Assembly: GCA_013373175.1 (NCBI GenBank)
Contig: JABXII010000014.1
Coordinates: forward strand, 62,001-126,000
Direction: 5' to 3'
DNA: 64,000 nucleotides
Source: Campylobacteraceae bacterium
GTDB lineage: Bacteria > Campylobacterota > Campylobacteria > Campylobacterales > Arcobacteraceae
Position numbers and translations under genes: made by a program. This document shows positions 1-64,000 of the stretch, one piece after another. A model generated the notes under the pieces. The model did not search any database. It was not told the DNA's origin and saw nothing but the letters and a program-made list of their open reading frames with translations. Each line of letters starts with the position of its first letter. Positions within the stretch are counted from its first letter, which is position 1.

Positions 1-81
1 AAAGGTGGAGAAATAAATAAAACAGAAGATGACGAAGAATGGTCAATGAGTTGTTATATTATTGAACCATTTTTTAAATAA
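1..81 (+). CDS. C-terminal end of an unidentified protein
   Basis: An open frame runs from the first base of the window to a TAA at 79-81 and gives 26 residues ending in EWSMSCYIIEPFFK. The start lies outside the window, so the family cannot be judged. It converges on livF, and a hairpin at 82-102 follows its stop directly. The absence of stops and the terminator-like hairpin right after it support a real gene end, but no function can be proposed. Confidence 0.5.
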   Translation, partial: KGGEINKTEDDEEWSMSCYIIEPFFK

Positions 82-102
82 ATGTAGAGATAAACTCTAC
101 AT
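82..102. terminator. Bidirectional terminator-like hairpin
   Basis: ATGTAGAG at 82-89 pairs with CTCTACAT at 95-102, an 8-bp perfect stem with a 5-nt loop. It sits between the stops of two convergent genes. Both flanks are T-rich in the direction of exit, though neither has a long uninterrupted T run. Confidence 0.55.
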
Positions 103-106
103 CTAT

Positions 107-829
107 TTAGTGTTTTTTACCAAGATAAGCTTCTTGAATTTTTTCTGAGTTTAATAACTCTTCTGATGTTCCTTCGTGAGTAATATGCCCCACTTCTAAA
201 ACATAAGCTCTATCAGCTAATTTCAATGCAGCTTTTGCATTTTGTTCTACTAATAAAACAGTTACACCACTTTGTGCAATCTCTTTTACAGCTTTGAAAA
301 TCGCTTTAATTAAGATTGGAGCAAGTCCAAGTGATGGTTCATCAAGAATTAAAAGTTTTGGTTTTGACATGATAGCTCTACCAATAGCAAGCATTTGTTG
401 CTCACCACCAGATAAAGTACCTGCAAGTTGTTTTCTTCTCTCTTTTAATCTTGGTAAAATATCATAAATCCATTCTAAAGTCTCTTTATCATGGTCTTTA
501 AGAGTATAAGCACCCATCATTAGGTTTTCTTCAACTGTAAGTGTTCCAAAAACTCTTCTTCCTTCAGGTGAATGAGACATCCCTAAAGTTACTATATCAT
601 GAGCAGGTGTACCTGTAATATCATTTTTATCAAATACTATACTTCCACTTTTTGATTTTAATAATCCAGAGATTGTTCTTAAAGTTGTAGTTTTACCAGC
701 ACCATTTGCACCTAAAATTGTTACAACTTCACCACGTCTAACATGAATATTAATTCCTTTTATTGCAGCAATTGCTCCATATGAAACGTGAAGGTCTTTA
801 ATATCTAATAAAATCTCATTATTTACCAT
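107..829 (-). CDS. livF: Branched-chain amino-acid ABC transporter ATPase LivF
   Basis: Second ATPase of a LivKHMGF-type importer, which binds the cytoplasmic face of the LivHM pore. From the chosen start the protein has 240 residues. Walker A GANGAGKTT is at 40-48, the ABC signature LSGGEQQ at 139-145 and Walker B LLILDEP at 159-165, all intact, and the length is normal for LivF. An in-frame ATG 33 nt upstream exists, but the strong GAGGAGG lies just before the ATG at 829, which overlaps the end of livG by 11 nt. It is the last gene of the liv operon. The substrate is leucine, isoleucine and valine by family; related amino acids or amides cannot be excluded. Confidence 0.93.
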   Translation of the reverse strand: MVNNEILLDIKDLHVSYGAIAAIKGINIHVRRGEVVTILGANGAGKTTTLRTISGLLKSKSGSIVFDKNDITGTPAHDIVTLGMSHSPEGRRVFGTLTVEENLMMGAYTLKDHDKETLEWIYDILPRLKERRKQLAGTLSGGEQQMLAIGRAIMSKPKLLILDEPSLGLAPILIKAIFKAVKEIAQSGVTVLLVEQNAKAALKLADRAYVLEVGHITHEGTSEELLNSEKIQEAYLGKKH

Positions 830-1610
830 TTTCTTCTTCCTCCTCGTCATCATCAGAACCAATATATGCTTCTACAACTCTTGGATCATTTTGTACAAAA
901 TTAGGTTCACCTTGAGAAATCTCTTTTCCAAAGTTAATAACAGTGATATAATCAGTTAAATTCATAACCATTTCCATATCATGTTCAATCATCATAATAC
1001 CAATATCCATTTTAGATATTTTTCTTATGATTCCTGTTAATTCAATAGTCTCATTTTCATTAAGACCAGCTGCTGGCTCATCTAAAATAAGAAGTTCAGG
1101 CTTTGCAGCTAGTGCTCTTGCCATTTCTACTTTTCTTTGATTACCATACGATAAATCACCAGTTGCATTGTTTGCTAAATGAGTTAAATTAAAGAACTCC
1201 ATTAACTCTTCAACTTTTTTCCAAGCTTCTTTCTCATCTTTTTTATAAAAAGGTGTATGGATAATTCCGTGATACCATTTCTGTTTTGATTTAGTATGAT
1301 ATCCTGCCATAATATTTTCAGCTACACTCATTTCTTTGAATAATCTAATATTTTGGAATGTTCTTAAAACTCCCCTTTGGGCAATTTTATGAGGTTGCAT
1401 TCCAGTAATATCTTCACCTTTATATTTAATAGTTCCTTTTTCAGGAGTATAAATACCTGTAACACAGTTAAAAAGTGTAGTTTTCCCTGCTCCATTAGGA
1501 CCAATGATTCCATAAATTTGACCAGGTTTTACTTTAATAGTTAAATCATCAATTGCAACAAGACCATGGAAAAACTTAGATACATTGTCTATTTCTAGTA
1601 CATATTTCAT
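819..1610 (-). CDS. livG: Branched-chain amino-acid ABC transporter ATPase LivG
   Basis: First ATPase of the Liv importer. Walker A GPNGAGKTT is at 37-45, signature LSYGNQ at 153-158 and Walker B LLILDEP at 173-179. The insert between Walker A and the signature, typical of LivG and absent from LivF, is present at about 105-130. Its ATG overlaps the TAA of livM by one base (TAATG), so translation is probably coupled. The C-terminus ends in an unusual acidic run of Asp and Glu whose codons also form the Shine-Dalgarno sequence of livF. Confidence 0.93.
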   Translation of the reverse strand: MKYVLEIDNVSKFFHGLVAIDDLTIKVKPGQIYGIIGPNGAGKTTLFNCVTGIYTPEKGTIKYKGEDITGMQPHKIAQRGVLRTFQNIRLFKEMSVAENIMAGYHTKSKQKWYHGIIHTPFYKKDEKEAWKKVEELMEFFNLTHLANNATGDLSYGNQRKVEMARALAAKPELLILDEPAAGLNENETIELTGIIRKISKMDIGIMMIEHDMEMVMNLTDYITVINFGKEISQGEPNFVQNDPRVVEAYIGSDDDEEEEENGK

Positions 1611-2584
1611 TATTCAGTTTCTCCTTTCGGTTTTGCTTTTTGTGCTTTTTCTTTTAAATATTTTGGAATATTTCCAAAAGTTGCTGGCCATACACCATTT
1701 GGTCTAAGAACCATTGTAAGAACCATTGCTGCACCAAAAATTAAATATCTTGATTCTTTAAACTCTGTAAATAATTCAGGTAATACAAACATTACAAATG
1801 TACCAATGATTACACCTGGAAGTGATGCAGAACCACCAACAAGTACAATAGCAAAGAACATAACAGATTGCATAAATGAGAATGATTCAGGACTTACAGC
1901 TGAATACTGAATTGCAAATATAGAACCAGCAACACCAGCAATAGCTGCACCTAAAGCAAAGGCAAATAGTTTATAATATGGAATATTTATACCCATAGAC
2001 TTTGCAGCAATCTCATCTTTATTAATATAATAAAGTGCTCTACCATATCTTGAGTTATCTAGATTTCTAATAATTAACAGTGTAATTAGAAGAAGTCCAA
2101 ATGCCATATAATAAATTGCAGTATCTGAGAATAATTCATATCCAAATATTCTTACAACATCAATTCCAAAAATACCATTTGGACCACCAGTTAAACCAAA
2201 TACATCATTTGATAAAACTTGTTCAAAAATGATGTTGAACCCAATTGTTGCAACAAGTAAATAATCACCTCTTAAGTGAATAATTGGACCAGCTAGTACA
2301 ACTGCCACAATAATTGGGAAGATAATTGCAAATGGAATAGTTGCAATAATTTCTAAACCAAAATGTACATTTAAAATTGCTGTTGTGTATGCTCCAATAC
2401 CAAAGAAGATGGCATGTCCCATATTAAATACACCTGCTCGTCCAAGAATAATATCTTGAGAAAAGGCAACTGTAGCAAAAACTAAAAATGTAATACCAAT
2501 ACTAAGCCAAGCTGAATCAACTGTAAATGGGAAAACAGCCATAACTAAAATAAATATAGTAGCTATTAAAGTAGTTTTATTCAT
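1610..2584 (-). CDS. livM: Branched-chain amino-acid ABC transporter permease LivM
   Basis: Inner-membrane permease of 324 residues with about nine hydrophobic segments, starting with an N-terminal hydrophobic helix. The cytoplasmic region near residues 185-200 (GRALYYINKDEIAAKSMGI) matches the EAA-like coupling motif of LivM proteins that contacts the ATPases. It overlaps livH and livG by one base at each end (TAATG junctions), so it is co-translated with its partner LivH. The length is somewhat shorter than E. coli LivM, as is usual in non-enteric bacteria. Confidence 0.92.
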   Translation of the reverse strand: MNKTTLIATIFILVMAVFPFTVDSAWLSIGITFLVFATVAFSQDIILGRAGVFNMGHAIFFGIGAYTTAILNVHFGLEIIATIPFAIIFPIIVAVVLAGPIIHLRGDYLLVATIGFNIIFEQVLSNDVFGLTGGPNGIFGIDVVRIFGYELFSDTAIYYMAFGLLLITLLIIRNLDNSRYGRALYYINKDEIAAKSMGINIPYYKLFAFALGAAIAGVAGSIFAIQYSAVSPESFSFMQSVMFFAIVLVGGSASLPGVIIGTFVMFVLPELFTEFKESRYLIFGAAMVLTMVLRPNGVWPATFGNIPKYLKEKAQKAKPKGETE

Positions 2585-3486
2585 TATACTTTCTCCGCTG
2601 TTTTTTCACCAAGAATACCTGTTGGTCTAACAATTAAAATAATAATTAAAAGAACAAAAGTAAGTGTCTCAGCCCATTCTGTTGAGATATAACCTGCGAT
2701 TAAAGCATTAAATAATCCAAGTAATAATCCACCAATCATAGCTCCTGGAATTGAACCAATTCCACCAATAATAGCTGCAATAAAGGCATTTAAACCATAA
2801 ACCCATCCCATATCAAATGTTAACGATCTATAATAAATACCAATAAACAGACCACCAATTGCACCAAGCATAGAACCAACTACAAAAATAATCATGATAA
2901 TTCTATTAACATTAATACCCATTAACTTTGCTGCATCTTGATCAATTGCTGTTGCTCTAATTGCTGTACCAATCTTTGTTTTATTAATAAAGAAGTATAA
3001 AGCTATCATTAAAACAGCTGAAAGTACTAAAATACAAAGTTGTGTAAATGTAATAATTACCCCTGAAATATTCCAAGTTGTACTAGGTAATAAATCTGCT
3101 GGGAAAATTTGCATATTTGGTCCCCAAATAAGCATTATTCCATTTTGAATAACTAAAGCTGCACCAAGTGCTGAAACAACCGCACTAAGCCTTGGTGCCG
3201 TTCTTAAAGGTCTGTATGCGAGACGCTCAAGAAGAACACCCACAAAAGCAATAATAATTGCAGTTAATAAGAAAATGATAATTACATTAACAAAAGAAAC
3301 TGCACTTGCACCAAAAAACTGTGTAAATATAGTAAGTCCTACATAAGCTGAAAAGGCAACAAGGTCACCGTGTGCGAAGTTAATTAACTTCATCACACCG
3401 TAAACCATTGTATAACCTAGAGCAACTAATGCATATAAACTTCCTATAGTTAAACCATTGATTAACTGTTGAAGAAAAATATCCAT
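2584..3486 (-). CDS. livH: Branched-chain amino-acid ABC transporter permease LivH
   Basis: Second pore subunit, 300 residues and strongly hydrophobic. It begins with the typical LivH start (QQLINGLTIGSLYALVALGY) followed by the conserved NFAHGD stretch at about 36-41. The coupling segment near TAIRATAIDQDAAKLMGIN is clear. It lies 17 nt downstream of livK and overlaps livM by one base. The Shine-Dalgarno before the ATG is weak, so expression may depend partly on coupling to livK. Confidence 0.93.
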   Translation of the reverse strand: MDIFLQQLINGLTIGSLYALVALGYTMVYGVMKLINFAHGDLVAFSAYVGLTIFTQFFGASAVSFVNVIIIFLLTAIIIAFVGVLLERLAYRPLRTAPRLSAVVSALGAALVIQNGIMLIWGPNMQIFPADLLPSTTWNISGVIITFTQLCILVLSAVLMIALYFFINKTKIGTAIRATAIDQDAAKLMGINVNRIIMIIFVVGSMLGAIGGLFIGIYYRSLTFDMGWVYGLNAFIAAIIGGIGSIPGAMIGGLLLGLFNALIAGYISTEWAETLTFVLLIIILIVRPTGILGEKTAEKV

Positions 3487-3503
3487 TTATTTAAACTCAC
3501 TTA

Positions 3504-4631
3504 TTATTTATTGAATGATACTTTGTAGCTTCCATCATCTTGAATTTGATAAACCATTAAAGACGCTCCAATTCTTTCACCATCTTCTCTAATGTTAAAT
3601 GGTCCAGTAATTCCTGGGAAGTCTTTCATATCATTTCTGATATAAGAAGAGATCTTTTTAGTATCAAATGAATTTGTTTTTTCAACACCTTCCATTACTG
3701 CTCTTAATCCGTCAGCATTAACAACCGCCCAAATTGATGGTGGTTTCATATTAAATCTATCTTCATAAGCTGTTAAATATTTTTTAGCAGCTTCATAAGG
3801 TAAGATATCTGGAGTTGGTACGTTTACTAAATAAACACCTTCTGCAGCTTTTCCTGCAAGTTTTAAGAAATCTGGGTTATCGTTTGAATCACCACCAACG
3901 AAATCAGCTTTAATTCCTAATTGTTTTTGTTGAACTCTTAAAAGTCCACCATCAGTATAGTAACCTGAGTAATAAATTACATCTGGGTTTAATGCTTTGA
4001 TTTTAGTTAATATAGCTGTAAAGTTTTGAGTACCAGATTTAATCTTTCCTCTAAATGCAACATTCCCACCAAGTTTTTTAACTGAATCTTCAACTGAGTT
4101 TGCTAAACCATCTGCATATGAAGAATAATCAGATAAGATTGCAATTCTCTCATATTTCTTTTGATTTACAAAATAATCTGCTGTAAATTCACCTTGTGCT
4201 GAGTTTGGAAATGAGTTTCTAAAAAATGTCCAATATTTTCTTTTGATTAAAGAATCAGAAGTACCATCTGAAGTTTGAAGAATCTTATTTCTATAATAAG
4301 TAGTTTGAGCAGCTTCTGTTGCTCCTGAAGTATAAGAACCAATTACGGCAAAAACACCTGCATTTGCTAATTTCTTAGCACAAACAGCTGCTTTTTGAGC
4401 TTTTGCTTCATCATCACAAGTAACTACCTCTATTTTTTTACCAAGTAGTCCACCCTCTTTATTCTTTTCATCTACAATAAGTCTAACAAAGTTATCAATA
4501 CCTTGCCCCTCATTTGCATACTTTCCTGTAATTGGTGCTTGAACACCGATTTTAACTGTGTCTGCTGCAAATACTGAAGTACAAACAGCTGCACTTAGTG
4601 CTAACGCACTAGCTAATTTAGTTAATTTCAT
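3504..4631 (-). CDS. livK: Branched-chain amino-acid ABC transporter periplasmic binding protein
   Basis: Periplasmic receptor for the LivHMGF importer and first gene of the operon. A signal peptide is visible (MKLTKLASALALSAAVCTSVFA, cleavage after about residue 22). The mature protein starts with the family motif VKIGVQAPITGKYANEGQG. At 375 residues it has the size of LivJ/LivK-type two-lobe proteins. AAAGGGG lies a suitable distance before the ATG. The ligand may be branched-chain amino acids or a related compound; sequence alone does not decide this. Confidence 0.88.
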   Translation of the reverse strand: MKLTKLASALALSAAVCTSVFAADTVKIGVQAPITGKYANEGQGIDNFVRLIVDEKNKEGGLLGKKIEVVTCDDEAKAQKAAVCAKKLANAGVFAVIGSYTSGATEAAQTTYYRNKILQTSDGTSDSLIKRKYWTFFRNSFPNSAQGEFTADYFVNQKKYERIAILSDYSSYADGLANSVEDSVKKLGGNVAFRGKIKSGTQNFTAILTKIKALNPDVIYYSGYYTDGGLLRVQQKQLGIKADFVGGDSNDNPDFLKLAGKAAEGVYLVNVPTPDILPYEAAKKYLTAYEDRFNMKPPSIWAVVNADGLRAVMEGVEKTNSFDTKKISSYIRNDMKDFPGITGPFNIREDGERIGASLMVYQIQDDGSYKVSFNK

Positions 4632-4697
4632 CTAATCCCCTTTCATTAAATTAAATCTTTTTTTCTAGTCCAAAACGTAAAAAAATTCATAATATTT

Positions 4698-4714
4698 TTT
4701 TAGTAGTACTAAAA
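4698..4714. promoter_or_regulatory. Palindromic operator candidate upstream of livK
   Basis: TTTTAGTA-G-TACTAAAA is a perfect 17-nt palindrome with one central base, 67 to 83 nt before the livK start codon. The single-base centre cannot form an RNA hairpin loop, which fits a protein-binding site better than a terminator. The regulator is unknown. Confidence 0.4.
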
Positions 4715-4847
4715 GTAATGATTTTTTATAACTATTCATTATTTCACATTAAATATAAATCGAAACTTAAGATTTTTGCAAATGTAATACAAATCTGATT
4801 GCTTTTTATACAATATGTAACAAAATCTTTGAAATGCTATTTTAATG

Positions 4848-5741
4848 CTACTCTTTGACTTTTTTTTGCTGAATTACTAGTCCTAAAATGATAAATCCAA
4901 GTCCTATTAAAGTTGATATAAAAATCTTTTCATTTAAAATAAAGTATATAAAGATTAAAGACATAAAGGGTGAAATAAAAATCAAATTCGCGATTTTAGA
5001 AGTATTTTCAGCATTCTGCATTGCTTTCAACCAAAATAGAAATGTAATACCCATTTCAAATAGTCCTACATATATAGCTGCCAATATTCCATTTGAACTA
5101 GGGACCATAATAGGCTGTGTTAAAAGGAAGTAAACAATTATAATTGGTGTAGCAATTAAGAAGTTTGAAAACAACATTACTGTTGACTCACCTTTTGTCT
5201 TTGTATTAAATATCCAATATAAAGACCAAAGAATTGTACTAAATAGTGCCAACAATACTCCATCTACATTTGAGAAACTTAAAGAAAATGGCTCTCCTTT
5301 CGTAGAAATAACTAAAACACCAAAGTAACAAATTATTCCTGCAACAATATCATTTAATGTAAGCTTCTGCTTTAAAAAAGGAACAGAAAGAAATGCTAAC
5401 ATTAAAGCCCAAGTGTAATTAATAGCTTGTGCTTCTTGTGCTGGTAAATAATCATATGCTTTAAATAAAACAAGGTAATATAAAAATGGATTTATAAGAC
5501 CTAAGATAAAAACTAGTTTTATATTGTTTTTTATATATGGTATTACTAAACTTAATTTCCTATTTATTACAAGTACAAAGAATAATGCTAATAATGATGT
5601 TAAAGAAGAGAATAAAACTAACTCTTCTGGTGATAGATATTGTAATGAATATTTAAAAGCAGTAGCTACAGTTGACCAAAGAAATACTGCTATTAATGCA
5701 AATTTATATGCTTGTGATTGAGATTTGATTATATTCTCCAT
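4848..5741 (-). CDS. EamA/DMT-family membrane transporter
   Basis: Inner-membrane protein of about 297 residues with ten predicted hydrophobic segments arranged as two EamA halves, the usual size for drug/metabolite transporters. The N-terminal half carries the typical WSTVATAFK and SPEELVLF stretches. The longer reading frame starts at 5786, but the ATG at 5741 (MENIIKSQSQ) gives the normal hydrophilic N-terminus. Genes on both sides are unrelated. Two other EamA genes lie at 19736-21533. The substrate cannot be predicted for this family. Confidence 0.82.
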   Translation of the reverse strand: MENIIKSQSQAYKFALIAVFLWSTVATAFKYSLQYLSPEELVLFSSLTSLLALFFVLVINRKLSLVIPYIKNNIKLVFILGLINPFLYYLVLFKAYDYLPAQEAQAINYTWALMLAFLSVPFLKQKLTLNDIVAGIICYFGVLVISTKGEPFSLSFSNVDGVLLALFSTILWSLYWIFNTKTKGESTVMLFSNFLIATPIIIVYFLLTQPIMVPSSNGILAAIYVGLFEMGITFLFWLKAMQNAENTSKIANLIFISPFMSLIFIYFILNEKIFISTLIGLGFIILGLVIQQKKVKE

Positions 5742-5840
5742 ATTTTTTCCCAATTGTACCACACGTATTGTTATATTTACTTGCACCTTTGTTAAGAAAA
5801 ATATTATTTATTATTTTTAAGTTTAAATATATGAAATTAT

Positions 5841-5846
5841 TATAAT
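5841..5846 (+). promoter_or_regulatory. -10 box of the periplasmic rhodanese gene
   Basis: TATAAT 29 nt before the start codon, preceded by a T/A-rich region without a clear -35 box, as is usual in Campylobacterota. AAGGAG follows at about 5863-5868. Confidence 0.5.
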
Positions 5847-5874
5847 ATTTACTAATAATCTTAAAGGAGTTGAG

Positions 5875-6555
5875 ATGTTAAACAAAATACTAAAACTAGC
5901 AGTTGCCACTTCTTTTTTAAGTCTGTCTTTAATTGCAAGTGAGCTAAATCTTAGAGGAGATGGTGTTGAAGTAAAATTTAATGATAAAACTTACAACATA
6001 AAAAGAATACACGATGAAGAGTGTAGAAATATAAATGGGGCAGATCCTATTAATATTTGGTCAGGAAACTATGCAAAAGAAGGCTTATCTTCAAAATGTG
6101 TTAAAAAGTTTATTACTACAGTAGGGAAAATTACTCCTATGAAAATAACAGAAAAAGTGCAAACAATAGGTGAAATTGAAGTTATAAACTTCATTAAAAA
6201 GTCTCAAAATAGAGATGATATGTTACTTATTGATGCCAGACTTCCTTCTTGGTTTTTACAAATGAGTATTCCAACTGCTGAAAATATTCCTTTTCCATAT
6301 TTTAACAAAGATAAATATCCTGATGATTTCTATGATGTTCTAGATATGATTGGAGTTAAAGAAGTGTCAAAAGGAAAATATGATTTTTCAAAGGCTAAAG
6401 AACTGGTTTTATTTTGTAATGGAGCTTGGTGTCCTCAATCAACACTTGCCATTGAAAACCTTATAAAACTAGGTTATCCACAAGAAAAAATCTCTTGGTA
6501 TAGAGGTGGAATGTACTCTTGGAAAATGTTAAACCTAACAACAACTTCAGAATAG
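5875..6555 (+). CDS. Periplasmic rhodanese-domain protein (sox-linked, copy 1)
   Basis: A 226-residue protein with an N-terminal signal peptide (cleavage near residue 22) and a C-terminal rhodanese domain from about 95 to 220. The active-site loop reads FCNGAWCPQS, with Cys181 as the expected sulfane-sulfur carrier and a second Cys186 five residues later, which is not standard for rhodaneses. The region before the domain has two more cysteines (50 and 75). It resembles the protein at 12264-12911 in layout and in the loop, so the two are paralogues placed at opposite ends of the sulfur region. Transfer of sulfane sulfur in the periplasm is likely; the partner is unknown. Confidence 0.82.
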   Translation: MLNKILKLAVATSFLSLSLIASELNLRGDGVEVKFNDKTYNIKRIHDEECRNINGADPINIWSGNYAKEGLSSKCVKKFITTVGKITPMKITEKVQTIGEIEVINFIKKSQNRDDMLLIDARLPSWFLQMSIPTAENIPFPYFNKDKYPDDFYDVLDMIGVKEVSKGKYDFSKAKELVLFCNGAWCPQSTLAIENLIKLGYPQEKISWYRGGMYSWKMLNLTTTSE

Positions 6556-6580
6556 TAAATCATTAATTTGATTTACTATT
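6551..6580. terminator. Bidirectional terminator between convergent genes
   Basis: A perfect 12-bp stem (6551-6562 with 6569-6580) has a 6-nt TTAATT loop. It overlaps the stop codons of the rhodanese and of the HD-GYP gene, which converge here. No long T run follows on either strand. Confidence 0.6.
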
Positions 6581-7736
6581 TAAAAATCTCTTTAAAATCA
6601 TTTACAATAGTTACATCTACCCTATTTTCTTTTGCCATTTGTTCTAAAATATCAAAAGCTTCGTCTTTAGAATAAGCTTTCCTATAAGGTTTATCATTCA
6701 CTAATGAAGTATATATATTTGTCAAGCTTAGACTTCTATCTTTTAAGCTTAAATCTTTTGCCTCTAAGTTAAAAGGATATCCCTTTGCATCTATTTGTTC
6801 TTGTACTTTATAGGCATAAGAGCAAATATCATTAAAACCTATTATATTTGATAAAATTTTCTTTGTATAATAAGGATAAGCTTTTACTTCTTCGTATTCA
6901 CTCTTAGTTAAAGTATCTTTTTTATTTAATATCTTTTCATCTATATATAGTTTTCCAATATTACACAATGAAGCTGCAATCATGAATGTTTTAGTATCTT
7001 TGTGCTCAAAGTTATAAAACTTAGCAACCTTAGAAGCATTTTCTATAATGTCTAAATTATCATTAGTAAGTAAAGTAAAAATCGAGGTAAGGTCTAAAAC
7101 TTCTTCAAAATCTAAAACTATAGTTTTATCATGAAGTGTAGAGAAAATAAAAGTAAGTAATTCATTTTCATTTTGTAAATCAAGCCAAAAGCTTTGAGTT
7201 TGGGCAAACTCTTCAAAGCATTCAACTAAATCACTTGAAAAAAGTCTATTTTCATTCTCTTTTATATATGTAATTATCTTAATTCTATTTTCTATTGAAT
7301 TTTTACTTAAATCAAATTTTGTATCTATATGATTTGCAAAAAATATAAACTGCGAAAATAAAGGAATATCATAATCTTTTAATTTAAAAGGTCCTTTTCC
7401 ATCAAAACTTTCACACTGGTATTTTAAAACATCTTTTTGTTCTTCAAAATCAAAAGGTAATTTCTTAGTTTGCTCATTTGCATATAAACAACACTTTTTT
7501 TCATCAATCTTCCCTTTAGCTAAACCAATATTGTGTATTAATGAGTATGCACACATATCAAATAAAGCATCTTGCTTATAATTAAACTCCAGTGCAAATT
7601 TTAAACTTATATATGCAACTCTTTTAGAGTGATTTTTACTTGTATTAAAGTATCTTGATTCAACTTCATCAAGTGCATTTGATAATGACAATAAAAAATT
7701 ATTTAAATTGAAATTCATTTGTCTTTTTTTATCCAT
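6576..7736 (-). CDS. Degenerate tandem HD-GYP-domain protein
   Basis: About 386 residues from the chosen ATG, which has AGGA before it; the frame is open further upstream but that part looks like leader translation. Two HD-GYP-like halves are visible. The first has HNIG near 69 and DGKGP near 112; the second has CNIGK near 258, GYP at 319-321 and DKPYRKA near 348. The second HD pair reads CN and the HHE motif is replaced by QEQ, so the metal site of a c-di-GMP phosphodiesterase appears lost. It may act as a sensor or c-di-GMP effector without catalysis. It lies downstream of the hydrolase gene, separated by a hairpin. Confidence 0.72.
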   Translation of the reverse strand: MDKKRQMNFNLNNFLLSLSNALDEVESRYFNTSKNHSKRVAYISLKFALEFNYKQDALFDMCAYSLIHNIGLAKGKIDEKKCCLYANEQTKKLPFDFEEQKDVLKYQCESFDGKGPFKLKDYDIPLFSQFIFFANHIDTKFDLSKNSIENRIKIITYIKENENRLFSSDLVECFEEFAQTQSFWLDLQNENELLTFIFSTLHDKTIVLDFEEVLDLTSIFTLLTNDNLDIIENASKVAKFYNFEHKDTKTFMIAASLCNIGKLYIDEKILNKKDTLTKSEYEEVKAYPYYTKKILSNIIGFNDICSYAYKVQEQIDAKGYPFNLEAKDLSLKDRSLSLTNIYTSLVNDKPYRKAYSKDEAFDILEQMAKENRVDVTIVNDFKEIFK

Positions 7737-7831
7737 AAATATTCCTAGGCTATTGGGGTTAAAGTATAAGTTAAAACTTAAAAAGAATGATATTAAATAA
7801 TATCTTTGAGAAGTATTGAAATATGTTTTAA

Positions 7832-7854
7832 GAAGAGGAGAATTACTCCTCTTC
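7832..7854 (-). terminator. Hairpin overlapping the hydrolase stop codon
   Basis: GAAGAGGAG at 7832-7840 pairs perfectly with CTCCTCTTC at 7846-7854, with a 5-nt loop that contains the stop codon of the alpha/beta hydrolase. Little T follows on the minus strand, so it may be a weak terminator or a 3'-end stabiliser before the HD-GYP gene. Confidence 0.4.
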
Positions 7855-8634
7855 AAACATTTCTACTGTTGCTTCTGTAGCAGTATCAGTCATATCTAAA
7901 TCTAGATGAGCTGCACCCTCTACTTTTACTATTTTTGCATTTAAGCCTTTTTTCTTAGCTATCTCGTAAAAACTTGTAGTAACTTCTGGTTTAGATATTT
8001 TATCTTCTGTTCCATAGATAAATAAAATCTTTGTATCTTTACTGATGTTATCTAATACATCAACCATTGAGATTAAATCTTTATCATCACTTTCTTTATG
8101 GATATCATATCTTCCACCAGCTAAAGCAATATTTTGAATTAAATCAGGTTTTAGACCAATTAGTGTTGCACCCATCATTGCTCCTGCACTATGACCAATA
8201 AAGTTTACATTTTGGGCATTATATTTCTTTTTTAAAGATTCAATTAAAGAACCTAAAAATTCAACATACTCTTTTTTTGCAGCTAAGTTTTTAACTTCTT
8301 TGCTTGCTAATGGTTTTAAGTTGTTTGTAGAAGAATCTGAATATCCAGGAAGTGCAACTGCTATTGTTGTTAAGTCTGTTATCATATTCATAGTTTCAGC
8401 AAAAGGAGCATATCTACCAAGAGTATTTGTTCCTAAATCCCAAGTTCCATGAACAATAACAGTAATAGTTTCACTGTCTTCACCACCATAAGCTTTATAT
8501 TCTATACACTCATTTCCTGCATATATAAAACTTCCATCTTTAGCTTCACATTGCTCTTTTGTAACATTAGCACCATAAACAGCAGTAGATAATACTAATA
8601 ATAAAAAACTCGACGTAAAAAATTTCTTTAACAT
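7843..8634 (-). CDS. Periplasmic alpha/beta-hydrolase
   Basis: 263 residues with a cleavable signal peptide ending near VYGA. The fold is shown by VIVHGTWD (oxyanion region), the nucleophile elbow GHSAGAMMG with the catalytic Ser, the acid in IYGTEDKISKPE and the catalytic His in GAAHLDLD. This is a complete Ser-Asp-His triad in the expected order. Two cysteines follow the signal peptide (EQCEAKDG, NECIEY). It sits 20 nt after the DsrE gene in the same direction at the 3' end of the sulfur region. The substrate is unknown; an esterase or lipase role is possible. Confidence 0.75.
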   Translation of the reverse strand: MLKKFFTSSFLLLVLSTAVYGANVTKEQCEAKDGSFIYAGNECIEYKAYGGEDSETITVIVHGTWDLGTNTLGRYAPFAETMNMITDLTTIAVALPGYSDSSTNNLKPLASKEVKNLAAKKEYVEFLGSLIESLKKKYNAQNVNFIGHSAGAMMGATLIGLKPDLIQNIALAGGRYDIHKESDDKDLISMVDVLDNISKDTKILFIYGTEDKISKPEVTTSFYEIAKKKGLNAKIVKVEGAAHLDLDMTDTATEATVEMFEEE

Positions 8635-8654
8635 GTTAACTCCTTTATTTAAAA

Positions 8655-9095
8655 TTAGTAGGCAATAACTCCAATATAGCCATCAACTTGTCTTTCTATT
8701 AACTCTACAATTCCTGCTTGAACAAAACTTGCATCATCAATAAAATCATCTTCTGTCCAATTCATTGTTTCCATAGTATTTTTACAAACTATAAATTCAA
8801 CATCATACTCAACTAAAGACTTAATTCTTTTAAGAGTTGCTGCATCATAATCTTTCTTTAAAGCTCTTACCCCATTTCCATAAGCAATAACTACTACTTT
8901 TAGTGATTCAGCTGGGTACTCTTTTAAAATGTTATAAATAGTACTAAGATTATGGTTGACTTTAGTTAAATCTGAATCATAAAGTTGAATAGCTACTTTT
9001 CTTGGTTCATCAAATGTTGGATGTGGTTCACTAAATTCTGATTTACCAAATAAAAATAGTGCAGTTGCAAACATTAAAATAAAAATTTTTTTCAT
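8655..9095 (-). CDS. Periplasmic DsrE-family protein
   Basis: 146 residues with an N-terminal signal peptide (about 17 residues). The rest matches the DsrE/DsrF-like fold: KVAIQLYDSD strand, VVVIAYGNGVRAL, and a conserved Cys in EFIVCKNTM at the position where DsrE-type proteins carry sulfur. It is exported, unlike the cytoplasmic DsrEFH complex, and lies in a run with MOSC and cytochrome-thioredoxin genes just after soxB. A role in handling sulfane sulfur in the periplasm is a reasonable inference but not shown. Confidence 0.72.
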   Translation of the reverse strand: MKKIFILMFATALFLFGKSEFSEPHPTFDEPRKVAIQLYDSDLTKVNHNLSTIYNILKEYPAESLKVVVIAYGNGVRALKKDYDAATLKRIKSLVEYDVEFIVCKNTMETMNWTEDDFIDDASFVQAGIVELIERQVDGYIGVIAY

Positions 9096-9105
9096 TAAAT
9101 ATCCT

Positions 9106-9546
9106 TTATATTAATTCTACAGAGTCATTTGTTTTAATAACTCCACCATTTATAATAGTACAATAAATACCTCTACAATCTTTAACGATAAATGGTAGTT
9201 TCTTACCAAATACAGATAAATGATTACAAATGGTACAATTTTCAGTTATTTTTATAACTGCTTTGCCTATTTTAAAAGTTGTTCCTACACTATAATCATG
9301 TGGATTAAAATCTAATAAAATATTTTCTCCTAGACTTCCAGCTTCAATAGTAATTCCTTCTTTTGAAGATATATCATAACTATATTGTCCTACAATCATT
9401 ACTGTTTTTTTTAAATCTTTTCCAGCAAACTTATCTTCTTCTATTCCAAAGCCTTCAATAAGATTTAAACTAGTAACTTCTGGTCTAGGAAGTTGGCTAT
9501 CACCTTTTTTGGCACTAAAAGTGCCTAATACTTTACCTATAATCAT
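9106..9546 (-). CDS. MOSC-domain protein
   Basis: A short MOSC-domain protein of 146 residues. The family motifs are visible: GIEEDKFAG near 30-40, GQYSYD, SLGENIL and a conserved Cys pair near the C-terminal third in ENCTICNHL. MOSC domains are the C-terminal module of molybdenum-cofactor sulfurases and occur alone in many bacteria, where they bind Mo cofactor or sulfane sulfur. Its place 4 nt after the cytochrome-thioredoxin gene and near soxC/moeA suits either role. No signal peptide is visible, so it is probably cytoplasmic. Confidence 0.78.
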   Translation of the reverse strand: MIIGKVLGTFSAKKGDSQLPRPEVTSLNLIEGFGIEEDKFAGKDLKKTVMIVGQYSYDISSKEGITIEAGSLGENILLDFNPHDYSVGTTFKIGKAVIKITENCTICNHLSVFGKKLPFIVKDCRGIYCTIINGGVIKTNDSVELI

Positions 9547-9550
9547 AAAA

Positions 9551-10351
9551 CTATAAATTCTCTTTTAATATCTGTAAATAATCACCTTTAACCCAAGCTC
9601 CAGGATAAGTATTTAATAACTCTCCTCCTGAAGTTAACACAAAAAATGTTGGAGTCATACCTTTAAAGTGCTTTTTTAAGCCAAAAGGTAATTTTATATA
9701 ATCTACATCAACTTTTAAGAAGATATAATCTTCAGCCATAATATCTTTAACATCTTGCTTGCTTAATACTTCTCTTTCCATCTTCTTACAAAAGTAACAT
9801 GTTTTTGAAGTAGCATAAACAATTATATGTTTACCTTCACTTTGCGCTTCTTTTAAAATCTCTTTTTCATCATAGTTAGAGCTTAGAACTTTATTTGCTT
9901 TTGGCATATTTTTAAGTCTATCTTGTTTATATCCCATGAAATATTGGGCTAAAAGCTCTGCTTCCTCTTCTGTAATTTTAAGAGGTTCTTTCTTTTTATA
10001 ATACTTTAAGGCAGATTGATCACAAATACTATTGTTTATATCTGGATTTGCTAAATAGTTTTTTAAATACTCTTCAATCTCTATTAGTCTCATTTCTTTA
10101 TCATCTGGGTCACCAATTTTTCTGCTACTATCGATAATAGCCCATGCAAGCATGTTTTCAGTTGGTATTTCTAGATTTAATAATTGATTATTTCTTTCAT
10201 AAAAATTCTCTTTTAATTTTTTAAATGAAATATACCCCTTATGACACTGGGCACATTTTTGTTCAAAAAGCTTTTTACCTTCTTTAAAGTCTGCAAATAA
10301 ATTTGTAGATATTAAACAGGCAAATAGAATTATAAAGGCCTTTTTAATCAT
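9551..10351 (-). CDS. Periplasmic cytochrome c-thioredoxin fusion (SoxW-like)
   Basis: About 266 residues from the ATG at 10351, which has AAGGA before it; a longer frame begins at 10411. A signal peptide (residues 1-20) is followed by a c-type heme motif CAQCH at 33-37 and, after a helical stretch, a thioredoxin-like domain with the redox pair CYFC at 185-188. SoxW proteins of sox clusters are periplasmic thioredoxins, so a role in reducing SoxYZ or another Sox disulfide is likely by context. The added heme domain is unusual and suggests electrons pass between heme and disulfide. It follows soxB after a terminator hairpin. Confidence 0.75.
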   Translation of the reverse strand: MIKKAFIILFACLISTNLFADFKEGKKLFEQKCAQCHKGYISFKKLKENFYERNNQLLNLEIPTENMLAWAIIDSSRKIGDPDDKEMRLIEIEEYLKNYLANPDINNSICDQSALKYYKKKEPLKITEEEAELLAQYFMGYKQDRLKNMPKANKVLSSNYDEKEILKEAQSEGKHIIVYATSKTCYFCKKMEREVLSKQDVKDIMAEDYIFLKVDVDYIKLPFGLKKHFKGMTPTFFVLTSGGELLNTYPGAWVKGDYLQILKENL

Positions 10352-10404
10352 TTTATATCCTTCTTTTGATTTATAAAATACTTTTTTAAATACTTTATAA
10401 ATCA

Positions 10405-10434
10405 AAAACATAAAGGAGTATTCCTTTATGTTTT
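10405..10434 (-). terminator. Terminator after soxB
   Basis: A 13-bp near-perfect stem (10405-10417 with 10422-10434) has a 4-nt loop, built around AAAGGA/TCCTTT. On the minus strand it is followed by T5, 13 nt after the soxB stop codon. It also reads as a hairpin on the plus strand, where only TTTT follows. Confidence 0.65.
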
Positions 10435-10446
10435 ATCATTTTGAAA

Positions 10447-12225
10447 CTATGAAACAATTCCAGGGTTACCTTTGATACCAACGATATCTGGAGTATCAAT
10501 TTTTAAGTTTGCAATATGTTTAACATTTTGTAAATATGTCTCTACAGTTTCCCAAACTGGCTCACCTGGTGATTTAGAACCAACAGTTGACCAACCTGCA
10601 ACTTTATAAGACTTATTTGCTTCAAGTTTATGTCCATTTTTAGTAAGTGTAATATCAGAAATTCTCTCACCAATCTTAGCAGTTGGATTAATTCTATAAG
10701 AAATTCCACCTGTTCTTACCATGTCTCCACCTTGTTGATAGAATGGGTCTTCATTGAATAAGTTATCTGCAACATCTTCTAAAATAAGTTTAATATCTTT
10801 ACCAGAAATATCTCTTGCATATGTTTCTGGATAAGTCATTGCTGTTTGAGTCATTAAATCATCAAAAGTAATGTCTTGACCTGGAATTACAGATGTACCC
10901 CATCTAAATCCAGGAGATAAAGAGATATCAGCACCTTTTACATCCATTAAAGCATCACAAATGATTTGGTCCCAAGAACCATTGAAGTTACCTCTTCTAA
11001 ATAGTGTTTGTTCAGTAGTTGCAATTACTCTATTTAAATCTTTTTTATATGGAGCTCTTACATCTTCAATATATTTTTTCATTTGTTTATCTTCAGGAAT
11101 TAAATCAGAGAAGATAGGTAATAATGTAAATTTAAAGTCTTTGATTTTTCCATTTTGAATATCTAAATCAAGAACATTTAAGAATTTACCATTTGAACCA
11201 GCATTACAAACATAAGTAACACCTTCTTCATTTTTAACAGGATATGCTTCAGGTACACCATCATGAGTGTGACCACCCATAATAAAGTCAATACCAGTTA
11301 CAACTTCTGCCATTTTTTTATCAGTATCATAACCATTGTGAGAAAGTACAATAACTGCATCTGGTTTTTCAGTTTCTCTTACTTCATCAACTAACTCTTG
11401 CATTCCTTCATCATTAATTGAGAATGACCAATCAGGAATAAATCTTTGTGGATTTGCAATAGTAGTATAAGGGAAAGCTTGACCAATAACTGCAACTCTT
11501 GCATTACCCATTTTTTTAATAGTATATGGTTTAAATGCATGTCCAGTATCTTCATCATAAGCTTGTTGTGCAATTTCCGTTTCATTGAATAATGCATCTT
11601 CTTTTACTTTAACGTTTTGTGCTAAGAATTCGGCATCTAACATTTTTACGTTATCTAAAACTTCTTGAGCTTTATATGTAAATTCCCAGTGTCCAACAGC
11701 AACATCAACACCTAATAAGTTCATAGCACCTACCATATCTTTACCTCTAGTGTAAAGTGCAGTTGCACTACCTTGCCAAGTATCTCCACCATCTAATAAT
11801 AAAGTTTTATCTTCACCAAAAGTTTTTCTTAAATAATCAACAACAGTTTTTATTTGAGCAAAACCACCAGTTCTACCCATTACTTTTGCATGTTTTTCAA
11901 AATCAACACAAGAGTATGCATAAGTTAATCTTTTATTATCTTTGATTCCATAATAATCTAAAAGTTTTTCTCCAACAATATGAGGAGGCTTACCGTAGTT
12001 ACCATAAAAACCTAAGTTAACACTTGGCTCTCTAAAATATACAGGAAGTAACTGTGCATGAGAGTCAGTCATATGCATAAATCTTGCATTACCAAATGGC
12101 TTTAACTTATAATAATCTTCCATTTTATTTGTATTTGTCATTCTTGTATGAGAGTTAGCAAATACAGGAGCAGCACCAAGTACTGCCATCATATAAACAA
12201 ACTCTCTTCTACTTAATTTACTCAT
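10447..12225 (-). CDS. soxB: Thiosulfohydrolase SoxB
   Basis: Periplasmic di-manganese enzyme that hydrolyses the terminal sulfate from the S-substituted SoxY swinging arm. At 592 residues it is of family length. An RR-containing signal (LSRREFVYMM) suggests Tat export. Metal-binding motifs of the 5'-nucleotidase/SoxB fold are present: MTDSHAQ at 52-58, LLDGGDTWQGS at 143-153, GHWEFTY at 178-184, and GGHTHDG further on. It is separated from the rest of the sox operon by a rhodanese gene, and a terminator at 12951-12970 stands before that gene, so soxB may be in a second transcript with the rhodanese. Confidence 0.95.
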   Translation of the reverse strand: MSKLSRREFVYMMAVLGAAPVFANSHTRMTNTNKMEDYYKLKPFGNARFMHMTDSHAQLLPVYFREPSVNLGFYGNYGKPPHIVGEKLLDYYGIKDNKRLTYAYSCVDFEKHAKVMGRTGGFAQIKTVVDYLRKTFGEDKTLLLDGGDTWQGSATALYTRGKDMVGAMNLLGVDVAVGHWEFTYKAQEVLDNVKMLDAEFLAQNVKVKEDALFNETEIAQQAYDEDTGHAFKPYTIKKMGNARVAVIGQAFPYTTIANPQRFIPDWSFSINDEGMQELVDEVRETEKPDAVIVLSHNGYDTDKKMAEVVTGIDFIMGGHTHDGVPEAYPVKNEEGVTYVCNAGSNGKFLNVLDLDIQNGKIKDFKFTLLPIFSDLIPEDKQMKKYIEDVRAPYKKDLNRVIATTEQTLFRRGNFNGSWDQIICDALMDVKGADISLSPGFRWGTSVIPGQDITFDDLMTQTAMTYPETYARDISGKDIKLILEDVADNLFNEDPFYQQGGDMVRTGGISYRINPTAKIGERISDITLTKNGHKLEANKSYKVAGWSTVGSKSPGEPVWETVETYLQNVKHIANLKIDTPDIVGIKGNPGIVS

Positions 12226-12263
12226 TTATAAATCCTCTTTTAATTTTTGACAACTTTTTAAAA

Positions 12264-12911
12264 CTATTTTCCACTTCCAACTACAGAGAATCCTAATGAA
12301 GTCCAAGCTTGCATTCCACCTCTATAGTATTTGATTTTTTCAGCTGGATATCCCATATTTAATAGTGAATATTTAGCTTTTTTAACCATTGCTGGTGTTT
12401 GTCCACACCAATAACCATTACAATATAAAACAACTGTTTTTGCTTCTGAAAAATCTAATTTCCCATTATTGTCTACAACACCCATTTCGTCTTCCATCCA
12501 CTCAATAGCAGTTGCTTTTTCATTGAAGTTTGTAAATGGTACATTGATTGAACCTGGAATTCTAAGTTTTGCATTCCATCCTGGTTTTCTTGAATCAATA
12601 ATTGCAATAGAATCATCTGTTTGAGCTTTTTTCATATAATCAATAAACTCTAACTCACCTACAGTTTCTACACCTTCTGCTATAATCATAGGTTGAGGCA
12701 TACCTCTATTTGTAGTATTATAAAGCTCAGAAATTTTATTTCCAGCTTTTTGGTTTCTCATTAAAGTAAACTTTTCACCATTTAAATTCATTTCAATAGA
12801 TTTAACACCCTTTGAAATAGGTACAAATTTTGAACTTCCCTCAGCCATAACTGATGTTGTACATACTGCAAAAATCGCAGAAGCTGTTAATAGTCTTTTT
12901 AAAATTGTCAT
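12264..12911 (-). CDS. Periplasmic rhodanese-domain protein (sox-linked, copy 2)
   Basis: 215 residues with a signal peptide ending near VMA (residue 23). The rhodanese domain spans about 85-212, with IIDSRKPGW at its start and the active loop YCNGYWCGQT. Cys164 is the expected catalytic residue and Cys169 a second thiol. It is placed between the sox lipoprotein and soxB, 38 nt before soxB, so it is probably co-transcribed with soxB. Its partner at 5875-6555 shares the loop and the GGM-W ending. A role in moving sulfane sulfur to or from Sox carriers is inferred from position. Confidence 0.82.
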   Translation of the reverse strand: MTILKRLLTASAIFAVCTTSVMAEGSSKFVPISKGVKSIEMNLNGEKFTLMRNQKAGNKISELYNTTNRGMPQPMIIAEGVETVGELEFIDYMKKAQTDDSIAIIDSRKPGWNAKLRIPGSINVPFTNFNEKATAIEWMEDEMGVVDNNGKLDFSEAKTVVLYCNGYWCGQTPAMVKKAKYSLLNMGYPAEKIKYYRGGMQAWTSLGFSVVGSGK

Positions 12912-12950
12912 CTCTTCTCCTAGTCTCTTTTTTTATTTTAAAGAAAAAAA

Positions 12951-12970
12951 GCCAAGGTGTTATCCTTGAC
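12951..12970. terminator. Bidirectional terminator inside the sox region
   Basis: GCCAAGG at 12951-12957 pairs with CCTTGAC at 12964-12970 (one G-T pair), with a 6-nt loop. T7 follows on the minus strand and T5 on the plus strand. It lies between the sox lipoprotein stop and the rhodanese start, so part of the transcripts from soxC probably end here. Confidence 0.65.
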
Positions 12971-13000
12971 TTTTTAAATTATTTCTAATTATTTGATTAA

Positions 13001-13438
13001 TTAGTATTTGAAACCATCTCCAGGAACTGCAAGTCTCCAAGTAGATTTAGCTTCATATGCTTGACTTAATGCTGCAATACCAAATTTACAAGCTCTTGTT
13101 GCTGCAAAATCAATTGGTAATACAGTCTTAGATTTTTTACCTTTAAAAGTTTTAGGATTAACTTCTTTTGCACCTGATTTAATACCCTCTTCTACAGCGA
13201 TAATTAAATCAGAGTTATTAACACCTAGTCTTCTAAACTCTAACTTATTTGCTTTAGCAGCTTCGTTATAAACTTTTGCTGTTGCTAAAACTTTTTCAAT
13301 ACCATTTTTTTCTACACTACAAAGAGCTTTTTCGTCAACTTTTGCTGCACTTTGAGGAGTTGGTGCATTTCCTGTACAAGCTGTAAAAACTATAGCTGTA
13401 GTTGCTGCAATTGATAAATTTAATAATAATTTTCTCAT
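13001..13438 (-). CDS. Sox-cluster lipoprotein, possibly a SoxAX-binding protein
   Basis: 145 residues with a lipoprotein signal (VFTAC, lipid-bearing Cys at 21) and only two further Cys. The product ends in a WRLAVPGDGFKY tail. It directly follows soxA, 13 nt after its stop. Small proteins next to soxA in other sox clusters (SoxK/SAXB) bind the SoxAX cytochrome. The position fits, but I cannot confirm homology, so this is a guess. The start at 13438 is preferred over 13444 because TAGGAG then has a proper spacing. Confidence 0.7.
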   Translation of the reverse strand: MRKLLLNLSIAATTAIVFTACTGNAPTPQSAAKVDEKALCSVEKNGIEKVLATAKVYNEAAKANKLEFRRLGVNNSDLIIAVEEGIKSGAKEVNPKTFKGKKSKTVLPIDFAATRACKFGIAALSQAYEAKSTWRLAVPGDGFKY

Positions 13439-13451
13439 AACCATCTCCTAC

Positions 13452-14390
13452 TTACTTTCTAATATCTGGACCATCAATTTTAAGTCCATTACTCATATAA
13501 GACATAAAGAATAAAAGTTCTCTCATCTCTTTATCTTCAGCTTTTGGTGGAACTTGACCTTGATCTTTTACACATCCACTCATTCTTCTTTCTAATGTAC
13601 CTAAACCATCATTGTTAGCACTTGCTGCTCCCCATTTTAATCTATAAACTGGGAAATGTGTAGTTTGTCCTAATAATTGAGATAAAGACTCGTTTCTAAC
13701 TCTAAGAGCTGCACCTTGAACGTGACATTCTGCACAGTTAAGTTTTAAATAACCTTTTTGGCTGTAGTAATACTCTTTTCCTCTTTCATAAGCAGCTGCT
13801 GCATCAGCACTTTCAATTTTAGTATTTACAACTTTTTCTTCATCTTTTGCCGAAGAAACAAAGAATGCTTGAACGTGAGCCATCTTACCTTTTTTAGTAT
13901 TCCATTTCTTTTCGCCATTATTTGTTCTACACTCATTAATAGCTACAGTTAATGTCATTACTTCTTTTCTATCTTCATCAAAGTAAGGGTATTTTGAACC
14001 TGCTTCTACTGGGTCAGGGAAACATGTAGCAAGTGATTTACCATTTGCAAATCTTTCTTCATAAAGTTTTTCACCATTTTCAATAAACTCTTCATATGGA
14101 GGAAATTCATTAATCTCTTCATATGATACTTTACCATTTTTAGAGAAAGCATAATTTCCAATAGCAAAGTCTTCATGCTTAAGTCCACTGATAATGTTGT
14201 TTTTTAACTCATCATCTGTAGAATAAGGGAAAAAAGTAGCTCTATTTTTCTCTGGATTTTCAAACTTTGCTTCAAAGTAATTAATTAAAGCAAGTCTATC
14301 TTTTTCAGCTTGTGCATTAAAGTCTGCTGCATTTAAAGTACATACAGTAAGAGCAGTTAATACAGTCGTTTTAGCAATTTTTAATAACAT
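13452..14390 (-). CDS. soxA: Monoheme cytochrome c SoxA
   Basis: Subunit of the SoxAX complex, which links thiosulfate oxidatively to the SoxY cysteine. 312 residues with a signal peptide ending near residue 22. Only one CXXCH motif is present, CAECH at 219-223, so the N-terminal heme found in diheme SoxA is absent; its place holds Cys123 and Cys154, a likely disulfide. Cys273 in RRMSGCV is the expected cysteine (persulfide) heme ligand and active-site residue. AAGGAG lies 6 nt before the ATG. A hairpin separates it from soxZ. Confidence 0.93.
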   Translation of the reverse strand: MLLKIAKTTVLTALTVCTLNAADFNAQAEKDRLALINYFEAKFENPEKNRATFFPYSTDDELKNNIISGLKHEDFAIGNYAFSKNGKVSYEEINEFPPYEEFIENGEKLYEERFANGKSLATCFPDPVEAGSKYPYFDEDRKEVMTLTVAINECRTNNGEKKWNTKKGKMAHVQAFFVSSAKDEEKVVNTKIESADAAAAYERGKEYYYSQKGYLKLNCAECHVQGAALRVRNESLSQLLGQTTHFPVYRLKWGAASANNDGLGTLERRMSGCVKDQGQVPPKAEDKEMRELLFFMSYMSNGLKIDGPDIRK

Positions 14391-14408
14391 ACATATCTCC
14401 TTATAAGA

Positions 14409-14432
14409 TTAATCACTCAAAAGAGTGATTAA
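14409..14432 (-). repeat. Intercistronic hairpin between soxZ and soxA
   Basis: TTAATCACTC at 14409-14418 and GAGTGATTAA at 14423-14432 form a perfect 10-bp stem with a 4-nt loop. It follows the soxZ stop directly and lies about 6 nt before the soxA Shine-Dalgarno. No T run follows on the minus strand, so it looks like an RNA processing or stability element rather than a full terminator. Confidence 0.6.
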
Positions 14433-14750
14433 TTATTTAATTTTCTTTGAATCTTCTCTTGTGTTACCTTTTAAATCAACCCAAGAAAACACCAATTCAT
14501 CACCTTTTTTAGCTCCAACTGCATCTGCATTGAATTTAAATTTCATATAAGGGTTCTTAGATAAAAATTGACTTGTTGATACTTCATAAACAATTTTATC
14601 ATTAACTTTTGCTACAACATATGTAATGAAGTTAGCTTCTTTTTTTGCTCTTTCAGCTTCTTGGTAACTTAGGTTTGCGTGGTTAGCAAGAGCTTTAACA
14701 GTTACTACACCTTTTTTTAACTTTGCTTTGATTCTAGTTTTTTTAGCCAT
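14433..14750 (-). CDS. soxZ: Sulfur-carrier partner SoxZ
   Basis: 105 residues, normal for SoxZ. It forms the heterodimer with SoxY that carries the substrate. The sequence shows the immunoglobulin-like beta-rich SoxZ pattern, with SKNPYMKFKF and ELVFSWVDLKGN near the end. It has no signal peptide, as expected, since SoxZ is exported by hitch-hiking with the Tat substrate SoxY. It follows soxY after 66 nt. AAGGAA precedes the ATG. Confidence 0.93.
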   Translation of the reverse strand: MAKKTRIKAKLKKGVVTVKALANHANLSYQEAERAKKEANFITYVVAKVNDKIVYEVSTSQFLSKNPYMKFKFNADAVGAKKGDELVFSWVDLKGNTREDSKKIK

Positions 14751-14816
14751 TATAAATTCCTTTTATATATCTTTTATTTTTAAAATTTCTTTTCTTTATA
14801 ATTTAGTTGAACTAAA

Positions 14817-15269
14817 TCAACCACCACAACCACCAATAGTTACTTTAACTTCTTTTGCATCAGAATATAATTTTCCATTTTCTTCTACAATTGCAGTTAC
14901 ATTACCAGTTTTAGCCATTTTAATTCTTACAGAATAATCAATAATTCCACCTTCTGGAACTGTAAATACTGCAACTAAAGTTTCTGGGTTAGCATCTTGT
15001 AAGATTGCTACTTTAGAACCTGCTAATTTAGATGAAACTGTTACAGGAATAACTGCACCATTTTCAGCAATATCTGGAGCTTTTAATTTTACTTTACCTT
15101 TAGTTGTTTTACTAGTACCAAAGATTTCTTGAATTGCTGCATCTACTTTATCAGTTGTCCAAGCTTTTGGCTTTTCTTTTCTAAAATCAACAGCGCTTAA
15201 TGTAGAAGGAGCCATTGATACTGCTAGTGCACCTAAACCTAAACCTAAAAAATTTCTTCTATTTATCAT
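14817..15269 (-). CDS. soxY: Sulfur-carrier protein SoxY
   Basis: 150 residues. The C-terminus ends in GGCGG, the swinging arm whose cysteine carries the sulfur substrate through the Sox cycle. The N-terminus has a twin-arginine signal (INRRNFLGLG) with an alanine-rich hydrophobic stretch and cleavage near LSA. The middle is a beta-rich SoxY domain. It lies between soxX and soxZ in the same direction. AAGGATAG precedes the ATG. All features are those of a functional SoxY. Confidence 0.96.
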   Translation of the reverse strand: MINRRNFLGLGLGALAVSMAPSTLSAVDFRKEKPKAWTTDKVDAAIQEIFGTSKTTKGKVKLKAPDIAENGAVIPVTVSSKLAGSKVAILQDANPETLVAVFTVPEGGIIDYSVRIKMAKTGNVTAIVEENGKLYSDAKEVKVTIGGCGG

Positions 15270-15286
15270 AATCTATCCTTTTATAA

Positions 15287-15643
15287 TTATTTAATTGTTT
15301 TTAAGTAAGCTACAACAGCTTTAATTTGGTCATCACTTAACCAACCAGTTTTACCAAATGCTGGCATTGAAGTGTTTGTAATACCTTTTGCTTCATAAAT
15401 ATTATATACAATATCATAAAGTACTTCTTCTGGATAATATTGTAAGCCACTTAATTTTGGTCCCATACTTCCTGGTCCGTTAATATTCTTACCATTTGCA
15501 TCGTGACATGCTAAACAATTACCTAAATTCTTAGTATTAAAAATTTTCTCACCTTTTTTAACTAGTTCTGCATCTGCAAAAGAACTAGAAAAAGACAATC
15601 CACAAATAGCCGAAGCTATAAGTAACTTTTTGATTAATTTCAT
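15287..15643 (-). CDS. soxX: Monoheme cytochrome c SoxX
   Basis: 118 residues with a signal peptide ending near SFA (23). The class I cytochrome c fold shows CLACH at 43-47 and a likely axial Met in SMPAFG near residue 95. It pairs with SoxA. It starts 11 nt after soxD and lies before soxY, so the order is soxC-D-X-Y-Z-A. GGAG precedes the ATG at a normal distance. Confidence 0.93.
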   Translation of the reverse strand: MKLIKKLLIASAICGLSFSSSFADAELVKKGEKIFNTKNLGNCLACHDANGKNINGPGSMGPKLSGLQYYPEEVLYDIVYNIYEAKGITNTSMPAFGKTGWLSDDQIKAVVAYLKTIK

Positions 15644-15654
15644 TGCTTTCTCCT

Positions 15655-16833
15655 TTATTTACTAGAGTTAATCATATAATCAACTACTTCTTTAAATTCT
15701 TCGTCTGAAAGATCCATTGCTCCACCTTTAGGAGGCATCGCATTTATACCATTTATTGCATTAGCATAAACTGCATCCATTCCTTTAGCAACAACAGCAG
15801 ACCAAGCTTCTTTATCACCTAATACAGGAGCACCAATTGCTTCATTAGCATGACAAGCAGCACAATATGTTTCATATGTACTTGCAGCTTTAGAATTTGC
15901 CGCTGAATCTGACCCTTGAACCTTCCATGATCTTTCTGTAGATGCTGGAGGATTAAAGTCGTTTAGCTCATTCTTAATTTTAAGAACAGGAACTTCACCC
16001 TTAACACAATCAGTCATACATCTTTCACCCGTTCCATAATTTTTTGGGTTACTTAAGTATGCTTTCATGTTTCTTACACCTTGCTTAGGATCTTCAGGTG
16101 TATTTACTTCTGGATAAAAACCATTTTCATTTGGCATTTTAATCTTTAAGAATTTTTCTCTATCAAGAACATACTCTTCATCTAACTCTTCACCATCAAT
16201 TTCAACACCATTTTCCATTAGTAAGTATGCAACTAATGCATATGTTTCACTATTTGATAATGATTTTGGATGAGGGAAAGGCATAGCATCTTGAATATAC
16301 CAGAAAAGTGTACTAGCATAAGGCCAATATGTTCCAATCACTTTTGTTGGAGGTTCAACACCTGGATTTTCATCCGCAGGATTTAATAACTGATTTGTTA
16401 ATGTTTTTGTTGATGCACTTCCAGCTGATAATCTAGGGTAACCTTTGCCACCAATACCAAACTCTCCGTGACACATTGCACATTGTGAATCATAAAGTTC
16501 ATTACCCCACTCTACAGAACCTTCTGCTTTTTTAGGGTTTCCATCTTCATCTAATACAACTTTTCCATGTTTCATATCATATTTTGGTAATCCAGTACCA
16601 TCTGGCATTGCATCTTTATTCCAAGCTGCAATTTCAGTAGGAGTAGCTTCTCTACCAAAGTTAAATTTTTTAATACCTTGAGTATTTACATGATATTGTG
16701 TGTATTTACCGTCTTTTACTTTATATTTTACTGCACCGTCAACTGCTCTTTCAAAGTCTCCGCTAGAAGTACAACCTGAGATTAATAAACCTACTGTTAC
16801 AACACTTGCAGCTAATAAAGATTTCTTAAGCAT
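15655..16833 (-). CDS. soxD: Diheme cytochrome c subunit SoxD of sulfane dehydrogenase
   Basis: 392 residues from the ATG at 16833, which overlaps the end of soxC by 8 nt. Two heme motifs are present: CAMCH at 118-122 and CAACH at 324-328. It accepts electrons from the molybdenum centre of SoxC during oxidation of the sulfane sulfur on SoxY. The N-terminus is a lipoprotein signal (LLISGC, Cys21), so this SoxD is probably membrane-anchored. The pair CMTDC near residue 270 is not a heme site. The order soxC-soxD ahead of soxXYZA differs from the usual position after soxB. Confidence 0.92.
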   Translation of the reverse strand: MLKKSLLAASVVTVGLLISGCTSSGDFERAVDGAVKYKVKDGKYTQYHVNTQGIKKFNFGREATPTEIAAWNKDAMPDGTGLPKYDMKHGKVVLDEDGNPKKAEGSVEWGNELYDSQCAMCHGEFGIGGKGYPRLSAGSASTKTLTNQLLNPADENPGVEPPTKVIGTYWPYASTLFWYIQDAMPFPHPKSLSNSETYALVAYLLMENGVEIDGEELDEEYVLDREKFLKIKMPNENGFYPEVNTPEDPKQGVRNMKAYLSNPKNYGTGERCMTDCVKGEVPVLKIKNELNDFNPPASTERSWKVQGSDSAANSKAASTYETYCAACHANEAIGAPVLGDKEAWSAVVAKGMDAVYANAINGINAMPPKGGAMDLSDEEFKEVVDYMINSSK

Positions 16834-18160
16834 TGTGTTTTCTAATGTGAACATTATTAACCTCCCCGTTTGCTTTAACTTCCCAAGTTACAATTGCATT
16901 TCTGTGATAAACAGACTCAACACCAACTGCTGAAGTTTCTTGATCAATTGTTGGTTGTACATTACCTGTATCATCTACAGCTCTACTAGAAAGTAATAAA
17001 GGTTTACCTTCCCATTTCATAATATAAGAGAATCTAGTCCATGATTTTGGTAATACTAATCCTTTAAGATTAGCTTCCACCCAGTTGTCTCCACCATCAA
17101 AAGAGATGTCAACATGTTTGATTGTACCGTGTCCAGACCATGCAAGACCTTCAATTTCAATCATGTCACCTTTTTTAAGGTTTGTCCAAGGTTTTTCTGG
17201 ACAGGGAGATGTAATTACAGAGTTAACTTCATTTGGCCAGAAGAATCTGATTGCTTTACCATTCTTTTGAAGCATAGTATATTTAGAAGTTTCTTCTTTT
17301 GCATGCCATGGTTTGTCAGAGAACTCTAATCTTTTTAACCATTTAGTATTTAAGTTTCCTTCCCATCCTGGAACAAGAAGTCTTAAAGGATAGCCTTGTT
17401 CAGGTCTTAATGCTTCACCATTTTGAGCCCAAACTAACATAGCGTCATCTAATGCTTTTTCAACAGGAATTGTTCTTGGATTTCCAGCGTTATCACTACC
17501 TTCTGCTAACATCCATACTGCATCATCTTCAAGACCAATATCTTCAAGTACAGTTTTTAGCATTACTCCTGTCCATTCAGCAGAACTCATCATACCTTTC
17601 ATAAATTGAAGATTATTAAATTGTGGTCCTCTCCATCCAGTTGAACCATTTGCAGGACACTCGATGAAGTGAATTCTACTTTCACTTGGATATTTTTTTA
17701 ATTCATCTAAAGTTAAAACAACTTCTTTTTTAACTTTTCCATGAATCATAAGTCTAAACTTCTCAGGGTCAACATGAGCTGTACCACCGTGATTTCTAGT
17801 AAAGAATAGACCATTTGGAGTTATAATACCTTCTAATTCATGAATAGGACACATTGAAACAGAGGCATACATATCACCAGAAGATAAAAGGTCTGTAGTT
17901 CTTCTAATTACATTGTGTTCATAAGGTGAAGGTACTCCATATAAATTTTTAGTAACCATATCACCAAGTTTTGTTCCCCATTCAGCTTCATTTATAATAG
18001 CTGGATCATCAGCTTTAAGCTTAACAGGAGACAAAACATTCGCTGCAGCTATTGCACCAGCTGAATAAACTGCAGTTTTTCTAAAAAAATCTCTTCTACT
18101 TAATTTCTTTTCAGAAACTTGTTCAAGTGATTTTTCAGAACTTTTATTTGACTTCGTCAT
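16826..18160 (-). CDS. soxC: Molybdoprotein SoxC (sulfane dehydrogenase)
   Basis: About 445 residues. Belongs to the sulfite-oxidase family; with SoxD it oxidises the sulfane sulfur on SoxY by six electrons. A Tat signal is visible (LSRRDFFRKTA). The molybdenum-ligand cysteine is in FIECPANGSTGWRG, and the C-terminal Mo-co dimerisation domain follows (DISFDGGDNWVEA). AAGGAGG lies just before two adjacent ATG codons (18163 and 18160); the second has the better spacing. First gene of the sox operon, facing moeA across a 354-nt region. Confidence 0.94.
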   Translation of the reverse strand: MTKSNKSSEKSLEQVSEKKLSRRDFFRKTAVYSAGAIAAANVLSPVKLKADDPAIINEAEWGTKLGDMVTKNLYGVPSPYEHNVIRRTTDLLSSGDMYASVSMCPIHELEGIITPNGLFFTRNHGGTAHVDPEKFRLMIHGKVKKEVVLTLDELKKYPSESRIHFIECPANGSTGWRGPQFNNLQFMKGMMSSAEWTGVMLKTVLEDIGLEDDAVWMLAEGSDNAGNPRTIPVEKALDDAMLVWAQNGEALRPEQGYPLRLLVPGWEGNLNTKWLKRLEFSDKPWHAKEETSKYTMLQKNGKAIRFFWPNEVNSVITSPCPEKPWTNLKKGDMIEIEGLAWSGHGTIKHVDISFDGGDNWVEANLKGLVLPKSWTRFSYIMKWEGKPLLLSSRAVDDTGNVQPTIDQETSAVGVESVYHRNAIVTWEVKANGEVNNVHIRKHNA

Positions 18161-18514
18161 CATTCCTCCTTGAAAATTAGCTACACTACACATACATATA
18201 TTGGTTAACCTTATAAGTAATATTATTAATATTTATAATAAAAAGCTTATAAGTTAGTTAACTTTTTCTTATATGCAACATAACACCCAATTATATAAGT
18301 AAATGTTATATAACTATGAAATATTATTGCCATATTTTTGATGTAAGTCAATTATTTTTTTTAAAACTTTTGTATTTTATGTGATTTCGTAACATCTTTG
18401 TTAAAATTGCTACTCTGTTGCTATAAAAACCCTACAAAATTACTCAATTATTAATAAAAGTTACTTTTTTATTTAGGATATGATACTATTCTGTTTTAAA
18501 AAATGGAGATAAAT
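18161..18514. promoter_or_regulatory. Divergent sox/moeA control region with mirrored motifs
   Basis: This 354-nt stretch holds no supported gene. Two palindromic words occur twice in mirror order: GTTAAC-CTTATAAG at 18204-18217 and CTTATAAG-TTA-GTTAAC at 18246-18262. The CTTATAAG centres are 36 bp apart, about three and a half helical turns. A -10-like TATGAT at 18479-18484 serves moeA. The mirrored pair lies near the sox side and is a good candidate for a regulator of sox transcription; the regulator is not in the window. Confidence 0.5.
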
Positions 18515-19735
18515 ATGAGAAATTTTATTAATTATGATGAGTCTTTAAGCATCTTATCTAGTATAGATTTTAAAGGCAGAACTAAGGAAAAGCTTTTTTT
18601 AACTAATTCTATCGGTAGAACCCTTGCTTGCGACATTATAGCGAATGAGCATTCACCAAAATACAAAACTTCAGGAATGGATGGTTATGCAATTATTGCC
18701 GATGACCAAAATTTGAAAAAACTAAAAATTATAGATAAAAATCCTGCTGGTGAAGTAGTTGAATCTTCTGTTACATCAGGAGTATGTATTAAAACATTTA
18801 CTGGTTCACTTATGCCAGAGGGTAGTGACACTTTAATACCAATTGAAAATGTAACTGTTGAAGGTGATGAAATTATTATTAATAAAGAAGTTCCTTTTAA
18901 ATTTGCAGTAAGAGATATTGGTGAAAACTATAAAAAAGATGAAGTTCTTATTAAAAAAGGAACTAAAATTGGTTTTGCAGAAGTTGGAGTATTAGCATCA
19001 TTAAATATATCACAAGTTGAAGTATATGCTAAACCTATTGTTGCAATTGCAAGTACAGGTAGTGAAATACTTGATTTAGGAGAAGAACAAACTAATGATT
19101 CACAAATAAGAAGTTCAAATCACCTAACAATTGAAGCACTTACAAAAACAGCTGGTGCACAAGCTATTCAAATGGGTATTGTAAAAGATGACATTGATTC
19201 TATTACAGAAGTACTATCATCAGCTTTAGATAAAGCTGATATTGTAGTTACAACTGGTGGGGTATCTGTTGGGGATTATGATTTTGTTCAAGATGTAGTA
19301 AAAGAGAAGTTAGGAGCAGAAGTTTTATTCCATGGTGTTAAAATCAAACCTGGTATGCATATGCTTGTTGCAAAGAAAGATAATAAACTAATTATCTCTC
19401 TTCCTGGTTTTGCTTACTCTTCTACTGTGTGTGCGATTTTATATCTTTTACCTATGATATATAAATTTGAGAACTCACAAAAGAAGCTTCCTATTGTAAA
19501 AGCAGAGATAACTCAAGACTTTCCACATAAAATGCCAAAAACTATATTTACAGCTTGTAATGTGTTTTATGAAGATGGGAAATATAAAATTGACTTCTCT
19601 GGCAAAAAACAAGGTACAAGTGCAATCTTAACAAATATGTTAGAGTCACCTGCTCTTTTAATCCAAAAAGAAGATGGTAAAGATTTAAAACAAGGTGACA
19701 CTGTAGATATATTATTATTAAATGAGTTAAATTAA
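18515..19735 (+). CDS. moeA: Molybdopterin molybdenumtransferase MoeA
   Basis: About 406 residues from the ATG at 18515, chosen because GGAG lies 6 nt before it; an upstream ATG at 18503 is inside that Shine-Dalgarno. MoeA inserts molybdate into adenylated molybdopterin in the cytoplasm. Recognisable parts are TSGMDGYAI, the IPIENV loop, the MoCF-binding block STGSEILDLG and TTGGVSVGDYDF, and a C-terminal beta domain. It diverges from soxC, whose product needs the molybdenum cofactor, so the pairing makes functional sense. Confidence 0.93.
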   Translation: MRNFINYDESLSILSSIDFKGRTKEKLFLTNSIGRTLACDIIANEHSPKYKTSGMDGYAIIADDQNLKKLKIIDKNPAGEVVESSVTSGVCIKTFTGSLMPEGSDTLIPIENVTVEGDEIIINKEVPFKFAVRDIGENYKKDEVLIKKGTKIGFAEVGVLASLNISQVEVYAKPIVAIASTGSEILDLGEEQTNDSQIRSSNHLTIEALTKTAGAQAIQMGIVKDDIDSITEVLSSALDKADIVVTTGGVSVGDYDFVQDVVKEKLGAEVLFHGVKIKPGMHMLVAKKDNKLIISLPGFAYSSTVCAILYLLPMIYKFENSQKKLPIVKAEITQDFPHKMPKTIFTACNVFYEDGKYKIDFSGKKQGTSAILTNMLESPALLIQKEDGKDLKQGDTVDILLLNELN

Positions 19736-20653
19736 ATGTTAAGCACACAACGGGTTTATATTTTATTAGCATTATGTGTGCTTTTTTGGTCTGGTAACTT
19801 TATTGTAGGAAGATATGTAAATGAATCTATAGAAGCTATTGAGCTGTCATTTTTTAGATGGTTGTTTACATTAGTCTTTCTACTGCCAGCTTTATTCTTT
19901 ATAGATATAAAAAGAATTAAACGAGTAATAAAAGAAAATTTCAAAATACTTATAGTTCTTTCTTTTTTAGGTATTACTTTATTTAATACTATTGTTTATT
20001 TTGCATTAAATACTACAACAGCTACAAATGCACTTTTAATAAACTCTATTACACCTATTATAATACTTATCTTGTCTTACTTTATTTTAAAAGCAAAGAT
20101 TACAAAACTTCAAACAAGCGGAATTATTCTTTCTACAGTTGGAGTTGTCTTTTTAGTACTAAAAGGTGATTTTACAAACCTTTTATCAATAGTTATTCAA
20201 GAAGGTGATTTATTGATTTTAATTAGTTCATTAACTTGGGCTACTTATTCTGTACTTTTAAAATTTAGACCAAAAGAGTTAACACATTTAGAACTTTTTG
20301 TTACCTTAGTATTTTTAGGATTTATCCTGTTACTTCCTATTTATTTATTGCAAGGGTATGGAATACAAAGAGAGATTGCATTAGTAGAAGATCAATGGTA
20401 TGTTTTAATATATGTATCACTATTTCCATCTGTATTATCTTTTTATTTTTGGAATACAGGGGTTGAAGTTATAGGAGCATCAAAGGCAGGACAGTTTGCA
20501 CACCTAATGCCAATATTTGGTTCTATCTTAGCTTTTATTTTCTTAGGTGAGAAACTACATACATATCATATAGCAGGTGCAGTAATGATTGCTATTGGTA
20601 TATACTTGAGTCTATTTTTAAAAACAAATAGGATTACGCCAGTAAATGAATAA
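19736..20653 (+). CDS. EamA/DMT-family transporter (first of a pair)
   Basis: 305 residues with about ten membrane helices, two EamA domains. FWSGNFIVGRY and SFFRWLF near the start, and the WNTGVEVIGASKAGQFAHLMPIF... region in the second half, are typical of the family (RhaT/YdcZ-like drug/metabolite exporters). The ATG follows the moeA stop directly (no gap), so it is co-transcribed with moeA. It overlaps the next EamA gene by 8 nt. Substrate unknown. Confidence 0.82.
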   Translation: MLSTQRVYILLALCVLFWSGNFIVGRYVNESIEAIELSFFRWLFTLVFLLPALFFIDIKRIKRVIKENFKILIVLSFLGITLFNTIVYFALNTTTATNALLINSITPIIILILSYFILKAKITKLQTSGIILSTVGVVFLVLKGDFTNLLSIVIQEGDLLILISSLTWATYSVLLKFRPKELTHLELFVTLVFLGFILLLPIYLLQGYGIQREIALVEDQWYVLIYVSLFPSVLSFYFWNTGVEVIGASKAGQFAHLMPIFGSILAFIFLGEKLHTYHIAGAVMIAIGIYLSLFLKTNRITPVNE

Positions 20654-21533
20654 AAACTTATTTTATGTATTAATACTTTTATCCATGATATTATGGGGAG
20701 CATCGTGGATAAATACGAAAGTTTTAACGCTTTATGTAAATCAATATGAAATTGTATTTTTAAGAGTATTTTTTTCTGGAATATTTATGCTTCCCCTACT
20801 TTTATTTCTAAAAGTAAATTTTAGAATTGATTTTAAGACTATAATCTTAGTTCTTTTAGCCTCTGCTGTAATGATATTTTATTCTATTTCTTTATTTTTT
20901 GGAGTAAGTTATGGAACAGCAGGATTAGGTGGAGCTCTTGTAACAACACTTATTCCTATAAATACTTTTGTAATATTAGCATTGCTTCATAGAAAAACTA
21001 TCTCTTTAAAACACTCTTTTGCTCTTATCTTAGGAGCCTTTGGTGTTTTAACTATGCTTGATATCTGGTATTTTGATTTAGGACAAGTTTTTTCAAAACA
21101 TAATATATATTTTTTAATAGCTTCAATTCTTTGGCCGATACTTACAATAATAACAGCAAGAGCTTCAAATACAACACCACTGATATTTAACTTCTATATA
21201 TATGTATGTTGTAGTTTTATCAGTGCTTTTGCTATTGATTTTGAACATATTAGTAGAGTTGCCAATTATGATTATATTTTTTGGATAAATATCTTATGTC
21301 TTACTGCTTTAAGTAGTGCTTTTGCTACAACTACTTATTTTATTGGTTCTGAAAAACTAGGAGTAAACAAAGTAAGCTCTTTTGTATTTTTAGTTCCAAG
21401 TTCAGCTTTAGTATTAAGTGCTATTTTCTTAGATGAAAAAATAGATTTTAATACCTTACTTGGAACTGTTTGTGCAGTAGTAGCTATTTATATATTAAAT
21501 GATATAAAAATCAGAAGATTATTCATCCAATAA
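20646..21533 (+). CDS. EamA/DMT-family transporter (second of a pair)
   Basis: 295 residues, about ten hydrophobic helices, two EamA halves. Its first half shows WGASWINTKV and FLRVFFSG, and its second half VNKVSSFVFLVPSSALVLSA. The start overlaps the preceding EamA gene, so the two may form a heteromer, as some DMT pairs do (inference). The 3' end overlaps the rmuC 3' end by 15 nt in convergent orientation. Confidence 0.82.
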   Translation: MNKNLFYVLILLSMILWGASWINTKVLTLYVNQYEIVFLRVFFSGIFMLPLLLFLKVNFRIDFKTIILVLLASAVMIFYSISLFFGVSYGTAGLGGALVTTLIPINTFVILALLHRKTISLKHSFALILGAFGVLTMLDIWYFDLGQVFSKHNIYFLIASILWPILTIITARASNTTPLIFNFYIYVCCSFISAFAIDFEHISRVANYDYIFWINILCLTALSSAFATTTYFIGSEKLGVNKVSSFVFLVPSSALVLSAIFLDEKIDFNTLLGTVCAVVAIYILNDIKIRRLFIQ

Positions 21534-22715
21534 TTTTTGGGTGTCTATCTTCTTTTTAGCTTTTACACCAAGCTCTATAAACTCTTCACTACGTCGTAGA
21601 AGATTTCCTTTTCCTAAACTTAGTTTTTTTATTGCTTCATCATATGACTTTTGAGTTCTACCTAAGTGCGTACCAATATTTTCAATATCAGTTACAAAAC
21701 TTGCAAACTTGTCATAAAGGTCTGCTGCTTTTTTAGAGATTAAAAGAGCATTTTCATTTTGATGTTCATATCTCCAAATATTTTCTATAGTTCTAAGTGT
21801 TGCAAATAAAGTTGAAGGAGACACAAGCATAATATTGTTTTCAAATGCTGTTTTAAATAGATTGTTATCCTTTGAAGCTGCAAGCATAAATGCTCCTTCA
21901 ATTGGAATAAATAGAATAACAAAGTCTAAAGTCTTAACATCTTCTATATTTTCATAACTTTTTGCACCAAGACCTTTAATATGTGCATAAAGTGATTTTA
22001 TAAGTCCTTTGATTGCTTCTTCTCTTTGTTCATCAGTTTGGGCTTCTGTATAGTTTACATATGAAGTTAATGAAACTTTTGAATCTATAACAATATCTTT
22101 GTTTTGAGGAAGATGAACAATAACATCAGGTCTTAATCTTTTCCCATTTTCATCAGTATAAGAACCTTGTGTTGAGTACTCTATTCCCTCTCTAAGTCCA
22201 GTTTGTTCTAATATCTTTGAAAGAATAAGTTCTCCCCAATCACCTTGAGTCTTGTTTTCACCTTTTAGCGCTTTTGTAAGATTTAAAGCATCTTGTGAGA
22301 TTTGATTATTTAGTTCTTTTAGATTTTTGATTTCAGAAAGTAAGCTTACTCTTTGTTTGGTCTCTTCATTGTATATGTCATCAACTCTTTTTCCAAAACT
22401 ATTTAACTGCTCTTTAAAAGGAGTTAAAAGTTGGTTTAAGTTGTTTGAAGATTTTTTATTATTCTCTTCAAAAAGTCTATTTGCTAAGTTTTCAAACTCT
22501 ACTTTTAGTTTTTGCTCAGAAGATTGAAGAAACTCTAGTTTCTCTTTTAAAGCCTGTTCTTTTATTTGATGTTCTCTTATTAAAGAGTTTTTTTGATACT
22601 CAAACTCTTTTGTAGAAAGGTCTATTTTTTGCTTCAAAATAAACCAAACTACCAAAGAAAAAACTATTCCTCCAAGTAAAAAACAAAGAGCAGAGATTAA
22701 GATTAAGTTTTCCAT
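21519..22715 (-). CDS. rmuC: DNA recombination protein RmuC
   Basis: 398 residues. An N-terminal membrane helix (about 4-26) is followed by a coiled-coil of roughly 130 residues and then the RmuC domain: QGDWGELILSKILEQTGL, RPDVIVHLPQNKDIVIDSKVS and the conserved VSPSTLFATLRTI block. The fold belongs to the PD-(D/E)XK group, and the D and DSK residues are visible. RmuC limits inversions between short repeats in E. coli. It starts 1 nt after the M48 protease stop, so both are in one transcript. Confidence 0.9.
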   Translation of the reverse strand: MENLILISALCFLLGGIVFSLVVWFILKQKIDLSTKEFEYQKNSLIREHQIKEQALKEKLEFLQSSEQKLKVEFENLANRLFEENNKKSSNNLNQLLTPFKEQLNSFGKRVDDIYNEETKQRVSLLSEIKNLKELNNQISQDALNLTKALKGENKTQGDWGELILSKILEQTGLREGIEYSTQGSYTDENGKRLRPDVIVHLPQNKDIVIDSKVSLTSYVNYTEAQTDEQREEAIKGLIKSLYAHIKGLGAKSYENIEDVKTLDFVILFIPIEGAFMLAASKDNNLFKTAFENNIMLVSPSTLFATLRTIENIWRYEHQNENALLISKKAADLYDKFASFVTDIENIGTHLGRTQKSYDEAIKKLSLGKGNLLRRSEEFIELGVKAKKKIDTQKLLDE

Positions 22716-22716
22716 A

Positions 22717-23961
22717 CTACTTATTAAATATGCTATCTTTTAAAGCTTCTTCTGTATTTTCATTTACATCATAACCTAACTCTTTAAATCTTTCCACTAA
22801 TGGTGGATGAGAATAGTAAAAGAAGATATATAAAGGATGAGAAAGAGGAAATGATTTGTTCTCATTTGCTAATTTTAATAAAGCAGTTACTAAATCTTGT
22901 TTACTTTGTAAATTTGAACCAAACTCATCTGCCGCATACTCATTGTGTCTGCTGATTAAAGAGATTAAAGGCATTAAGAAAAATGATAAAATAGGAGAAA
23001 AAATTAAAAACAGAGCAATAATTGCATATGGCTCATTGTTAAGAGATAACCCTAAAAAAATATCATCACTTAAGTTTCCAAAGATAGCAAAGAATACAAA
23101 CATAACAACACCTATGATTCCTATATTCTTTAAGATATCACCATTTTTAAAATGTCCTAATTCGTGTCCTAAAACAGCTAATAGTTCATTGTGACTTAGT
23201 TTTTCAACTAAAGTATCAAATAGTACAACTCTTTTTGTGCTTCCTAAACCACCGAAATATGCATTTAGTCTGTTGTCTCTTTTACTTGCATCTACTGAAA
23301 ACACACCTGAGCTTTTGAAACCAACTTGGTCTAAAAGATTTTCAATCTTAGCTTCTAATTCTTTGTCTTTTAAAGACTCAAACTTATCAAACATCTTATC
23401 TCTGATAACTGGATAAAGCATGTTTATAAGAATAATAACTGCAAAAATAAATGCAAATCCCCAAATCCACCAAGTATCAAAACTATTTATAATCCAAGAA
23501 ATAGCTGCAATAACAGCTGAACCAAATACTAAAAATAGTATTCCAGTTTTGATTGTATCTTTTATAAATAGTGCTGGTGTCATGTTTGAGAAACCATACT
23601 TTTTATCTAATTTAAAAGTTGAATATAAATCAAAAGGTAAACCTAAAGCCCAATTGATAATGATAAATAAATCAACAAAAATGATTGCTTTTAACCAATA
23701 AGAATCTGTAGTAATAAGTGAATCTAAAGTAGAAAGACCAAAGCCAATCCAAAAAATAAATAAAATAAAACTATAAAAAGAAGAAACAATAGCTACCTTC
23801 TCTTTTTCTATTAAATAATCTGCAGCCTCAACGTACTTTGAGTTCTCTAAAATAATTGGTTCTAATGATTTGGCTTTCTTTACATACCCTATTTGCATAA
23901 ATGAAGTATAAATTGTAAAGAAGAAGTATAGACAATAACCTATAACAAAAATCTCTAACAC
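22717..23961 (-). CDS. M48-family (Ste24-like) membrane zinc protease
   Basis: 414 residues with several membrane helices, a CAAX-protease-1 type N-terminal domain, and the zinc motif HELGH in LAVLGHELGHFKNGD. A second glutamate ligand sits in NEYAADEFG. The size and order match Ste24/HtpX-like endopeptidases that act in membrane quality control. The start is GTG at 23961, preceded by AAAGGA. It is upstream of rmuC with 1 nt between them. I cannot tell which substrate it cleaves. Confidence 0.87.
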   Translation of the reverse strand: MLEIFVIGYCLYFFFTIYTSFMQIGYVKKAKSLEPIILENSKYVEAADYLIEKEKVAIVSSFYSFILFIFWIGFGLSTLDSLITTDSYWLKAIIFVDLFIIINWALGLPFDLYSTFKLDKKYGFSNMTPALFIKDTIKTGILFLVFGSAVIAAISWIINSFDTWWIWGFAFIFAVIILINMLYPVIRDKMFDKFESLKDKELEAKIENLLDQVGFKSSGVFSVDASKRDNRLNAYFGGLGSTKRVVLFDTLVEKLSHNELLAVLGHELGHFKNGDILKNIGIIGVVMFVFFAIFGNLSDDIFLGLSLNNEPYAIIALFLIFSPILSFFLMPLISLISRHNEYAADEFGSNLQSKQDLVTALLKLANENKSFPLSHPLYIFFYYSHPPLVERFKELGYDVNENTEEALKDSIFNK

Positions 23962-24049
23962 TAAAATATCCTTTATAAGTAAAATTTATTTTTAAAGGAG
24001 ATATTTTATCCTTTTTGTGCTTGAGATTTATTAAGAAAAAGTTTTAGGA

Positions 24050-24421
24050 CTATTTAAACTCGCTGAAAAGCTCTAAAGTCTCTTTTGGTATTTTTGCTGG
24101 TTTGTAGTTTTTTAGATATGCAAGTTTTATTTTAGCAGTAAATAAAAGCTCCTCACCTCTAAATATTTCATGGAAAATTTCTAAAGAAGCACTCTTTTGA
24201 GAAACTACCTTTGATGTTACGTCTAACTCGTCTGCAAAAGTTGCTGACTTGATATAGTCTGCTTCAACTTTTTTTACGACAAAGAACTCATCGCCATTGT
24301 GTGGAGATAAACCTCTTTCAAAAAAAATATTACTTCTTGCTCTTTCGCAAAACTTTAAATAGTTTGCATAGTAAACTACACCACCTATGTCTGTGTCTTC
24401 ATAATAGACTCTTATTTTCAC
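24050..24421 (-). CDS. ybgC: YbgC-type acyl-CoA thioesterase
   Basis: 123 residues, a single hot-dog domain. The 4HBT signature YYEDTDIGGVVYYANYLKF is at about 5-23, with the catalytic Asp in EDTD. YbgC proteins hydrolyse short-chain acyl-CoA or acyl-ACP thioesters and often belong to the Tol-Pal operon, but no tol genes are visible here. The start is GTG with GGGAG upstream. The integrase remnant lies 40 nt upstream, so ybgC marks the left edge of the accessory island. Confidence 0.88.
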   Translation of the reverse strand: MKIRVYYEDTDIGGVVYYANYLKFCERARSNIFFERGLSPHNGDEFFVVKKVEADYIKSATFADELDVTSKVVSQKSASLEIFHEIFRGEELLFTAKIKLAYLKNYKPAKIPKETLELFSEFK

Positions 24422-24461
24422 CCTCTAACTCCCTATTTATAACACTTTCTAACCAATAAAA

Positions 24462-24722
24462 TTAAATAATGCCTATAATCGTGCCTATTTTATTTAATTT
24501 TGTAAACCTTGTATCATCATCTTCTTTTATATACTTTGCATAAATTTGTAATGTAATTGATAGGTCTTTATGTCCTAAGATTTTTGATACCCAAAGTATA
24601 TCTATACCATTTTGAATATTTGAAATCATATGACTTGCAAAAGTATGCCTAAGATTATATAAAGTTCTTTCTTTGATACCAGTTTTATTTAATAAAGAGT
24701 TCAAATACCTATTAATTAAACC
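24462..24722 (-). pseudogene. Tyrosine recombinase/integrase, C-terminal remnant
   Basis: The open frame of about 80-86 residues matches only the C-terminal catalytic part of a phage-type integrase. LYNLRHTFASHM holds the RH of box II, ILGHKDLSITLQIYAKY holds the second His and the nucleophilic Tyr. The frame continues a few residues upstream of the first possible start (INRYLNSLLNK) and is cut by TGA near 24723. The N-terminal domain and first catalytic Arg are missing, so the enzyme cannot be active. It is probably a scar of the event that brought in the genes at 24829-28392. Confidence 0.78.
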
Positions 24723-24794
24723 TCAATAAATATAAAAATGATAAAATAACCTACAAAATGCATATTAAAAAGAATAAAATTAGTAAACTACTAT

Positions 24795-24800
24795 TATAAT
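24795..24800 (+). promoter_or_regulatory. -10 box of the ParB-like gene
   Basis: TATAAT 29 nt before the start codon of the island's first rightward gene. AAGGA follows. No clear -35 box. It indicates that the island genes have their own promoter. Confidence 0.5.
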
Positions 24801-24828
24801 TCAGATTAAGAATTAAAAGGATGTTTAA

Positions 24829-25971
24829 ATGGCATATAAATATGAGAAAAAAGATTTTAATAATCTTATTCATGATACATACAATCCAAGATTACCAGAA
24901 TCTCTTCATAATGCAAATGAAGAAGAAGTATATAAATATATGTTACTTGAAGCTGATGTATTATCTTTAGTAGAAGCAATAGGTAAAAATGGTTTTTTTC
25001 CAGGAGAACCAATAATAATTGTAAAAGATGAACCTTCTGATAAATTTAAAGTTGTTGAAGGGAATAGAAGACTATCAGCTGTTAAACTTATAAATAATCC
25101 TAATTTAGCTCCAGTATTAATTGATAGAGTAAAAGAAGCAGTTGAATCAATATCGGATGAAATTAAAAATAACTTAAAAGAAATACCTTGTCTTATTGCC
25201 GATAGTGAAGAAGACATAGAAAAAGTTGATAAGTTTTTAGGTTTTAGACATATCACGGGAACTAAAAATTGGAAATCGCTTGAAAGAGCTAGATATTTAA
25301 ATAAAATGTATTCTAAGGTAAAGAAAGAAAAACCTGATTTTACAGATATAGAGCTTTATAAGGAAGTTGCAAAACTTATAGGAAGTAAAAGTGATTATGT
25401 AAAAAGAATATTAATAGGTTTTGAAATTTATAAAAGAATTGAGGATAAAAAATTTTTCAAAATTAATAATGGAAATTTAAATGATCAAAATTTCCACTTT
25501 GTTAATTTAGCCGACTCTCTAAATAGAAAAAATATCTTTGAATACTTAGGTGTTGATTTTAAAAAAGAAGACCCTATTGAAGACCTAAATTTAGAGAATC
25601 TTGAATTATGGACTAGATGGATTTTTGAAAAAACAAATGGTACAAATACAAGGATTAAAGGCTCTAGTTCTGACTTAGGTAAACTAGATAAAGTATTAGC
25701 TTGTAGTTCTTCAAGAGATGAGTTTATACTAAGAGAAAGAACTTTAGATGAAGCATTAGTGTTTGCTCAAGATAATGACATTTTATTTGATTCATTGATA
25801 AAAAAAGCAATTTCAAATTTAGAAAATGCAGAAAAACCACTCCATTCTATAAAAGAGTTCAACTTTGAGTTAGAGAATAACCTTTCTACTATTTTATCTA
25901 TTTGTAAAAATTTAAATAGAATTAATAATTCAAAAAAACAAGAAGAAGATGATGAGTTTAAACTTTCATAG
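24829..25971 (+). CDS. ParB/Srx-domain protein of the accessory island
   Basis: 380 residues. The N-terminal domain (about 1-130) resembles ParB N-terminal/sulfiredoxin-fold proteins: YNPRLPES, DVLSLVEAIGKNGFFPGEPIIIV, and the ParB box EGNRRLSA at 77-84, where phosphate binding occurs in the family. Helical DNA-binding-like segments follow (ELYKEVAKLIGSKSDYVKRIL). The C-terminal half is unassigned. It overlaps the next gene by 23 nt, so the two are translated together. Pairs of a ParB-like and a PAPS-reductase-like protein are known elsewhere (IbrB/IbrA of E. coli); here the partner lies convergent at 26926-28392. Function unknown. Confidence 0.78.
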   Translation: MAYKYEKKDFNNLIHDTYNPRLPESLHNANEEEVYKYMLLEADVLSLVEAIGKNGFFPGEPIIIVKDEPSDKFKVVEGNRRLSAVKLINNPNLAPVLIDRVKEAVESISDEIKNNLKEIPCLIADSEEDIEKVDKFLGFRHITGTKNWKSLERARYLNKMYSKVKKEKPDFTDIELYKEVAKLIGSKSDYVKRILIGFEIYKRIEDKKFFKINNGNLNDQNFHFVNLADSLNRKNIFEYLGVDFKKEDPIEDLNLENLELWTRWIFEKTNGTNTRIKGSSSDLGKLDKVLACSSSRDEFILRERTLDEALVFAQDNDILFDSLIKKAISNLENAEKPLHSIKEFNFELENNLSTILSICKNLNRINNSKKQEEDDEFKLS

Positions 25972-26935
25972 TAAATTTGAAGAATTTAAAGAAAACATGC
26001 AAGATTATCTTGCAATTACAGCTAGTGGTACAAGTTTAATTTATAATCATAAACTAGATCATATTGAACTTTATTCTTTTATCTACAATATTGAACTTAC
26101 TTCAAGTGATGTTGCTAGAATATTAAATATTCAAGTAGATACTTCATCAGAATTTGGGGAAGAAGAAATTGCAGAAGAAAGAGATGAAGCTGAAGCTGAA
26201 ACTGAGGATTTCTTTACCCTATTAAAAGAAAGAAAAGATCTTTTTGAAGAAGACTATCCTTTTATACTAGAAGAGGAGTATCATTCAATAAAACTTAAAT
26301 CATCATTAACAAACAAGCAAAAGACATATCTTGTTTTACTATGTTCTTCTAATTTAAATAGGTTTAAAGAGTTTCAAAAAGATCTTACTAATGACTTTGA
26401 GAAGGTTTCATATTATTCTTTTCAAAATAAATTCGGAGAAATAGGAATAGTTAAAGAGTTTGGAAATAATGAGAACTATGATGAAAATAAAACAAAAGAA
26501 AAAATTATTGCAATAGCAAATGACTTAAATGTAAAGCCTAGAGAAGACAGAATTGAAAGACATATATCAGAATATTCCACAAAAGATAGAGGCTTAGATT
26601 TAGCAGTATGGTCCCCGTTTAAAGATAAAATTCCTAATATGTTTATATTGCTTGTACAATGTGCAAGTGGAGCAAATTGGAAAACTAAGTTAGCAGAAAA
26701 TAAAAAAATTTGTACATTTTTGGATATCAATAAAACTCTTTTAAACTTTGGTTTTGCTGTACCTTTTGAATTTAGTAACTTTAAAGATGAATTTGAATTT
26801 TTAGATGATATAGAAAGTTCAGATAGTATTATTTTTGATAGAAGTAGAATTCTGGAAAGTATAAAAGAAGAAAATATAGTTGACTCTTTTAATATAATTA
26901 ATAAAATACTAGAATCAGATTTTAGTTATGAATAA
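25949..26935 (+). CDS. Unrecognised island protein with possible nuclease motif
   Basis: 328 residues, acidic in the first third (EEEIAEERDEAEAETED at about 71-87), no signal peptide or membrane helix. I do not recognise the family with certainty. Residues 215-221 read GLDLAVW and 236-247 read VQCASGANWKTK, spaced like the D and (E/Q)xK strands of the PD-(D/E)XK nuclease fold, with Lys245 or Lys247 as possible partner. This is a motif-level inference. It overlaps the ParB-like gene upstream and its 3' end overlaps that of the DndC-like gene by 10 nt, so the three form a compact unit. Confidence 0.72.
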   Translation: MMSLNFHSKFEEFKENMQDYLAITASGTSLIYNHKLDHIELYSFIYNIELTSSDVARILNIQVDTSSEFGEEEIAEERDEAEAETEDFFTLLKERKDLFEEDYPFILEEEYHSIKLKSSLTNKQKTYLVLLCSSNLNRFKEFQKDLTNDFEKVSYYSFQNKFGEIGIVKEFGNNENYDENKTKEKIIAIANDLNVKPREDRIERHISEYSTKDRGLDLAVWSPFKDKIPNMFILLVQCASGANWKTKLAENKKICTFLDINKTLLNFGFAVPFEFSNFKDEFEFLDDIESSDSIIFDRSRILESIKEENIVDSFNIINKILESDFSYE

Positions 26936-28392
26936 TCTAATATATTTTTAAAAACAATGATACTACTAATCTTTTTTCCTTTTTTCCATTCTTTTCTTAT
27001 ATGACCTTCTTCTTTTATTGAAGGAAAAAATTTATTTTCAATTTTTTCAGAATTTACAATTTTTTGAATAGCAAATCTTTTTCTCGTTGAAATAGAGAAA
27101 TACTCTCTTATCTTTTTATTTAACAGTTTTGTGCTATAAAACTCTTTTGCTTCTTTTAATTGTGTTTGTAGTTTTTTATTCAAATTATTAATTCTAAGAT
27201 TAAAACCATACTTTCTAGCTTCTTTAAATGCTTTTAATTCTAAATCACCTTCTAAAACCCATCTTTTTTGAATTAAAATAATTTCTTTTTCTGTAATAAT
27301 TTCTTCATCTAATCGAGATTGAAGTTTTAAAAGTTTTTTTAAAAATTTTTGTCTAATTTTTAGAGTGATACCTTTAGGCATGGTCATACCATATTTAGGA
27401 TTATCCTCTCCACCTTTGTTATAAAGTTCTTGTCCTTGATGTCTATGACTATATGGGTCTCGTGTATATTCCCATCCTCTTTGAGTCTCTTTCCAATATT
27501 CATCTCTATATTGTTTATATAAATCTACATTTTCATAACCACTCTTCATAAGTCCATCTAAGCTTTTATCATTATCTCTTACCATATAGCATTGCCAACA
27601 ACCAAATCTAGAAACACCACAACCTATTTTACCTTCTTCAATATGTTTACCACCAGCACCAACAAAAGTACATTCCTTTGTATCTTTACCACTAGCATCA
27701 CTATATATTTTCCAAAGAAAATCTACATTTAAAAGTTCATTTGTTTGTTTAAATAAATATTCCCAAACATCTTTTGTTGACCAGTCTTCAATAGGCATAA
27801 GATTTGAAGCTTTTTTATATCTATCATTTAGTTTTAAATTTGTACCTTTTACAGTTTTCTTTTCAATTCTTGCATCTCTTGAAAAGCTTTCATCTCTTCT
27901 TGTTCCGATAACAGAAATAAATTCTCCTGTTGGAAAATTACTTGTAATTTCTTTATCAATAGGAAATACTTTTAATTTATCAGTACACCATCTTAATTGA
28001 TTTGAAGGTGGTGGCATACCAACTCCTAAAAGTTGGACATTAAGGCTATTTTTTATTTCAGGAGTAACTTCTTTTACTTCTATATTTAAATTATATTTGT
28101 CTGCATAATTTTGAATAGATTTTAATGAAGATTCTAAGTGTTTTAAAACAGGTGGAAGTTCTGCCAAAGTATTTGAATTTATAATCAATACTTTTTTAGA
28201 TAACTTTTTATTTTCTTTTATTAATTGAATTAACATTTTTATAGTAAGATATACAATAACACTACTATCTTTACCACCACTATATGCCACGCAAAATGGT
28301 CTAGGGTCGGTAAGATAATAATGTTTTAAAATTTCTATTGCATTTTCTTCTTTTTTCTCTATTGTAATGTTCATAATATCTCTTGAATTCAT
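26926..28392 (-). CDS. DndC-like PAPS-reductase-family ATP pyrophosphatase
   Basis: 488 residues, close to DndC length. The PP-loop SGGKDS is at 38-43. Cysteines match a DndC-type iron-sulfur site: Cys136 (RWCTDKLK), Cys258, Cys265 and Cys268 in the stretch CGVSRFGCWQCYMVRDND, followed by KSLDGLMKSGYE. GTRRDESFSRDAR is also typical. In DNA phosphorothioation DndC adenylates the backbone so that sulfur can be inserted, with DndA, D and E. None of these partners is beside it, so the gene is either a solitary relative or part of a different system. Two ATG starts are possible (28392, 28374). Confidence 0.85.
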   Translation of the reverse strand: MNSRDIMNITIEKKEENAIEILKHYYLTDPRPFCVAYSGGKDSSVIVYLTIKMLIQLIKENKKLSKKVLIINSNTLAELPPVLKHLESSLKSIQNYADKYNLNIEVKEVTPEIKNSLNVQLLGVGMPPPSNQLRWCTDKLKVFPIDKEITSNFPTGEFISVIGTRRDESFSRDARIEKKTVKGTNLKLNDRYKKASNLMPIEDWSTKDVWEYLFKQTNELLNVDFLWKIYSDASGKDTKECTFVGAGGKHIEEGKIGCGVSRFGCWQCYMVRDNDKSLDGLMKSGYENVDLYKQYRDEYWKETQRGWEYTRDPYSHRHQGQELYNKGGEDNPKYGMTMPKGITLKIRQKFLKKLLKLQSRLDEEIITEKEIILIQKRWVLEGDLELKAFKEARKYGFNLRINNLNKKLQTQLKEAKEFYSTKLLNKKIREYFSISTRKRFAIQKIVNSEKIENKFFPSIKEEGHIRKEWKKGKKISSIIVFKNILDYS

Positions 28393-28419
28393 TTCGTATT
28401 GTACCTCATTTGTTTTAAA

Positions 28420-28454
28420 AAAAGATATATTTTCGTACGTTTTACATATCTTTT
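28420..28454. promoter_or_regulatory. Nested inverted repeat in a divergent promoter region
   Basis: AAAAGATAT at 28420-28428 and ATATCTTTT at 28446-28454 are perfect inverted repeats. They flank the palindrome CGTACG at 28434-28439, which is centred within half a base of their midpoint. It lies 28 nt upstream of the DndC-like start and about 90 nt upstream of the next rightward gene. A dimeric or tetrameric repressor site, or an insertion edge, is possible. Confidence 0.42.
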
Positions 28455-28542
28455 AAATACTCAAAACTTGACTTTAAAGGCATGTTTAAAATCAAAATAT
28501 GTTAAAATTACTAATTAAACAAATATATTTTCAAGGAGACAT

Positions 28543-28932
28543 GTGTCTATTTTTGCTTTACAATCCTTAGCTGGTGGATTTCTAGATGAGGATTTAGAAC
28601 ATTTTAACAAACATTTTGATGATTGGTGTATTCAATTTGAGACTTATGAAGAGGCTAAAGATATAGCTGAAACTTTAGAAAATGATGAGTCAATAGATAT
28701 AGTTGAAATCACACCTCTTACTTATCCAAAATACTTTTTCAATAACCTACAAGGTATCATCCACGCAACACGACAAATAGAAGATAATATCATCTGTGTT
28801 GTAGAACCTACTATGGGAGCTAGTTTTAGAATAGCAATTTGTAATCTAAAAACAAAAAACGTAAGACTTACAAAAACTCGATATAAAAATATACCAAGCA
28901 TTGAAGCTGCTTTTACTAACTTTTACGACTAG
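28543..28932 (+). CDS. Hypothetical protein
   Basis: 129 residues from a GTG start that has AAGGAG 4-5 nt before it; the nearby ATG is in another frame. No signal peptide or membrane helix. The sequence is acidic at the N-terminus (LDEDLEHFNKHFDDW) and mixed alpha/beta afterwards, with cysteines in WCIQF, IICVVE and IAICNL. I do not recognise a family. It is outside the island's convergent unit and may be core-genome. Confidence 0.68.
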   Translation: MSIFALQSLAGGFLDEDLEHFNKHFDDWCIQFETYEEAKDIAETLENDESIDIVEITPLTYPKYFFNNLQGIIHATRQIEDNIICVVEPTMGASFRIAICNLKTKNVRLTKTRYKNIPSIEAAFTNFYD

Positions 28933-29122
28933 AATCAAACTCATCTATTAGTTTTGGCATTACCTGCCCTATTTCATGAAACTTATAATCAAGACTTTTT
29001 ACAACTGTGTTGTATAAGTCATGGTTTTTATATTTTTCATGCCATTTTGTTTCTTTGTCTTCAAATAAATTAAAATACTCAAATCTTAACTTATAGGCTT
29101 CTTTTTGTAATTTTTCTTTCAT
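28916..29122 (-). CDS. Small hypothetical protein
   Basis: 68 residues, helical and charged, no signal peptide, rich in Lys, Glu and Tyr (KLRFEYFNLFEDKETKWHEKY). It overlaps the 3' end of the preceding gene by 17 nt in convergent orientation. The Shine-Dalgarno is weak, so it is less certain than its neighbours. Confidence 0.5.
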   Translation of the reverse strand: MKEKLQKEAYKLRFEYFNLFEDKETKWHEKYKNHDLYNTVVKSLDYKFHEIGQVMPKLIDEFDSSRKS

Positions 29123-29232
29123 AACTTTTGAACTCTTTTTTAATTATATATTTTTAACTTTAAATATATTTTCTAATAAAATAACAAATTTATAATTTAT
29201 TTAATTAAAGATAAAATATATCTTATTTTAGA

Positions 29233-29238
29233 TATAAT
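29233..29238 (+). promoter_or_regulatory. -10 box of the diguanylate cyclase gene
   Basis: TATAAT 26 nt before the TTG start; AAGGAAAG at 29251-29258 follows. The -35 region is T/A-rich without a clear match. Confidence 0.5.
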
Positions 29239-29263
29239 CACGACTAAATAAAGGAAAGCGGTA

Positions 29264-30424
29264 TTGGATAGTACTAAAAAAATCACTAAACTTACCTTAG
29301 AATCATTAAAAAAGAAAGATATAGCACCTACTCCTAGCCACTATGAGAAGGAGTTCTTAGCACAAGCTAAAACTTTAGATAAAGAGCTATATGAAGAAAT
29401 ACTTCAAGATAATATACTTTCTGATTTAAACTATTTTATAGAAAACTTACCAGAAATAATATCACCATCAATTAATTTCAGCAATGATGAGAAAATAAAC
29501 TTATATCTAGAAAAAATTAATCAAAACCCAAAAGAGTTTCTTAGTAAAACTTATATTGATATGTTAAAAGAGATTACAAAAGAAAGAGTTAAAGCAGATA
29601 GAGAAGTTTTAAAAAATAAAACAGACGATATCATCAAGCTTAGTAATCTTATGGAAAAATATTTTGATAAAACTATTTTAGAAAGTACAAACTCAAGTGA
29701 AAAATTTGATGTAATAAAAGCTGAACTAAAAGATTTAAATATCTCAAATGCTTCATATAGAGAGCTGGGGCAACTACAATCAAAACTTATCAATACAATT
29801 TATAGTATTGAACATTCTATGCAAAACAACAGAGTTGAACTAAGTGAAAGCAAAGAACAGTTTGATTCACTAAATAAAAAGATTGAAGAATTACAAAAAG
29901 AATTAGCAATTGTAAAACAAGAAAAATCGACTGACTTTTTAACTTCTGTTCTAAATAGAAGAGCTTATGAAGAAGAAGTTAATAAGATAGAAAAAAAATA
30001 TGAAGCATTTGAATCAAATTATGCAATTGTATTTTATGATATTGACCACTTCAAACAAATCAATGATACCTATGGACATACGTGTGGAGATACAGTATTA
30101 AAAACATTTGGAAAAATACTTAAAAACCTTACAAGAAAAGAAGATGTAATAGCAAGATATGGTGGAGAAGAGTTCTTAGCTTTAATCAACTATGAAGAAG
30201 AAAAAGAGTTATACAAATATATAAAAAGAGTAAAAAACTTAATTACTACTACAAACTTTAAATATAAAGATATAAGAATTCATGTTGAGTTTAGTGCGGG
30301 AGTTAGTTTTAGAAAAAATTTCAAAAACTATACTGATGCAAAGAAAAGAGCTGATGATTTACTCTATCAAGCAAAAAAAGAAGGTAGAAACAAAGTCATT
30401 TTTGATAATGGCGAAATTCTTTAA
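29264..30424 (+). CDS. GGDEF diguanylate cyclase
   Basis: 386 residues from a TTG start supported by AAGGAAAG. The N-terminal two thirds are helical with a coiled-coil (about 150-225), and no membrane helix is visible, so it is cytoplasmic. The C-terminal GGDEF domain (about 225-385) carries GGEEF as the active motif and RKED, an RxxD I-site, five residues before it, which suggests product inhibition. Synthesis of c-di-GMP from two GTP is expected. The helical N-terminal part may be a sensor or dimerisation domain. Confidence 0.86.
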   Translation: MDSTKKITKLTLESLKKKDIAPTPSHYEKEFLAQAKTLDKELYEEILQDNILSDLNYFIENLPEIISPSINFSNDEKINLYLEKINQNPKEFLSKTYIDMLKEITKERVKADREVLKNKTDDIIKLSNLMEKYFDKTILESTNSSEKFDVIKAELKDLNISNASYRELGQLQSKLINTIYSIEHSMQNNRVELSESKEQFDSLNKKIEELQKELAIVKQEKSTDFLTSVLNRRAYEEEVNKIEKKYEAFESNYAIVFYDIDHFKQINDTYGHTCGDTVLKTFGKILKNLTRKEDVIARYGGEEFLALINYEEEKELYKYIKRVKNLITTTNFKYKDIRIHVEFSAGVSFRKNFKNYTDAKKRADDLLYQAKKEGRNKVIFDNGEIL

Positions 30425-30660
30425 GAAACTACAACTTCTTTTTCTTCTTTTTTAACTACATTTTCGATTTTCTTTTTATTTTTTGAATCATAAAGAAAAG
30501 TATGCCATAAAGCAAAACCACAAAATGCAGACCCAGCTATAATATGAGCCTTTTTGGCAGTTTTATTTTTCATAAATAAAGAAGTAGCTACTGTAACACC
30601 TAATGTTGCAGTCATTCCTATTTTTGCAGCTTCTCTTTGAACTTCTTTGTCAAATTTCAT
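30421..30660 (-). CDS. Small hypothetical membrane protein
   Basis: 79 residues with two hydrophobic stretches (about 14-28 and 38-56) and a Lys/Glu-rich C-terminus. The ATG overlaps the stop of the 39-residue gene upstream, so they are probably co-translated. Both lie divergent to the feo locus and share its Fur-like control region, suggesting an iron-linked role. No family assigned. Confidence 0.65.
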   Translation of the reverse strand: MKFDKEVQREAAKIGMTATLGVTVATSLFMKNKTAKKAHIIAGSAFCGFALWHTFLYDSKNKKKIENVVKKEEKEVVVS

Positions 30661-30769
30661 TTTTGGTTTTCCTTGCTCTACGTTTACTTATTTTTTTTGA
30701 AGTTTTATCCAAAGTTTTAACAGTAATTGCAGCAGTTAAGATTGTTGCTAATGGTAATAATAGAGGCAA
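30650..30769 (-). CDS. 39-residue membrane peptide, short gene upstream of 30660
   Basis: A TTG start at 30769 with AAGGAG 6 nt before it opens a 39-residue frame: a hydrophobic segment (PLLLPLATILTAAITV) followed by a strongly basic tail (about a dozen Lys/Arg residues). It ends in TGA at 30650, 11 nt inside the next gene. A Fur-like palindrome lies directly upstream. The strong Shine-Dalgarno and overlap support translation; the function is unknown. Confidence 0.55.
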   Translation of the reverse strand: MPLLLPLATILTAAITVKTLDKTSKKISKRRARKTKNEI

Positions 30770-30779
30770 TATATACTCC

Positions 30780-30796
30780 TTGATAATAATTATCAA
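30780..30796. promoter_or_regulatory. Fur-box-like palindrome
   Basis: TTGATAATAATTATCAA is a perfect 17-nt palindrome around one central base, matching the (G)ATAAT-type half sites of Fur boxes. It is directly upstream of the Shine-Dalgarno of the 39-residue gene on the minus strand. Confidence 0.6.
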
Positions 30797-30826
30797 TAAT
30801 TTTATCCATTCTAAGTTTAAATAAAA

Positions 30827-30843
30827 CTGATAATTGTTATCAA
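30827..30843. promoter_or_regulatory. Fur-box-like palindrome
   Basis: TGATAA and TTATCA frame a 3-nt centre, giving 6-bp half sites (30828-30833 and 30837-30842), with one mismatch at the outer edge. It is the second of three such sites between the divergent genes. Confidence 0.55.
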
Positions 30844-30988
30844 GTTAATACCATTAACAATATATTTATTTATAATAATGCATTGTTTTTACTTAATATA
30901 TAATTATTTTATAAAAAAACACTTATCATGAAGTACACTATTTTAAGTACCTTTAAAGGGAACTAATATTACTATTCCGTTTAAACTA

Positions 30989-31005
30989 TTGATATCAATT
31001 ATCAT
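30989..31005. promoter_or_regulatory. Fur-box-like site at the feo promoter
   Basis: TTGATATCAATTATCAT has the TTGATA and TATCA half sites of the two upstream sites, with mismatches near the centre. It ends 25 nt before the first gene of the feo operon. Confidence 0.45.
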
Positions 31006-31029
31006 AATTATACCTACTAAAGGAAAATA

Positions 31030-31158
31030 ATGGAAAATGCATTTATTATTATAATAGCTTTATTAGCAGCATTCTATTTATACAAAAAAATATTTAAAAA
31101 CAACGGTTGTAACTGCGGAACTAAAGGATGTAGTTCAAAGAAAAATATAGAAAAATAA
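31030..31158 (+). CDS. FeoB-associated cysteine-rich membrane protein
   Basis: 42 residues: a hydrophobic helix (FIIIIALLAAFYLY) then a short basic stretch and the cysteines CNC and a third in KGCSS. This is the layout of the small Cys-rich proteins often found next to feoB. It has AGGAA before the ATG and ends 1 nt before feoA, so it is the first gene of the feo operon. It may bind ferrous iron near the FeoB pore (family-based inference). Confidence 0.75.
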   Translation: MENAFIIIIALLAAFYLYKKIFKNNGCNCGTKGCSSKKNIEK

Positions 31159-31159
31159 T

Positions 31160-31408
31160 ATGAATCTAGAAATTAACACTTTGGCTATTTTAAAAAAAGG
31201 TCAAAAAGCAAAGATAAAAAAACTTCATGCAAAAGGTAAACTTCTTCACAAACTTTTAGACATGGGCTTTGTATCAAATGCTCAAATTGAAGTTATAAGA
31301 GAAGCTCCTCTTTTTGATCCTATGCAATTAAAACTACACAACTATAATCTTACTATTAGAAGAAGTGAAGCAAGTCTTGTAGAAATAGAGGACTTAAATA
31401 ATGAATAA
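31160..31408 (+). CDS. feoA: Ferrous iron transport protein FeoA
   Basis: 82 residues with the SH3-like FeoA domain: AKIKKLHAKGKLLHKLLDMGF, then AQIEVIREAPLFDPMQLKLHNYNLTIRRSEA. FeoA is a small cytoplasmic partner of the FeoB G-domain. Its stop overlaps feoB by 8 nt. The upstream cysteine-rich gene is 1 nt away. Confidence 0.9.
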   Translation: MNLEINTLAILKKGQKAKIKKLHAKGKLLHKLLDMGFVSNAQIEVIREAPLFDPMQLKLHNYNLTIRRSEASLVEIEDLNNE

Positions 31409-33863
31409 TATAAAAGTTGCTCTTGCAGGACAACCTAACTGTGGAAAATCTACTATTTTTAACCTTGTTAGTGGGATAGAACAGCATATTGCAAACTACC
31501 CTGGGGTAACAGTTGATAAAAAAGTAGGTTACTTTAAATATGACAACAACAAAATAGAAATGGTAGACCTACCTGGAACTTACTCATTTAGTTCTTACTC
31601 TTTAGAAGAAAGAGTCGCAAAAAACTTTATTCTTGATGAAGAACCAGATGTTATTGTAAACGTAATAGATGCCTCAAATATAAAAAGAAATCTTTATCTT
31701 ACTTTCCAATTACTTGAAATAGGTATTCCTGTAGTTGTTGTATTAAATATGATGGATGTTGCAAAAAGAAGAGATATAGAAATAGACTCAAAAAAGATAT
31801 CTCAAATGTTAAACTGCCCCGTAGTTGAAGCAAGTGGAGCAAAAGGTCTTGGTGGCAAAGATATTATGAAAAATATTGTTGCAACGGCAAACAATAAAAA
31901 CAACTACCAAGAGTTTAAAATCAACTATGATGAGTTGGAACCACATATAAATAATATAGAAGAAAAAATCTCTAATATAAATCTAACTCAAAATAAAAGA
32001 TGGCTAGCAATAAAAACTTTAGAGGGTGACTCTACAATTATTGAGAGAATAAAAAAATATAAATCAGATATTGAAGAGTTTACAAAAAAAGAAGAAAATA
32101 GTTTCCATGAAAGATTTGATAAAGACCCCGTATCATTTCTAGCTTCTTATAGATACGATTCAGCAGATATTATTTTCCACAAAGCAGTAAAAGAAAAAAA
32201 TAAAGATAATCAGACCCTTACTCAAAAAGTAGATAAAATCATTTTAAATAGATTCCTTGCAATTCCTATTTTACTATTTTTTATGTTTATGGTTTATCAA
32301 ATCTCTATTGTATGGGGATATAAGATTACAGACTATACTTGGCCTATTTTAGCTGCATTTAAAAACTTAGTAATAGATATACTTCCTGAAGCTAATTTTA
32401 CTGATGTTCCTATGATTACTGATTTTGGTATTTGGATGGTAAATAGTGCAAATGCTTTAATGAACTATCTTCCTATATTTTTTATTCTTTTTGCTTTAAT
32501 TGCTATTATGGAAGACGTGGGTTATATGCCTCGTATGGCTTTTATTTTAGATAGAGTATTTAAAAAGTTTGGCTTACATGGACAATCAACTCTACCTTTA
32601 GTTCTTGGTGGTGCTATGGTTGGAGGTTGTGCAGTTCCAGGAGTAATGTCTACAAAAGGTATTGCTGATGATAGAGCTAGAATGGCAACTATCTTTTCTG
32701 TTCCATATATGAACTGCTTGGCAAAAGTACCTTTTTATACTCTTATTTTAGGAGCCTTTTTCAAACCTGATATGGCTATTATGATGTTTTTCATTTCTAC
32801 AGTGACTTTATTTATAGCTATGATTGTTGCAAAACTAATTACAAGTACTATTTTAAAAACAAGAGAAACTGCACCATTTTTAATGGAACTACCTCCTTAT
32901 CATACTCCTACTTTCAAAGGTGTTATTATAAGAGCTTCTCAAAGGGTTTGGGTATATATCAAAAAAGTTGTAACTATTGTTTTAGCTGTTGCTATTATAC
33001 TTTTTGCAATGCTTCAATTTCCTGGATTAAGTGATGAGTCAGAAATAAAATATGAAAATAAATCAAATCAAGCTTTAGCTTCTTTTGACAAAAAAGTTAA
33101 AACTTCTATTTACTACAAAGAGTTTGATACAAAAGAAGAAGTATCTGCATTACTAAACTATTATGATATTTATAGAACTAAAAGAATGACTGCAACTTCA
33201 CAAGATGCAGCAAAAAGTGTAGATGAAGACTTTTTACTTAAAAATAAAACTTTTTATAAATATATAAAGCCAAAAAGAGACAAAGAAGCTAGAAAAATAA
33301 ATAAAGAACTAAGAAAACTTTCTAGAAAAAGAAAAGCTATTCTAAGACAAATAAAAAATGAAAAAGTAGAAAACTCTATTCTTGGTATGACTGGACGAGC
33401 TATAGAGCCAGTTACACAATATGCAGGCTTTGATTGGAAGATAAATGTTGCCTTTTTAAGTTCATTTGCTGCAAGAGAAAGTGCTGTTGCAACTCTTGGG
33501 TCTTTATATGAAAACAATAAAGCAGATAATATGAGAGCAGAAGAAGCTATGGCTTTAAATAGTGGTTATACACCTTTACATGCCACAGCTATTATTATTT
33601 TTATGCTTTTAACTCCACCTTGTATCGCAACAATGATTGTAGTTAAAATGCAAACAAATAGTTACAAGTGGATGTTATTTGCAATATTTTTCCCTATTGG
33701 TTTAGGAGTTGTTTTATCCTCTTTAGTATTTACTTTAGGGAATATCTTCTCTTGGAGTGGTTTTGAGGCTATGACATACTTTTATATTAGTATTGTCTTA
33801 TTAACGGTTATTATCGCCCTATTCCCACAAAAAAGCATCAATTGGGATGGCGGAATTAAATAA
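31401..33863 (+). CDS. feoB: Ferrous iron transporter FeoB
   Basis: 820 residues. The N-terminal G-domain shows G1 GQPNCGKST at 10-18, G3 DLPGTYS and G4 NMMDV. The membrane part contains the two gate regions PLVLGGAMVGGCAVPGVM and PYMNCLAKVP, with conserved cysteines, and a second gate near the C-terminal third. About 70 charged residues (roughly 555-660) are inserted before the last membrane segments, longer than in short FeoB forms. GTP-driven uptake of Fe2+ across the inner membrane. The locus is under likely Fur control. Confidence 0.95.
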   Translation: MNNIKVALAGQPNCGKSTIFNLVSGIEQHIANYPGVTVDKKVGYFKYDNNKIEMVDLPGTYSFSSYSLEERVAKNFILDEEPDVIVNVIDASNIKRNLYLTFQLLEIGIPVVVVLNMMDVAKRRDIEIDSKKISQMLNCPVVEASGAKGLGGKDIMKNIVATANNKNNYQEFKINYDELEPHINNIEEKISNINLTQNKRWLAIKTLEGDSTIIERIKKYKSDIEEFTKKEENSFHERFDKDPVSFLASYRYDSADIIFHKAVKEKNKDNQTLTQKVDKIILNRFLAIPILLFFMFMVYQISIVWGYKITDYTWPILAAFKNLVIDILPEANFTDVPMITDFGIWMVNSANALMNYLPIFFILFALIAIMEDVGYMPRMAFILDRVFKKFGLHGQSTLPLVLGGAMVGGCAVPGVMSTKGIADDRARMATIFSVPYMNCLAKVPFYTLILGAFFKPDMAIMMFFISTVTLFIAMIVAKLITSTILKTRETAPFLMELPPYHTPTFKGVIIRASQRVWVYIKKVVTIVLAVAIILFAMLQFPGLSDESEIKYENKSNQALASFDKKVKTSIYYKEFDTKEEVSALLNYYDIYRTKRMTATSQDAAKSVDEDFLLKNKTFYKYIKPKRDKEARKINKELRKLSRKRKAILRQIKNEKVENSILGMTGRAIEPVTQYAGFDWKINVAFLSSFAARESAVATLGSLYENNKADNMRAEEAMALNSGYTPLHATAIIIFMLLTPPCIATMIVVKMQTNSYKWMLFAIFFPIGLGVVLSSLVFTLGNIFSWSGFEAMTYFYISIVLLTVIIALFPQKSINWDGGIK

Positions 33864-33881
33864 AAATAAAAAGGAGTTATG

Positions 33882-34181
33882 ATGAAAAAATCATTAGTTG
33901 TTTTAGCATTACTTGCTAATTCTTTATTTGCACATACAGCTTTAATGAGTTGTTTTAATAATGGAGATAATACTATTACTTGCGAAGGCGGTTTTAGTGA
34001 TGGTAGTAGTGCAAATGGTGTAAAGTTTTTTATTTTACAAAATGATAAAAAAATATTAGAAACAAGATTAAATGAAGATAGTGAAGTTACTTTCAATATC
34101 CCAAATGGTAAATATAGTGCTGTGTTTGATGCAGGAGATGGACATCAAATTCATGTAAAAGGTGAAGATATCACAGAATAA
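33882..34181 (+). CDS. Small periplasmic protein downstream of feoB
   Basis: 99 residues from the second ATG (AAGGAG then has 5-nt spacing); a signal peptide ends near LFA-HTA. The mature part has two Cys (SCFNN, ITCEGG), suggesting a disulfide, and is beta-rich, with a HQIHVKGED ending. It follows feoB after 18 nt, so it is likely in the iron operon. I do not recognise the family; the histidines suggest metal binding as one option. Confidence 0.7.
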   Translation: MKKSLVVLALLANSLFAHTALMSCFNNGDNTITCEGGFSDGSSANGVKFFILQNDKKILETRLNEDSEVTFNIPNGKYSAVFDAGDGHQIHVKGEDITE

Positions 34182-34208
34182 ATTTATAGGGAATTTTCCC
34201 TATAAATT
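34181..34208. terminator. Bidirectional terminator hairpin
   Basis: AATTTATAGGGAA at 34181-34193 and TTCCCTATAAATT at 34196-34208 are perfectly complementary (13 bp; the innermost pairs will open to form the loop). It lies between two convergent stops, ending the feo operon and the aldo/keto-reductase gene. Confidence 0.65.
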
Positions 34209-34209
34209 A

Positions 34210-35229
34210 TTATCCCATTGGGTATAAAATATCTTTTTGAATCTCTTCAATTTTTTTCATTAATTCATCATCAATTTTAAAATCAAAAGCAGCAAAAGAA
34301 TCATCAAGCTGACTTAAAACTCTTGCTCCAATAATAGTTGATGCAATAAAATCAAAATGCATAGAATAAGCAACTGCTAAAGTAACAGGAGAAACTCCAT
34401 ACTCATCTGCTAACTTCATATATCTTCTTGTAGCTTCTAGAGTTTTATCATTTACAAATCTATCTGCCATAGCTTGTACTCTTTTACTTTTGTTTTTCAT
34501 ATAAATGCCAAACCTTGAGTCTTCTGGATAGAAACCTCCATTGTATTTACCACTTAAAACACCTCCAGCCATTGGAGAATATGGAAGTAAAGAGATATTT
34601 TCTCTTCTACATACATTTGCTAACTCATCATGAAATCTTGGATTTAATAAAGAAAAGTTATTTTGAATAGATTCAAATCTAGCTAAATTATTGTATTTAG
34701 AAACTTCATTTGCTTTTGTTAAACCATAAGCACTATCATTTGAAGTTCCAACATATCTTACTTTTCCTTCACGTACTAGCTCATCAAAAGCTTTCATACT
34801 CTCTTCTACTGGCACAACTGTATCTGGCCAGTGCATTTGATAAAGATCTATATAATCCGTTTGAAGCTTTTTAAGACTTTGTTCTACTGCTCTTTTAATA
34901 TGAAATGAATCAATTGCCGTTAGACCATGTCTAATAGGTGGTACAAACCAACCTGAAGCTGCACCTGCTACTTTTGTAGCTAAAATAACTGAGTCTCTAG
35001 GTTTTGTTTTTAACCACTCCCCTACTATCTCTTCTGTAATTCCTGTTGTATCTGCTTTTGGTGGTACTGGATAAAGTTCTGCTGTATCAAAAAAATTTAT
35101 TCCTCTATCGTATGCTTTATCCATTATTTTAAAAGCTTCTTCTTTTGTTGTAGTAGAACCAAAAGTCATAGTTCCTAAACAAATTGGTGTAACTCTTAAA
35201 CCACTTCTTCCTATATATCTATATTCCAT
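34210..35229 (-). CDS. Aldo/keto reductase
   Basis: 339 residues, a TIM-barrel NADPH-dependent oxidoreductase. The tetrad can be followed: Asp and Tyr in FFDTAELYP, Lys in ILATKVAG and His in YQMHWPD. C-terminal cofactor elements are seen in TIIGARVLSQLDD. It resembles the Tas/YajO group. The AAGGA before the ATG is normal. It lies 22 nt after the SLAC1-type gene in the same direction, so the two are probably co-transcribed. The substrate is not predictable. Confidence 0.88.
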   Translation of the reverse strand: MEYRYIGRSGLRVTPICLGTMTFGSTTTKEEAFKIMDKAYDRGINFFDTAELYPVPPKADTTGITEEIVGEWLKTKPRDSVILATKVAGAASGWFVPPIRHGLTAIDSFHIKRAVEQSLKKLQTDYIDLYQMHWPDTVVPVEESMKAFDELVREGKVRYVGTSNDSAYGLTKANEVSKYNNLARFESIQNNFSLLNPRFHDELANVCRRENISLLPYSPMAGGVLSGKYNGGFYPEDSRFGIYMKNKSKRVQAMADRFVNDKTLEATRRYMKLADEYGVSPVTLAVAYSMHFDFIASTIIGARVLSQLDDSFAAFDFKIDDELMKKIEEIQKDILYPMG

Positions 35230-35251
35230 TATTATCCTTTCTAAAAGAAGA

Positions 35252-36229
35252 TTACTCCATTATACATATCTCTTTTTTAAACATATGTTTAATAGTCTCT
35301 TTTGCTACTAAAAATACCACAAAAGTTGTAATAAAAGCTAAAATATATGATAAAAATGCATAAAACCAATAAGAAGTTAAATTATACATAAGCAAAGTAG
35401 CTAAAGTTACTGCTGCCATTGGAAAGGTAAATGCCCACCATGAAATGAAAAACTTAATTTTTATATAGTTCTTGTACATCACAAATACTAAAATAGTAAA
35501 AAACAGAGCCAAACTATAAAGTATATGTGCAAAAAAGTCTAATGATGAAGTTAATTTTATATATGAAATAAACCCTATTGCAGGTGGTGCAATAAGAATA
35601 AACAGTGTTGGCATAAATTTAGGTGCAAATTGATTATGAAAGATAATTCTATTTAAAATAATTGCAAATAAAACAATCCAAAAGAAAATACCTATTGAAA
35701 AATAAAAATATAAAATAGAATCATCTATAAAGCCTTTACCTGCAATTGGAACAATAATATTACCAACAATAGGAATAAACCAAGCAGGATTAGAGTGTTG
35801 CATTTCAAGGTTATTGTTAATCCAATACTTAATTGTATAAAAAGTAAAAAAGATATGAACAACAGCTCCAAAAATAAAGAATATATGAGACAAGTCAGCA
35901 ATAGAGTTTTTATACAATAAAGATAATAAAAGCATTGAAATAGAAAATGCTGCAAAAAAATTGACTCTAATTGGATGAGATAACTCTTTTATCACTTCAT
36001 CTTTATACTTTATAAACTTCTTTGTATAAAAAAACAAGATTATAAAAAATAAACCTGTAGAAATAAATGTAAAAACAGTTGAAATAAAAGAAGGGAAAAA
36101 TAAAACTTCTTCTAACTTTTCAAAAACTAAAGATAAACCAGAAAAACCCATCACCACTGCAAACATCATAATTGGAAAAAATTGAAGTCTATTTGAGGGG
36201 ATATGTTTAATAGTTTCAGATTGCTTCAT
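35252..36229 (-). CDS. SLAC1/TehA-family anion channel or transporter
   Basis: 325 residues with ten predicted membrane helices. SNRLQFFPIMMFAVVMGFSG, HPIRVNFFAAFSISMLLL and HSNPAWFIPIVGN are typical of TehA-type proteins (tellurite-resistance/dicarboxylate transporter family). The pore of this family passes small anions such as chloride, nitrate or sulfite; which one applies here is unknown. A position in an organism with sulfur oxidation makes sulfite a possible guess only. Confidence 0.82.
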   Translation of the reverse strand: MKQSETIKHIPSNRLQFFPIMMFAVVMGFSGLSLVFEKLEEVLFFPSFISTVFTFISTGLFFIILFFYTKKFIKYKDEVIKELSHPIRVNFFAAFSISMLLLSLLYKNSIADLSHIFFIFGAVVHIFFTFYTIKYWINNNLEMQHSNPAWFIPIVGNIIVPIAGKGFIDDSILYFYFSIGIFFWIVLFAIILNRIIFHNQFAPKFMPTLFILIAPPAIGFISYIKLTSSLDFFAHILYSLALFFTILVFVMYKNYIKIKFFISWWAFTFPMAAVTLATLLMYNLTSYWFYAFLSYILAFITTFVVFLVAKETIKHMFKKEICIME

Positions 36230-36255
36230 GTAAAATACCTTTTTAGAAAATAACT

Positions 36256-36261
36256 TATAAT
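36256..36261 (+). promoter_or_regulatory. -10 box of a small gene
   Basis: TATAAT 23 nt before the ATG at 36284; AAGGAG follows at about 36274-36279. The -35 region is not recognisable. Confidence 0.45.
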
Positions 36262-36283
36262 GGCTTGATTAAGAAGGAGAAGA

Positions 36284-36490
36284 ATGGCTAATAAAAAACC
36301 AATCATAGATTTAAAAACTAAAAATATTGAGTATGAGCAAAATAATCAAACAATAAAACTAAAAGCTTTTAATAAAAAAAACATGACTATTGATATAACC
36401 ATTTGGGAAGACGGTAAATATATCAAAGATAGTAATATTGTTTTTGCACACTTACCTAAAAGTATTAAATCAAAAATCAAACCATTATAA
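36284..36490 (+). CDS. Small conserved-looking hypothetical protein
   Basis: 68 residues, basic and beta-rich, no signal peptide. A strong AAGGAG, a -10 box and a clean reading frame support it as a gene. The sequence has the pattern of a small cytoplasmic domain (TIDITIWEDGKYIKDSNIVFAH). It diverges from the SLAC1 gene; cobC lies convergent on its right. No function assigned. Confidence 0.65.
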   Translation: MANKKPIIDLKTKNIEYEQNNQTIKLKAFNKKNMTIDITIWEDGKYIKDSNIVFAHLPKSIKSKIKPL

Positions 36491-36559
36491 TGTGAAATTA
36501 TAAATCAAATAAGTTGAAAGTATTATTAATTTAAGTTATTATAACAATATAAGTTAAAC

Positions 36560-37087
36560 TTATATATCAAATTTTAATGTTTCTAAATAAGTTATATTGT
36601 AAGTGCTTGTTTCATATTTGGTATTATTTAAAATAGAGTGAATTAGTTTAATAGTTCCTCCATGAGAACACACTAATATATCTTTATCTTTGGGAAGTTC
36701 AGATAAAAAGGAGTTTACTCTTTGCTTATACTCTTTTATTGATTCTTTTGCTATAAACTCATGCCAGGATTCAAATGAAGATAAGTATTTTTCATCATAA
36801 ATACTCATCTTTGAAATCTCATCAAAAGATTTGCCTTCAAACTCATCTTTAAACTTTATTTCCCTTAGTCTTTCATCCTTTTTATAGGATAAGTTTAGTA
36901 AATCTAGTGTTTGAGTGCACCTTTTTAAATCAGAAGAATAGACTAAATCATATTTTTGTTTTTGCAAGGTTTTTATTTGTTTATTATCTACTAATGAACT
37001 ATCAATATCTAAATCAATATGTCCGTTGTAACACTTTTGATTTTTTATAGCTAGTGGAGCATGTCTTAGAAAAGTTATACTTGACAT
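36560..37087 (-). CDS. cobC: Alpha-ribazole phosphatase CobC
   Basis: 175 residues, histidine-phosphatase fold. The phospho-histidine motif is at the start (FLRHAPLA), with the second His in VCSHGGTIK and a SSDLKRCTQT block. It removes phosphate from alpha-ribazole phosphate or adenosylcobalamin 5'-phosphate, the last steps of nucleotide-loop assembly. It is the last gene of the leftward cobalamin operon, 1 nt after cobS. General phosphatase activity is possible, but the operon gives the role. Confidence 0.85.
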   Translation of the reverse strand: MSSITFLRHAPLAIKNQKCYNGHIDLDIDSSLVDNKQIKTLQKQKYDLVYSSDLKRCTQTLDLLNLSYKKDERLREIKFKDEFEGKSFDEISKMSIYDEKYLSSFESWHEFIAKESIKEYKQRVNSFLSELPKDKDILVCSHGGTIKLIHSILNNTKYETSTYNITYLETLKFDI

Positions 37088-37088
37088 A

Positions 37089-37844
37089 TTAGTTTAACCA
37101 AAATAGACAAACAGTTATAAAAAGGATTATCTCTGTTAATTCTAGGTTGAAACCTAAGGTATCTCCATTTAAAAAACCTAAGTTTTTTTCTAAAAATAGT
37201 GAGAAAAGAAAAGTGAAAACTAAGGCTAAGATAAACAAAGATATAGCTTTAAAACCAATAAGAACTAAACATACTATAAAGTAAAGTACAAAGGCTGTTT
37301 TAAAGCTAGTAAATGAACTTTTCATTAAACCTACAAAAGAAGATTTAAACTCATTTGTTTTTGTCATAAACTGAACTGATACTCTACTTATAATAGCTAT
37401 TGCAATTATTTCTAAATACATTTGATTTAAAAAAAGCATCGTTAAAGCTGCTACTTTAATACAGACAAAACCTAAAGCATATAAAAAGCCCATAGCTCCA
37501 ATTGTAGGCTCTTTTATAACCTCATAGGCATCTTTGCCACTATGTTTAGCATATAAAGCATCTACTACGTCTAAGATAGCTTCTGTATGGATAAAACCAT
37601 AAAACATCATATACAAAAAAGCACAAATAATTGCTCCAAGATAAGATAAGTCTTCTAAGAAATAAAAAACAATACAAGCCCCAAGAGATAAAATAGCACC
37701 TACAAGAGGAAGAAAAAACATAAGATAATTTATAATCTCTTTTTTTGATAAATCTACACTATTATCAAACTTTATTGGTATAATTGAAAAGTAGCTAAAG
37801 GCAAACTTTAGCCCTAATAAAATATCTTTATTCATCAATTTCAT
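37089..37844 (-). CDS. cobS: Cobalamin synthase CobS
   Basis: 251 residues, a polytopic inner-membrane enzyme that joins adenosylcobinamide-GDP with alpha-ribazole (phosphate). The conserved motif FLYMMFYGFIHTEAILDVVDALYAK is seen, with its Asp residues for the metal-phosphate site. KEPTIGAMGFLYAL follows. It overlaps cobQ by 17 nt and precedes cobC. The start could be the first ATG or the ATG three codons later. Confidence 0.9.
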   Translation of the reverse strand: MKLMNKDILLGLKFAFSYFSIIPIKFDNSVDLSKKEIINYLMFFLPLVGAILSLGACIVFYFLEDLSYLGAIICAFLYMMFYGFIHTEAILDVVDALYAKHSGKDAYEVIKEPTIGAMGFLYALGFVCIKVAALTMLFLNQMYLEIIAIAIISRVSVQFMTKTNEFKSSFVGLMKSSFTSFKTAFVLYFIVCLVLIGFKAISLFILALVFTFLFSLFLEKNLGFLNGDTLGFNLELTEIILFITVCLFWLN

Positions 37845-39222
37845 CCATTATTCTTTTTACATCCAATCTATTTTCTAATGAAGTAATAAAATTACTTATA
37901 TGCTCTTTTTTATAAGCTTTAAAATCAAACTCTTTGTAATCATGGTGTAAATTTTTAAAAAGATAAGTTCTAAATTCATCAGAATCAAAAACTGCATGTA
38001 CAAAAGTTCCATAGATATTTTTATTTTCATAAAAAAGTGGATATTTATTGCTTTTTCCATGATGTATTTCAAAACCATGAAGCTTCACACCAAAGATTTC
38101 GTAACTTCCTTTTTCTAAGGTTTTCTCTTTTTCAAAAAATATCTCATCATCTATAAAGCTAAAGCCCTCTTCTTTTTTAGCTTCATTATTTTCTAAAGCA
38201 TGGGAGTCTATAAGAGTTTTAAACATCATCTCATAACCCCCACAGATACCTAGAAGTTTACCTTCATATGCTTTTATTCTATCAAATAGTCCATTTTGTT
38301 TTAACCAGATTAAATCTTTTATTACAAGCTTAGAACCAGGCATTATTACCATATCAAATTTATCTAAAGAAATATTTGTCTCTACAAACTCTAAGTTTAT
38401 TTGCTCATGTGCTATTAAAGGCTCAAAGTCGTTATAATTACTCATATGTGGATAAAAGATAACTGCAATATTCAAAATAGCATTTTTACTATTTTGAGCA
38501 TAGTTTTTCAAGCTTTGAGAATCTTCAAAGCCCAAGTTAAAGGGTGTATAAGGCAATACCCCTAAAACAGGTATTTCAAAATCCTCTTCGATTATTCTAA
38601 CACCTTCATCAAAAAGAGTTAAATCCCCTCTAAATTTATTTACTATTACACCTATTACATTTTTACGAAGTTTCTCGGGCAATAAATGGTAAACTCCATA
38701 AATTGAAGCAAAAACCCCACCTTTTTCTATATCTGCTACAAGTATGATTTTTGTATTAAACTCATCTGCAATATAAATATTTGAAAGGTCTTTATCCATA
38801 AGATTAAGCTCTACTGGACTTCCTGCTCCCTCACAAACTACACAATCATAAGTTTTATCAAGATAGTTAAAACATCTATTTACAGCTGGTTTAAGTAAGT
38901 CTAAATCTCTGTAATACTCTCTTACATCTTTATTTGTTACAACTTTCCCTTCAACTATAAGAGAAGCTGAACTTCCACGTCCTGACTTTAAAAGTACTGG
39001 ATTTAGATGATAAGAAGTAGGAACTCCTAAAACCTTTGCTTGAAAGTATTGAGCTACTGCAATTTCACTTCCATCATCACATACAAAAGCATTATTTGAG
39101 ACATTTTGAGCTTTGAAAGGAGCTACACTATATCCCATGTTTTGTAGAATTTTTGCTATTACAAAAGTAATTGTAGATTTACCTGCATCACTACTTGTAC
39201 CAAAGATTGAGATATTTTTCAT
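37828..39222 (-). CDS. cobQ: Cobyric acid synthase CobQ/CbiP
   Basis: 464 residues. Amidates the b, d, e and g positions of the corrin ring with glutamine and ATP. The N-terminal nucleotide-binding part has GTSSDAGKST near the start, with VCEGAGSPVELNL; the C-terminal class I-type glutaminase has the Cys in LLGICGGYEMM and the His in GTFVHAVFD. The length is typical. It lies between cobU and cobS and overlaps cobS. Confidence 0.93.
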   Translation of the reverse strand: MKNISIFGTSSDAGKSTITFVIAKILQNMGYSVAPFKAQNVSNNAFVCDDGSEIAVAQYFQAKVLGVPTSYHLNPVLLKSGRGSSASLIVEGKVVTNKDVREYYRDLDLLKPAVNRCFNYLDKTYDCVVCEGAGSPVELNLMDKDLSNIYIADEFNTKIILVADIEKGGVFASIYGVYHLLPEKLRKNVIGVIVNKFRGDLTLFDEGVRIIEEDFEIPVLGVLPYTPFNLGFEDSQSLKNYAQNSKNAILNIAVIFYPHMSNYNDFEPLIAHEQINLEFVETNISLDKFDMVIMPGSKLVIKDLIWLKQNGLFDRIKAYEGKLLGICGGYEMMFKTLIDSHALENNEAKKEEGFSFIDDEIFFEKEKTLEKGSYEIFGVKLHGFEIHHGKSNKYPLFYENKNIYGTFVHAVFDSDEFRTYLFKNLHHDYKEFDFKAYKKEHISNFITSLENRLDVKRIMDEIDE

Positions 39223-39226
39223 CTAA

Positions 39227-39727
39227 TTACTTTAATTTATTTGCTAAACCAAGCTTTACTTCATAAACTTCAGCACAAATTGAAGCTAATTTTTGTCCAA
39301 CTATTCCTGTCATATCTACAAATTTTCTACTTTCGTTATCAAAAGGTATAATTCCAGAGTTCACATCATTTAATACAAAAACAATATTTGCTTCAAGTTT
39401 TGAAATCTCTTCTAATTGATTTATTAAATACTCTTCATTCTGCTTAATATTGTTAAATAACCACATTGACATACAATCTACTAAAAAAGTATCTTCTTTT
39501 TTTGATTTGCTTAATACTTTTAGTAAATCCTTTGATTCTTCTATTGTAATAAACTCATCTTTTCTTTGAAGTTTATGTTTGTCAATTCTTTTATGCATTT
39601 CTTCATCATTGAAACTATTATCATAAGTTGCAAGATAATATGGTTTTTTTAAACTTATATTTAATGCTTTTTGTTCAGCAAGGCTAGATTTACCTGACTT
39701 TTGTCCACCAAAATAGAGTATTTTCAT
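39227..39727 (-). CDS. cobU: Adenosylcobinamide kinase/guanylyltransferase CobU
   Basis: 166 residues. P-loop GGQKSGKSS near the start, catalytic His in HKLQRKDEF, and LVDCMSMWLFNN in the family position. The enzyme phosphorylates and then guanylylates adenosylcobinamide. AGGATAAA precedes the ATG. It lies 5 nt after cobT and 4 nt before cobQ. Complete and in the expected order for nucleotide-loop assembly. Confidence 0.92.
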   Translation of the reverse strand: MKILYFGGQKSGKSSLAEQKALNISLKKPYYLATYDNSFNDEEMHKRIDKHKLQRKDEFITIEESKDLLKVLSKSKKEDTFLVDCMSMWLFNNIKQNEEYLINQLEEISKLEANIVFVLNDVNSGIIPFDNESRKFVDMTGIVGQKLASICAEVYEVKLGLANKLK

Positions 39728-39732
39728 TTTAT

Positions 39733-40794
39733 TTATCCTAATAGGCTTTCTATTTTTTTAGTAAGTTCTTTTTTTGAAATACCATTTATAAGAGCATATG
39801 CTACACAAGCACCTGCTCCAACACCCTCTTTTGCTTCCCCTTCATCATAAAGTTTTAGAGCAGGATGTTCTGATAATGAAAAATCAAAATCAGAATAATA
39901 AGCATTCACTTTTAAATCATTTAGTTCTAAAAGTGCTTTAATATCACTTTTTTCATCTTCATATACCCACTTTGTAGTACAAAGTGCAAGATTTGAAGTT
40001 TTTAAGTGTCCGTCCATTTGTTTTAAAATAGAATTTACAATCAATAAGGCACAAGCCATTTGAGTTCCACCAGCTAAGATAAGTTTTGTTTTATTGTTTA
40101 GTCCTAAAATAAACCCAGCTGTAAAAATAAGCATATTATCTGCCACTTTAGATAGTTTTGCAAAAATATCATCTTCATATTTTATATTGAAAAGTGCATT
40201 TTCTATTGTTTTATTTCTAATATCATCTGGAACTTCTTTAAAACTACTACTAAACATCTCTTTACAATCATAACCTAAGGCTACAGCAGTTGCGGCAGCT
40301 GTTGTTGTACCACTTGGAACAGATTCAGCTAAAATAATATAATCATCTTTACATTCATACTCTTGTCCAAAATCTAAACCTTTTTTAAATACATCCATTG
40401 CATCTATATTTGCTCCAGTTGTAATATCTCCTGAAACAGAGATTCCAAACTCATGGGTTTGAAAATAATCAATTCTAGGTAGGTTTTTTATTCCTAAATT
40501 CAAAAGCTCAATATTTGAAAAGGGTTTTAAAAGATGAGAAGCTCTTGTTAATATTGCTGGAGTTGGTACACCTTTAGGAGTTTGAGCAATATTTTCTAAA
40601 CTTCTTACTTCTCCACAAGTTACAAACTCACTATCTAAAGTAGGAGTTAAATATATTTGTCCTGGAATTCCAGCTTGTGTAATACCTGCTATATCAGCAG
40701 TTTTTGTATTACTAAGGCAAAGCATAAAGGTTGCACTTTTACCCCTTAGAAACTCCATAAAATCATTTGTTCCAAGAATATTTTTTATCATCAT
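39733..40794 (-). CDS. cobT: Lower-ligand-activating phosphoribosyltransferase CobT, archaeal/cyanobacterial type
   Basis: 353 residues. Features of the TIGR00303-like CobT group rather than the common bacterial CobT: LSNTKTADIAGITQAGIPG, then PKGVPTPAILTRAS, SGDITTGANID and ESVPSGTTTAAATA. The enzyme transfers phosphoribose from nicotinate mononucleotide to 5,6-dimethylbenzimidazole. Two adjacent ATG codons (40794, 40791) both fit GGAAAG. It follows bluB, which makes the base, and precedes cobU, giving an ordered module. Confidence 0.85.
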   Translation of the reverse strand: MMIKNILGTNDFMEFLRGKSATFMLCLSNTKTADIAGITQAGIPGQIYLTPTLDSEFVTCGEVRSLENIAQTPKGVPTPAILTRASHLLKPFSNIELLNLGIKNLPRIDYFQTHEFGISVSGDITTGANIDAMDVFKKGLDFGQEYECKDDYIILAESVPSGTTTAAATAVALGYDCKEMFSSSFKEVPDDIRNKTIENALFNIKYEDDIFAKLSKVADNMLIFTAGFILGLNNKTKLILAGGTQMACALLIVNSILKQMDGHLKTSNLALCTTKWVYEDEKSDIKALLELNDLKVNAYYSDFDFSLSEHPALKLYDEGEAKEGVGAGACVAYALINGISKKELTKKIESLLG

Positions 40795-40799
40795 CTTTC

Positions 40800-41432
40800 C
40801 TATAACTTAGTAATATCATTAAGAGTTTTTTTCTTTTCCCAACCAATTTTTTTAAGTTCTGGTTCATCTAAAAACTCTTTTACATATCCAACAGTTAGAT
40901 ATGCAATTAATTTATAATCATCATTTATACCTAATATTTTCTTAATCTTTTTTGCTTTTAAAATACTAACCCAACCTACTCCAATTCCATAAGCTCTAGC
41001 CATAAGCCAAAAGTTTTGAATAGCACAAACAACACTATATTCTCCAACTTTTTTTTGGGTAGTTTGACCTAGGATATCTTTTTTAGGCTTTTTATATAAA
41101 ACTGCAATATTTATATATGATTCTTTTATACCTTCAAGTTTTAAGTTTGGATATATTTCATTTGTTTTAAAAATTTCTTTTGCTTTTTTATTCTCTTTTT
41201 GAAAGTTTTTATAGACTTTTTCTCTTTTTTTATTATCTTTAACAATTATAAATTTCCATGGTTGAGAAAAACCTACTGAAGGGGCATTATTAGCAGCTTC
41301 TAATAATTCATTTAATATTTTGTCATCAATTTTTTTATTTAAAAACCTATTTCCTCTTATATCTCTTCTTGATGAGATGATAGCTTTTAATGAGGAAATA
41401 GCCTTTTTATTAAATTTGTTCATTTCTATCAT
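40800..41432 (-). CDS. bluB: 5,6-dimethylbenzimidazole synthase BluB
   Basis: About 211 residues. A nitroreductase-fold flavoprotein with the BluB-specific motifs SRRDIRGNRF, NAPSVGFSQPWKFIIV and RAYGIGVGWVSIL. BluB cleaves FMNH2 with O2 to make the lower base of B12. The start is uncertain: ATG at 41432 or 41423, both inside the end of cbiL (overlap 14-23 nt), with no strong Shine-Dalgarno. The O2 requirement contrasts with the anaerobic-type corrin pathway around it. Confidence 0.87.
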   Translation of the reverse strand: MIEMNKFNKKAISSLKAIISSRRDIRGNRFLNKKIDDKILNELLEAANNAPSVGFSQPWKFIIVKDNKKREKVYKNFQKENKKAKEIFKTNEIYPNLKLEGIKESYINIAVLYKKPKKDILGQTTQKKVGEYSVVCAIQNFWLMARAYGIGVGWVSILKAKKIKKILGINDDYKLIAYLTVGYVKEFLDEPELKKIGWEKKKTLNDITKL

Positions 41433-42087
41433 GAAAATCAATAAATAATGTCATGTATTTATCAACTTTCTCTTTTTTGTATTCCAAAATCGTTTCACCT
41501 TTGTAATTTAGATTTTCAAAGGTATATATATCATTTTTTTCTTTTATTCTATCTGTACTCATACCAATTTTTGGTCTCATATAAACAGTTGTAAAAGGAA
41601 CTTTACTTTTATGTAAAGGTCTTATAAGAAAACTACTATCACCTACGCAAAGAGGTTTTTTAACTTTTGCAGAAGCATGGGAAAAAGAAGTAACACCAGG
41701 GATAACCTCACTATTTTCATATACTTCTTTATGTTGTTCTTTTATAATATCCAGTAAATAATACACAGTACTATAAACAGCACTATCTCCTAAAGTAACA
41801 AAAGACAAAGTCTTATATTTTTTAAATGACTCTTCTATTATATCTACTTGTCTTTGCCAATCATTAGTTTCAAACCTCATTGGTGTATACATAGGAATAA
41901 TATCTTTTTCAAAGCCATATTCATCCATAAGTTTTTTTACTATTTTATATGTCATAGACCTAGTAAAGCTATTGTCTGCACTTTTTGTTGGAATACAAAT
42001 TGCATCACTTGTTTGTAAAGCTTTTAGAGCTTTCAAAGTAATCAATTCATAATCGCCAGGACCTAAAGAAACCATAAATAATTTCAT
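41410..42087 (-). CDS. cbiL: Cobalt-factor-II/precorrin-2 C20-methyltransferase CbiL
   Basis: 225 residues, SAM-dependent tetrapyrrole methylase. MVSLGPGDYELITLKALKAL is the family N-terminus, with CIPTKSADNSF following. It adds the methyl group at C20, the first modification after cobalt or metal insertion. It lies between cbiK and bluB. AGGAATA precedes the ATG. Confidence 0.92.
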   Translation of the reverse strand: MKLFMVSLGPGDYELITLKALKALQTSDAICIPTKSADNSFTRSMTYKIVKKLMDEYGFEKDIIPMYTPMRFETNDWQRQVDIIEESFKKYKTLSFVTLGDSAVYSTVYYLLDIIKEQHKEVYENSEVIPGVTSFSHASAKVKKPLCVGDSSFLIRPLHKSKVPFTTVYMRPKIGMSTDRIKEKNDIYTFENLNYKGETILEYKKEKVDKYMTLFIDFHDRNEQI

Positions 42088-42095
42088 CTATATTC

Positions 42096-42938
42096 CTAAT
42101 ATGTTATTGTTTTATGAGTTACACCTAACATTTTAAATGACTCTTTAATATTTTTCAAAATAATCTCTTGTGTCTTTGGTAACTCTAAAAGATTAAAATT
42201 TTCACTTGCCGTTAAAGAAGGTGTAATTATTGCTTCAAACTCATCACTTAAATCATCTTTTATCTCAAACATATCTTTAATATAATGGTTTCCACTAACT
42301 AAAAGTAAAGGTACAACTTGAACTTTCTTAAAGCCTTTTGCTTTAATTTTTTGTTTTATTGCATCGTTTATTGCAAAGTATGGGAAAGCCCCCTCTAAAG
42401 AACAGGCAAAATTTCTTTCATCAATTAGTTCAAGTAAATCACTTGTATAAGAAATAGAGTCTATTCCAATAGTATTTAACTTTGGTGTTCCATGAATAAT
42501 ATATAAGTTTGCAGTATCTTCTTTACTAACTTGTTCATTTAAACTTTTTAAAAATGAAGTTGCATTTTTACTAGTATTTAAAATAGTATCAGTAACTTTA
42601 TAGTTTGCCATAGAAAAATGAGCAAAACCATCAACTATTTTTTTTATAAACTCATGCTCATCTGTTGGATAAATATTTACAGAAACTACAACTACATGTT
42701 TGAAACCTTGCATATCTACATCAGCAAGGGTTTGTGGAATGTTTTTGTATTCTACTTTTTTTCTTTTCTTTAAAAACTTGATTACCATTCTTGAAGAAAA
42801 AGAGGTAAATACCTCACAATCTGGGTATTCCTCTTTTACTTTTGCTTCTAAATCTAAGTATTTTTGTTCTTCAACTACAGAACCAAAACAAGCTAAAACA
42901 ATAGCTCTTTTTCTATTGTAATGTCTAAATCTTTTCAT
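42096..42938 (-). CDS. cbiK: Sirohydrochlorin cobaltochelatase CbiK
   Basis: 280 residues. Inserts Co2+ into sirohydrochlorin in the cobalt-early (anaerobic) pathway. A catalytic His lies in IIHGTPKLN and a second in LLVSGNHYIKDMF, the CbiK metal-site pattern. VVVVSVNIYPTDEHEF is another conserved part. No signal peptide, so it is cytoplasmic. Its start overlaps the cbiM stop by one base (TAATG) and cbiL follows, giving a metal uptake, insertion, methylation order. Confidence 0.9.
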   Translation of the reverse strand: MKRFRHYNRKRAIVLACFGSVVEEQKYLDLEAKVKEEYPDCEVFTSFSSRMVIKFLKKRKKVEYKNIPQTLADVDMQGFKHVVVVSVNIYPTDEHEFIKKIVDGFAHFSMANYKVTDTILNTSKNATSFLKSLNEQVSKEDTANLYIIHGTPKLNTIGIDSISYTSDLLELIDERNFACSLEGAFPYFAINDAIKQKIKAKGFKKVQVVPLLLVSGNHYIKDMFEIKDDLSDEFEAIITPSLTASENFNLLELPKTQEIILKNIKESFKMLGVTHKTITY

Positions 42939-43618
42939 TATTTTGCACTATTGTATAATCTTGCCTCAACATATGGAGTTGATTTTAAACTATTTAATGT
43001 TTTTGCTCCTGCAAGTACAGCTATATCAATTACTGGCTCTAAGATTACAACACTCATATAAGCTACACCAAAACTAAAGACTGAACTTAAATTTTCAAAT
43101 CCAAAACCTTGTCCATATAGTGCCCAAAAAGCAACCCAAGTTACGATTCCACCTTGATACATTAAAGATAATTTTAATGCAGTAACATATTTAATATCTT
43201 TATATGGTGTATCTTTTGGAATGATTTTAGAAGCTACATAACTCATAGCAAATAAAGGCATTAAAAGAGTAGTTACATTTATACCATATTGTGGTAAATC
43301 AAACTGTGCGAAGAATAGACCTTGAACAAGTAAACCTAAAGCTAAACCAAATGCTGCAGCACCTGCACCAAATATTAAAAATAGTGTTGAACCTAAGATT
43401 AAATGTACTTCAGAAACACCAATTGGATGATGGGGTAATACTTCAAAAAACATAAATACTAAGATAGTACTTATAATTGTTTTAACTATAAAAGGTAAAA
43501 CACCTGAATCTTTGATATTTTCATAAGCCATTTTTGCGGCAACTGAAAATGAAACTGCGGCAGTTCCATAACTTAAAATCATTTTTGCGCCTTGCACAAC
43601 ACCTGCTTCTATATGCAT
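42938..43618 (-). CDS. cbiM: CbiM-like cobalt ECF-transporter component
   Basis: 226 residues, about seven membrane helices. The N-terminus MHIEAGVVQG corresponds to the MHI..G metal-binding start of CbiM/NikM, whose amino-terminal group and His coordinate the metal ion. It is the first gene of the leftward operon. No cbiN, cbiQ or cbiO is visible next to it, so it may work as a solitary component or with ATPase/T-subunits coded elsewhere. AAAGGAC precedes the ATG. Confidence 0.85.
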   Translation of the reverse strand: MHIEAGVVQGAKMILSYGTAAVSFSVAAKMAYENIKDSGVLPFIVKTIISTILVFMFFEVLPHHPIGVSEVHLILGSTLFLIFGAGAAAFGLALGLLVQGLFFAQFDLPQYGINVTTLLMPLFAMSYVASKIIPKDTPYKDIKYVTALKLSLMYQGGIVTWVAFWALYGQGFGFENLSSVFSFGVAYMSVVILEPVIDIAVLAGAKTLNSLKSTPYVEARLYNSAK

Positions 43619-43797
43619 AGGTAGTCCTTTATTAAAAAATTAATATGTAAAGTAAAGTTTTGTAATCTAAAATTTGATTATTTTGTAAATGTTAGTAAAA
43701 TTTGAGAATTTTCTGGGGGATCTAAAGAGTTTATTCCGTTTTCATAAGCTCTTTTATGGTATAAATTAATATTAGTTTCTACACTACATAACTTATT

Positions 43798-43849
43798 AAT
43801 TGTCGAGAACATCGCAATTGTTGACAATTTAAAGTACTGTTTATTATAC
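43798..43849. promoter_or_regulatory. Divergent cobalamin promoter with inverted repeat
   Basis: AATTGTC at 43798-43804 and GACAATT at 43823-43829 are an inverted repeat with an 18-nt spacer. The second arm overlaps a -35-like TTGACA at 43821-43826, followed after 17 nt by TTATAC at 43844-43849, facing cbiA. The 287-nt intergenic region has no recognisable B12 riboswitch (no B12-box GCCACTG-like block), so regulation by a protein is possible. Confidence 0.4.
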
Positions 43850-43905
43850 CCTCTAAGATTTTTCATAGCTGAATTATAGCTAAAAAAAATAATATAGAGG
43901 TAAAA

Positions 43906-45183
43906 GTGAACTCAATTCTAATTTCTGCTGTTGCATCAAATCAGGGGAAAACTATTCTTTCTACTGCATTATTGTACTATTTTAAAAACAGTGTAAGACC
44001 TTTTAAAATTGGTCCTGATTATATTGACCCACAATTTCATGAAATAGTTTGCAATACAAAATCAATAAACCTAGATACCTTTATCATGAATGAATCCCAA
44101 GTAAAATGGCTTTTTAATAAATACTCAAATAAAGAAGTTTCTATTTTAGAAGGTGTAATGGGCTTTTATGATGGCATGGACAAAGGCTGTTCAGCTTATG
44201 ATGTAGGAAAACTATTAAATGTGCCTACTGTTTTACTTCTTGATGCTAGTGGTTCATATATAACTATTAGTGCTGTATTAAAAGGTCTTAAGACATATAA
44301 AAAAGACAACACTATTAAAGCTATAGTATTAAATAAAGTCTCTTCAAAAATGCACTTTGAATTAATAAAAAAACAAATAGAAGAAGATTTCCAAGGTGAA
44401 AATGAGATAAAAGTACTTGGCTGGATAAAAAAAGATTTACCAAGTTTAAGAGACACACACTTAGGCTTAGATTTAAAAGATGCAAAAAAAGAAGTTTTAG
44501 AAAACATCTCTAAAGAAGTTTTAGAAAATATTGATTTAGAAGCTTTAAAGAAAATATCTTTATATGAAAAAGAAACTATAACAAACTATCCATTTGAAAA
44601 GATAGAAAAGATAAACAAGAAAGCCACGGTTGTTTATGATGAAAACTTCTCCTTCTTATACCATGATAATTTAGAAGTTTTAAAAGAGTTGTTTACCCAA
44701 GTAGAAGTCATTAGCTCCACAAAAGATGAAAAGATAAGCTCTAATAGTGATTTTATCTTTATCCCAGGGGGTTATGTAGAAACAAAAGAAGCCTATGAAA
44801 GAGTTAAAGATTCACACAACTTCAAAGCTTCATTAAGAGAGCATGTAAATAAAAACAAACATATCTATGCAGAGTGTGCAGGGCTTTTATATCTAAGTAA
44901 TAGTGTAGATGATAAAGAGATGGCAAAAATCTTAGAAATAAGCTTTTCACTTGAGAAAAGAAGAACGCGTCTTGGCTATTACTATAGTCAAAGTGGCTTA
45001 AAAGGTCATTCTTTTCACTACACAAAACCCCTTGATACTTCAAAAGGATGTGATATTTTAAGTAAAAAGATTAACTCAAAAGGTGAAGTAGGAGCTTGGA
45101 AGAAAGAAAATGTATATGGAACTTATCTACATACAATGTTTAGAAATAATATAAATATATTAAAGGATTACTTTGGAATTTAA
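43906..45183 (+). CDS. cbiA: Cobyrinate a,c-diamide synthase CbiA
   Basis: 425 residues from a GTG start with GAGG before it. The N-terminal P-loop-like SNQGKT at 12-17 and the VMGFYDGMDKG block belong to the ATP-dependent amidation domain, and the C-terminal glutaminase has Cys in YAECAGLLYL and His in YGTYLHTMF. It amidates the a and c positions of cobyrinate. First gene of the rightward cobalamin operon; overlaps cbiC by 11 nt. Confidence 0.93.
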   Translation: MNSILISAVASNQGKTILSTALLYYFKNSVRPFKIGPDYIDPQFHEIVCNTKSINLDTFIMNESQVKWLFNKYSNKEVSILEGVMGFYDGMDKGCSAYDVGKLLNVPTVLLLDASGSYITISAVLKGLKTYKKDNTIKAIVLNKVSSKMHFELIKKQIEEDFQGENEIKVLGWIKKDLPSLRDTHLGLDLKDAKKEVLENISKEVLENIDLEALKKISLYEKETITNYPFEKIEKINKKATVVYDENFSFLYHDNLEVLKELFTQVEVISSTKDEKISSNSDFIFIPGGYVETKEAYERVKDSHNFKASLREHVNKNKHIYAECAGLLYLSNSVDDKEMAKILEISFSLEKRRTRLGYYYSQSGLKGHSFHYTKPLDTSKGCDILSKKINSKGEVGAWKKENVYGTYLHTMFRNNINILKDYFGI

Positions 45184-45883
45184 ACTAGAACAACCCCCAA
45201 TAAATATTGGTGCTGATATTTCAAATAAATCATTTGAAATGATTAGTGAAGAATTAAAAGATTATGAAAAGATAAATGAGTTTGATAAAGGACAACAAGA
45301 GGTAATAAGTAGACTTATTCATACTACTACTTGTTTTGATGAAGTATTAAACAATATTTATTTTTCAAAAGATGCAATTCAAAAGGTGCAAAAACTACTA
45401 TTAAACAAAGCAAAAATAATAGTTGATGTAAATATGATAAAAGTTGGACTTAGTGATTTTTACCTAAAACAATATGAAAATGAAGTTGTATGCTATATCA
45501 ACGAACCATTTACTTATGAGATGGCAGAAAAAAACAAAACAACAAGAAGTTATGCAGCTGTAGTAGAAGCTATTAAAAGACACAAAGATGAACCTTTAGT
45601 ACTTGCATGTGGAAATGCCCCTACTTTTATCTATGCAGCAATTAATACGTTAATAGAACAAAAAGTAGATTTAAACAATGTTGCTTTACTACTATTTCCA
45701 GTAGGTTTTGTAAATGTTGTTGAATCAAAAGCTTATGGTAGGAAGTTTTGTGACCATTTTGATGTGGCAGGGATTATTATGGAAGGAAGATTTGGAAGTT
45801 CTACTATGACAGTAGCAACTCTTCATGCAATCTATAAGTTAATAAAAGATTATGATAAAGATGAGAAATATAATGGAAAATAA
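45173..45883 (+). CDS. cbiC: Precorrin-8X methylmutase CbiC
   Basis: 236 residues from a TTG start with AAAGGA 5 nt before it. The family motif SRLIHTTTCFD holds the catalytic His; VDVNMIKVGLS and ACGNAPTFIYA and FPVGFVNVVESK are conserved. It moves a methyl from C11 to C12 to form (hydrogeno)cobyrinate. It overlaps cbiA at its start and the Fe-S protein gene at its end. Confidence 0.92.
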   Translation: MEFKLEQPPINIGADISNKSFEMISEELKDYEKINEFDKGQQEVISRLIHTTTCFDEVLNNIYFSKDAIQKVQKLLLNKAKIIVDVNMIKVGLSDFYLKQYENEVVCYINEPFTYEMAEKNKTTRSYAAVVEAIKRHKDEPLVLACGNAPTFIYAAINTLIEQKVDLNNVALLLFPVGFVNVVESKAYGRKFCDHFDVAGIIMEGRFGSSTMTVATLHAIYKLIKDYDKDEKYNGK

Positions 45884-46343
45884 AAAAGAAGTACTTTACA
45901 ACACAATGGGCAGTGTTGTAGCAGAAGGTTTTACTTGCAAACCAAAACAGTTTGATGCAAATAAACCTATTATGCACTTTAAGACTCAACTTTTTTTATG
46001 TGATGATGAGAGATGTTCAAAAGCTCACAAAGGTAAAGATGTAGCAGCAACTTTAAGAGAAGTTATAAAAGAGTTAAACCTATCAAAGGGTGAAGAGAGA
46101 ATCAAAGTTGTAAGAACTGGATGCTTTGGAGCATGTAGATTTAGGTCTGTTGCAAATATCTATGAAAATACACAAAGAAATGGATATTTAGAAAATAATG
46201 CAATCTGGCTTAAAAATGTTCATCAATATGATAAAGAAAAATGGGTAAAATTATTTAAAACATTAAGCAATAATGAAAAACTTGACATGAGTGAATTCAA
46301 AATAGTTCCTATGTCAGAAATGGACACATACAAAAATGATTAA
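45873..46343 (+). CDS. [2Fe-2S] thioredoxin-like ferredoxin of the cobalamin operon
   Basis: About 156 residues; the ATG at 45873 overlaps the cbiC stop. Cys43-x4-Cys48 (LCDDERC) and CFGAC (about 84-88) fit the thioredoxin-like [2Fe-2S] cluster (NuoE/Shethna type), and the rest is alpha/beta. It lies between cbiC and cobA. It may supply electrons to a cobalamin step, for example the reductase that is otherwise missing here, or to ring contraction. It is not the enzyme itself as far as can be seen. Confidence 0.75.
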   Translation: MENKKEVLYNTMGSVVAEGFTCKPKQFDANKPIMHFKTQLFLCDDERCSKAHKGKDVAATLREVIKELNLSKGEERIKVVRTGCFGACRFRSVANIYENTQRNGYLENNAIWLKNVHQYDKEKWVKLFKTLSNNEKLDMSEFKIVPMSEMDTYKND

Positions 46344-47073
46344 AAAGATATATTTAGTAGGAGCAGGACCTGGAGAATTAGACCTACTTACACTAAAAGC
46401 TGTAAAGATAATAGAACAAGCAGATGTGATTTTATATGATGCTTTAGTAAACGAAGAAGTATTTCAGTTCTGTAAAGAGAATTGCCTAAAAGTAAATGTA
46501 GGAAAAAGAAAAGGTAAACACCTAAAGCAACAAGAAGAGATAAATGACCTTTTAGTTGGCTATGCAAAAACCCATAAAGTAGTTGTAAGATTAAAAGGAG
46601 GAACTCCTTTTGTTTTTGGTCGTGGATATGAAGAAGTTAGAGCTATAAAAGAAGCTGGCTTTGAAGTAGAGGTAGTATCAGGGGTAAGTTCAACAACTTC
46701 TGTACCAGAAAGCTTTATGCTACCACTTGTAGATAGAAAGTTTAATGACTCATATAGAACTATTACAGGACATGATATTGATGTTTTCAAAAGTATTGTT
46801 AAATCATACCATGATAGAGAAAATCTAATTATTATGATGGGTGTTCATAATATCAAAAACATTGTTGATTATCTTCTAAATATCGGTTTTCCAAAAGATT
46901 TACCAATAGCAGTATTAAGTAGAGGAACAACAAATGATTCTTCACAAAGAATATTTACACTTGATGAGGTGAGTAATCAAAATGAAGAGTTTTTTGAAGA
47001 TTTAAGGAAATTAACTCCAGCGATACTATTTATTGGAAGAACCATTCTAGCAATGAAAGAGATTCAAGAATAG
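46336..47073 (+). CDS. cobA: Uroporphyrinogen-III C-methyltransferase CobA (SUMT)
   Basis: 245 residues. VGAGPGELDLLTLKAVKIIEQADVI is the N-terminus of the methylase family, and VVRLKGGTPFVFGRG the SUMT-specific block. It methylates uroporphyrinogen III at C2 and C7 to give precorrin-2, the branch point to sirohaem and cobalamin. It overlaps the Fe-S gene by 8 nt. It has no dehydrogenase/chelatase (CysG N-terminal) domain, so oxidation to sirohydrochlorin must be done by another protein. Confidence 0.92.
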   Translation: MIKKIYLVGAGPGELDLLTLKAVKIIEQADVILYDALVNEEVFQFCKENCLKVNVGKRKGKHLKQQEEINDLLVGYAKTHKVVVRLKGGTPFVFGRGYEEVRAIKEAGFEVEVVSGVSSTTSVPESFMLPLVDRKFNDSYRTITGHDIDVFKSIVKSYHDRENLIIMMGVHNIKNIVDYLLNIGFPKDLPIAVLSRGTTNDSSQRIFTLDEVSNQNEEFFEDLRKLTPAILFIGRTILAMKEIQE

Positions 47074-47076
47074 TAT

Positions 47077-48102
47077 ATGTCTGAAAAAAAGGTTTTAAGA
47101 AAAGGTTATACAACAGGAACTCACACAGTTGCTGCGTTTAGGTCTTGTCTAGATACATTTTTAGTTACAAACTCTCAAACAAAAACTAAAACAAATAAAA
47201 TAGATAATGATGATTTAGATGTAACAAAAGGCTGTGAGATAGTTGTATCTTTAGATTTTAATATTGAAAACTTTTTATTAAATCCAACTTTTCAAAAACC
47301 TCAAATATTTTCTTATGGAACAAATAGTTTAGAAATCTATGCGGGCCTTGGTGTAGGAGTGGTAACAAAAAAGGGACTTAAAATACAAGCACCCTATCCT
47401 GCTATAAATCCTACTCCATTACATGCTATGCAAGAGTATTTTGAAATAAAAACAAAGAATAAAGAAAACCTGCATTTAAAATGTTGTGTAAGCGTTACAA
47501 ATGGTCAAAAAATAGCCAAACAAACAGCAAACTCAAAAGTTGGAGTACTTGAAGGTATCTCAATACTTGGAACAACTGGAATTGTAAAACCTGTGTCAAG
47601 TTCAGCTTATATAGACTCAGTAAAAACTGAAATAGAATTTGCAATACAAAATAACTATGAAACCATCTATTTTACCCTTGGGAACTCTGCTTTTAAAGTA
47701 GCTTGTTCTAAGGCAAATGAAGAAGCAATTATAGAAATAGGAAATTTTGTTTATGACTCAGTTGAACTTGCAACAAAACAAAATGCAAAAGAAGTAATCT
47801 TTTTATGTGGAATTGGAAAGATGACAAAGGTTTATCAAGGTTTTAAAAACACCCACAATAGATTTGGAGTAATTGATTTTACAAAACTTCAATTAGACAT
47901 AAAAGAAAACCTAGGCTATGAAGTTGATATTGAAGCAACTTTAACAGTAAAGGGGATATCCCAAGAGCTTGAAAAAGTGGGATTACTTGATGCTTTTTAT
48001 GAAATGATTACAAAAAAAGCAAACGAACAAATAAAACAATGGTTTAAAACATCAAATGTAAAAGCCATAATATTAGAACAAAAAGAGGTATTAGGATGGT
48101 AA
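47077..48102 (+). CDS. cbiD: Cobalt-precorrin-5B C1-methyltransferase CbiD
   Basis: 341 residues, the unusual SAM enzyme of the anaerobic pathway. The N-terminus reads LRKGYTTGTHTVAAF, the family signature; later VGVLEGISILGTTGIVKP and a glycine-rich block with LCGIGKMTKVYQG. It methylates C1 after ring contraction. It lies 3 nt after cobA and overlaps cbiET by 7 nt. The presence of CbiD and CbiG, not CobF, shows the cobalt-early pathway. Confidence 0.93.
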   Translation: MSEKKVLRKGYTTGTHTVAAFRSCLDTFLVTNSQTKTKTNKIDNDDLDVTKGCEIVVSLDFNIENFLLNPTFQKPQIFSYGTNSLEIYAGLGVGVVTKKGLKIQAPYPAINPTPLHAMQEYFEIKTKNKENLHLKCCVSVTNGQKIAKQTANSKVGVLEGISILGTTGIVKPVSSSAYIDSVKTEIEFAIQNNYETIYFTLGNSAFKVACSKANEEAIIEIGNFVYDSVELATKQNAKEVIFLCGIGKMTKVYQGFKNTHNRFGVIDFTKLQLDIKENLGYEVDIEATLTVKGISQELEKVGLLDAFYEMITKKANEQIKQWFKTSNVKAIILEQKEVLGW

Positions 48103-49277
48103 CAATAACTGGTAATGGTATGGGAGATTATACCTTTACAAATTTAGACTTTGATATTAGCAGGTTTGACAAGATTATCTGTGATTCAAACTTCAAAGAA
48201 GAAGCTTCAAATATTCTAAAACTAAAATATAAAGAAGCAAAAGAGTATCTTTTAGAAAACTATGACAAAGAAGAGATTTTATATGTAGTTACTGGTTCAC
48301 CCCTATTTTTTAGTGCTGGAACAATTATTGCTAAAAACTTACCTAAAGAAAAAGTAAAAATCATAAATAACACTTCTTCTAAAACATATATGTGCCAGAA
48401 ACTTTTTATTAGTGAAACTGAAATAGATGTAATATCTTTACATGGAAGAGTTGATTTTGATTTACAAAACTTTTTACAAAATAAATATACTTTTGTGCTT
48501 TGTGATAAATTTACAATTGCAAGATTAAAAACTGCCCTTTCATTTTTTAACTCTTCTTCTATAACTACTACTATAGGCTATAAGCTTGGCTTCGTTGATG
48601 AAAAAATAGAAGAGATAGATTTACTTAACTTTGATGAAAAATCTTTTGATTTATCTCAACCTTTTGTACTACTTATTAAAAAAGAGTTTGAATCTAAAAA
48701 CATAATTAGTGAAGATGTAGAGTTTGAGACTGAACGAGGAATGATTACTAAAAAATACAAAAGACAACTTACTTTACAAAACCTTGATTTAGAACCAAAC
48801 AATCTTTTATGGGATATTGGGGCAGGAAGTGGTTCTTGTGCAATTGAAGCCTTTAAAAGATACAAGGTTAAAACAACACTTTTTGAAAAAAATGAAACAA
48901 GAGTGGAGTTTATAAAACAGAATCTAACTAATCATCATGTAGTAAATACAAAACTATTTGAAGGTGAAGCACAAGAGATAATCCCAAGTTTAGAAGAAAC
49001 TCCACAAAGAATCTTTGTAGGTGGTGGTGGAGTTGAAGTTATAAAACAACTTCCAAAGCTTTATAAAAAATTAGATGAAAATGGAATTATGCTTATTAAT
49101 GCAATAACACTAAAACATTTAAACCTAATGTTAACGGTATTAAATGAAGCAAAAATAGAGTACGAAATCCACTCAATCTCACTTACAACTTATAAAGGAA
49201 AACTTGATTTAGTAGAACCAGAAAGACAACTATTTCAAATAAAAATATACAAAAAGAATAAAGAAGAGGAAAACTAA
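48096..49277 (+). CDS. cbiET: Fused precorrin-6Y methyltransferase/decarboxylase CbiET
   Basis: 393 residues. The N-terminal half (about 1-200) is a CbiE tetrapyrrole methylase (C5), with ITGNGMGDYTF and VVTGSPLFFSAGT; the C-terminal half (about 200-393) is CbiT, a class I methyltransferase with LLWDIGAGSGSCAIEA at the SAM loop (C15 methylation and C12 acetate decarboxylation). The fusion corresponds to CobL. AGAGG lies before the ATG. Neighbours cbiD and cbiF act in adjacent steps. Confidence 0.93.
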   Translation: MVTITGNGMGDYTFTNLDFDISRFDKIICDSNFKEEASNILKLKYKEAKEYLLENYDKEEILYVVTGSPLFFSAGTIIAKNLPKEKVKIINNTSSKTYMCQKLFISETEIDVISLHGRVDFDLQNFLQNKYTFVLCDKFTIARLKTALSFFNSSSITTTIGYKLGFVDEKIEEIDLLNFDEKSFDLSQPFVLLIKKEFESKNIISEDVEFETERGMITKKYKRQLTLQNLDLEPNNLLWDIGAGSGSCAIEAFKRYKVKTTLFEKNETRVEFIKQNLTNHHVVNTKLFEGEAQEIIPSLEETPQRIFVGGGGVEVIKQLPKLYKKLDENGIMLINAITLKHLNLMLTVLNEAKIEYEIHSISLTTYKGKLDLVEPERQLFQIKIYKKNKEEEN

Positions 49278-49279
49278 AA

Positions 49280-50032
49280 ATGGTTTATTTTATAGGTGCT
49301 GGTCCAGGGGATCCAGACTTAGTAACAGTAAAAGCACAAAAAATACTTCAAAAAGCAGATGTAATTTTATATACAGGTTCACTTGTACCAAAAGAAGTTC
49401 TTTCTTGGTGCAAAGAAGAAGCTATCATAGAAGATTCTCAAGGGATGAAATATCCAGAGATATTTGCTTTTTTAGAAAAATACAAAGATAAAGTAATAGC
49501 AAGAGTTCATACAGGAGATCCTTCTATTTACTCAACTATTGCAAAGCAAATAGAGTTTCTACAAGAACAAAATATAAAATATGAAGTGATACCAGGAATT
49601 ACAGCTGCTTTTGGAGCAGCAGCTAGTCTTGGAATTGAATACACTATTCCAGGTGTTTCTCAAACTATGATTCTTACACGGGTTGAAGGTAAAACTCCAA
49701 ATCCTGAAAAACTAGAAAATATACTTGCTTGTAAGAACTCATCACTAGTATTTTATCTATCAATCTTACTTCTTAAGAAGCTTAAGAAAAAAGCTCTTGA
49801 CTTGGGATATTCTGCTGATACACCTTGTTGGGTAGTTGAAAAAGCAACTTGGAAAGAAGAAGAGATTTTCAAAGGAACAATTTCAGATATAGAAAATCAA
49901 GTATCTCATATCAAAGGTGTTGCTTTAATTTTATTTGGAGATTTTTTAAAACAAGAAGAAACTGAGGAATCTCATCTTTATGTTAAACCTTTAGTTAAAG
50001 AGCTGCAAGAGAAAAAGGCTAATAATGAGTAA
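49280..50032 (+). CDS. cbiF: Precorrin-4 C11-methyltransferase CbiF
   Basis: 250 residues, tetrapyrrole methylase with FIGAGPGDPDLVTVKAQKIL at the N-terminus, TGSLVPKEVLSWC and HTGDPSIYSTIAKQ, all typical of CbiF/CobM. It adds the methyl at C11. GAGGAA precedes the ATG by 9 nt. It lies 2 nt after cbiET and overlaps cbiG by 8 nt. Confidence 0.93.
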   Translation: MVYFIGAGPGDPDLVTVKAQKILQKADVILYTGSLVPKEVLSWCKEEAIIEDSQGMKYPEIFAFLEKYKDKVIARVHTGDPSIYSTIAKQIEFLQEQNIKYEVIPGITAAFGAAASLGIEYTIPGVSQTMILTRVEGKTPNPEKLENILACKNSSLVFYLSILLLKKLKKKALDLGYSADTPCWVVEKATWKEEEIFKGTISDIENQVSHIKGVALILFGDFLKQEETEESHLYVKPLVKELQEKKANNE

Positions 50033-51041
50033 ATTAAAAATTGCCCTAGTTTCTATAAATCAACCAAGTCTAAACTCTGCTTGCAAACTTTTAGATTACC
50101 TAGAAGATTTTGAAGTTGATGTTTATGGTAAAAAAGATTTAGAACACAATTTAGAAAACCTACATACATATGAAAAAATTGATACAGTTTTACAAAATGG
50201 TTGGAAAAAATATGATGCTATTATATGTATTTTAGCTATGGGAATTGTTGTTAGAAAAATAGCACCCCTACTTGAAAGCAAAGCAACTGATCCAGCTATT
50301 ATAGTTATGAGTATCGATTTAACAAAGGTTATCCCACTTCTTAGTGGTCACATTGGTGGAGCAAATGAGTTAAGTGATTTACTAGCTTCTAGACTTCCAG
50401 ATTGTATGAATTTTGTATCAACTGCAACAGACCAAACAAAAACTTTTGCTTTTGATATGTTTGCAAAGAAAAACAATCTTGAAATAGAAAACCTAAAATG
50501 CTTAGCAAAAATCTCTAACTCACTTCTAAATAAAAAAGAAGTAGAAGTTAAAACCTATGAAAGTATTTTTGAAACAATTCCAAATAAAACAAATCTAAAA
50601 AGAGTAGATGAACAAAGTTCTGAACTATGCGTTAATATAACTCCATTTACCGATAACAACCTAAGCTTAAAACCAAAAGTATACTTAGGTATGGGTTGTA
50701 ATAGAGATACATCATTTGAAGATATTGAGGCTTCATTTTTTTGGTTTTTAGAAAAACATAATCTAAAAAAAGAACAAATAGAAAATATAGCTTCTTTTGA
50801 AGCAAAAGCAGATGAAAAAGGACTTTTAGAGTTTGCACAAAAATACAATTTTGATATCAAGTTTTATAATGAAAAAGAGATAAACTCACTTCAAGGAGAG
50901 TTTAGCCCTTCTCAAGCAACTAAATTTTTTGGACTAAAAGGTGTTAGTGAACCATCTTCTATGTTAGTTTCAAAATATAACGAACTTATCATACCTAAAA
51001 ATGTGTATGAGAAAAAAATTACAATAGCAGCCGCAGTATAA
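50025..51041 (+). CDS. cbiG: Cobalt-precorrin-5A hydrolase CbiG
   Basis: 338 residues. Opens the ring lactone of cobalt-precorrin-5A and releases acetaldehyde (C2 unit). The first half shows ILAMGIVVRKIAPLLESK and LLSGHIGGANELSDLLA; the C-terminal domain begins with YLGMGCNRDTSFEDIEA and ends in GVSEPSSMLVSKYN. Both halves are in one protein, as in most CbiG. Between cbiF and cbiH with short spacing. Confidence 0.93.
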   Translation: MSKLKIALVSINQPSLNSACKLLDYLEDFEVDVYGKKDLEHNLENLHTYEKIDTVLQNGWKKYDAIICILAMGIVVRKIAPLLESKATDPAIIVMSIDLTKVIPLLSGHIGGANELSDLLASRLPDCMNFVSTATDQTKTFAFDMFAKKNNLEIENLKCLAKISNSLLNKKEVEVKTYESIFETIPNKTNLKRVDEQSSELCVNITPFTDNNLSLKPKVYLGMGCNRDTSFEDIEASFFWFLEKHNLKKEQIENIASFEAKADEKGLLEFAQKYNFDIKFYNEKEINSLQGEFSPSQATKFFGLKGVSEPSSMLVSKYNELIIPKNVYEKKITIAAAV

Positions 51042-51054
51042 AAGGAAAAACAAA

Positions 51055-51840
51055 ATGGCAAAAAAATTATATATAGTTAGTTCAGGTGCTGGTGGAACAT
51101 CATATATCACACCAGAAGCAAAAAACGCGTTAGAAGAGTGTCAAGTAGTAGTTTCATATAGTAAATACGCAAGAGAATTAAAAGAGTTAATAGAAGGTAA
51201 AGAACTATTTACATCTGGTATGACACATGAAATTGAAAGATGTAATCAAGCTATTGAATATGCAAGTCAAGGAAAAACAACTTGTATCGTATCAAATGGA
51301 GATGCAAATGTTTATGGAATGGCTACACTAATAGTTGAGATTATGGATGAAAAAGATTTATGGGATGAAGTTGAGCTTATCTCACTTCCTGGGGTTACTT
51401 CATTTTTAGCAGCAGCAAGTAAAGTTGGAGCTCCTGTATCTCAAGACTTTTCTATCATTTCTCTATCTGATAGACTTACAGATATAAATTTAATTGATAA
51501 AAGAGTAAAAGCAGCCCTTGATTGTGATTTTGTTTTAGGTATTTATAATCCTAAATCTAAAAAAAGAATTCTTCCTTATCAAAACTTTTTAAGAGCCTTA
51601 GAAAATGGATATCAAGATAGAATAGCAATTATTGCTTCAAATGTAGGAAGAGTTGAGAAAGAGAAAATCACAGTAACAACAGCCCAAGACTTAATAGACC
51701 AAGATATAGAACACGAAGCGGTTTCTATGTCAACATTAATTATAATTTGCAATTCAAACTCAAAATTAACTAAAAATGGAAAAGTTTTAACACCAAGAGG
51801 ATATTTAAATAAATATGAACTAAGTGGAGAACTTAAATAA
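51055..51840 (+). CDS. cbiH: Precorrin-3B C17-methyltransferase/ring contraction enzyme CbiH
   Basis: 261 residues, tetrapyrrole methylase. Conserved blocks: EIERCNQAIEYASQGKTTCIVSNGDANVYGM and YNPKSKKRILPYQ, the typical CbiH/CobJ stretch. It methylates C17 and contracts the ring. The N-terminal loop reads SSGAGGTSYITPEA, lacking the usual GPG of related enzymes, which is normal for CbiH variants. Follows cbiG after 13 nt. No Fe-S extension is fused, unlike some long CbiH forms. Confidence 0.9.
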   Translation: MAKKLYIVSSGAGGTSYITPEAKNALEECQVVVSYSKYARELKELIEGKELFTSGMTHEIERCNQAIEYASQGKTTCIVSNGDANVYGMATLIVEIMDEKDLWDEVELISLPGVTSFLAAASKVGAPVSQDFSIISLSDRLTDINLIDKRVKAALDCDFVLGIYNPKSKKRILPYQNFLRALENGYQDRIAIIASNVGRVEKEKITVTTAQDLIDQDIEHEAVSMSTLIIICNSNSKLTKNGKVLTPRGYLNKYELSGELK

Positions 51841-51850
51841 AAGGCAAAAA

Positions 51851-52597
51851 ATGCAAATAGCAATTTTATCTGATATTCATTCAAATGTTTATGCACTACA
51901 AGAAGTAATAAAAGATATTAGAAATAGAAATATTGAAGTAATTTTAAACCTTGGAGATATGTTTTATGGACCAATTGAACCAAGGGCTACCTATGAATTA
52001 ATAAGAGAAAATAAATTCATAAATATCTGTGGAAATCAAGATAGAGAAATCCTTGAAGCTTCTTTAGCTCAACTTGAAGAAAACCCTACTTTAAGATATG
52101 CCTATGAAGATTTAGGGGATGAAGTTTTATACTGGATTCAAGATTTACAATTTGAAAAAATTATTGGTGGAACATATTATATGATTCATGGAACATACTT
52201 TGATGATAGCCAGTATTTATTGGAAGATATTTCAGAAGGTTCTATAAAGTTAAGAAGTGATGAGGATATTATCAAATTAACAGATAATATTGAGGCCCCA
52301 TTTATTTTTTGTGGACACTCTCACTTACCAAGAATTCATAAGCTAAACTCTGGACAGATAGTTATAAATCCAGGTTCTGTTGGACTTCAAGCCTATAAAG
52401 ATGAACTTCCAACTAAACACAAGATGGAAAACCATACCCCTGATGCAGCCTATACTATTTTAACAGTTGAAGAAAATCAATATAGTGTTGAGCAAGTAAG
52501 AGTTGCCTATGACTTTGAAAAAGCAGCAAAAAAAGCAGAAGAAAATGGAAGAGAAGATTGGGCACATGCCCTTAGAATGGGAAAGGTTTTAGACTAA
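51851..52597 (+). CDS. YfcE/MJ0936-type metallophosphoesterase in the cobalamin operon
   Basis: 248 residues from the ATG at 51851, preceded by AAGG and 10 nt after the cbiH stop. The metal-site motifs are all present: SDIHSN near 7-12, LGDMFYGP, GNQDRE, MIHGTYF, CGHSHLPR and NPGSVG. The family hydrolyses phosphodiesters or phosphate esters; the context suggests a cobalamin-linked substrate, for instance a nucleotide-loop intermediate, but none is established. It is placed between cbiH and cobD. Confidence 0.83.
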   Translation: MQIAILSDIHSNVYALQEVIKDIRNRNIEVILNLGDMFYGPIEPRATYELIRENKFINICGNQDREILEASLAQLEENPTLRYAYEDLGDEVLYWIQDLQFEKIIGGTYYMIHGTYFDDSQYLLEDISEGSIKLRSDEDIIKLTDNIEAPFIFCGHSHLPRIHKLNSGQIVINPGSVGLQAYKDELPTKHKMENHTPDAAYTILTVEENQYSVEQVRVAYDFEKAAKKAEENGREDWAHALRMGKVLD

Positions 52598-52601
52598 TCA
52601 T

Positions 52602-53624
52602 ATGAAAAAGTTTGAACATGGTGGAGATATAAAAAGTTTTGCAAAAAAAGCAAAATGTGAAGAAAAAGAAGTAATTGATTTATCTTCAAATATAAACTTT
52701 TTAAAACCAAAACTTGACATTGATTTTAATAGTTTAGATATATCTTCTTACCCAAATTATGACAAGCTTTATAAGGCTATTTCAAAACATTACAACGTAA
52801 TGAAGTCAGAGATTGAGCTATACAATGGTGGTAGTTCTGCTATCTTTAAACTCTTTGAAAATCTGAACTTAAAACATTGTACTATTTACTCTCCTGCATA
52901 CTTAGAATACAAGAAAGCAGCGCAAAAGTTTGGGTTTCAAATTGATTTAATAAATAGATTTGAAGATAAAAATAAAAAAGTAAAAAAAGGTTCTTTTATA
53001 ATATTTGTAAATCCTTCAACACCTGATGCAAAATGTTATGATATAAAGAAACTATTAAATTATTGGATAAAAAAAGAGTGTACAATCTTAATAGATGAAA
53101 GCTTTTTAGAGTTTACTGATTTTGAATCTGCAACAAAATATTTAAAAGAGTATGACAAACTTTATATTCTAAAATCTATGACAAAGTTTTATTCATCTGC
53201 TGGAATTAGAGTTGGCACTATTATCTCATCAAAAGAAAATATCAAAAAACTAAAAGAGAAAGAACCAATGTGGAAGATTTCCACTTTTGATATGACTTAT
53301 TTAATAGAAGTATTGAAATACAAAAGCTTCTACAGAAAAGCTAAAAAGAAAAATAAAGAGAATCTAAAATTGCTATGTTCTACACTTGATAAATACTCAT
53401 TTATCAAAATGATATACCAAAGTGAAGCAAACTACATTTTAGTAAAACTAAAAGGCATAAAAGCAAAAGAATTACAAGAGAAACTAATACCATATAAAAT
53501 CATGATACGAGATTGTTCCAACTTTGATTTTTTAGGAAAGTATCACATAAGAATTGCTGTAAAGAGTAAAAAGAGTATCAAACTTTTAGAAAAAGCTTTT
53601 AAAGAAATAGAAAAATGTATCTAG
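52602..53624 (+). CDS. cobD: Threonine-phosphate decarboxylase CobD (PLP enzyme)
   Basis: 340 residues, fold type I aminotransferase-like. The N-terminus HGGDI matches CobD; IDLSSNINF follows. The PLP-binding Lys is in KSMTKFYSSAGIRVG. CobD makes (R)-1-aminopropan-2-yl phosphate, the linker joined to adenosylcobyrate by CbiB. Gene overlap and order with cbiB support this role over histidinol-phosphate aminotransferase, which is close in sequence. Confidence 0.88.
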   Translation: MKKFEHGGDIKSFAKKAKCEEKEVIDLSSNINFLKPKLDIDFNSLDISSYPNYDKLYKAISKHYNVMKSEIELYNGGSSAIFKLFENLNLKHCTIYSPAYLEYKKAAQKFGFQIDLINRFEDKNKKVKKGSFIIFVNPSTPDAKCYDIKKLLNYWIKKECTILIDESFLEFTDFESATKYLKEYDKLYILKSMTKFYSSAGIRVGTIISSKENIKKLKEKEPMWKISTFDMTYLIEVLKYKSFYRKAKKKNKENLKLLCSTLDKYSFIKMIYQSEANYILVKLKGIKAKELQEKLIPYKIMIRDCSNFDFLGKYHIRIAVKSKKSIKLLEKAFKEIEKCI

Positions 53625-54499
53625 AGCTTCTATTTTTTGCATATCTCATTGACTTTATCTTTGGAGAATTTCATATAATCAAAACTCTTTATCATCCTAT
53701 TATTCTTTTTGGAAACTACATAAAATGGTTTGAAAAAAAATTTTATAAAGACTCTATATTTAGAGGTTTTTTATTAACTATATCCTTACTAACTCTTGTT
53801 TTTATAGTCACTCTTCTTTTAAGTAACATTGATAATATCTATTTTCAAGCCCTGCTTTGTTCTTTTACTATCTCTTCTAAAATGCTTTATGACAGTGTAA
53901 AAGAAGTGATATCTTCAGATAATCCTAAATATGCAATCTCTATGCTTGTAAGTCGAGATACAAAGGAAATGAGTGAAAGTGATATAAACAAAGCTGCCAT
54001 TGAAACCTATGCTGAAAACTTAAGTGATGGAGTTATTGCTCCAATGTTTTATATGCTCTTTTTTGGACTTGTTGGAGCTTTTATTTATAAAGCAATTAAT
54101 ACCTTAGACTCTATGGTTGGATATAGAAATGAAAAATACGAAAACTTTGGTAAATTTGCAGCTAAACTTGATGATGTAGTTAACTTCTTTCCTTCAAGAA
54201 TAACGGCACTTTTAATAGCCCTACTTTTCTTTTCAAAAAAAGCTTTTAAGTCATTTTATTCTTATGGGGAAAAGCATGAAAGTCCAAATGCTGGGCATCC
54301 AATCTCCGCTATGGCACTTATTTTAAATGTCTCTTTAGGAGGGCCAACTTCATACTTTGGAAAAATAAAAGAAAAGCCCTACTTTGGAGATGGTAAAAAA
54401 AACATAGAAAAAAAAGATGTAAAAAAAGCACTAGATTTCAAACTAAGATTTGATATCTTCGTTCTAATCATTTTAAGCTTTTTTCTTATATTTTTTTAA
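53615..54499 (+). CDS. cbiB: Adenosylcobinamide-phosphate synthase CbiB
   Basis: 294 residues with four to five membrane helices. Motifs: FGEFHIIKTLYHPIILFGNYI, KAAIETYAENLSDGVIAPMFY, and HESPNAGHPISAMA, all family-typical. It attaches the aminopropanol linker to adenosylcobyric acid. It overlaps cobD by 10 nt and is the last gene of the rightward operon. Confidence 0.92.
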   Translation: MYLELLFFAYLIDFIFGEFHIIKTLYHPIILFGNYIKWFEKKFYKDSIFRGFLLTISLLTLVFIVTLLLSNIDNIYFQALLCSFTISSKMLYDSVKEVISSDNPKYAISMLVSRDTKEMSESDINKAAIETYAENLSDGVIAPMFYMLFFGLVGAFIYKAINTLDSMVGYRNEKYENFGKFAAKLDDVVNFFPSRITALLIALLFFSKKAFKSFYSYGEKHESPNAGHPISAMALILNVSLGGPTSYFGKIKEKPYFGDGKKNIEKKDVKKALDFKLRFDIFVLIILSFFLIFF

Positions 54500-54515
54500 C
54501 AATAGAATTGATTTA

Positions 54516-55469
54516 TTATAAATAATACTTCTTTTGCTTTTTTTTAATATTAATAGGAGAATATCCAAAATACTTTTTAAATATAGTGCTAAAATGACTT
54601 ATATTTTTGTAACCTACTAAATAAGCAGCTTCTGAGATATTAATATCATCTATTTCTAAAAGTTTTTTTGCTTTATTCAGTCTATACTCTTGTAAAAGTC
54701 CATAAACTGTATTTCCAAAAAGTTGCTTGAAACCTTTTTTTAATTTGAATTCATTTATAGCTGATTTATGTGCTAATTCTTTTAATGAAGGAGGATTGTT
54801 AATGTTTTCAAAAAGTATCTCTTTTGCTTTATGTAAAGCCTCTATATCCTTTTTATTTAAAAAGTGTAAACTCTTAGATGAAGATTCATTTAGATTATTG
54901 ATAGTATTATATGTTAGTTCTAATATTTTTGATTCATAATACAAGTCTCTAATGTTCTCTTCTATTAATGTAATTTCACTAAGTTCTTTTAATAAAATAT
55001 TTTGCTGTAATAAAATTTGGTTACTTAAATTTAAAGATAATTTATTTTCGTCTTTTATAAGAGATTCTAATAAGTTATCTTCAAAAACTAAATAATGAAA
55101 AATATATTTTTTATTTTTTTGATATAATGCTTTTTCTTTTAAACCATTAAATCTTTGCCCTTTATAATATGTATTTGTGTTTAAATCTAAACTACTTGAA
55201 TAATTATTAGATTCCATTTTAATATTTGTACTTGTATTAAAAATCAAATAAGAAATATTTTTATTGTATTGTCCTTCTAAAATAGTATCTTCATGAAAAG
55301 TTGCAACACAAGAAGAATAATTTATTCCAGAACCTGTATTAAAAAAATTCAAACTCATATTTCCAAAATCTTCTTCCAAAATAATACTTCCGCTATTTCT
55401 TTTTTCATAAGGAGAAAATTCTTTTTCTATTCTATCCCATAATTGACTTGTGCTTATATATGTACCCAT
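54516..55469 (-). CDS. AraC-family regulator, PchR-like
   Basis: 317 residues. The C-terminal HTH domain spans about 215-317: ELAHKSAINEFKLKKGFKQLFG and AAYLVGYKNISHFSTIFKKYFGYSP are the two helix-turn-helix signatures. The N-terminal two thirds form a ligand-binding part. PchR-type regulators often lie next to TonB receptor genes and sense the siderophore. It diverges from the receptor at 55576, with a shared operator region of 106 nt, so control of that gene is likely. Confidence 0.85.
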   Translation of the reverse strand: MGTYISTSQLWDRIEKEFSPYEKRNSGSIILEEDFGNMSLNFFNTGSGINYSSCVATFHEDTILEGQYNKNISYLIFNTSTNIKMESNNYSSSLDLNTNTYYKGQRFNGLKEKALYQKNKKYIFHYLVFEDNLLESLIKDENKLSLNLSNQILLQQNILLKELSEITLIEENIRDLYYESKILELTYNTINNLNESSSKSLHFLNKKDIEALHKAKEILFENINNPPSLKELAHKSAINEFKLKKGFKQLFGNTVYGLLQEYRLNKAKKLLEIDDINISEAAYLVGYKNISHFSTIFKKYFGYSPINIKKKQKKYYL

Positions 55470-55516
55470 TAAATACCTTTAACAAAAATATTAATCCCTA
55501 AAAGAAAATATTAATA

Positions 55517-55545
55517 TTGATAACTGTTTTCAATTAAATTATAAT
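55517..55545 (+). promoter_or_regulatory. Promoter with overlapping Fur-like operator
   Basis: TTGATA at 55517-55522 and TATAAT at 55540-55545 with 17 bp between them form the best sigma-70 promoter in the window. The 17-nt TTGATAACTGTTTTCAA at 55517-55533 is a palindrome with one mismatch, close in form to the boxes at the feo locus. Binding of Fur there would block the -35 region. It drives the receptor gene. Confidence 0.62.
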
Positions 55546-55575
55546 TCATCTTAATTTTTCATTAAGGAGACAAGA

Positions 55576-57699
55576 ATGAATATAAAAAAGATATTAAAAC
55601 TATCAATAATATCTCTTATGGCAAGTCAATCTTTATACTCAGAAGACCTAACAAAAAATCTAAAAGATGACACAAAAAATGCAATTAGTCTACCCTCTGT
55701 CACAATAAATGCAAGAAAAGAAACAGAAGATGCTAAAGAAGTACCTTTTGGAATTCTTGTAATAGATGGAGATGAGATTAGAGAAAAAGGTTTCTTTAGT
55801 ACAGAAGAAGTTTTAAGAACAACCCCAGGTGTAAGTATCAACACTTCAGGTGGAGCAAATGTTTCAAGCGTTTCTATTCGTGGAGTAGGAGCATTATATC
55901 CACTTAGTATGGATGATGCTTCTGTAGCTGTTAATATTGATGGTTCACCCATAAGTTCTAGACACTTGTCATTAGCTACTTTTGATATAGAACAAATAGA
56001 AATATTAAAAGGTCCACAAGGAACACTTTTTGGAGGATTAGGTGGTGCAGGAGCAATAAATATTACAACAAAAAAACCTACTCAATATACTGAAGGCTAT
56101 TTTCAAAGTGAATTTGCAGAGGAAGAACATAAAGTAAACTTAGCAATAGGTGGACCTTTATCTGAATCTATAAGTGCACGTATTGCACTACATCAATCCT
56201 CATATGAATACCCAATCAAAAATATCCAAACAGGAGAAGCAGTTTCTGAACCAAATCTTTTGGGTGTTAGGGGAAGCTTATTATGGGATATTTCTGATGA
56301 TACATTAGCTTTATTAACAGTAGAACACCAAAAGAGCAAACATATGGGAGAAAATATAGTTTTACAACCTTATAATGATGACCCTAAAATGGATTTGACT
56401 CCAGGTATTTATGACAATAGTTATAAAGAACTAGATAAGCAGTCTCTACAAATAAAACATAATTTTAAGAATAGCCAGCTAACATCTATTTCTTCTTATT
56501 CTGATGTATATAATATTTCACCTGTTGTTTTTGATCGTATTGTATATAAAGCAATGATGGGTACTTCTAATGAGTACTGGAGAGAACAAGAATCTTCTGA
56601 TAAAGTATTTACACAAGATTTAAGACTTTCTTCTTTGCCTGGCAATGATATTTTTTGGGTTGTTGGAGCTAGTTATTTAGATTCTGATAGAACATATAAT
56701 CATTCTCGTATGGGTGGAGCAAACTTTGTAGTATATCCAGGAAATCATCAATTTAGAAATTTTGATACAAAAAGGTATGGAATATATGCAGAAAGTACAA
56801 TTCCAATAAATGATAAATGGAAAATTACAGCAGGAGTTAGACAAACTTGGGATTATAAAAAATATAATGCCACTTATACTGAAAGTTTCAATAGTGTTTA
56901 TGATGATGACGAACTTAATGATAATTTTACAACAGGACGTCTAGGGGTAACTTATGCTTTAAATGAAGATTCAAATTTATATGCAACTGTTTCAAAAGGG
57001 TATAACCCAGGAGGCTTTCAAGATTATGGTGAAAATAAAGGAGATGCAAAATATAAAGCTGGGGATATCTATTCAGCAGAGTTTGGTATAAAATCAGAAC
57101 TTTTAGATAATCAGTTAAGAATTGATAGTTCAATTTTCTATACCAGCGTAAAAGATAATTATATGATTGATAGTACAGGAGTTTCTTCTTTTGTAGTAAA
57201 TGCTGACACACGAAGTATAGGATATGAATTAGCTCTAAACTGGTTAATAAATGAAAACTTTAATATATCAGGAAACCTTGCTTATACTAATGCAACAATT
57301 AGAGATTATGTAAATAACTCTTTAGGTGGTCCTGTTAATAGTGGTAATAAAGTTCCAGATACACCTAAATTTCAAAGTACAATCTCTTTAGCATATCAAA
57401 CAGTACTACCAAAAATAAAGATTTTAAACGCTAATACTAAATTAAATACTAGGCTAGATTATAGCTATATGTCTAAAAGAGCTGCTGATGTACAAAACCA
57501 TTATGACTTAGATGCATATAATAGAGTTGATATGCATGTTGGTTTAATTTCTGGAAATAAAGAACTTTATATTTATGGTAAAAATATTTTTGATGAATAT
57601 TATGATTTATATGGATTCTATGATAATGCAACTTCAGTAAAATATGGTGCACCATCAAAAGGACGAATCGTAGGTTTAGGATTTAAATATACTTTTTAA
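55576..57699 (+). CDS. TonB-dependent outer-membrane receptor, siderophore-type
   Basis: 707 residues with a signal peptide (cleavage near residue 22). Plug domain at about 45-170 (SIRGVGALYPLSMDD, GGLGGAGAINITTKK), then a beta-barrel ending in the aromatic GLGFKYTF. It resembles FyuA/IroN-like iron-siderophore receptors. The Fur-like operator and adjacent AraC regulator support an iron role. The ligand cannot be named from sequence. A terminator hairpin follows. A second TonB receptor, of BtuB type, lies at 60258-62117. Confidence 0.88.
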   Translation: MNIKKILKLSIISLMASQSLYSEDLTKNLKDDTKNAISLPSVTINARKETEDAKEVPFGILVIDGDEIREKGFFSTEEVLRTTPGVSINTSGGANVSSVSIRGVGALYPLSMDDASVAVNIDGSPISSRHLSLATFDIEQIEILKGPQGTLFGGLGGAGAINITTKKPTQYTEGYFQSEFAEEEHKVNLAIGGPLSESISARIALHQSSYEYPIKNIQTGEAVSEPNLLGVRGSLLWDISDDTLALLTVEHQKSKHMGENIVLQPYNDDPKMDLTPGIYDNSYKELDKQSLQIKHNFKNSQLTSISSYSDVYNISPVVFDRIVYKAMMGTSNEYWREQESSDKVFTQDLRLSSLPGNDIFWVVGASYLDSDRTYNHSRMGGANFVVYPGNHQFRNFDTKRYGIYAESTIPINDKWKITAGVRQTWDYKKYNATYTESFNSVYDDDELNDNFTTGRLGVTYALNEDSNLYATVSKGYNPGGFQDYGENKGDAKYKAGDIYSAEFGIKSELLDNQLRIDSSIFYTSVKDNYMIDSTGVSSFVVNADTRSIGYELALNWLINENFNISGNLAYTNATIRDYVNNSLGGPVNSGNKVPDTPKFQSTISLAYQTVLPKIKILNANTKLNTRLDYSYMSKRAADVQNHYDLDAYNRVDMHVGLISGNKELYIYGKNIFDEYYDLYGFYDNATSVKYGAPSKGRIVGLGFKYTF

Positions 57700-57714
57700 C
57701 AAGCAACTTTAAAT

Positions 57715-57759
57715 AAGAAAGATAAAAAGCTAAGTTCTTTTATCTTTCTTTATATTTTT
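57715..57759 (+). terminator. Rho-independent terminator of the receptor gene
   Basis: A perfect 13-bp stem (57715-57727 with 57738-57750) with a 10-nt loop is followed by a T-rich stretch with T5 at 57755-57759. It ends just before the stop of the leftward permease gene. Confidence 0.6.
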
Positions 57760-58732
57760 AATTAGCTTTTTTCTTATGTTTTCTAAATAATAAATATACA
57801 AAAAAAGGTGCACCTATAAATGAAGTAACAACTCCAATAGGTAGAGAAGAAGCAGTATTTAGAACTCTTGAAATCAAATCTGAAAGCACTAAAAATGTTC
57901 CTCCATAAAAAAATACTGGTAAAATAAGTTTGTCAGCACTTTGTTTATAAATAAGCCTTAAAATATGAGGAATAATAAGCCCTACAAAGCCAATTGGACC
58001 AACAAAACTAATACTAACTCCAACAGCTAAAGAGATAGTCATAAGAAGTATTAGATTTAATCTATTTACATTGAGTCCTTTTAAAAATGCAATGTCATTT
58101 GATAGAAGTAAAAGTTTAATATCATTTCTTTTTCTTACACATACAAGTAAAAGAATAAATGCAACTAAAAATACAGCTAAAGAACTGTTATACCCTACTA
58201 CATCTAAACTTCCAAGTGTAAATCTAACAATTGAATAATTCTCTTGTAAAGTACTTAAAAAGAATATTAACATCAAAGCAGATGAATAAAAAAACGATAA
58301 AGCAATACCTATTAAAAGAATAGAATTAGTTGAAGCAAAGGTTGCATTTTTGTTTATCTGTTTTGAAATAAAATATAAAATAAAAATAGTGATAAATGAA
58401 CCCAATATACCTGAAATATAAAGAGCTACCATAGGAAAAAATACTATTGAAATAGCTGTAAAAAGTGTTGTTCCACTTGCTATTCCTAAAGTATATGGAG
58501 TTATTAGAATATTTTTAAAAATAGTTTGAAAAATAAGTCCACTAAGACTTAAAACTGCTCCCACAAAAAAGGCTAAGATAATTCTAGGAACTCTAAGCTC
58601 CCAAAATATCATATATGAAGTACTATCAGTTTTAAATATTTCATTTAAAGAAATAGTAGTTTCTCCAATAAAACATGAAGAGAAAATCAATACCACACTT
58701 AAAATATAAGCTAAATACTTCATTGAACTCAT
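57758..58732 (-). CDS. FecCD/BtuC-family permease, corrinoid uptake
   Basis: 324 residues with about nine membrane helices; SGLIFQTIFKNILITPYTLGI and GFVGLIIPHILRL are family signatures for type II importers of vitamin B12, siderophore or heme. The substrate is inferred from linkage: it is last in a leftward operon of BtuB-like receptor, BtuF-like binding protein and an ABC ATPase. It overlaps the ATPase gene by 4 nt. Confidence 0.85.
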   Translation of the reverse strand: MSSMKYLAYILSVVLIFSSCFIGETTISLNEIFKTDSTSYMIFWELRVPRIILAFFVGAVLSLSGLIFQTIFKNILITPYTLGIASGTTLFTAISIVFFPMVALYISGILGSFITIFILYFISKQINKNATFASTNSILLIGIALSFFYSSALMLIFFLSTLQENYSIVRFTLGSLDVVGYNSSLAVFLVAFILLLVCVRKRNDIKLLLLSNDIAFLKGLNVNRLNLILLMTISLAVGVSISFVGPIGFVGLIIPHILRLIYKQSADKLILPVFFYGGTFLVLSDLISRVLNTASSLPIGVVTSFIGAPFFVYLLFRKHKKKAN

Positions 58733-59427
58733 AGTTTTACCACCAAGTGTTCATTTACTACTTCTAAGCAGTTATGATAAAACTTTTCTAAAATCTCTTT
58801 TGAGAAAAACTCACTACTCTCACCAAAAAATTCAATTCTTCCATTATCTAAATATAAAACTTTGTATTTTAAATGAAAAGCTAAATCTAAATTATGAGTT
58901 ATTACTATCTTTTGTTGTAAATATTGCGAGTTGAAAATTTCAAAAGCCTCTTTTACTCTTGTAATATCCATATTTGCTGTTAACTCATCAAAGATTGTGA
59001 TTTTTGCATTATGTATGATACTTGAAGCAAGTAATAAAAGCTGTTTTTCTCCAGAACTTAGGTCATTACAAGCTCTAGCTTTGATTTTTTCTAGTTTCAA
59101 TAAAGCAATAGTATTATCAAGTTTTGCTTTATTTATATTATCAATAAAAGAGAGTTCTAAAAACTCATATACGGAGATATATTCATCAAATATTTCAAGT
59201 TTTGGAGGAATATAGTTTATTAGTTTTGCTCTTTGCTTATCATCAAAAGAAGAGAGAGTTTTATTTGAAAAGTTTACTTTATCATTTGGAATAAGATTTG
59301 AAAGAACTTTTGCTAAAGTTGACTTCCCTGCTCCATTGGCACCAAGGATTATAAGGTCTTCATTCTCTTTCAATGAAAATGAAATATCTTTTAAAATATG
59401 ATTTGAAAAACTATTTATCTCTAACAT
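58729..59427 (-). CDS. ABC ATPase, corrinoid uptake (BtuD/FecE-like)
   Basis: 232 residues. Walker A GANGAGKST at about 34-42, signature LSSGEKQ at about 123, Walker B ITIFDEL with the catalytic Glu, and the H-loop in VITHNLDL. It is short for an ABC ATPase but complete. It overlaps its neighbours on both sides (permease and binding protein), so the three are translated as a unit. Substrate by context: cobalamin. Confidence 0.87.
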   Translation of the reverse strand: MLEINSFSNHILKDISFSLKENEDLIILGANGAGKSTLAKVLSNLIPNDKVNFSNKTLSSFDDKQRAKLINYIPPKLEIFDEYISVYEFLELSFIDNINKAKLDNTIALLKLEKIKARACNDLSSGEKQLLLLASSIIHNAKITIFDELTANMDITRVKEAFEIFNSQYLQQKIVITHNLDLAFHLKYKVLYLDNGRIEFFGESSEFFSKEILEKFYHNCLEVVNEHLVVKL

Positions 59428-60238
59428 TTACTAATATTTCTTTAAAATCTTCCATAAAATAAACTATCCTGTGACTAGGAATTCCTGCGTACTCTTTATC
59501 TATAATATAGATATTATCATTTTTACTTGCCTTTACAGGAAGTTTTCTCCAAGGTTTTTTTAACTGCTTAAAACTAATCTTATTGTCGTGAATATAAGGT
59601 GCCAGTAAAATTATAATATCAGGATTCATATGTATTATCTTCTCAACATTTACAACAGGTTGAGCCAAACTTTTAGACTTGTATGCATTTTTGTTTCCCG
59701 AAGCATTAATTATATCATTAAAATATAGGTTGTTTCCTGTTACATAAATAGATTTATTCAACTCTTTTCTTGGGCTAATTACTATTAAAATCTTTTTATT
59801 TGTTACTATATTAGAAAGTTCTTTTAACTTTTTATCAATATTCGAAGTAAGCTCTTGTGCTTTTTGTTGTTTTCCTACAAGTTTTGCAACACTTTTTATA
59901 GTAGTTTTTATTGACTTTAAATTATCAGTTTTAAAAGAGTGATAATTTAGATTTAGTTTTTTTAAGTTTACAAGCAATTGCTCATCATAGTTTTGAGCAA
60001 GAACTAAAGTTGGTTTTGCTTTTAACATTTTTTCTAATGATATAGAAGCATAACCACCAACTTTAGGTATATTTTTAGACTCTTCTGGATAGTTGCAATA
60101 TTGTGTATTTGCAACTATATCTTTGCCACTACCAAGAGCAAACACTATCTCATTTAAAGAAGGAGATAGTGTTATGATTCTTTGCTCGCTAGCAAATAAA
60201 TTAACAATAATAAGAAGAGTTAATAAATATTTTTTCAT
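59411..60238 (-). CDS. Periplasmic binding protein, BtuF-like
   Basis: 275 residues with a signal peptide (about 17 residues). The two-lobe helical-backbone type: RIITLSPSLNEIVFALG at the start of the first lobe, PDIIILLAPYIHDNK in the second and PSHRIVYFMEDFKEIL at the end. Delivers the ligand to the FecCD-type permease. The B12 role rests on the neighbouring BtuB-like receptor. It starts 19 nt after btuB. Confidence 0.86.
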   Translation of the reverse strand: MKKYLLTLLIIVNLFASEQRIITLSPSLNEIVFALGSGKDIVANTQYCNYPEESKNIPKVGGYASISLEKMLKAKPTLVLAQNYDEQLLVNLKKLNLNYHSFKTDNLKSIKTTIKSVAKLVGKQQKAQELTSNIDKKLKELSNIVTNKKILIVISPRKELNKSIYVTGNNLYFNDIINASGNKNAYKSKSLAQPVVNVEKIIHMNPDIIILLAPYIHDNKISFKQLKKPWRKLPVKASKNDNIYIIDKEYAGIPSHRIVYFMEDFKEILVNVRDK

Positions 60239-60257
60239 AATTCCTTAGTCTTCTTTA

Positions 60258-62117
60258 TTAAAAACTATATTTTAAACCAACATATGCACTTCTACTTGCT
60301 GTTGCGTAACCATATGTAGAATAATAATCTCTATTAAAGATATTATTTATTTTTAAATATAACTTTGTATCCTTTGATAAATTATAGTTAATAACACTAT
60401 TAACTAATGCATATTTACCTGTTTGAACTCTACCATCAGCCCAATCATTGATTATTCTATCCCCAACATATTGACCATTTAAATTTAAATGCATTTTATC
60501 AAATCCATAATAATCTAAACTTACTTTATAGATTTTTTTTGCTCTTTTTGTTAAATCTTTACCATCATTATCTTTTGCACTTTGGTGAGTATAGCTAAGA
60601 TTTACAAATGTATCTTTTAATAAAAGTTTTGAATACTCTACTTCAAACCCTTTAAATCTAGACTTACCATCAACATTTTTGTATATTCCTTCAACTCCAC
60701 CAACACCATCAGGATCATACCAATCAATTAAATTATCAACCTTAGAATTAAAATAAGTTACACTTAAACCTTTATATTCAAAGCCTATATCAAAACTTTT
60801 TGTTTTTTCAGGGTCTACATCATTATTAGAACCACCCCATGGATTCATCTCTTGCATTGCATTTGGTACATTATATGCAGTTCCATAGTTTGTTTTTACT
60901 AAAAAATCTTCTGAGAAAATATATTGTAATCCAATTTTTCCAGTTAATTTATTATCAAAATTCTCATATTTATCATACCTAAGTGTTTGAGAAAATACTA
61001 AATTATCAATGTGATTTGTATTTGTAAGATATGCAAATGTACTTTTAGATTCTAAACTATCTTTTTCTCCATTAACTTGTAAATAATTTACTTCATCTTT
61101 TGTTTTTCCTATTCCAAAAGTTAAAAAATCTTTTGTTCTATAAGAGATAGTGTCTTTTAATTCTAAATTATGTTTTTTACCTTCAAAAACTAAAACATCA
61201 GTAGAGTTTGAAGAACCTAACTCTTCTCTTTTGAAATCAGATAATTGATAGCTTAGTTTTATATCATGACTTTTGATTTTTTGAGAATATGCTAAATTAT
61301 ATAAAGTTGAATGAAAATCACTTTTTAATTCTCTATTATCAGGATTAGTTGAAGTATCATATTCTGTTAATGAATTAATATCTTTAACAGAAAAATTAAT
61401 TTTCGATTTATCAGTTATGTAATAATTTGTAGCAAAATCTATTGTTGTGTTTTGATAAGCATCATTTTCATATTTATTTTTATTTTCACCTTTGTTTTCA
61501 ATTTTACTTGTAAAACCTGTTGATTCAATTACATTTGCCCCTAATTTAATATCATATTTTTCAGCTCCATAAGATAAAACAGTTCCTATAGTTTTAGTAT
61601 CGTATGAACCATACTCAAGATTAACATTTGAATTAAATCCTTTTTTTGCTTTTTTTGTAATGATATTAATAACACCAGCAGCAGCATCAGCACCCCAAAT
61701 ACCACTTTGAGCACCTTTAATAATTTCAATTTTTTCTATATCTGAAATCATTAAATGTTGTATTGAAGCACCACTTGTACTTGATGGGTCTTTGTAGTTT
61801 ACGCCATCAACTAAAACAAGTATTCTATTACTAGCCATACCTCTTAAAAAAAGACTTGTACTAGATCCTATTCCACCATTTGAAGTAAACGATAAACCGC
61901 TTATAGTATCTAAAGCTTCAGTAACTGTCGTAAAGTTTTTTTCTTCAATCTCTTCTTTTGTAATTACTTCAACATCTGAAGTTACATCTTTGATTGATTG
62001 TTCTGATTTAGTAGCACTTATAACTGTGATTTCTGAGATTTGTTTTGTTTGTGAGTAAAGATTTGTTGCTAAAAAAAGCGAAGCAACTACGCTTAAACAT
62101 GTAGTTTTTTTTTGCAT
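60258..62117 (-). CDS. btuB: TonB-dependent cobalamin receptor, BtuB-like
   Basis: About 619 residues from the ATG at 62117 with AAGGAA before it; the frame is open a few codons further. The signal peptide ends near LYS. EITVISATKSEQ is the TonB box. The plug has LFLRGMASNRILVLVDGV and IEIIKGAQSGIWGADAAAGVINIIT, a BtuB-typical stretch, and the barrel ends in YVGLKYSF. The start overlaps the 67-residue ORF upstream by one base (TAATG). Vitamin B12 or another corrinoid is the likely ligand. Confidence 0.85.
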   Translation of the reverse strand: MQKKTTCLSVVASLFLATNLYSQTKQISEITVISATKSEQSIKDVTSDVEVITKEEIEEKNFTTVTEALDTISGLSFTSNGGIGSSTSLFLRGMASNRILVLVDGVNYKDPSSTSGASIQHLMISDIEKIEIIKGAQSGIWGADAAAGVINIITKKAKKGFNSNVNLEYGSYDTKTIGTVLSYGAEKYDIKLGANVIESTGFTSKIENKGENKNKYENDAYQNTTIDFATNYYITDKSKINFSVKDINSLTEYDTSTNPDNRELKSDFHSTLYNLAYSQKIKSHDIKLSYQLSDFKREELGSSNSTDVLVFEGKKHNLELKDTISYRTKDFLTFGIGKTKDEVNYLQVNGEKDSLESKSTFAYLTNTNHIDNLVFSQTLRYDKYENFDNKLTGKIGLQYIFSEDFLVKTNYGTAYNVPNAMQEMNPWGGSNNDVDPEKTKSFDIGFEYKGLSVTYFNSKVDNLIDWYDPDGVGGVEGIYKNVDGKSRFKGFEVEYSKLLLKDTFVNLSYTHQSAKDNDGKDLTKRAKKIYKVSLDYYGFDKMHLNLNGQYVGDRIINDWADGRVQTGKYALVNSVINYNLSKDTKLYLKINNIFNRDYYSTYGYATASRSAYVGLKYSF

Positions 62118-62320
62118 TAATTTTTTCCTTGTGTGTTGCATTTATTAGTAGAATAAAGTTTGATGGGTTTTAATTGGGAAACATGAAGTTTTTTCATAAT
62201 CTTTGGTATATCAATTTTAACAAGATAGCTTAAACTATTAAGCAAAGAGTTTATTTTAGCACTAGCAGTTGCATTTAATATACCAAAAAATGAAAAGTAT
62301 TTTTTAAAACTTTTGACCAT
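62117..62320 (-). CDS. Small ORF translationally coupled to btuB
   Basis: 67 residues, basic and with few clear features (a single mildly hydrophobic N-terminal part, Cys near the end). A perfect AGGAGG lies 9 nt before the ATG, the best Shine-Dalgarno in the window, and the TAA overlaps the btuB ATG by one base. Translation into btuB is therefore likely coupled. I do not recognise the protein; it could be a regulatory leader ORF instead of a functional protein. Confidence 0.6.
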   Translation of the reverse strand: MVKSFKKYFSFFGILNATASAKINSLLNSLSYLVKIDIPKIMKKLHVSQLKPIKLYSTNKCNTQGKN

Positions 62321-62323
62321 ACT

Positions 62324-62358
62324 TTATTACCTCCTAATAAAATTTGTGGAATTTTATT
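62324..62358 (-). promoter_or_regulatory. Alternative hairpins around the Shine-Dalgarno of the btuB leader ORF
   Basis: Two mutually exclusive stems are visible. In one, 62324-62329 pairs with 62335-62340 and the SD core GGAGG is the 5-nt loop. In the other, 62336-62344 pairs perfectly with 62350-62358 and leaves the SD free. All stems are A/U pairs, so stability is low. A translational switch is possible. Confidence 0.4.
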
Positions 62359-62391
62359 GCATAAAAATGAAGGTAATATAATTGTAATATA

Positions 62392-63102
62392 TTAGTTAGA
62401 ATATATAAGTATGCTTTTATCTTGACCATTCATAAAGTTATATCCATTATACATAGTATATAAACCAAATAAAATCACTAAAATAGAAGCTAATGTAACA
62501 AATAGGTTTCGTAGAGCAACTTGTTTAAATATACCTACAAAAAAACCTAATGAAAACATTGCAGGAAGAGTACTAAGTCCAAATATAAACATCACAAAAG
62601 CACCCCAAATAGCACTAGCAGTACTTGCTGCTGTTATTGCAAATACATAGACAAAACCACATGGAAGTAAACCATTTAACATACCAAGGAAATAAAAACT
62701 AAATAAAGAATCAGAACTCAACAGTCTTCTAAAACTCTTTTGATAAAGCTCAGATTTTGATACAGAGTGTTCAATAGAAGTTAAAAATTTAAGTTTTCCA
62801 CTTAATGAAAGCCCTACTAAGACCATAAGGATTCCAGTTACAATTAAAAGTATTCCGTTTGTTGTATTATCAAAAGTTACAACAGAACCAACAAAACCAA
62901 AGATAGCACCTAATATTACATATGTTGTTATTCTTCCAAAAGAGTATAATACATGAGAACTTGCTTGTTTAGTTTTATTCCAAGTACTATTTACTTTTGT
63001 ACTTGAATAAGCCACTACAATTCCTCCACACATACCTATACAATGTCCGAAAGAGCCTAAAAATGCTATTGTAATTATTGTTAAAATACTTATACTTTCC
63101 AT
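62392..63102 (-). CDS. TauE/SafE-like (HCIGMCGG) membrane protein
   Basis: About 236 residues from the ATG at 63102; a longer frame starts at 63153. Six membrane helices, with the motif GSFGHCIGMCGGIV near the start and GLLPCGFVYVFAI in the middle; these match the sulfite-exporter/UreH-type family, sometimes linked to metal transport or cytochrome oxidase assembly in Campylobacterota. It is the first gene of the leftward direction leading to the btu cluster, with a 71-nt gap to the small ORF. Function uncertain. Confidence 0.78.
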   Translation of the reverse strand: MESISILTIITIAFLGSFGHCIGMCGGIVVAYSSTKVNSTWNKTKQASSHVLYSFGRITTYVILGAIFGFVGSVVTFDNTTNGILLIVTGILMVLVGLSLSGKLKFLTSIEHSVSKSELYQKSFRRLLSSDSLFSFYFLGMLNGLLPCGFVYVFAITAASTASAIWGAFVMFIFGLSTLPAMFSLGFFVGIFKQVALRNLFVTLASILVILFGLYTMYNGYNFMNGQDKSILIYSN

Positions 63103-63154
63103 TATTTGCCTAAAAAATTTTAATAATGATATATCAACTTGCATTAAAATCAAG

Positions 63155-63186
63155 AAAAAAAAAGCCTCACTTAAAAAAGTGAGGCT
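63155..63186 (-). terminator. Rho-independent terminator with U8 tail on the minus strand
   Basis: A 10-bp stem (63163-63172 with 63177-63186) and a 4-nt loop are followed on the minus strand by eight T (63155-63162). On the plus strand no T run follows. No annotated gene ends here on the minus strand; the next gene leftward starts at 63102. It therefore ends an unannotated transcript or attenuates the TauE-like gene. Confidence 0.72.
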
Positions 63187-63262
63187 ATATTCAATTATAT
63201 TCAGTTGTAATGATGACGAAAATTAAAATTATTGGTAGTAGGAGGTTTTAATTTTCTTATGT
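63155..63262 (-). ncRNA. Candidate small RNA with anti-Shine-Dalgarno loop
   Basis: On the minus strand a perfect 11-bp stem (63218-63228 with 63246-63256) encloses a 17-nt loop that includes CCTCCTACTACC. CCUCCU is the exact complement of the Shine-Dalgarno AGGAGG. The terminator at 63155-63186 follows about 30 nt downstream. Hairpin with C-rich loop plus U-tailed terminator is a usual sRNA form. The start site is not determined, so the 3' boundary on the plus coordinate is approximate. Confidence 0.42.
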
Positions 63263-63326
63263 TGTAAGTTTAATGTAAAAATGTTAATTGAGTGTTAATT
63301 ATCTTAATTAATTAATTTTTTTATAC

Positions 63327-63332
63327 TATAAT
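63327..63332 (+). promoter_or_regulatory. -10 box of the lipoprotein gene
   Basis: TATAAT 27 nt before the ATG at 63359, with AAGGAG at about 63348-63353. A/T-rich DNA precedes it. Confidence 0.5.
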
Positions 63333-63358
63333 TTCAATTCTAATATCAAGGAGAGTTT

Positions 63359-63976
63359 ATGAAAGTTGTTTCAACAATACTATTTACGGCACTTTTATCA
63401 ATATTTTTAATAGCTTGTAGTAATAAAAAAAGTAATATTTCTAATAATAATGAGATAAATGTTAATAAAAAAATCGAAACTATTTATATAAATAATATAG
63501 AAAATGATGACTTAAATTTAAAAGAACAACTTAAAAAAGAGTTACAAAAACAAGATAATAAAACAATTGCAATAAAAAAAGATAAAACAGATGCAACTAT
63601 AAAAACTAAAATTCTAAGTTCAAATATGAACTTTGAGTACTTTTATAAGCCAACAAATACAATAAAATGTTTAAACTATAAAATTGGGAATAATTCAAGA
63701 AAATGTATTGAATATGGAAATGTTAAAATCCCTTGCAAGAAAAAAGAGTTTGAATTAAAAACAAAAATTGATTTAGTCTCTAAAGATAAGGTTCTTTTTT
63801 CAAAGGTTTATGAACAAAAATTCTCAAAAGATATTTGCAAGAGTATAAAATACTCTTTTGATCCAACATACTATTTACCTAATAATACAAAAGAATTAAT
63901 ACAAAAATATAATACAAAGCTAGCAAAAAAGATTGCAAAAGACTCAATAAAAGACATTAATTTAAATACTCTTTAG
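63359..63976 (+). CDS. Lipoprotein of unknown function
   Basis: 205 residues. A lipoprotein signal is clear (IFLIACSNKK, Cys at 20). The next 25 residues are Asn/Ser-rich, a typical linker. The mature part has LKEQLKKELQKQDNKTIAIKK, KTDATIKTKIL and four more cysteines in two groups (KCLNYKIG, KCIEYGN, IPCKKK, DICKSIK). The pattern of a helix then beta strands recalls outer-membrane assembly lipoproteins in shape, but I cannot place it in a family. Confidence 0.72.
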   Translation: MKVVSTILFTALLSIFLIACSNKKSNISNNNEINVNKKIETIYINNIENDDLNLKEQLKKELQKQDNKTIAIKKDKTDATIKTKILSSNMNFEYFYKPTNTIKCLNYKIGNNSRKCIEYGNVKIPCKKKEFELKTKIDLVSKDKVLFSKVYEQKFSKDICKSIKYSFDPTYYLPNNTKELIQKYNTKLAKKIAKDSIKDINLNTL

Positions 63977-64000
63977 AAAACAATTAATTTAAAACAATTT

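Follow-up and report, generated by a model that had tools for sequence, protein, structure and literature searches.

We find that the window, the whole 64,000-nucleotide stretch of Campylobacteraceae DNA analyzed here, carries a compact cassette of three genes (A, B and C) that are real, intact and under constraint, in which a widely conserved pair, A+B, lies beside a DndC-like gene in the slot that is taken in relatives by DNA methylases or DndCD(E) genes. The interpretation that we favor, with a probability of roughly 55%, is that of an RM-like anti-invader cassette: C, a solo DndC, would mark self, most likely on DNA, and A would gate B, a probable nuclease.

Table 1. Positions of the cassette, its genes and their motifs in the window.
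Feature	Position	Strand	Basis or context
Inserted segment, ~4.06 kb	24421..28482	.	Thioesterase gene on one side, 129-aa gene on the other
Integrase remnant, tyrosine recombinase C-terminal part	24462..24704	-	Pfam Phage_integrase 2.2e-9; phrog_1 4.5e-17
Gene A, ParB-fold NTPase-like (predicted), helical C-terminal part, 380 aa	24829..25971	+	phrog_3694 2.4e-75; Foldseek; VIA
A: EGNRRLSA motif, residues 77-84	25057..25080	+	Sequence
Gene B, winged-helix-like N-terminal part and probable PD-(D/E)XK nuclease, 328 aa	25949..26935	+	phrog_3984 2e-29; alignment; model
Gene C, solo DndC-like sulfurtransferase-family protein, 488 aa	26926..28392	-	TIGR03183 220.7 bits; clade membership
C: cysteines 241, 258, 265, 268	27589..27672	-	Conservation
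C: cysteine 136	27985-27987	-	Conservation
C: PP-loop SGGKDS, residues 38-43	28264..28281	-	Sequence alignment
129-aa gene, hotspot edge marker, outside the cassette	28543..28932	+	DNA match

Results

The cassette is an insertion at a hotspot edge

At the corresponding position, the sister species (L309, genome G781) represents an empty site, with 57 bp where the window holds the insert (blastn), and the G+C content of the insert is 25.6%, compared with 28.4% and 27.9% in its flanks. The integrase remnant that a first-pass annotation of this DNA had reported on the left was recovered, spanning Phage_integrase positions 116-167 of 172. The 129-aa gene marking the hotspot edge was detected by DNA match in 16/16 genomes of the genus; it also adjoins the cassette in L274, a second species of the genus, and two further loci (L308 and L310) carry different cargo at the same edge. 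Horizontal acquisition of the cassette is the best reading of this locus and forms part of the explanation favored here.

In L274, A, B and C occur in the same order, with the same overlap of C and B. Amino-acid identity between the window and L274 is 88% for A, 86% for B and 79% for C, with dN/dS values of 0.094, 0.127 and 0.178, respectively. Given this recurrence and the low dN/dS values, the trio represents more than a chance assembly. The full trio was seen in two species of a single genus, which perhaps reflects one acquisition event.

A has a ParB fold and B is a probable nuclease

The ParB-box protein described in the first-pass annotation as overlapping the middle gene is gene A, and the overlap with the start of B is 23 nt. 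Residues E77, G78, N79, R81 and L82 of A are invariant across 60 alignment rows. Structural comparison of the predicted protein places it in the ParB CTPase fold (Foldseek against ParB, 2e-5; VIA Z 10.6, rmsd 2.3 over 95 residues), from which an NTPase role is predicted. The N-terminal ParB-like domain is shared with PD-Lambda-5, a system that has been described as RM plus Abi condensed into a prophage form; the match (3.2e-25, positions 5-162 of the 466 in PD-Lambda-5_A) is limited to the first third of the model and does not extend over the whole.

The middle gene, B, had been proposed as a putative nuclease, an assignment that its predicted structure (pLDDT 89.6) and VIA comparison make probable. 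Residues E151, D217, Q237 and K247 are invariant in a 74-row alignment, and the best VIA match has a Z of 7.6 and an rmsd of 4.0 over 126 residues, all Z values being under 8. None of 129 Foldseek matches reached an E of 0.001 or better; the first three rows are restriction enzymes, none below E 0.08, the best value obtained. B is modeled as a probable PD-(D/E)XK enzyme with an REase-like core, and would act as a nuclease. An NCBIfam match to GldB (0.0042; 16.4 bits, the cut-off being 190) was rejected, PADLOC returned no match for B, and profiles of B or of C found no solved structures. While a viral scan with B as a single sequence gave no match, relatives in viruses were recovered after an alignment replaced the single-sequence query.

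C belongs to a distinct solo DndC clade

As first annotated, C is a convergent DndC-like gene with a PP-loop and a four-cysteine site that overlaps the 3' end of B, here by 10 nt. It matches PAPS_reduct (1e-12) and, over residues 20-398, the DndC model TIGR03183, with a score under the curated cut-off of 290.4 bits. Scores for two other solo proteins are similar (213.4 bits in L274 and 214.7 in L216), compared with 420.3 and 351.5 bits for the canonical DndC of L105 and L170. The SGGKDS motif and five DndC cysteines nevertheless align in 7/7 solo and 7/7 canonical proteins, and the cysteines are kept in 10/10 intact solo members, a count that leaves out the broken gene of L220. These ten members split from three canonical DndC, including that of L170, with a support of 100/100, and on these sequence grounds C is placed in a distinct solo DndC clade with the PP-loop and five cysteines.

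Among the genomes sampled, the clade was seen only in Campylobacterota. It was absent from the 349 Pseudomonadota sampled (of which 22 gave some match, best 193 bits) and from the 247 Bacteroidota sampled (of which 14 did so, best 186 bits). A viral scan with solo DndC recovered just five distant relatives (best 35% identity), and the matches to C in plasmid and phage collections all stayed under 60% identity. The C-terminal tail of C has a net charge of +16, with values from +12 to +17 in 9/10 solo members against +4, -6 and -9 in three canonical DndC; another of the 44 window ORFs also has a net charge of +16 over its final 105 residues. A possible role for the basic tail is to substitute for DndD/DndE in nucleic-acid binding.

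The first-pass annotation had described a compact system around a DndC/PAPS-reductase-family enzyme in the absence of the normal Dnd partners, a description that would fail if these partners were encoded elsewhere in the genome. It holds for DndD: the model TIGR03185 had no match in the window genome (G000), and neither DndD nor DndE is a neighbor at the locus. No DndD scored above the curated cut-off in any of the ten solo DndC genomes, four of which have weak partial matches (best 28.9 bits); the divergent DndD of L170, at 80.8 bits, is likewise below the cut-off. The DndE model TIGR03184 matched 0/10 solo genomes, as well as none of the control genomes, and it misses the small gene of L170.

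All ten intact solo DndC genes lie within 77 bp of a defense-type module: Menshen in four cases, RADAR-like in three, A+B in two and GmrSD-like in one. The Menshen, RADAR-like and GmrSD-like modules have different effector genes, and none of these modules is found in the window. A ParB/DUF262-superfamily protein (A, NsnA or GmrSD-like) forms part of the partner module in 7/10 loci, the NsnA of L218 being assigned by likeness only. C is therefore an exchangeable module that has other partners besides A+B.

A+B is a widely conserved unit with varied neighbors

A and B are adjacent on 80/82 viral contigs (98 loci minus 16 second copies), although these contigs include many closely related prophages and the counts do not represent independent events. 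A C5-cytosine methylase lies near the pair in 62/82 contigs and a D12 adenine methylase in 14/82, and 66 of the 76 methylase-bearing contigs resemble the window in that this gene converges on the pair within 60 bp. Among bacterial genomes, taking the best 80 of 458 loci by likeness to A (L004, which duplicates the window, and L005, for which the longer L221 was used instead, are not counted), the pair is adjacent in 77/80. DndD was labeled within 5.5 kb in 45 of these 80, 42 of them also with DndC, and a cytosine methylase in 15; A and B were labeled with iterated profiles, and methylase and Dnd genes with seeds whose checking was confined to examples. By the profiles built for this analysis, two viral loci (L057, L102) and two loci from genomes (L166, L173) have no A+B pair, and in L163 both genes are present but apart.

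A D12 methylase occupies the slot of C in L221, from the same bacterial order as the window. L019 and L043 each have an adjacent cytosine methylase and were counted accordingly. Around the window pair, the DndC-like gene is the only label within 5.5 kb; no DNA methylase was labeled within this distance, and the locus does not qualify as type II RM. Neither methylase nor Dnd was found within 5.5 kb in 17/80 genome loci, many of them ended by contig edges. However, four of these (L144, L152, L171 and L181) have at least 4 kb of sequence to either side of the pair, and A+B can therefore occur with no visible partner. Taken together, A+B is a widely conserved unit, and the trio represents one form that a larger modular family takes. 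The interpretation in the first-pass annotation is partly supported: the trio recurs in L274, but the unit that is widely conserved is A+B, and the clade of C has other partners. Both phrog_3694 and phrog_3984 carry the label unknown function.

Discussion

Under the favored reading, C alone would introduce a phosphorothioate or similar sulfur mark into host nucleic acid, most likely DNA, drawing the sulfur from a housekeeping cysteine desulfurase. A, as a ParB-fold NTPase and DNA clamp, would read DNA and mark, and the B nuclease would be freed by A on unmarked DNA or held back on marked DNA. We infer, in line with the first-pass annotation, that the trio may serve in defense and in DNA or nucleotide modification.

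Several lines of evidence support this model. One is slot substitution, as methylases or DndCD(E) genes stand where the window has C. In the P2-like phage Wphi (gp98-gp96-mth), homologs of A and B keep the order seen in the window, and the modification gene that meets B convergently encodes a C5-cytosine methylase (9.9e-62) rather than a DndC-like enzyme. Likewise, the DndCD(E) loci (L105, L164, L170 and others) have a DndC-family enzyme near homologous A+B; they differ in also possessing DndD and mostly DndE, and in the two that were scanned (L105 and L170) DndC scores above the curated cut-off. The model is further supported by the canonical PP-loop and five cysteines retained in C, the basic tail of C, the invariant residues and predicted REase-like core of B, the ParB fold of A, and the low dN/dS of all three genes. 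Finally, in the published accounts of SspABCD-SspE and IscS-DndBCDE-DndI, a ParB/DUF262-fold NTPase (SspE, DndI) senses the phosphorothioate mark and controls a nuclease, as proposed here. Those systems combine sensor and HNH nuclease in a single protein and use a multi-subunit writer, whereas the window would divide sensor and PD-(D/E)XK-like nuclease between two proteins and have a single-protein writer. Type 4 BREX, in which the place of the methylase is taken by a PAPS-reductase-family protein (PMC12839542), has a larger and different gene set, and its BrxP model matches C only at 4.1e-14. A possible parallel raised in the first-pass annotation is IbrB/IbrA, also a pairing of ParB-like and PAPS-reductase-like proteins, for which a literature search turned up nothing relevant.

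Other observations weigh against the model. A Dnd review (PMC10853773) holds that DndC needs a DndD-type ATPase and DndE, modification being nonfunctional without them. In addition, C falls under the curated DndC cut-off, B has neither a Foldseek E under 0.08 nor a VIA Z of 8, the charge of the C tail is matched by another window ORF, some A+B loci have no visible partner, and the trio comes from two species of one genus. The RADAR-like modules that adjoin 3/10 solo DndC also have a published logic other than DNA restriction.

This last point fits a different account, which we consider unlikely but the best of the alternatives: C would act off DNA, transferring sulfur to tRNA, a nucleotide or a protein, and would either neutralize several unrelated toxic effectors or sense infection on their behalf, much as in a toxin-antitoxin system. 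The association of one clade with four different modules, always within 77 bp, and the lack of DndD above the cut-off in all ten genomes are consistent with this account, but elsewhere A+B adjoins dedicated DNA-modifying enzymes, the superfamily of the ParB/DUF262 partners at 7/10 solo loci has published DNA-mark readers, and the C tail is basic. Far less probable is a decayed Dnd island, with DndD and DndE lost, C left over and A+B persisting alone. The integrase is indeed a remnant, and in L170, an Arcobacteraceae MAG, A+B is convergent with DndE-sized, DndD-like and DndC genes; yet C is not of the Dnd-linked type, as judged from the fully supported split and from TIGR03183 scores of 213-221 bits in the three solo proteins tested against 351 for L170, and it is constrained and overlaps B in L274 as well. 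It is similarly improbable that A+B is the sole working system and C an unrelated neighbor gathered by the hotspot, for although A+B has many partners, sometimes none seen, and L308 and L310 carry other cargo at the edge, C overlaps B in two species and every intact clade member adjoins a defense-type module.

Returning to the RM-like cassette, we suggest more tentatively, and at somewhat less than even odds, that solo DndC is a portable single-protein licensing module, which would add sulfur as a mark to nucleic acid or a nucleotide without DndD/DndE and to which unrelated effectors (ParB-nuclease, Menshen, RADAR-like and GmrSD-like) would each be wired; in the window, this mark would replace DNA methylation in a phage-type cassette. 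In the portions of the literature searched, we found neither the solo DndC clade nor the A+B pair described, although P2-like prophages commonly carry this pair under the label of unknown function. A clade that has the DndC active-site residues, lacks DndD and stands beside four module types provides a small and direct way to test what DndC is capable of by itself. If our reading is true, methyl, Dnd and solo-DndC marks would be interchangeable inputs to one ParB-nuclease pair, and a lone sulfur-transfer enzyme may mark self by itself, a job thought to need partners.

An intact three-gene insert occupies a hotspot

The first-pass annotation had claimed that a ParB-like gene (A), a putative nuclease gene (B) and a DndC-like gene (C) lie beside an integrase remnant, and all are present, with A, B and C intact and overlapping, in a genome of 2.76 Mb (38 contigs, completeness 99.98%).

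Features of the insert in the window
Feature	Positions	Strand	State
Integrase C-terminal remnant	24462-24704	-	
Gene A	24829-25971	+	intact
Gene B	25949-26935	+	intact; 23 nt shared with A
Gene C	26926-28392	-	intact; 10 nt shared with B

At an empty site in the same genus (L309, genome G781), a thioesterase gene directly adjoins a 129-aa gene; in the window, about 4.06 kb (24421-28482; G+C 25.6%, compared with 28.4% and 27.9% in the flanks) replaces 57 bp between these two genes. The same 129-aa gene adjoins a 333-aa gene at locus L308 and, at L310, 637-aa and 819-aa genes accompanied by an integrase-remnant homologue, and this differing cargo marks the insertion site as a hotspot. By eye, within L310 (4173-9045 in G391; remnant homologue at 6309-6449) the 637-aa gene has a hydrolase-like start, and the start of the 819-aa gene resembles a TIR or SEFIR domain. 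A second species of the genus (L274, G778) carries A+B+C close to this 129-aa gene, and a few kb further on comes a Zot-family gene of the kind found in filamentous phages. At both L273 and L274, the solo-DndC cassette (about 13-19 kb) has filamentous-phage-like genes nearby (Zot by Pfam in L274), and a full-length integrase is immediately upstream of the solo DndC gene in L273; these prophages may carry or adjoin defence cargo.

A has a predicted ParB CTPase fold and B is probably a nuclease

A matches the phage family phrog_3694 along its length (2.4e-75), and the match to PADLOC PD-Lambda-5_A models is confined to its N-terminal part. Its predicted structure (pLDDT 91.1) has the ParB CTPase fold according to Foldseek (2e-5) and VIA (7bnr, Z 10.6, rmsd 2.3, 95 residues; KorB, Z 10.3, rmsd 4.9, 201 residues).

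B matches phrog_3984 (2e-29), and no family was matched in Pfam and PADLOC searches. E151, D217, Q237 and K247 are invariant in a 74-row alignment, and the helix-strand order of the model (pLDDT 89.6) resembles the restriction-endonuclease core. The top VIA rows, judged by their titles, are mostly nucleases with this core (Z at most 7.6), with MspJI, Can2, Card1, SdaI, Nt.BspD6I, Bse634I, SgrAI and FokI among the leading rows, and the N-terminal part resembles winged-helix regulators (Z about 5). As Foldseek returned nothing significant (best 0.08, BstEII), the nuclease assignment is probable, not proven.

C belongs to a solo DndC clade that appears to have exchanged partners

Relatives of C were found in 53 of 387 Campylobacterota genomes; matches of at least 650 bits were limited to the window's own genome and six others, and the next intact match reached 215 bits. 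G204 holds a broken member, and a search of the family (104 genomes) added members in G776, G777 and G778. The ten intact solo members are split from three canonical DndC proteins with support of 100/100. All ten keep cysteines 34, 136, 241, 258, 265 and 268, the last five of which are also found in 7/7 canonical DndC, and the tail past residue 383 is strongly basic in nine. Three solo members scanned with the DndC model TIGR03183 scored 213-221 bits, under its cut-off. PADLOC model PDLC03333, labelled Type II methyltransferase, matches residues 22-379 of C (1.2e-49); a DndC-like protein catalogued as a methylase may therefore underlie this model.

The DndD model TIGR03185 had no match at E 0.001 in the window's genome, and no score passed the cut-off across the ten solo DndC genomes, four of which gave weak partial matches (best 28.9 bits). 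A DndE search matched none of the ten, but control genomes gave no match either. A defence-type module lies within 77 bp of solo DndC in all ten intact loci.

Modules beside solo DndC, with matches (Nsn and Rdr models from PADLOC)
Locus	Module	Spacing	Matches
Window	A+B	overlap 10	
L274	A+B	overlap 10	
L214	Menshen	overlap 33	NsnA 8e-122; NsnB 2.8e-95; NsnC 2.1e-41
L216	Menshen	gap 9	NsnA 3.5e-118; NsnB by position and likeness; NsnC 7.7e-155
L217	Menshen	gap 51	NsnA 8.7e-117; NsnB 1.1e-99; NsnC 1.7e-155
L218	Menshen	gap 25	NsnA, NsnB by position and likeness; NsnC 8e-147
L215	RADAR-like	overlap 11	RdrA 3.6e-21; RdrB 6.4e-26 (each part of model)
L219	RADAR-like	overlap 8	RdrA 4.8e-25; RdrB 3.9e-24 (each part of model); adenosine deaminase (Pfam)
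L275	RADAR-like	gap 77	RdrA 7.7e-33; RdrB 1.2e-22 (each part of model); adenosine deaminase (Pfam)
L273	GmrSD-like	overlap 14	GmrSD_N 1.1e-31

The label RADAR-like reflects these partial matches, together with the deaminase match in two loci. L214 and L215 have different modules although their C proteins are 82% identical, and a single supported tree group of five solo members (99/99) contains all four module types, so partner exchange has occurred. Partner types nonetheless cluster on the solo DndC tree (5 changes versus a shuffled mean of 8.0).

A and B form a widespread pair

A tblastn search with B led to the P2-like phage Wphi, whose A/B counterparts gp98-gp96 are convergent to an adjoining C5-cytosine methylase, whereas A+B in the window adjoin C. 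Alignment-based scans yielded a viral set of 98 loci on 82 contigs, with A next to B on 80 and the pair absent on two. Of these 80 contigs, 62 have a cytosine methylase near the pair, 14 have a D12 adenine methylase there and four lack both; the methylase is convergent and at most 60 bp away on 66 of 76 methylase-bearing contigs. Among the genome loci most like A (the best 80 of 458), A adjoins B in 77, lies apart in one and the pair is absent in two. DndC and DndD were labelled in 42 of the 77 loci with adjacent A and B and DndD without DndC in three, the Dnd labels being verified on examples only: L105 (DndC 420 bits, DndD 278 bits), L164 (DndD 631 bits, DndE 102 bits) and the Arcobacteraceae MAG locus L170 (DndD 81 bits, under cut-off; a small gene not recognised as DndE). 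A cytosine methylase was found in 15 of the 77 and neither Dnd nor methylase in 17. Four loci (L144, L152, L171, L181) have no modification partner beside A+B despite at least 4 kb on each side, which argues against the pair always needing one. B is rare in Campylobacterota (4/387 genomes, one a fragment).

Other genes were seen around the pair. Upstream of A in L123, L138, L139, L141, L155, L157, L158 and L161 lies a very large gene of about 1600-1760 aa, and several of these loci have Dnd genes downstream. Viral loci L019 and L043 (A+B with cytosine methylase) hold an extra DndC-like ORF 3.6-3.9 kb downstream (profile match). In L114 (1469-5477), a PP-loop fragment (SGGKDS) sits at the contig end, convergent to A+B, and inspection by eye suggests ASCH-like and HNH-like genes upstream. 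The L105 gene at 4410-5999 and similar genes (about 520-530 aa) are placed between DndD and A; the first 108 residues of the former match DndE (5.5e-10), and its long C-terminal part has weak ATPase-like matches.

C as a candidate writer of a self mark

Our inferred functions for A, B and C draw on sequence, gene order and structure prediction. Since A+B are elsewhere paired with cytosine methylases, adenine methylases or DndCD(E), and C sits in the same slot, C is a candidate self-mark writer. In the simplest reading, which we put at slightly better than even odds (about 0.55), C would write a self mark in DNA and A would gate B according to that mark. That C instead acts on a target other than DNA seems unlikely from the shared slot, but the RADAR-like modules beside solo DndC speak for it and advise caution over DNA as the target. 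The two A+B+C loci known, both in one genus, perhaps stem from one event. In the literature consulted (PMC9519451, PMC10853773, PMC12704722, PMC11662687, PMC12839542, PMC10952713, PMC13251355), SspE and DndI are described as carrying out mark-dependent gating within one protein; if C marks self DNA, A and B would split this same logic over two proteins.
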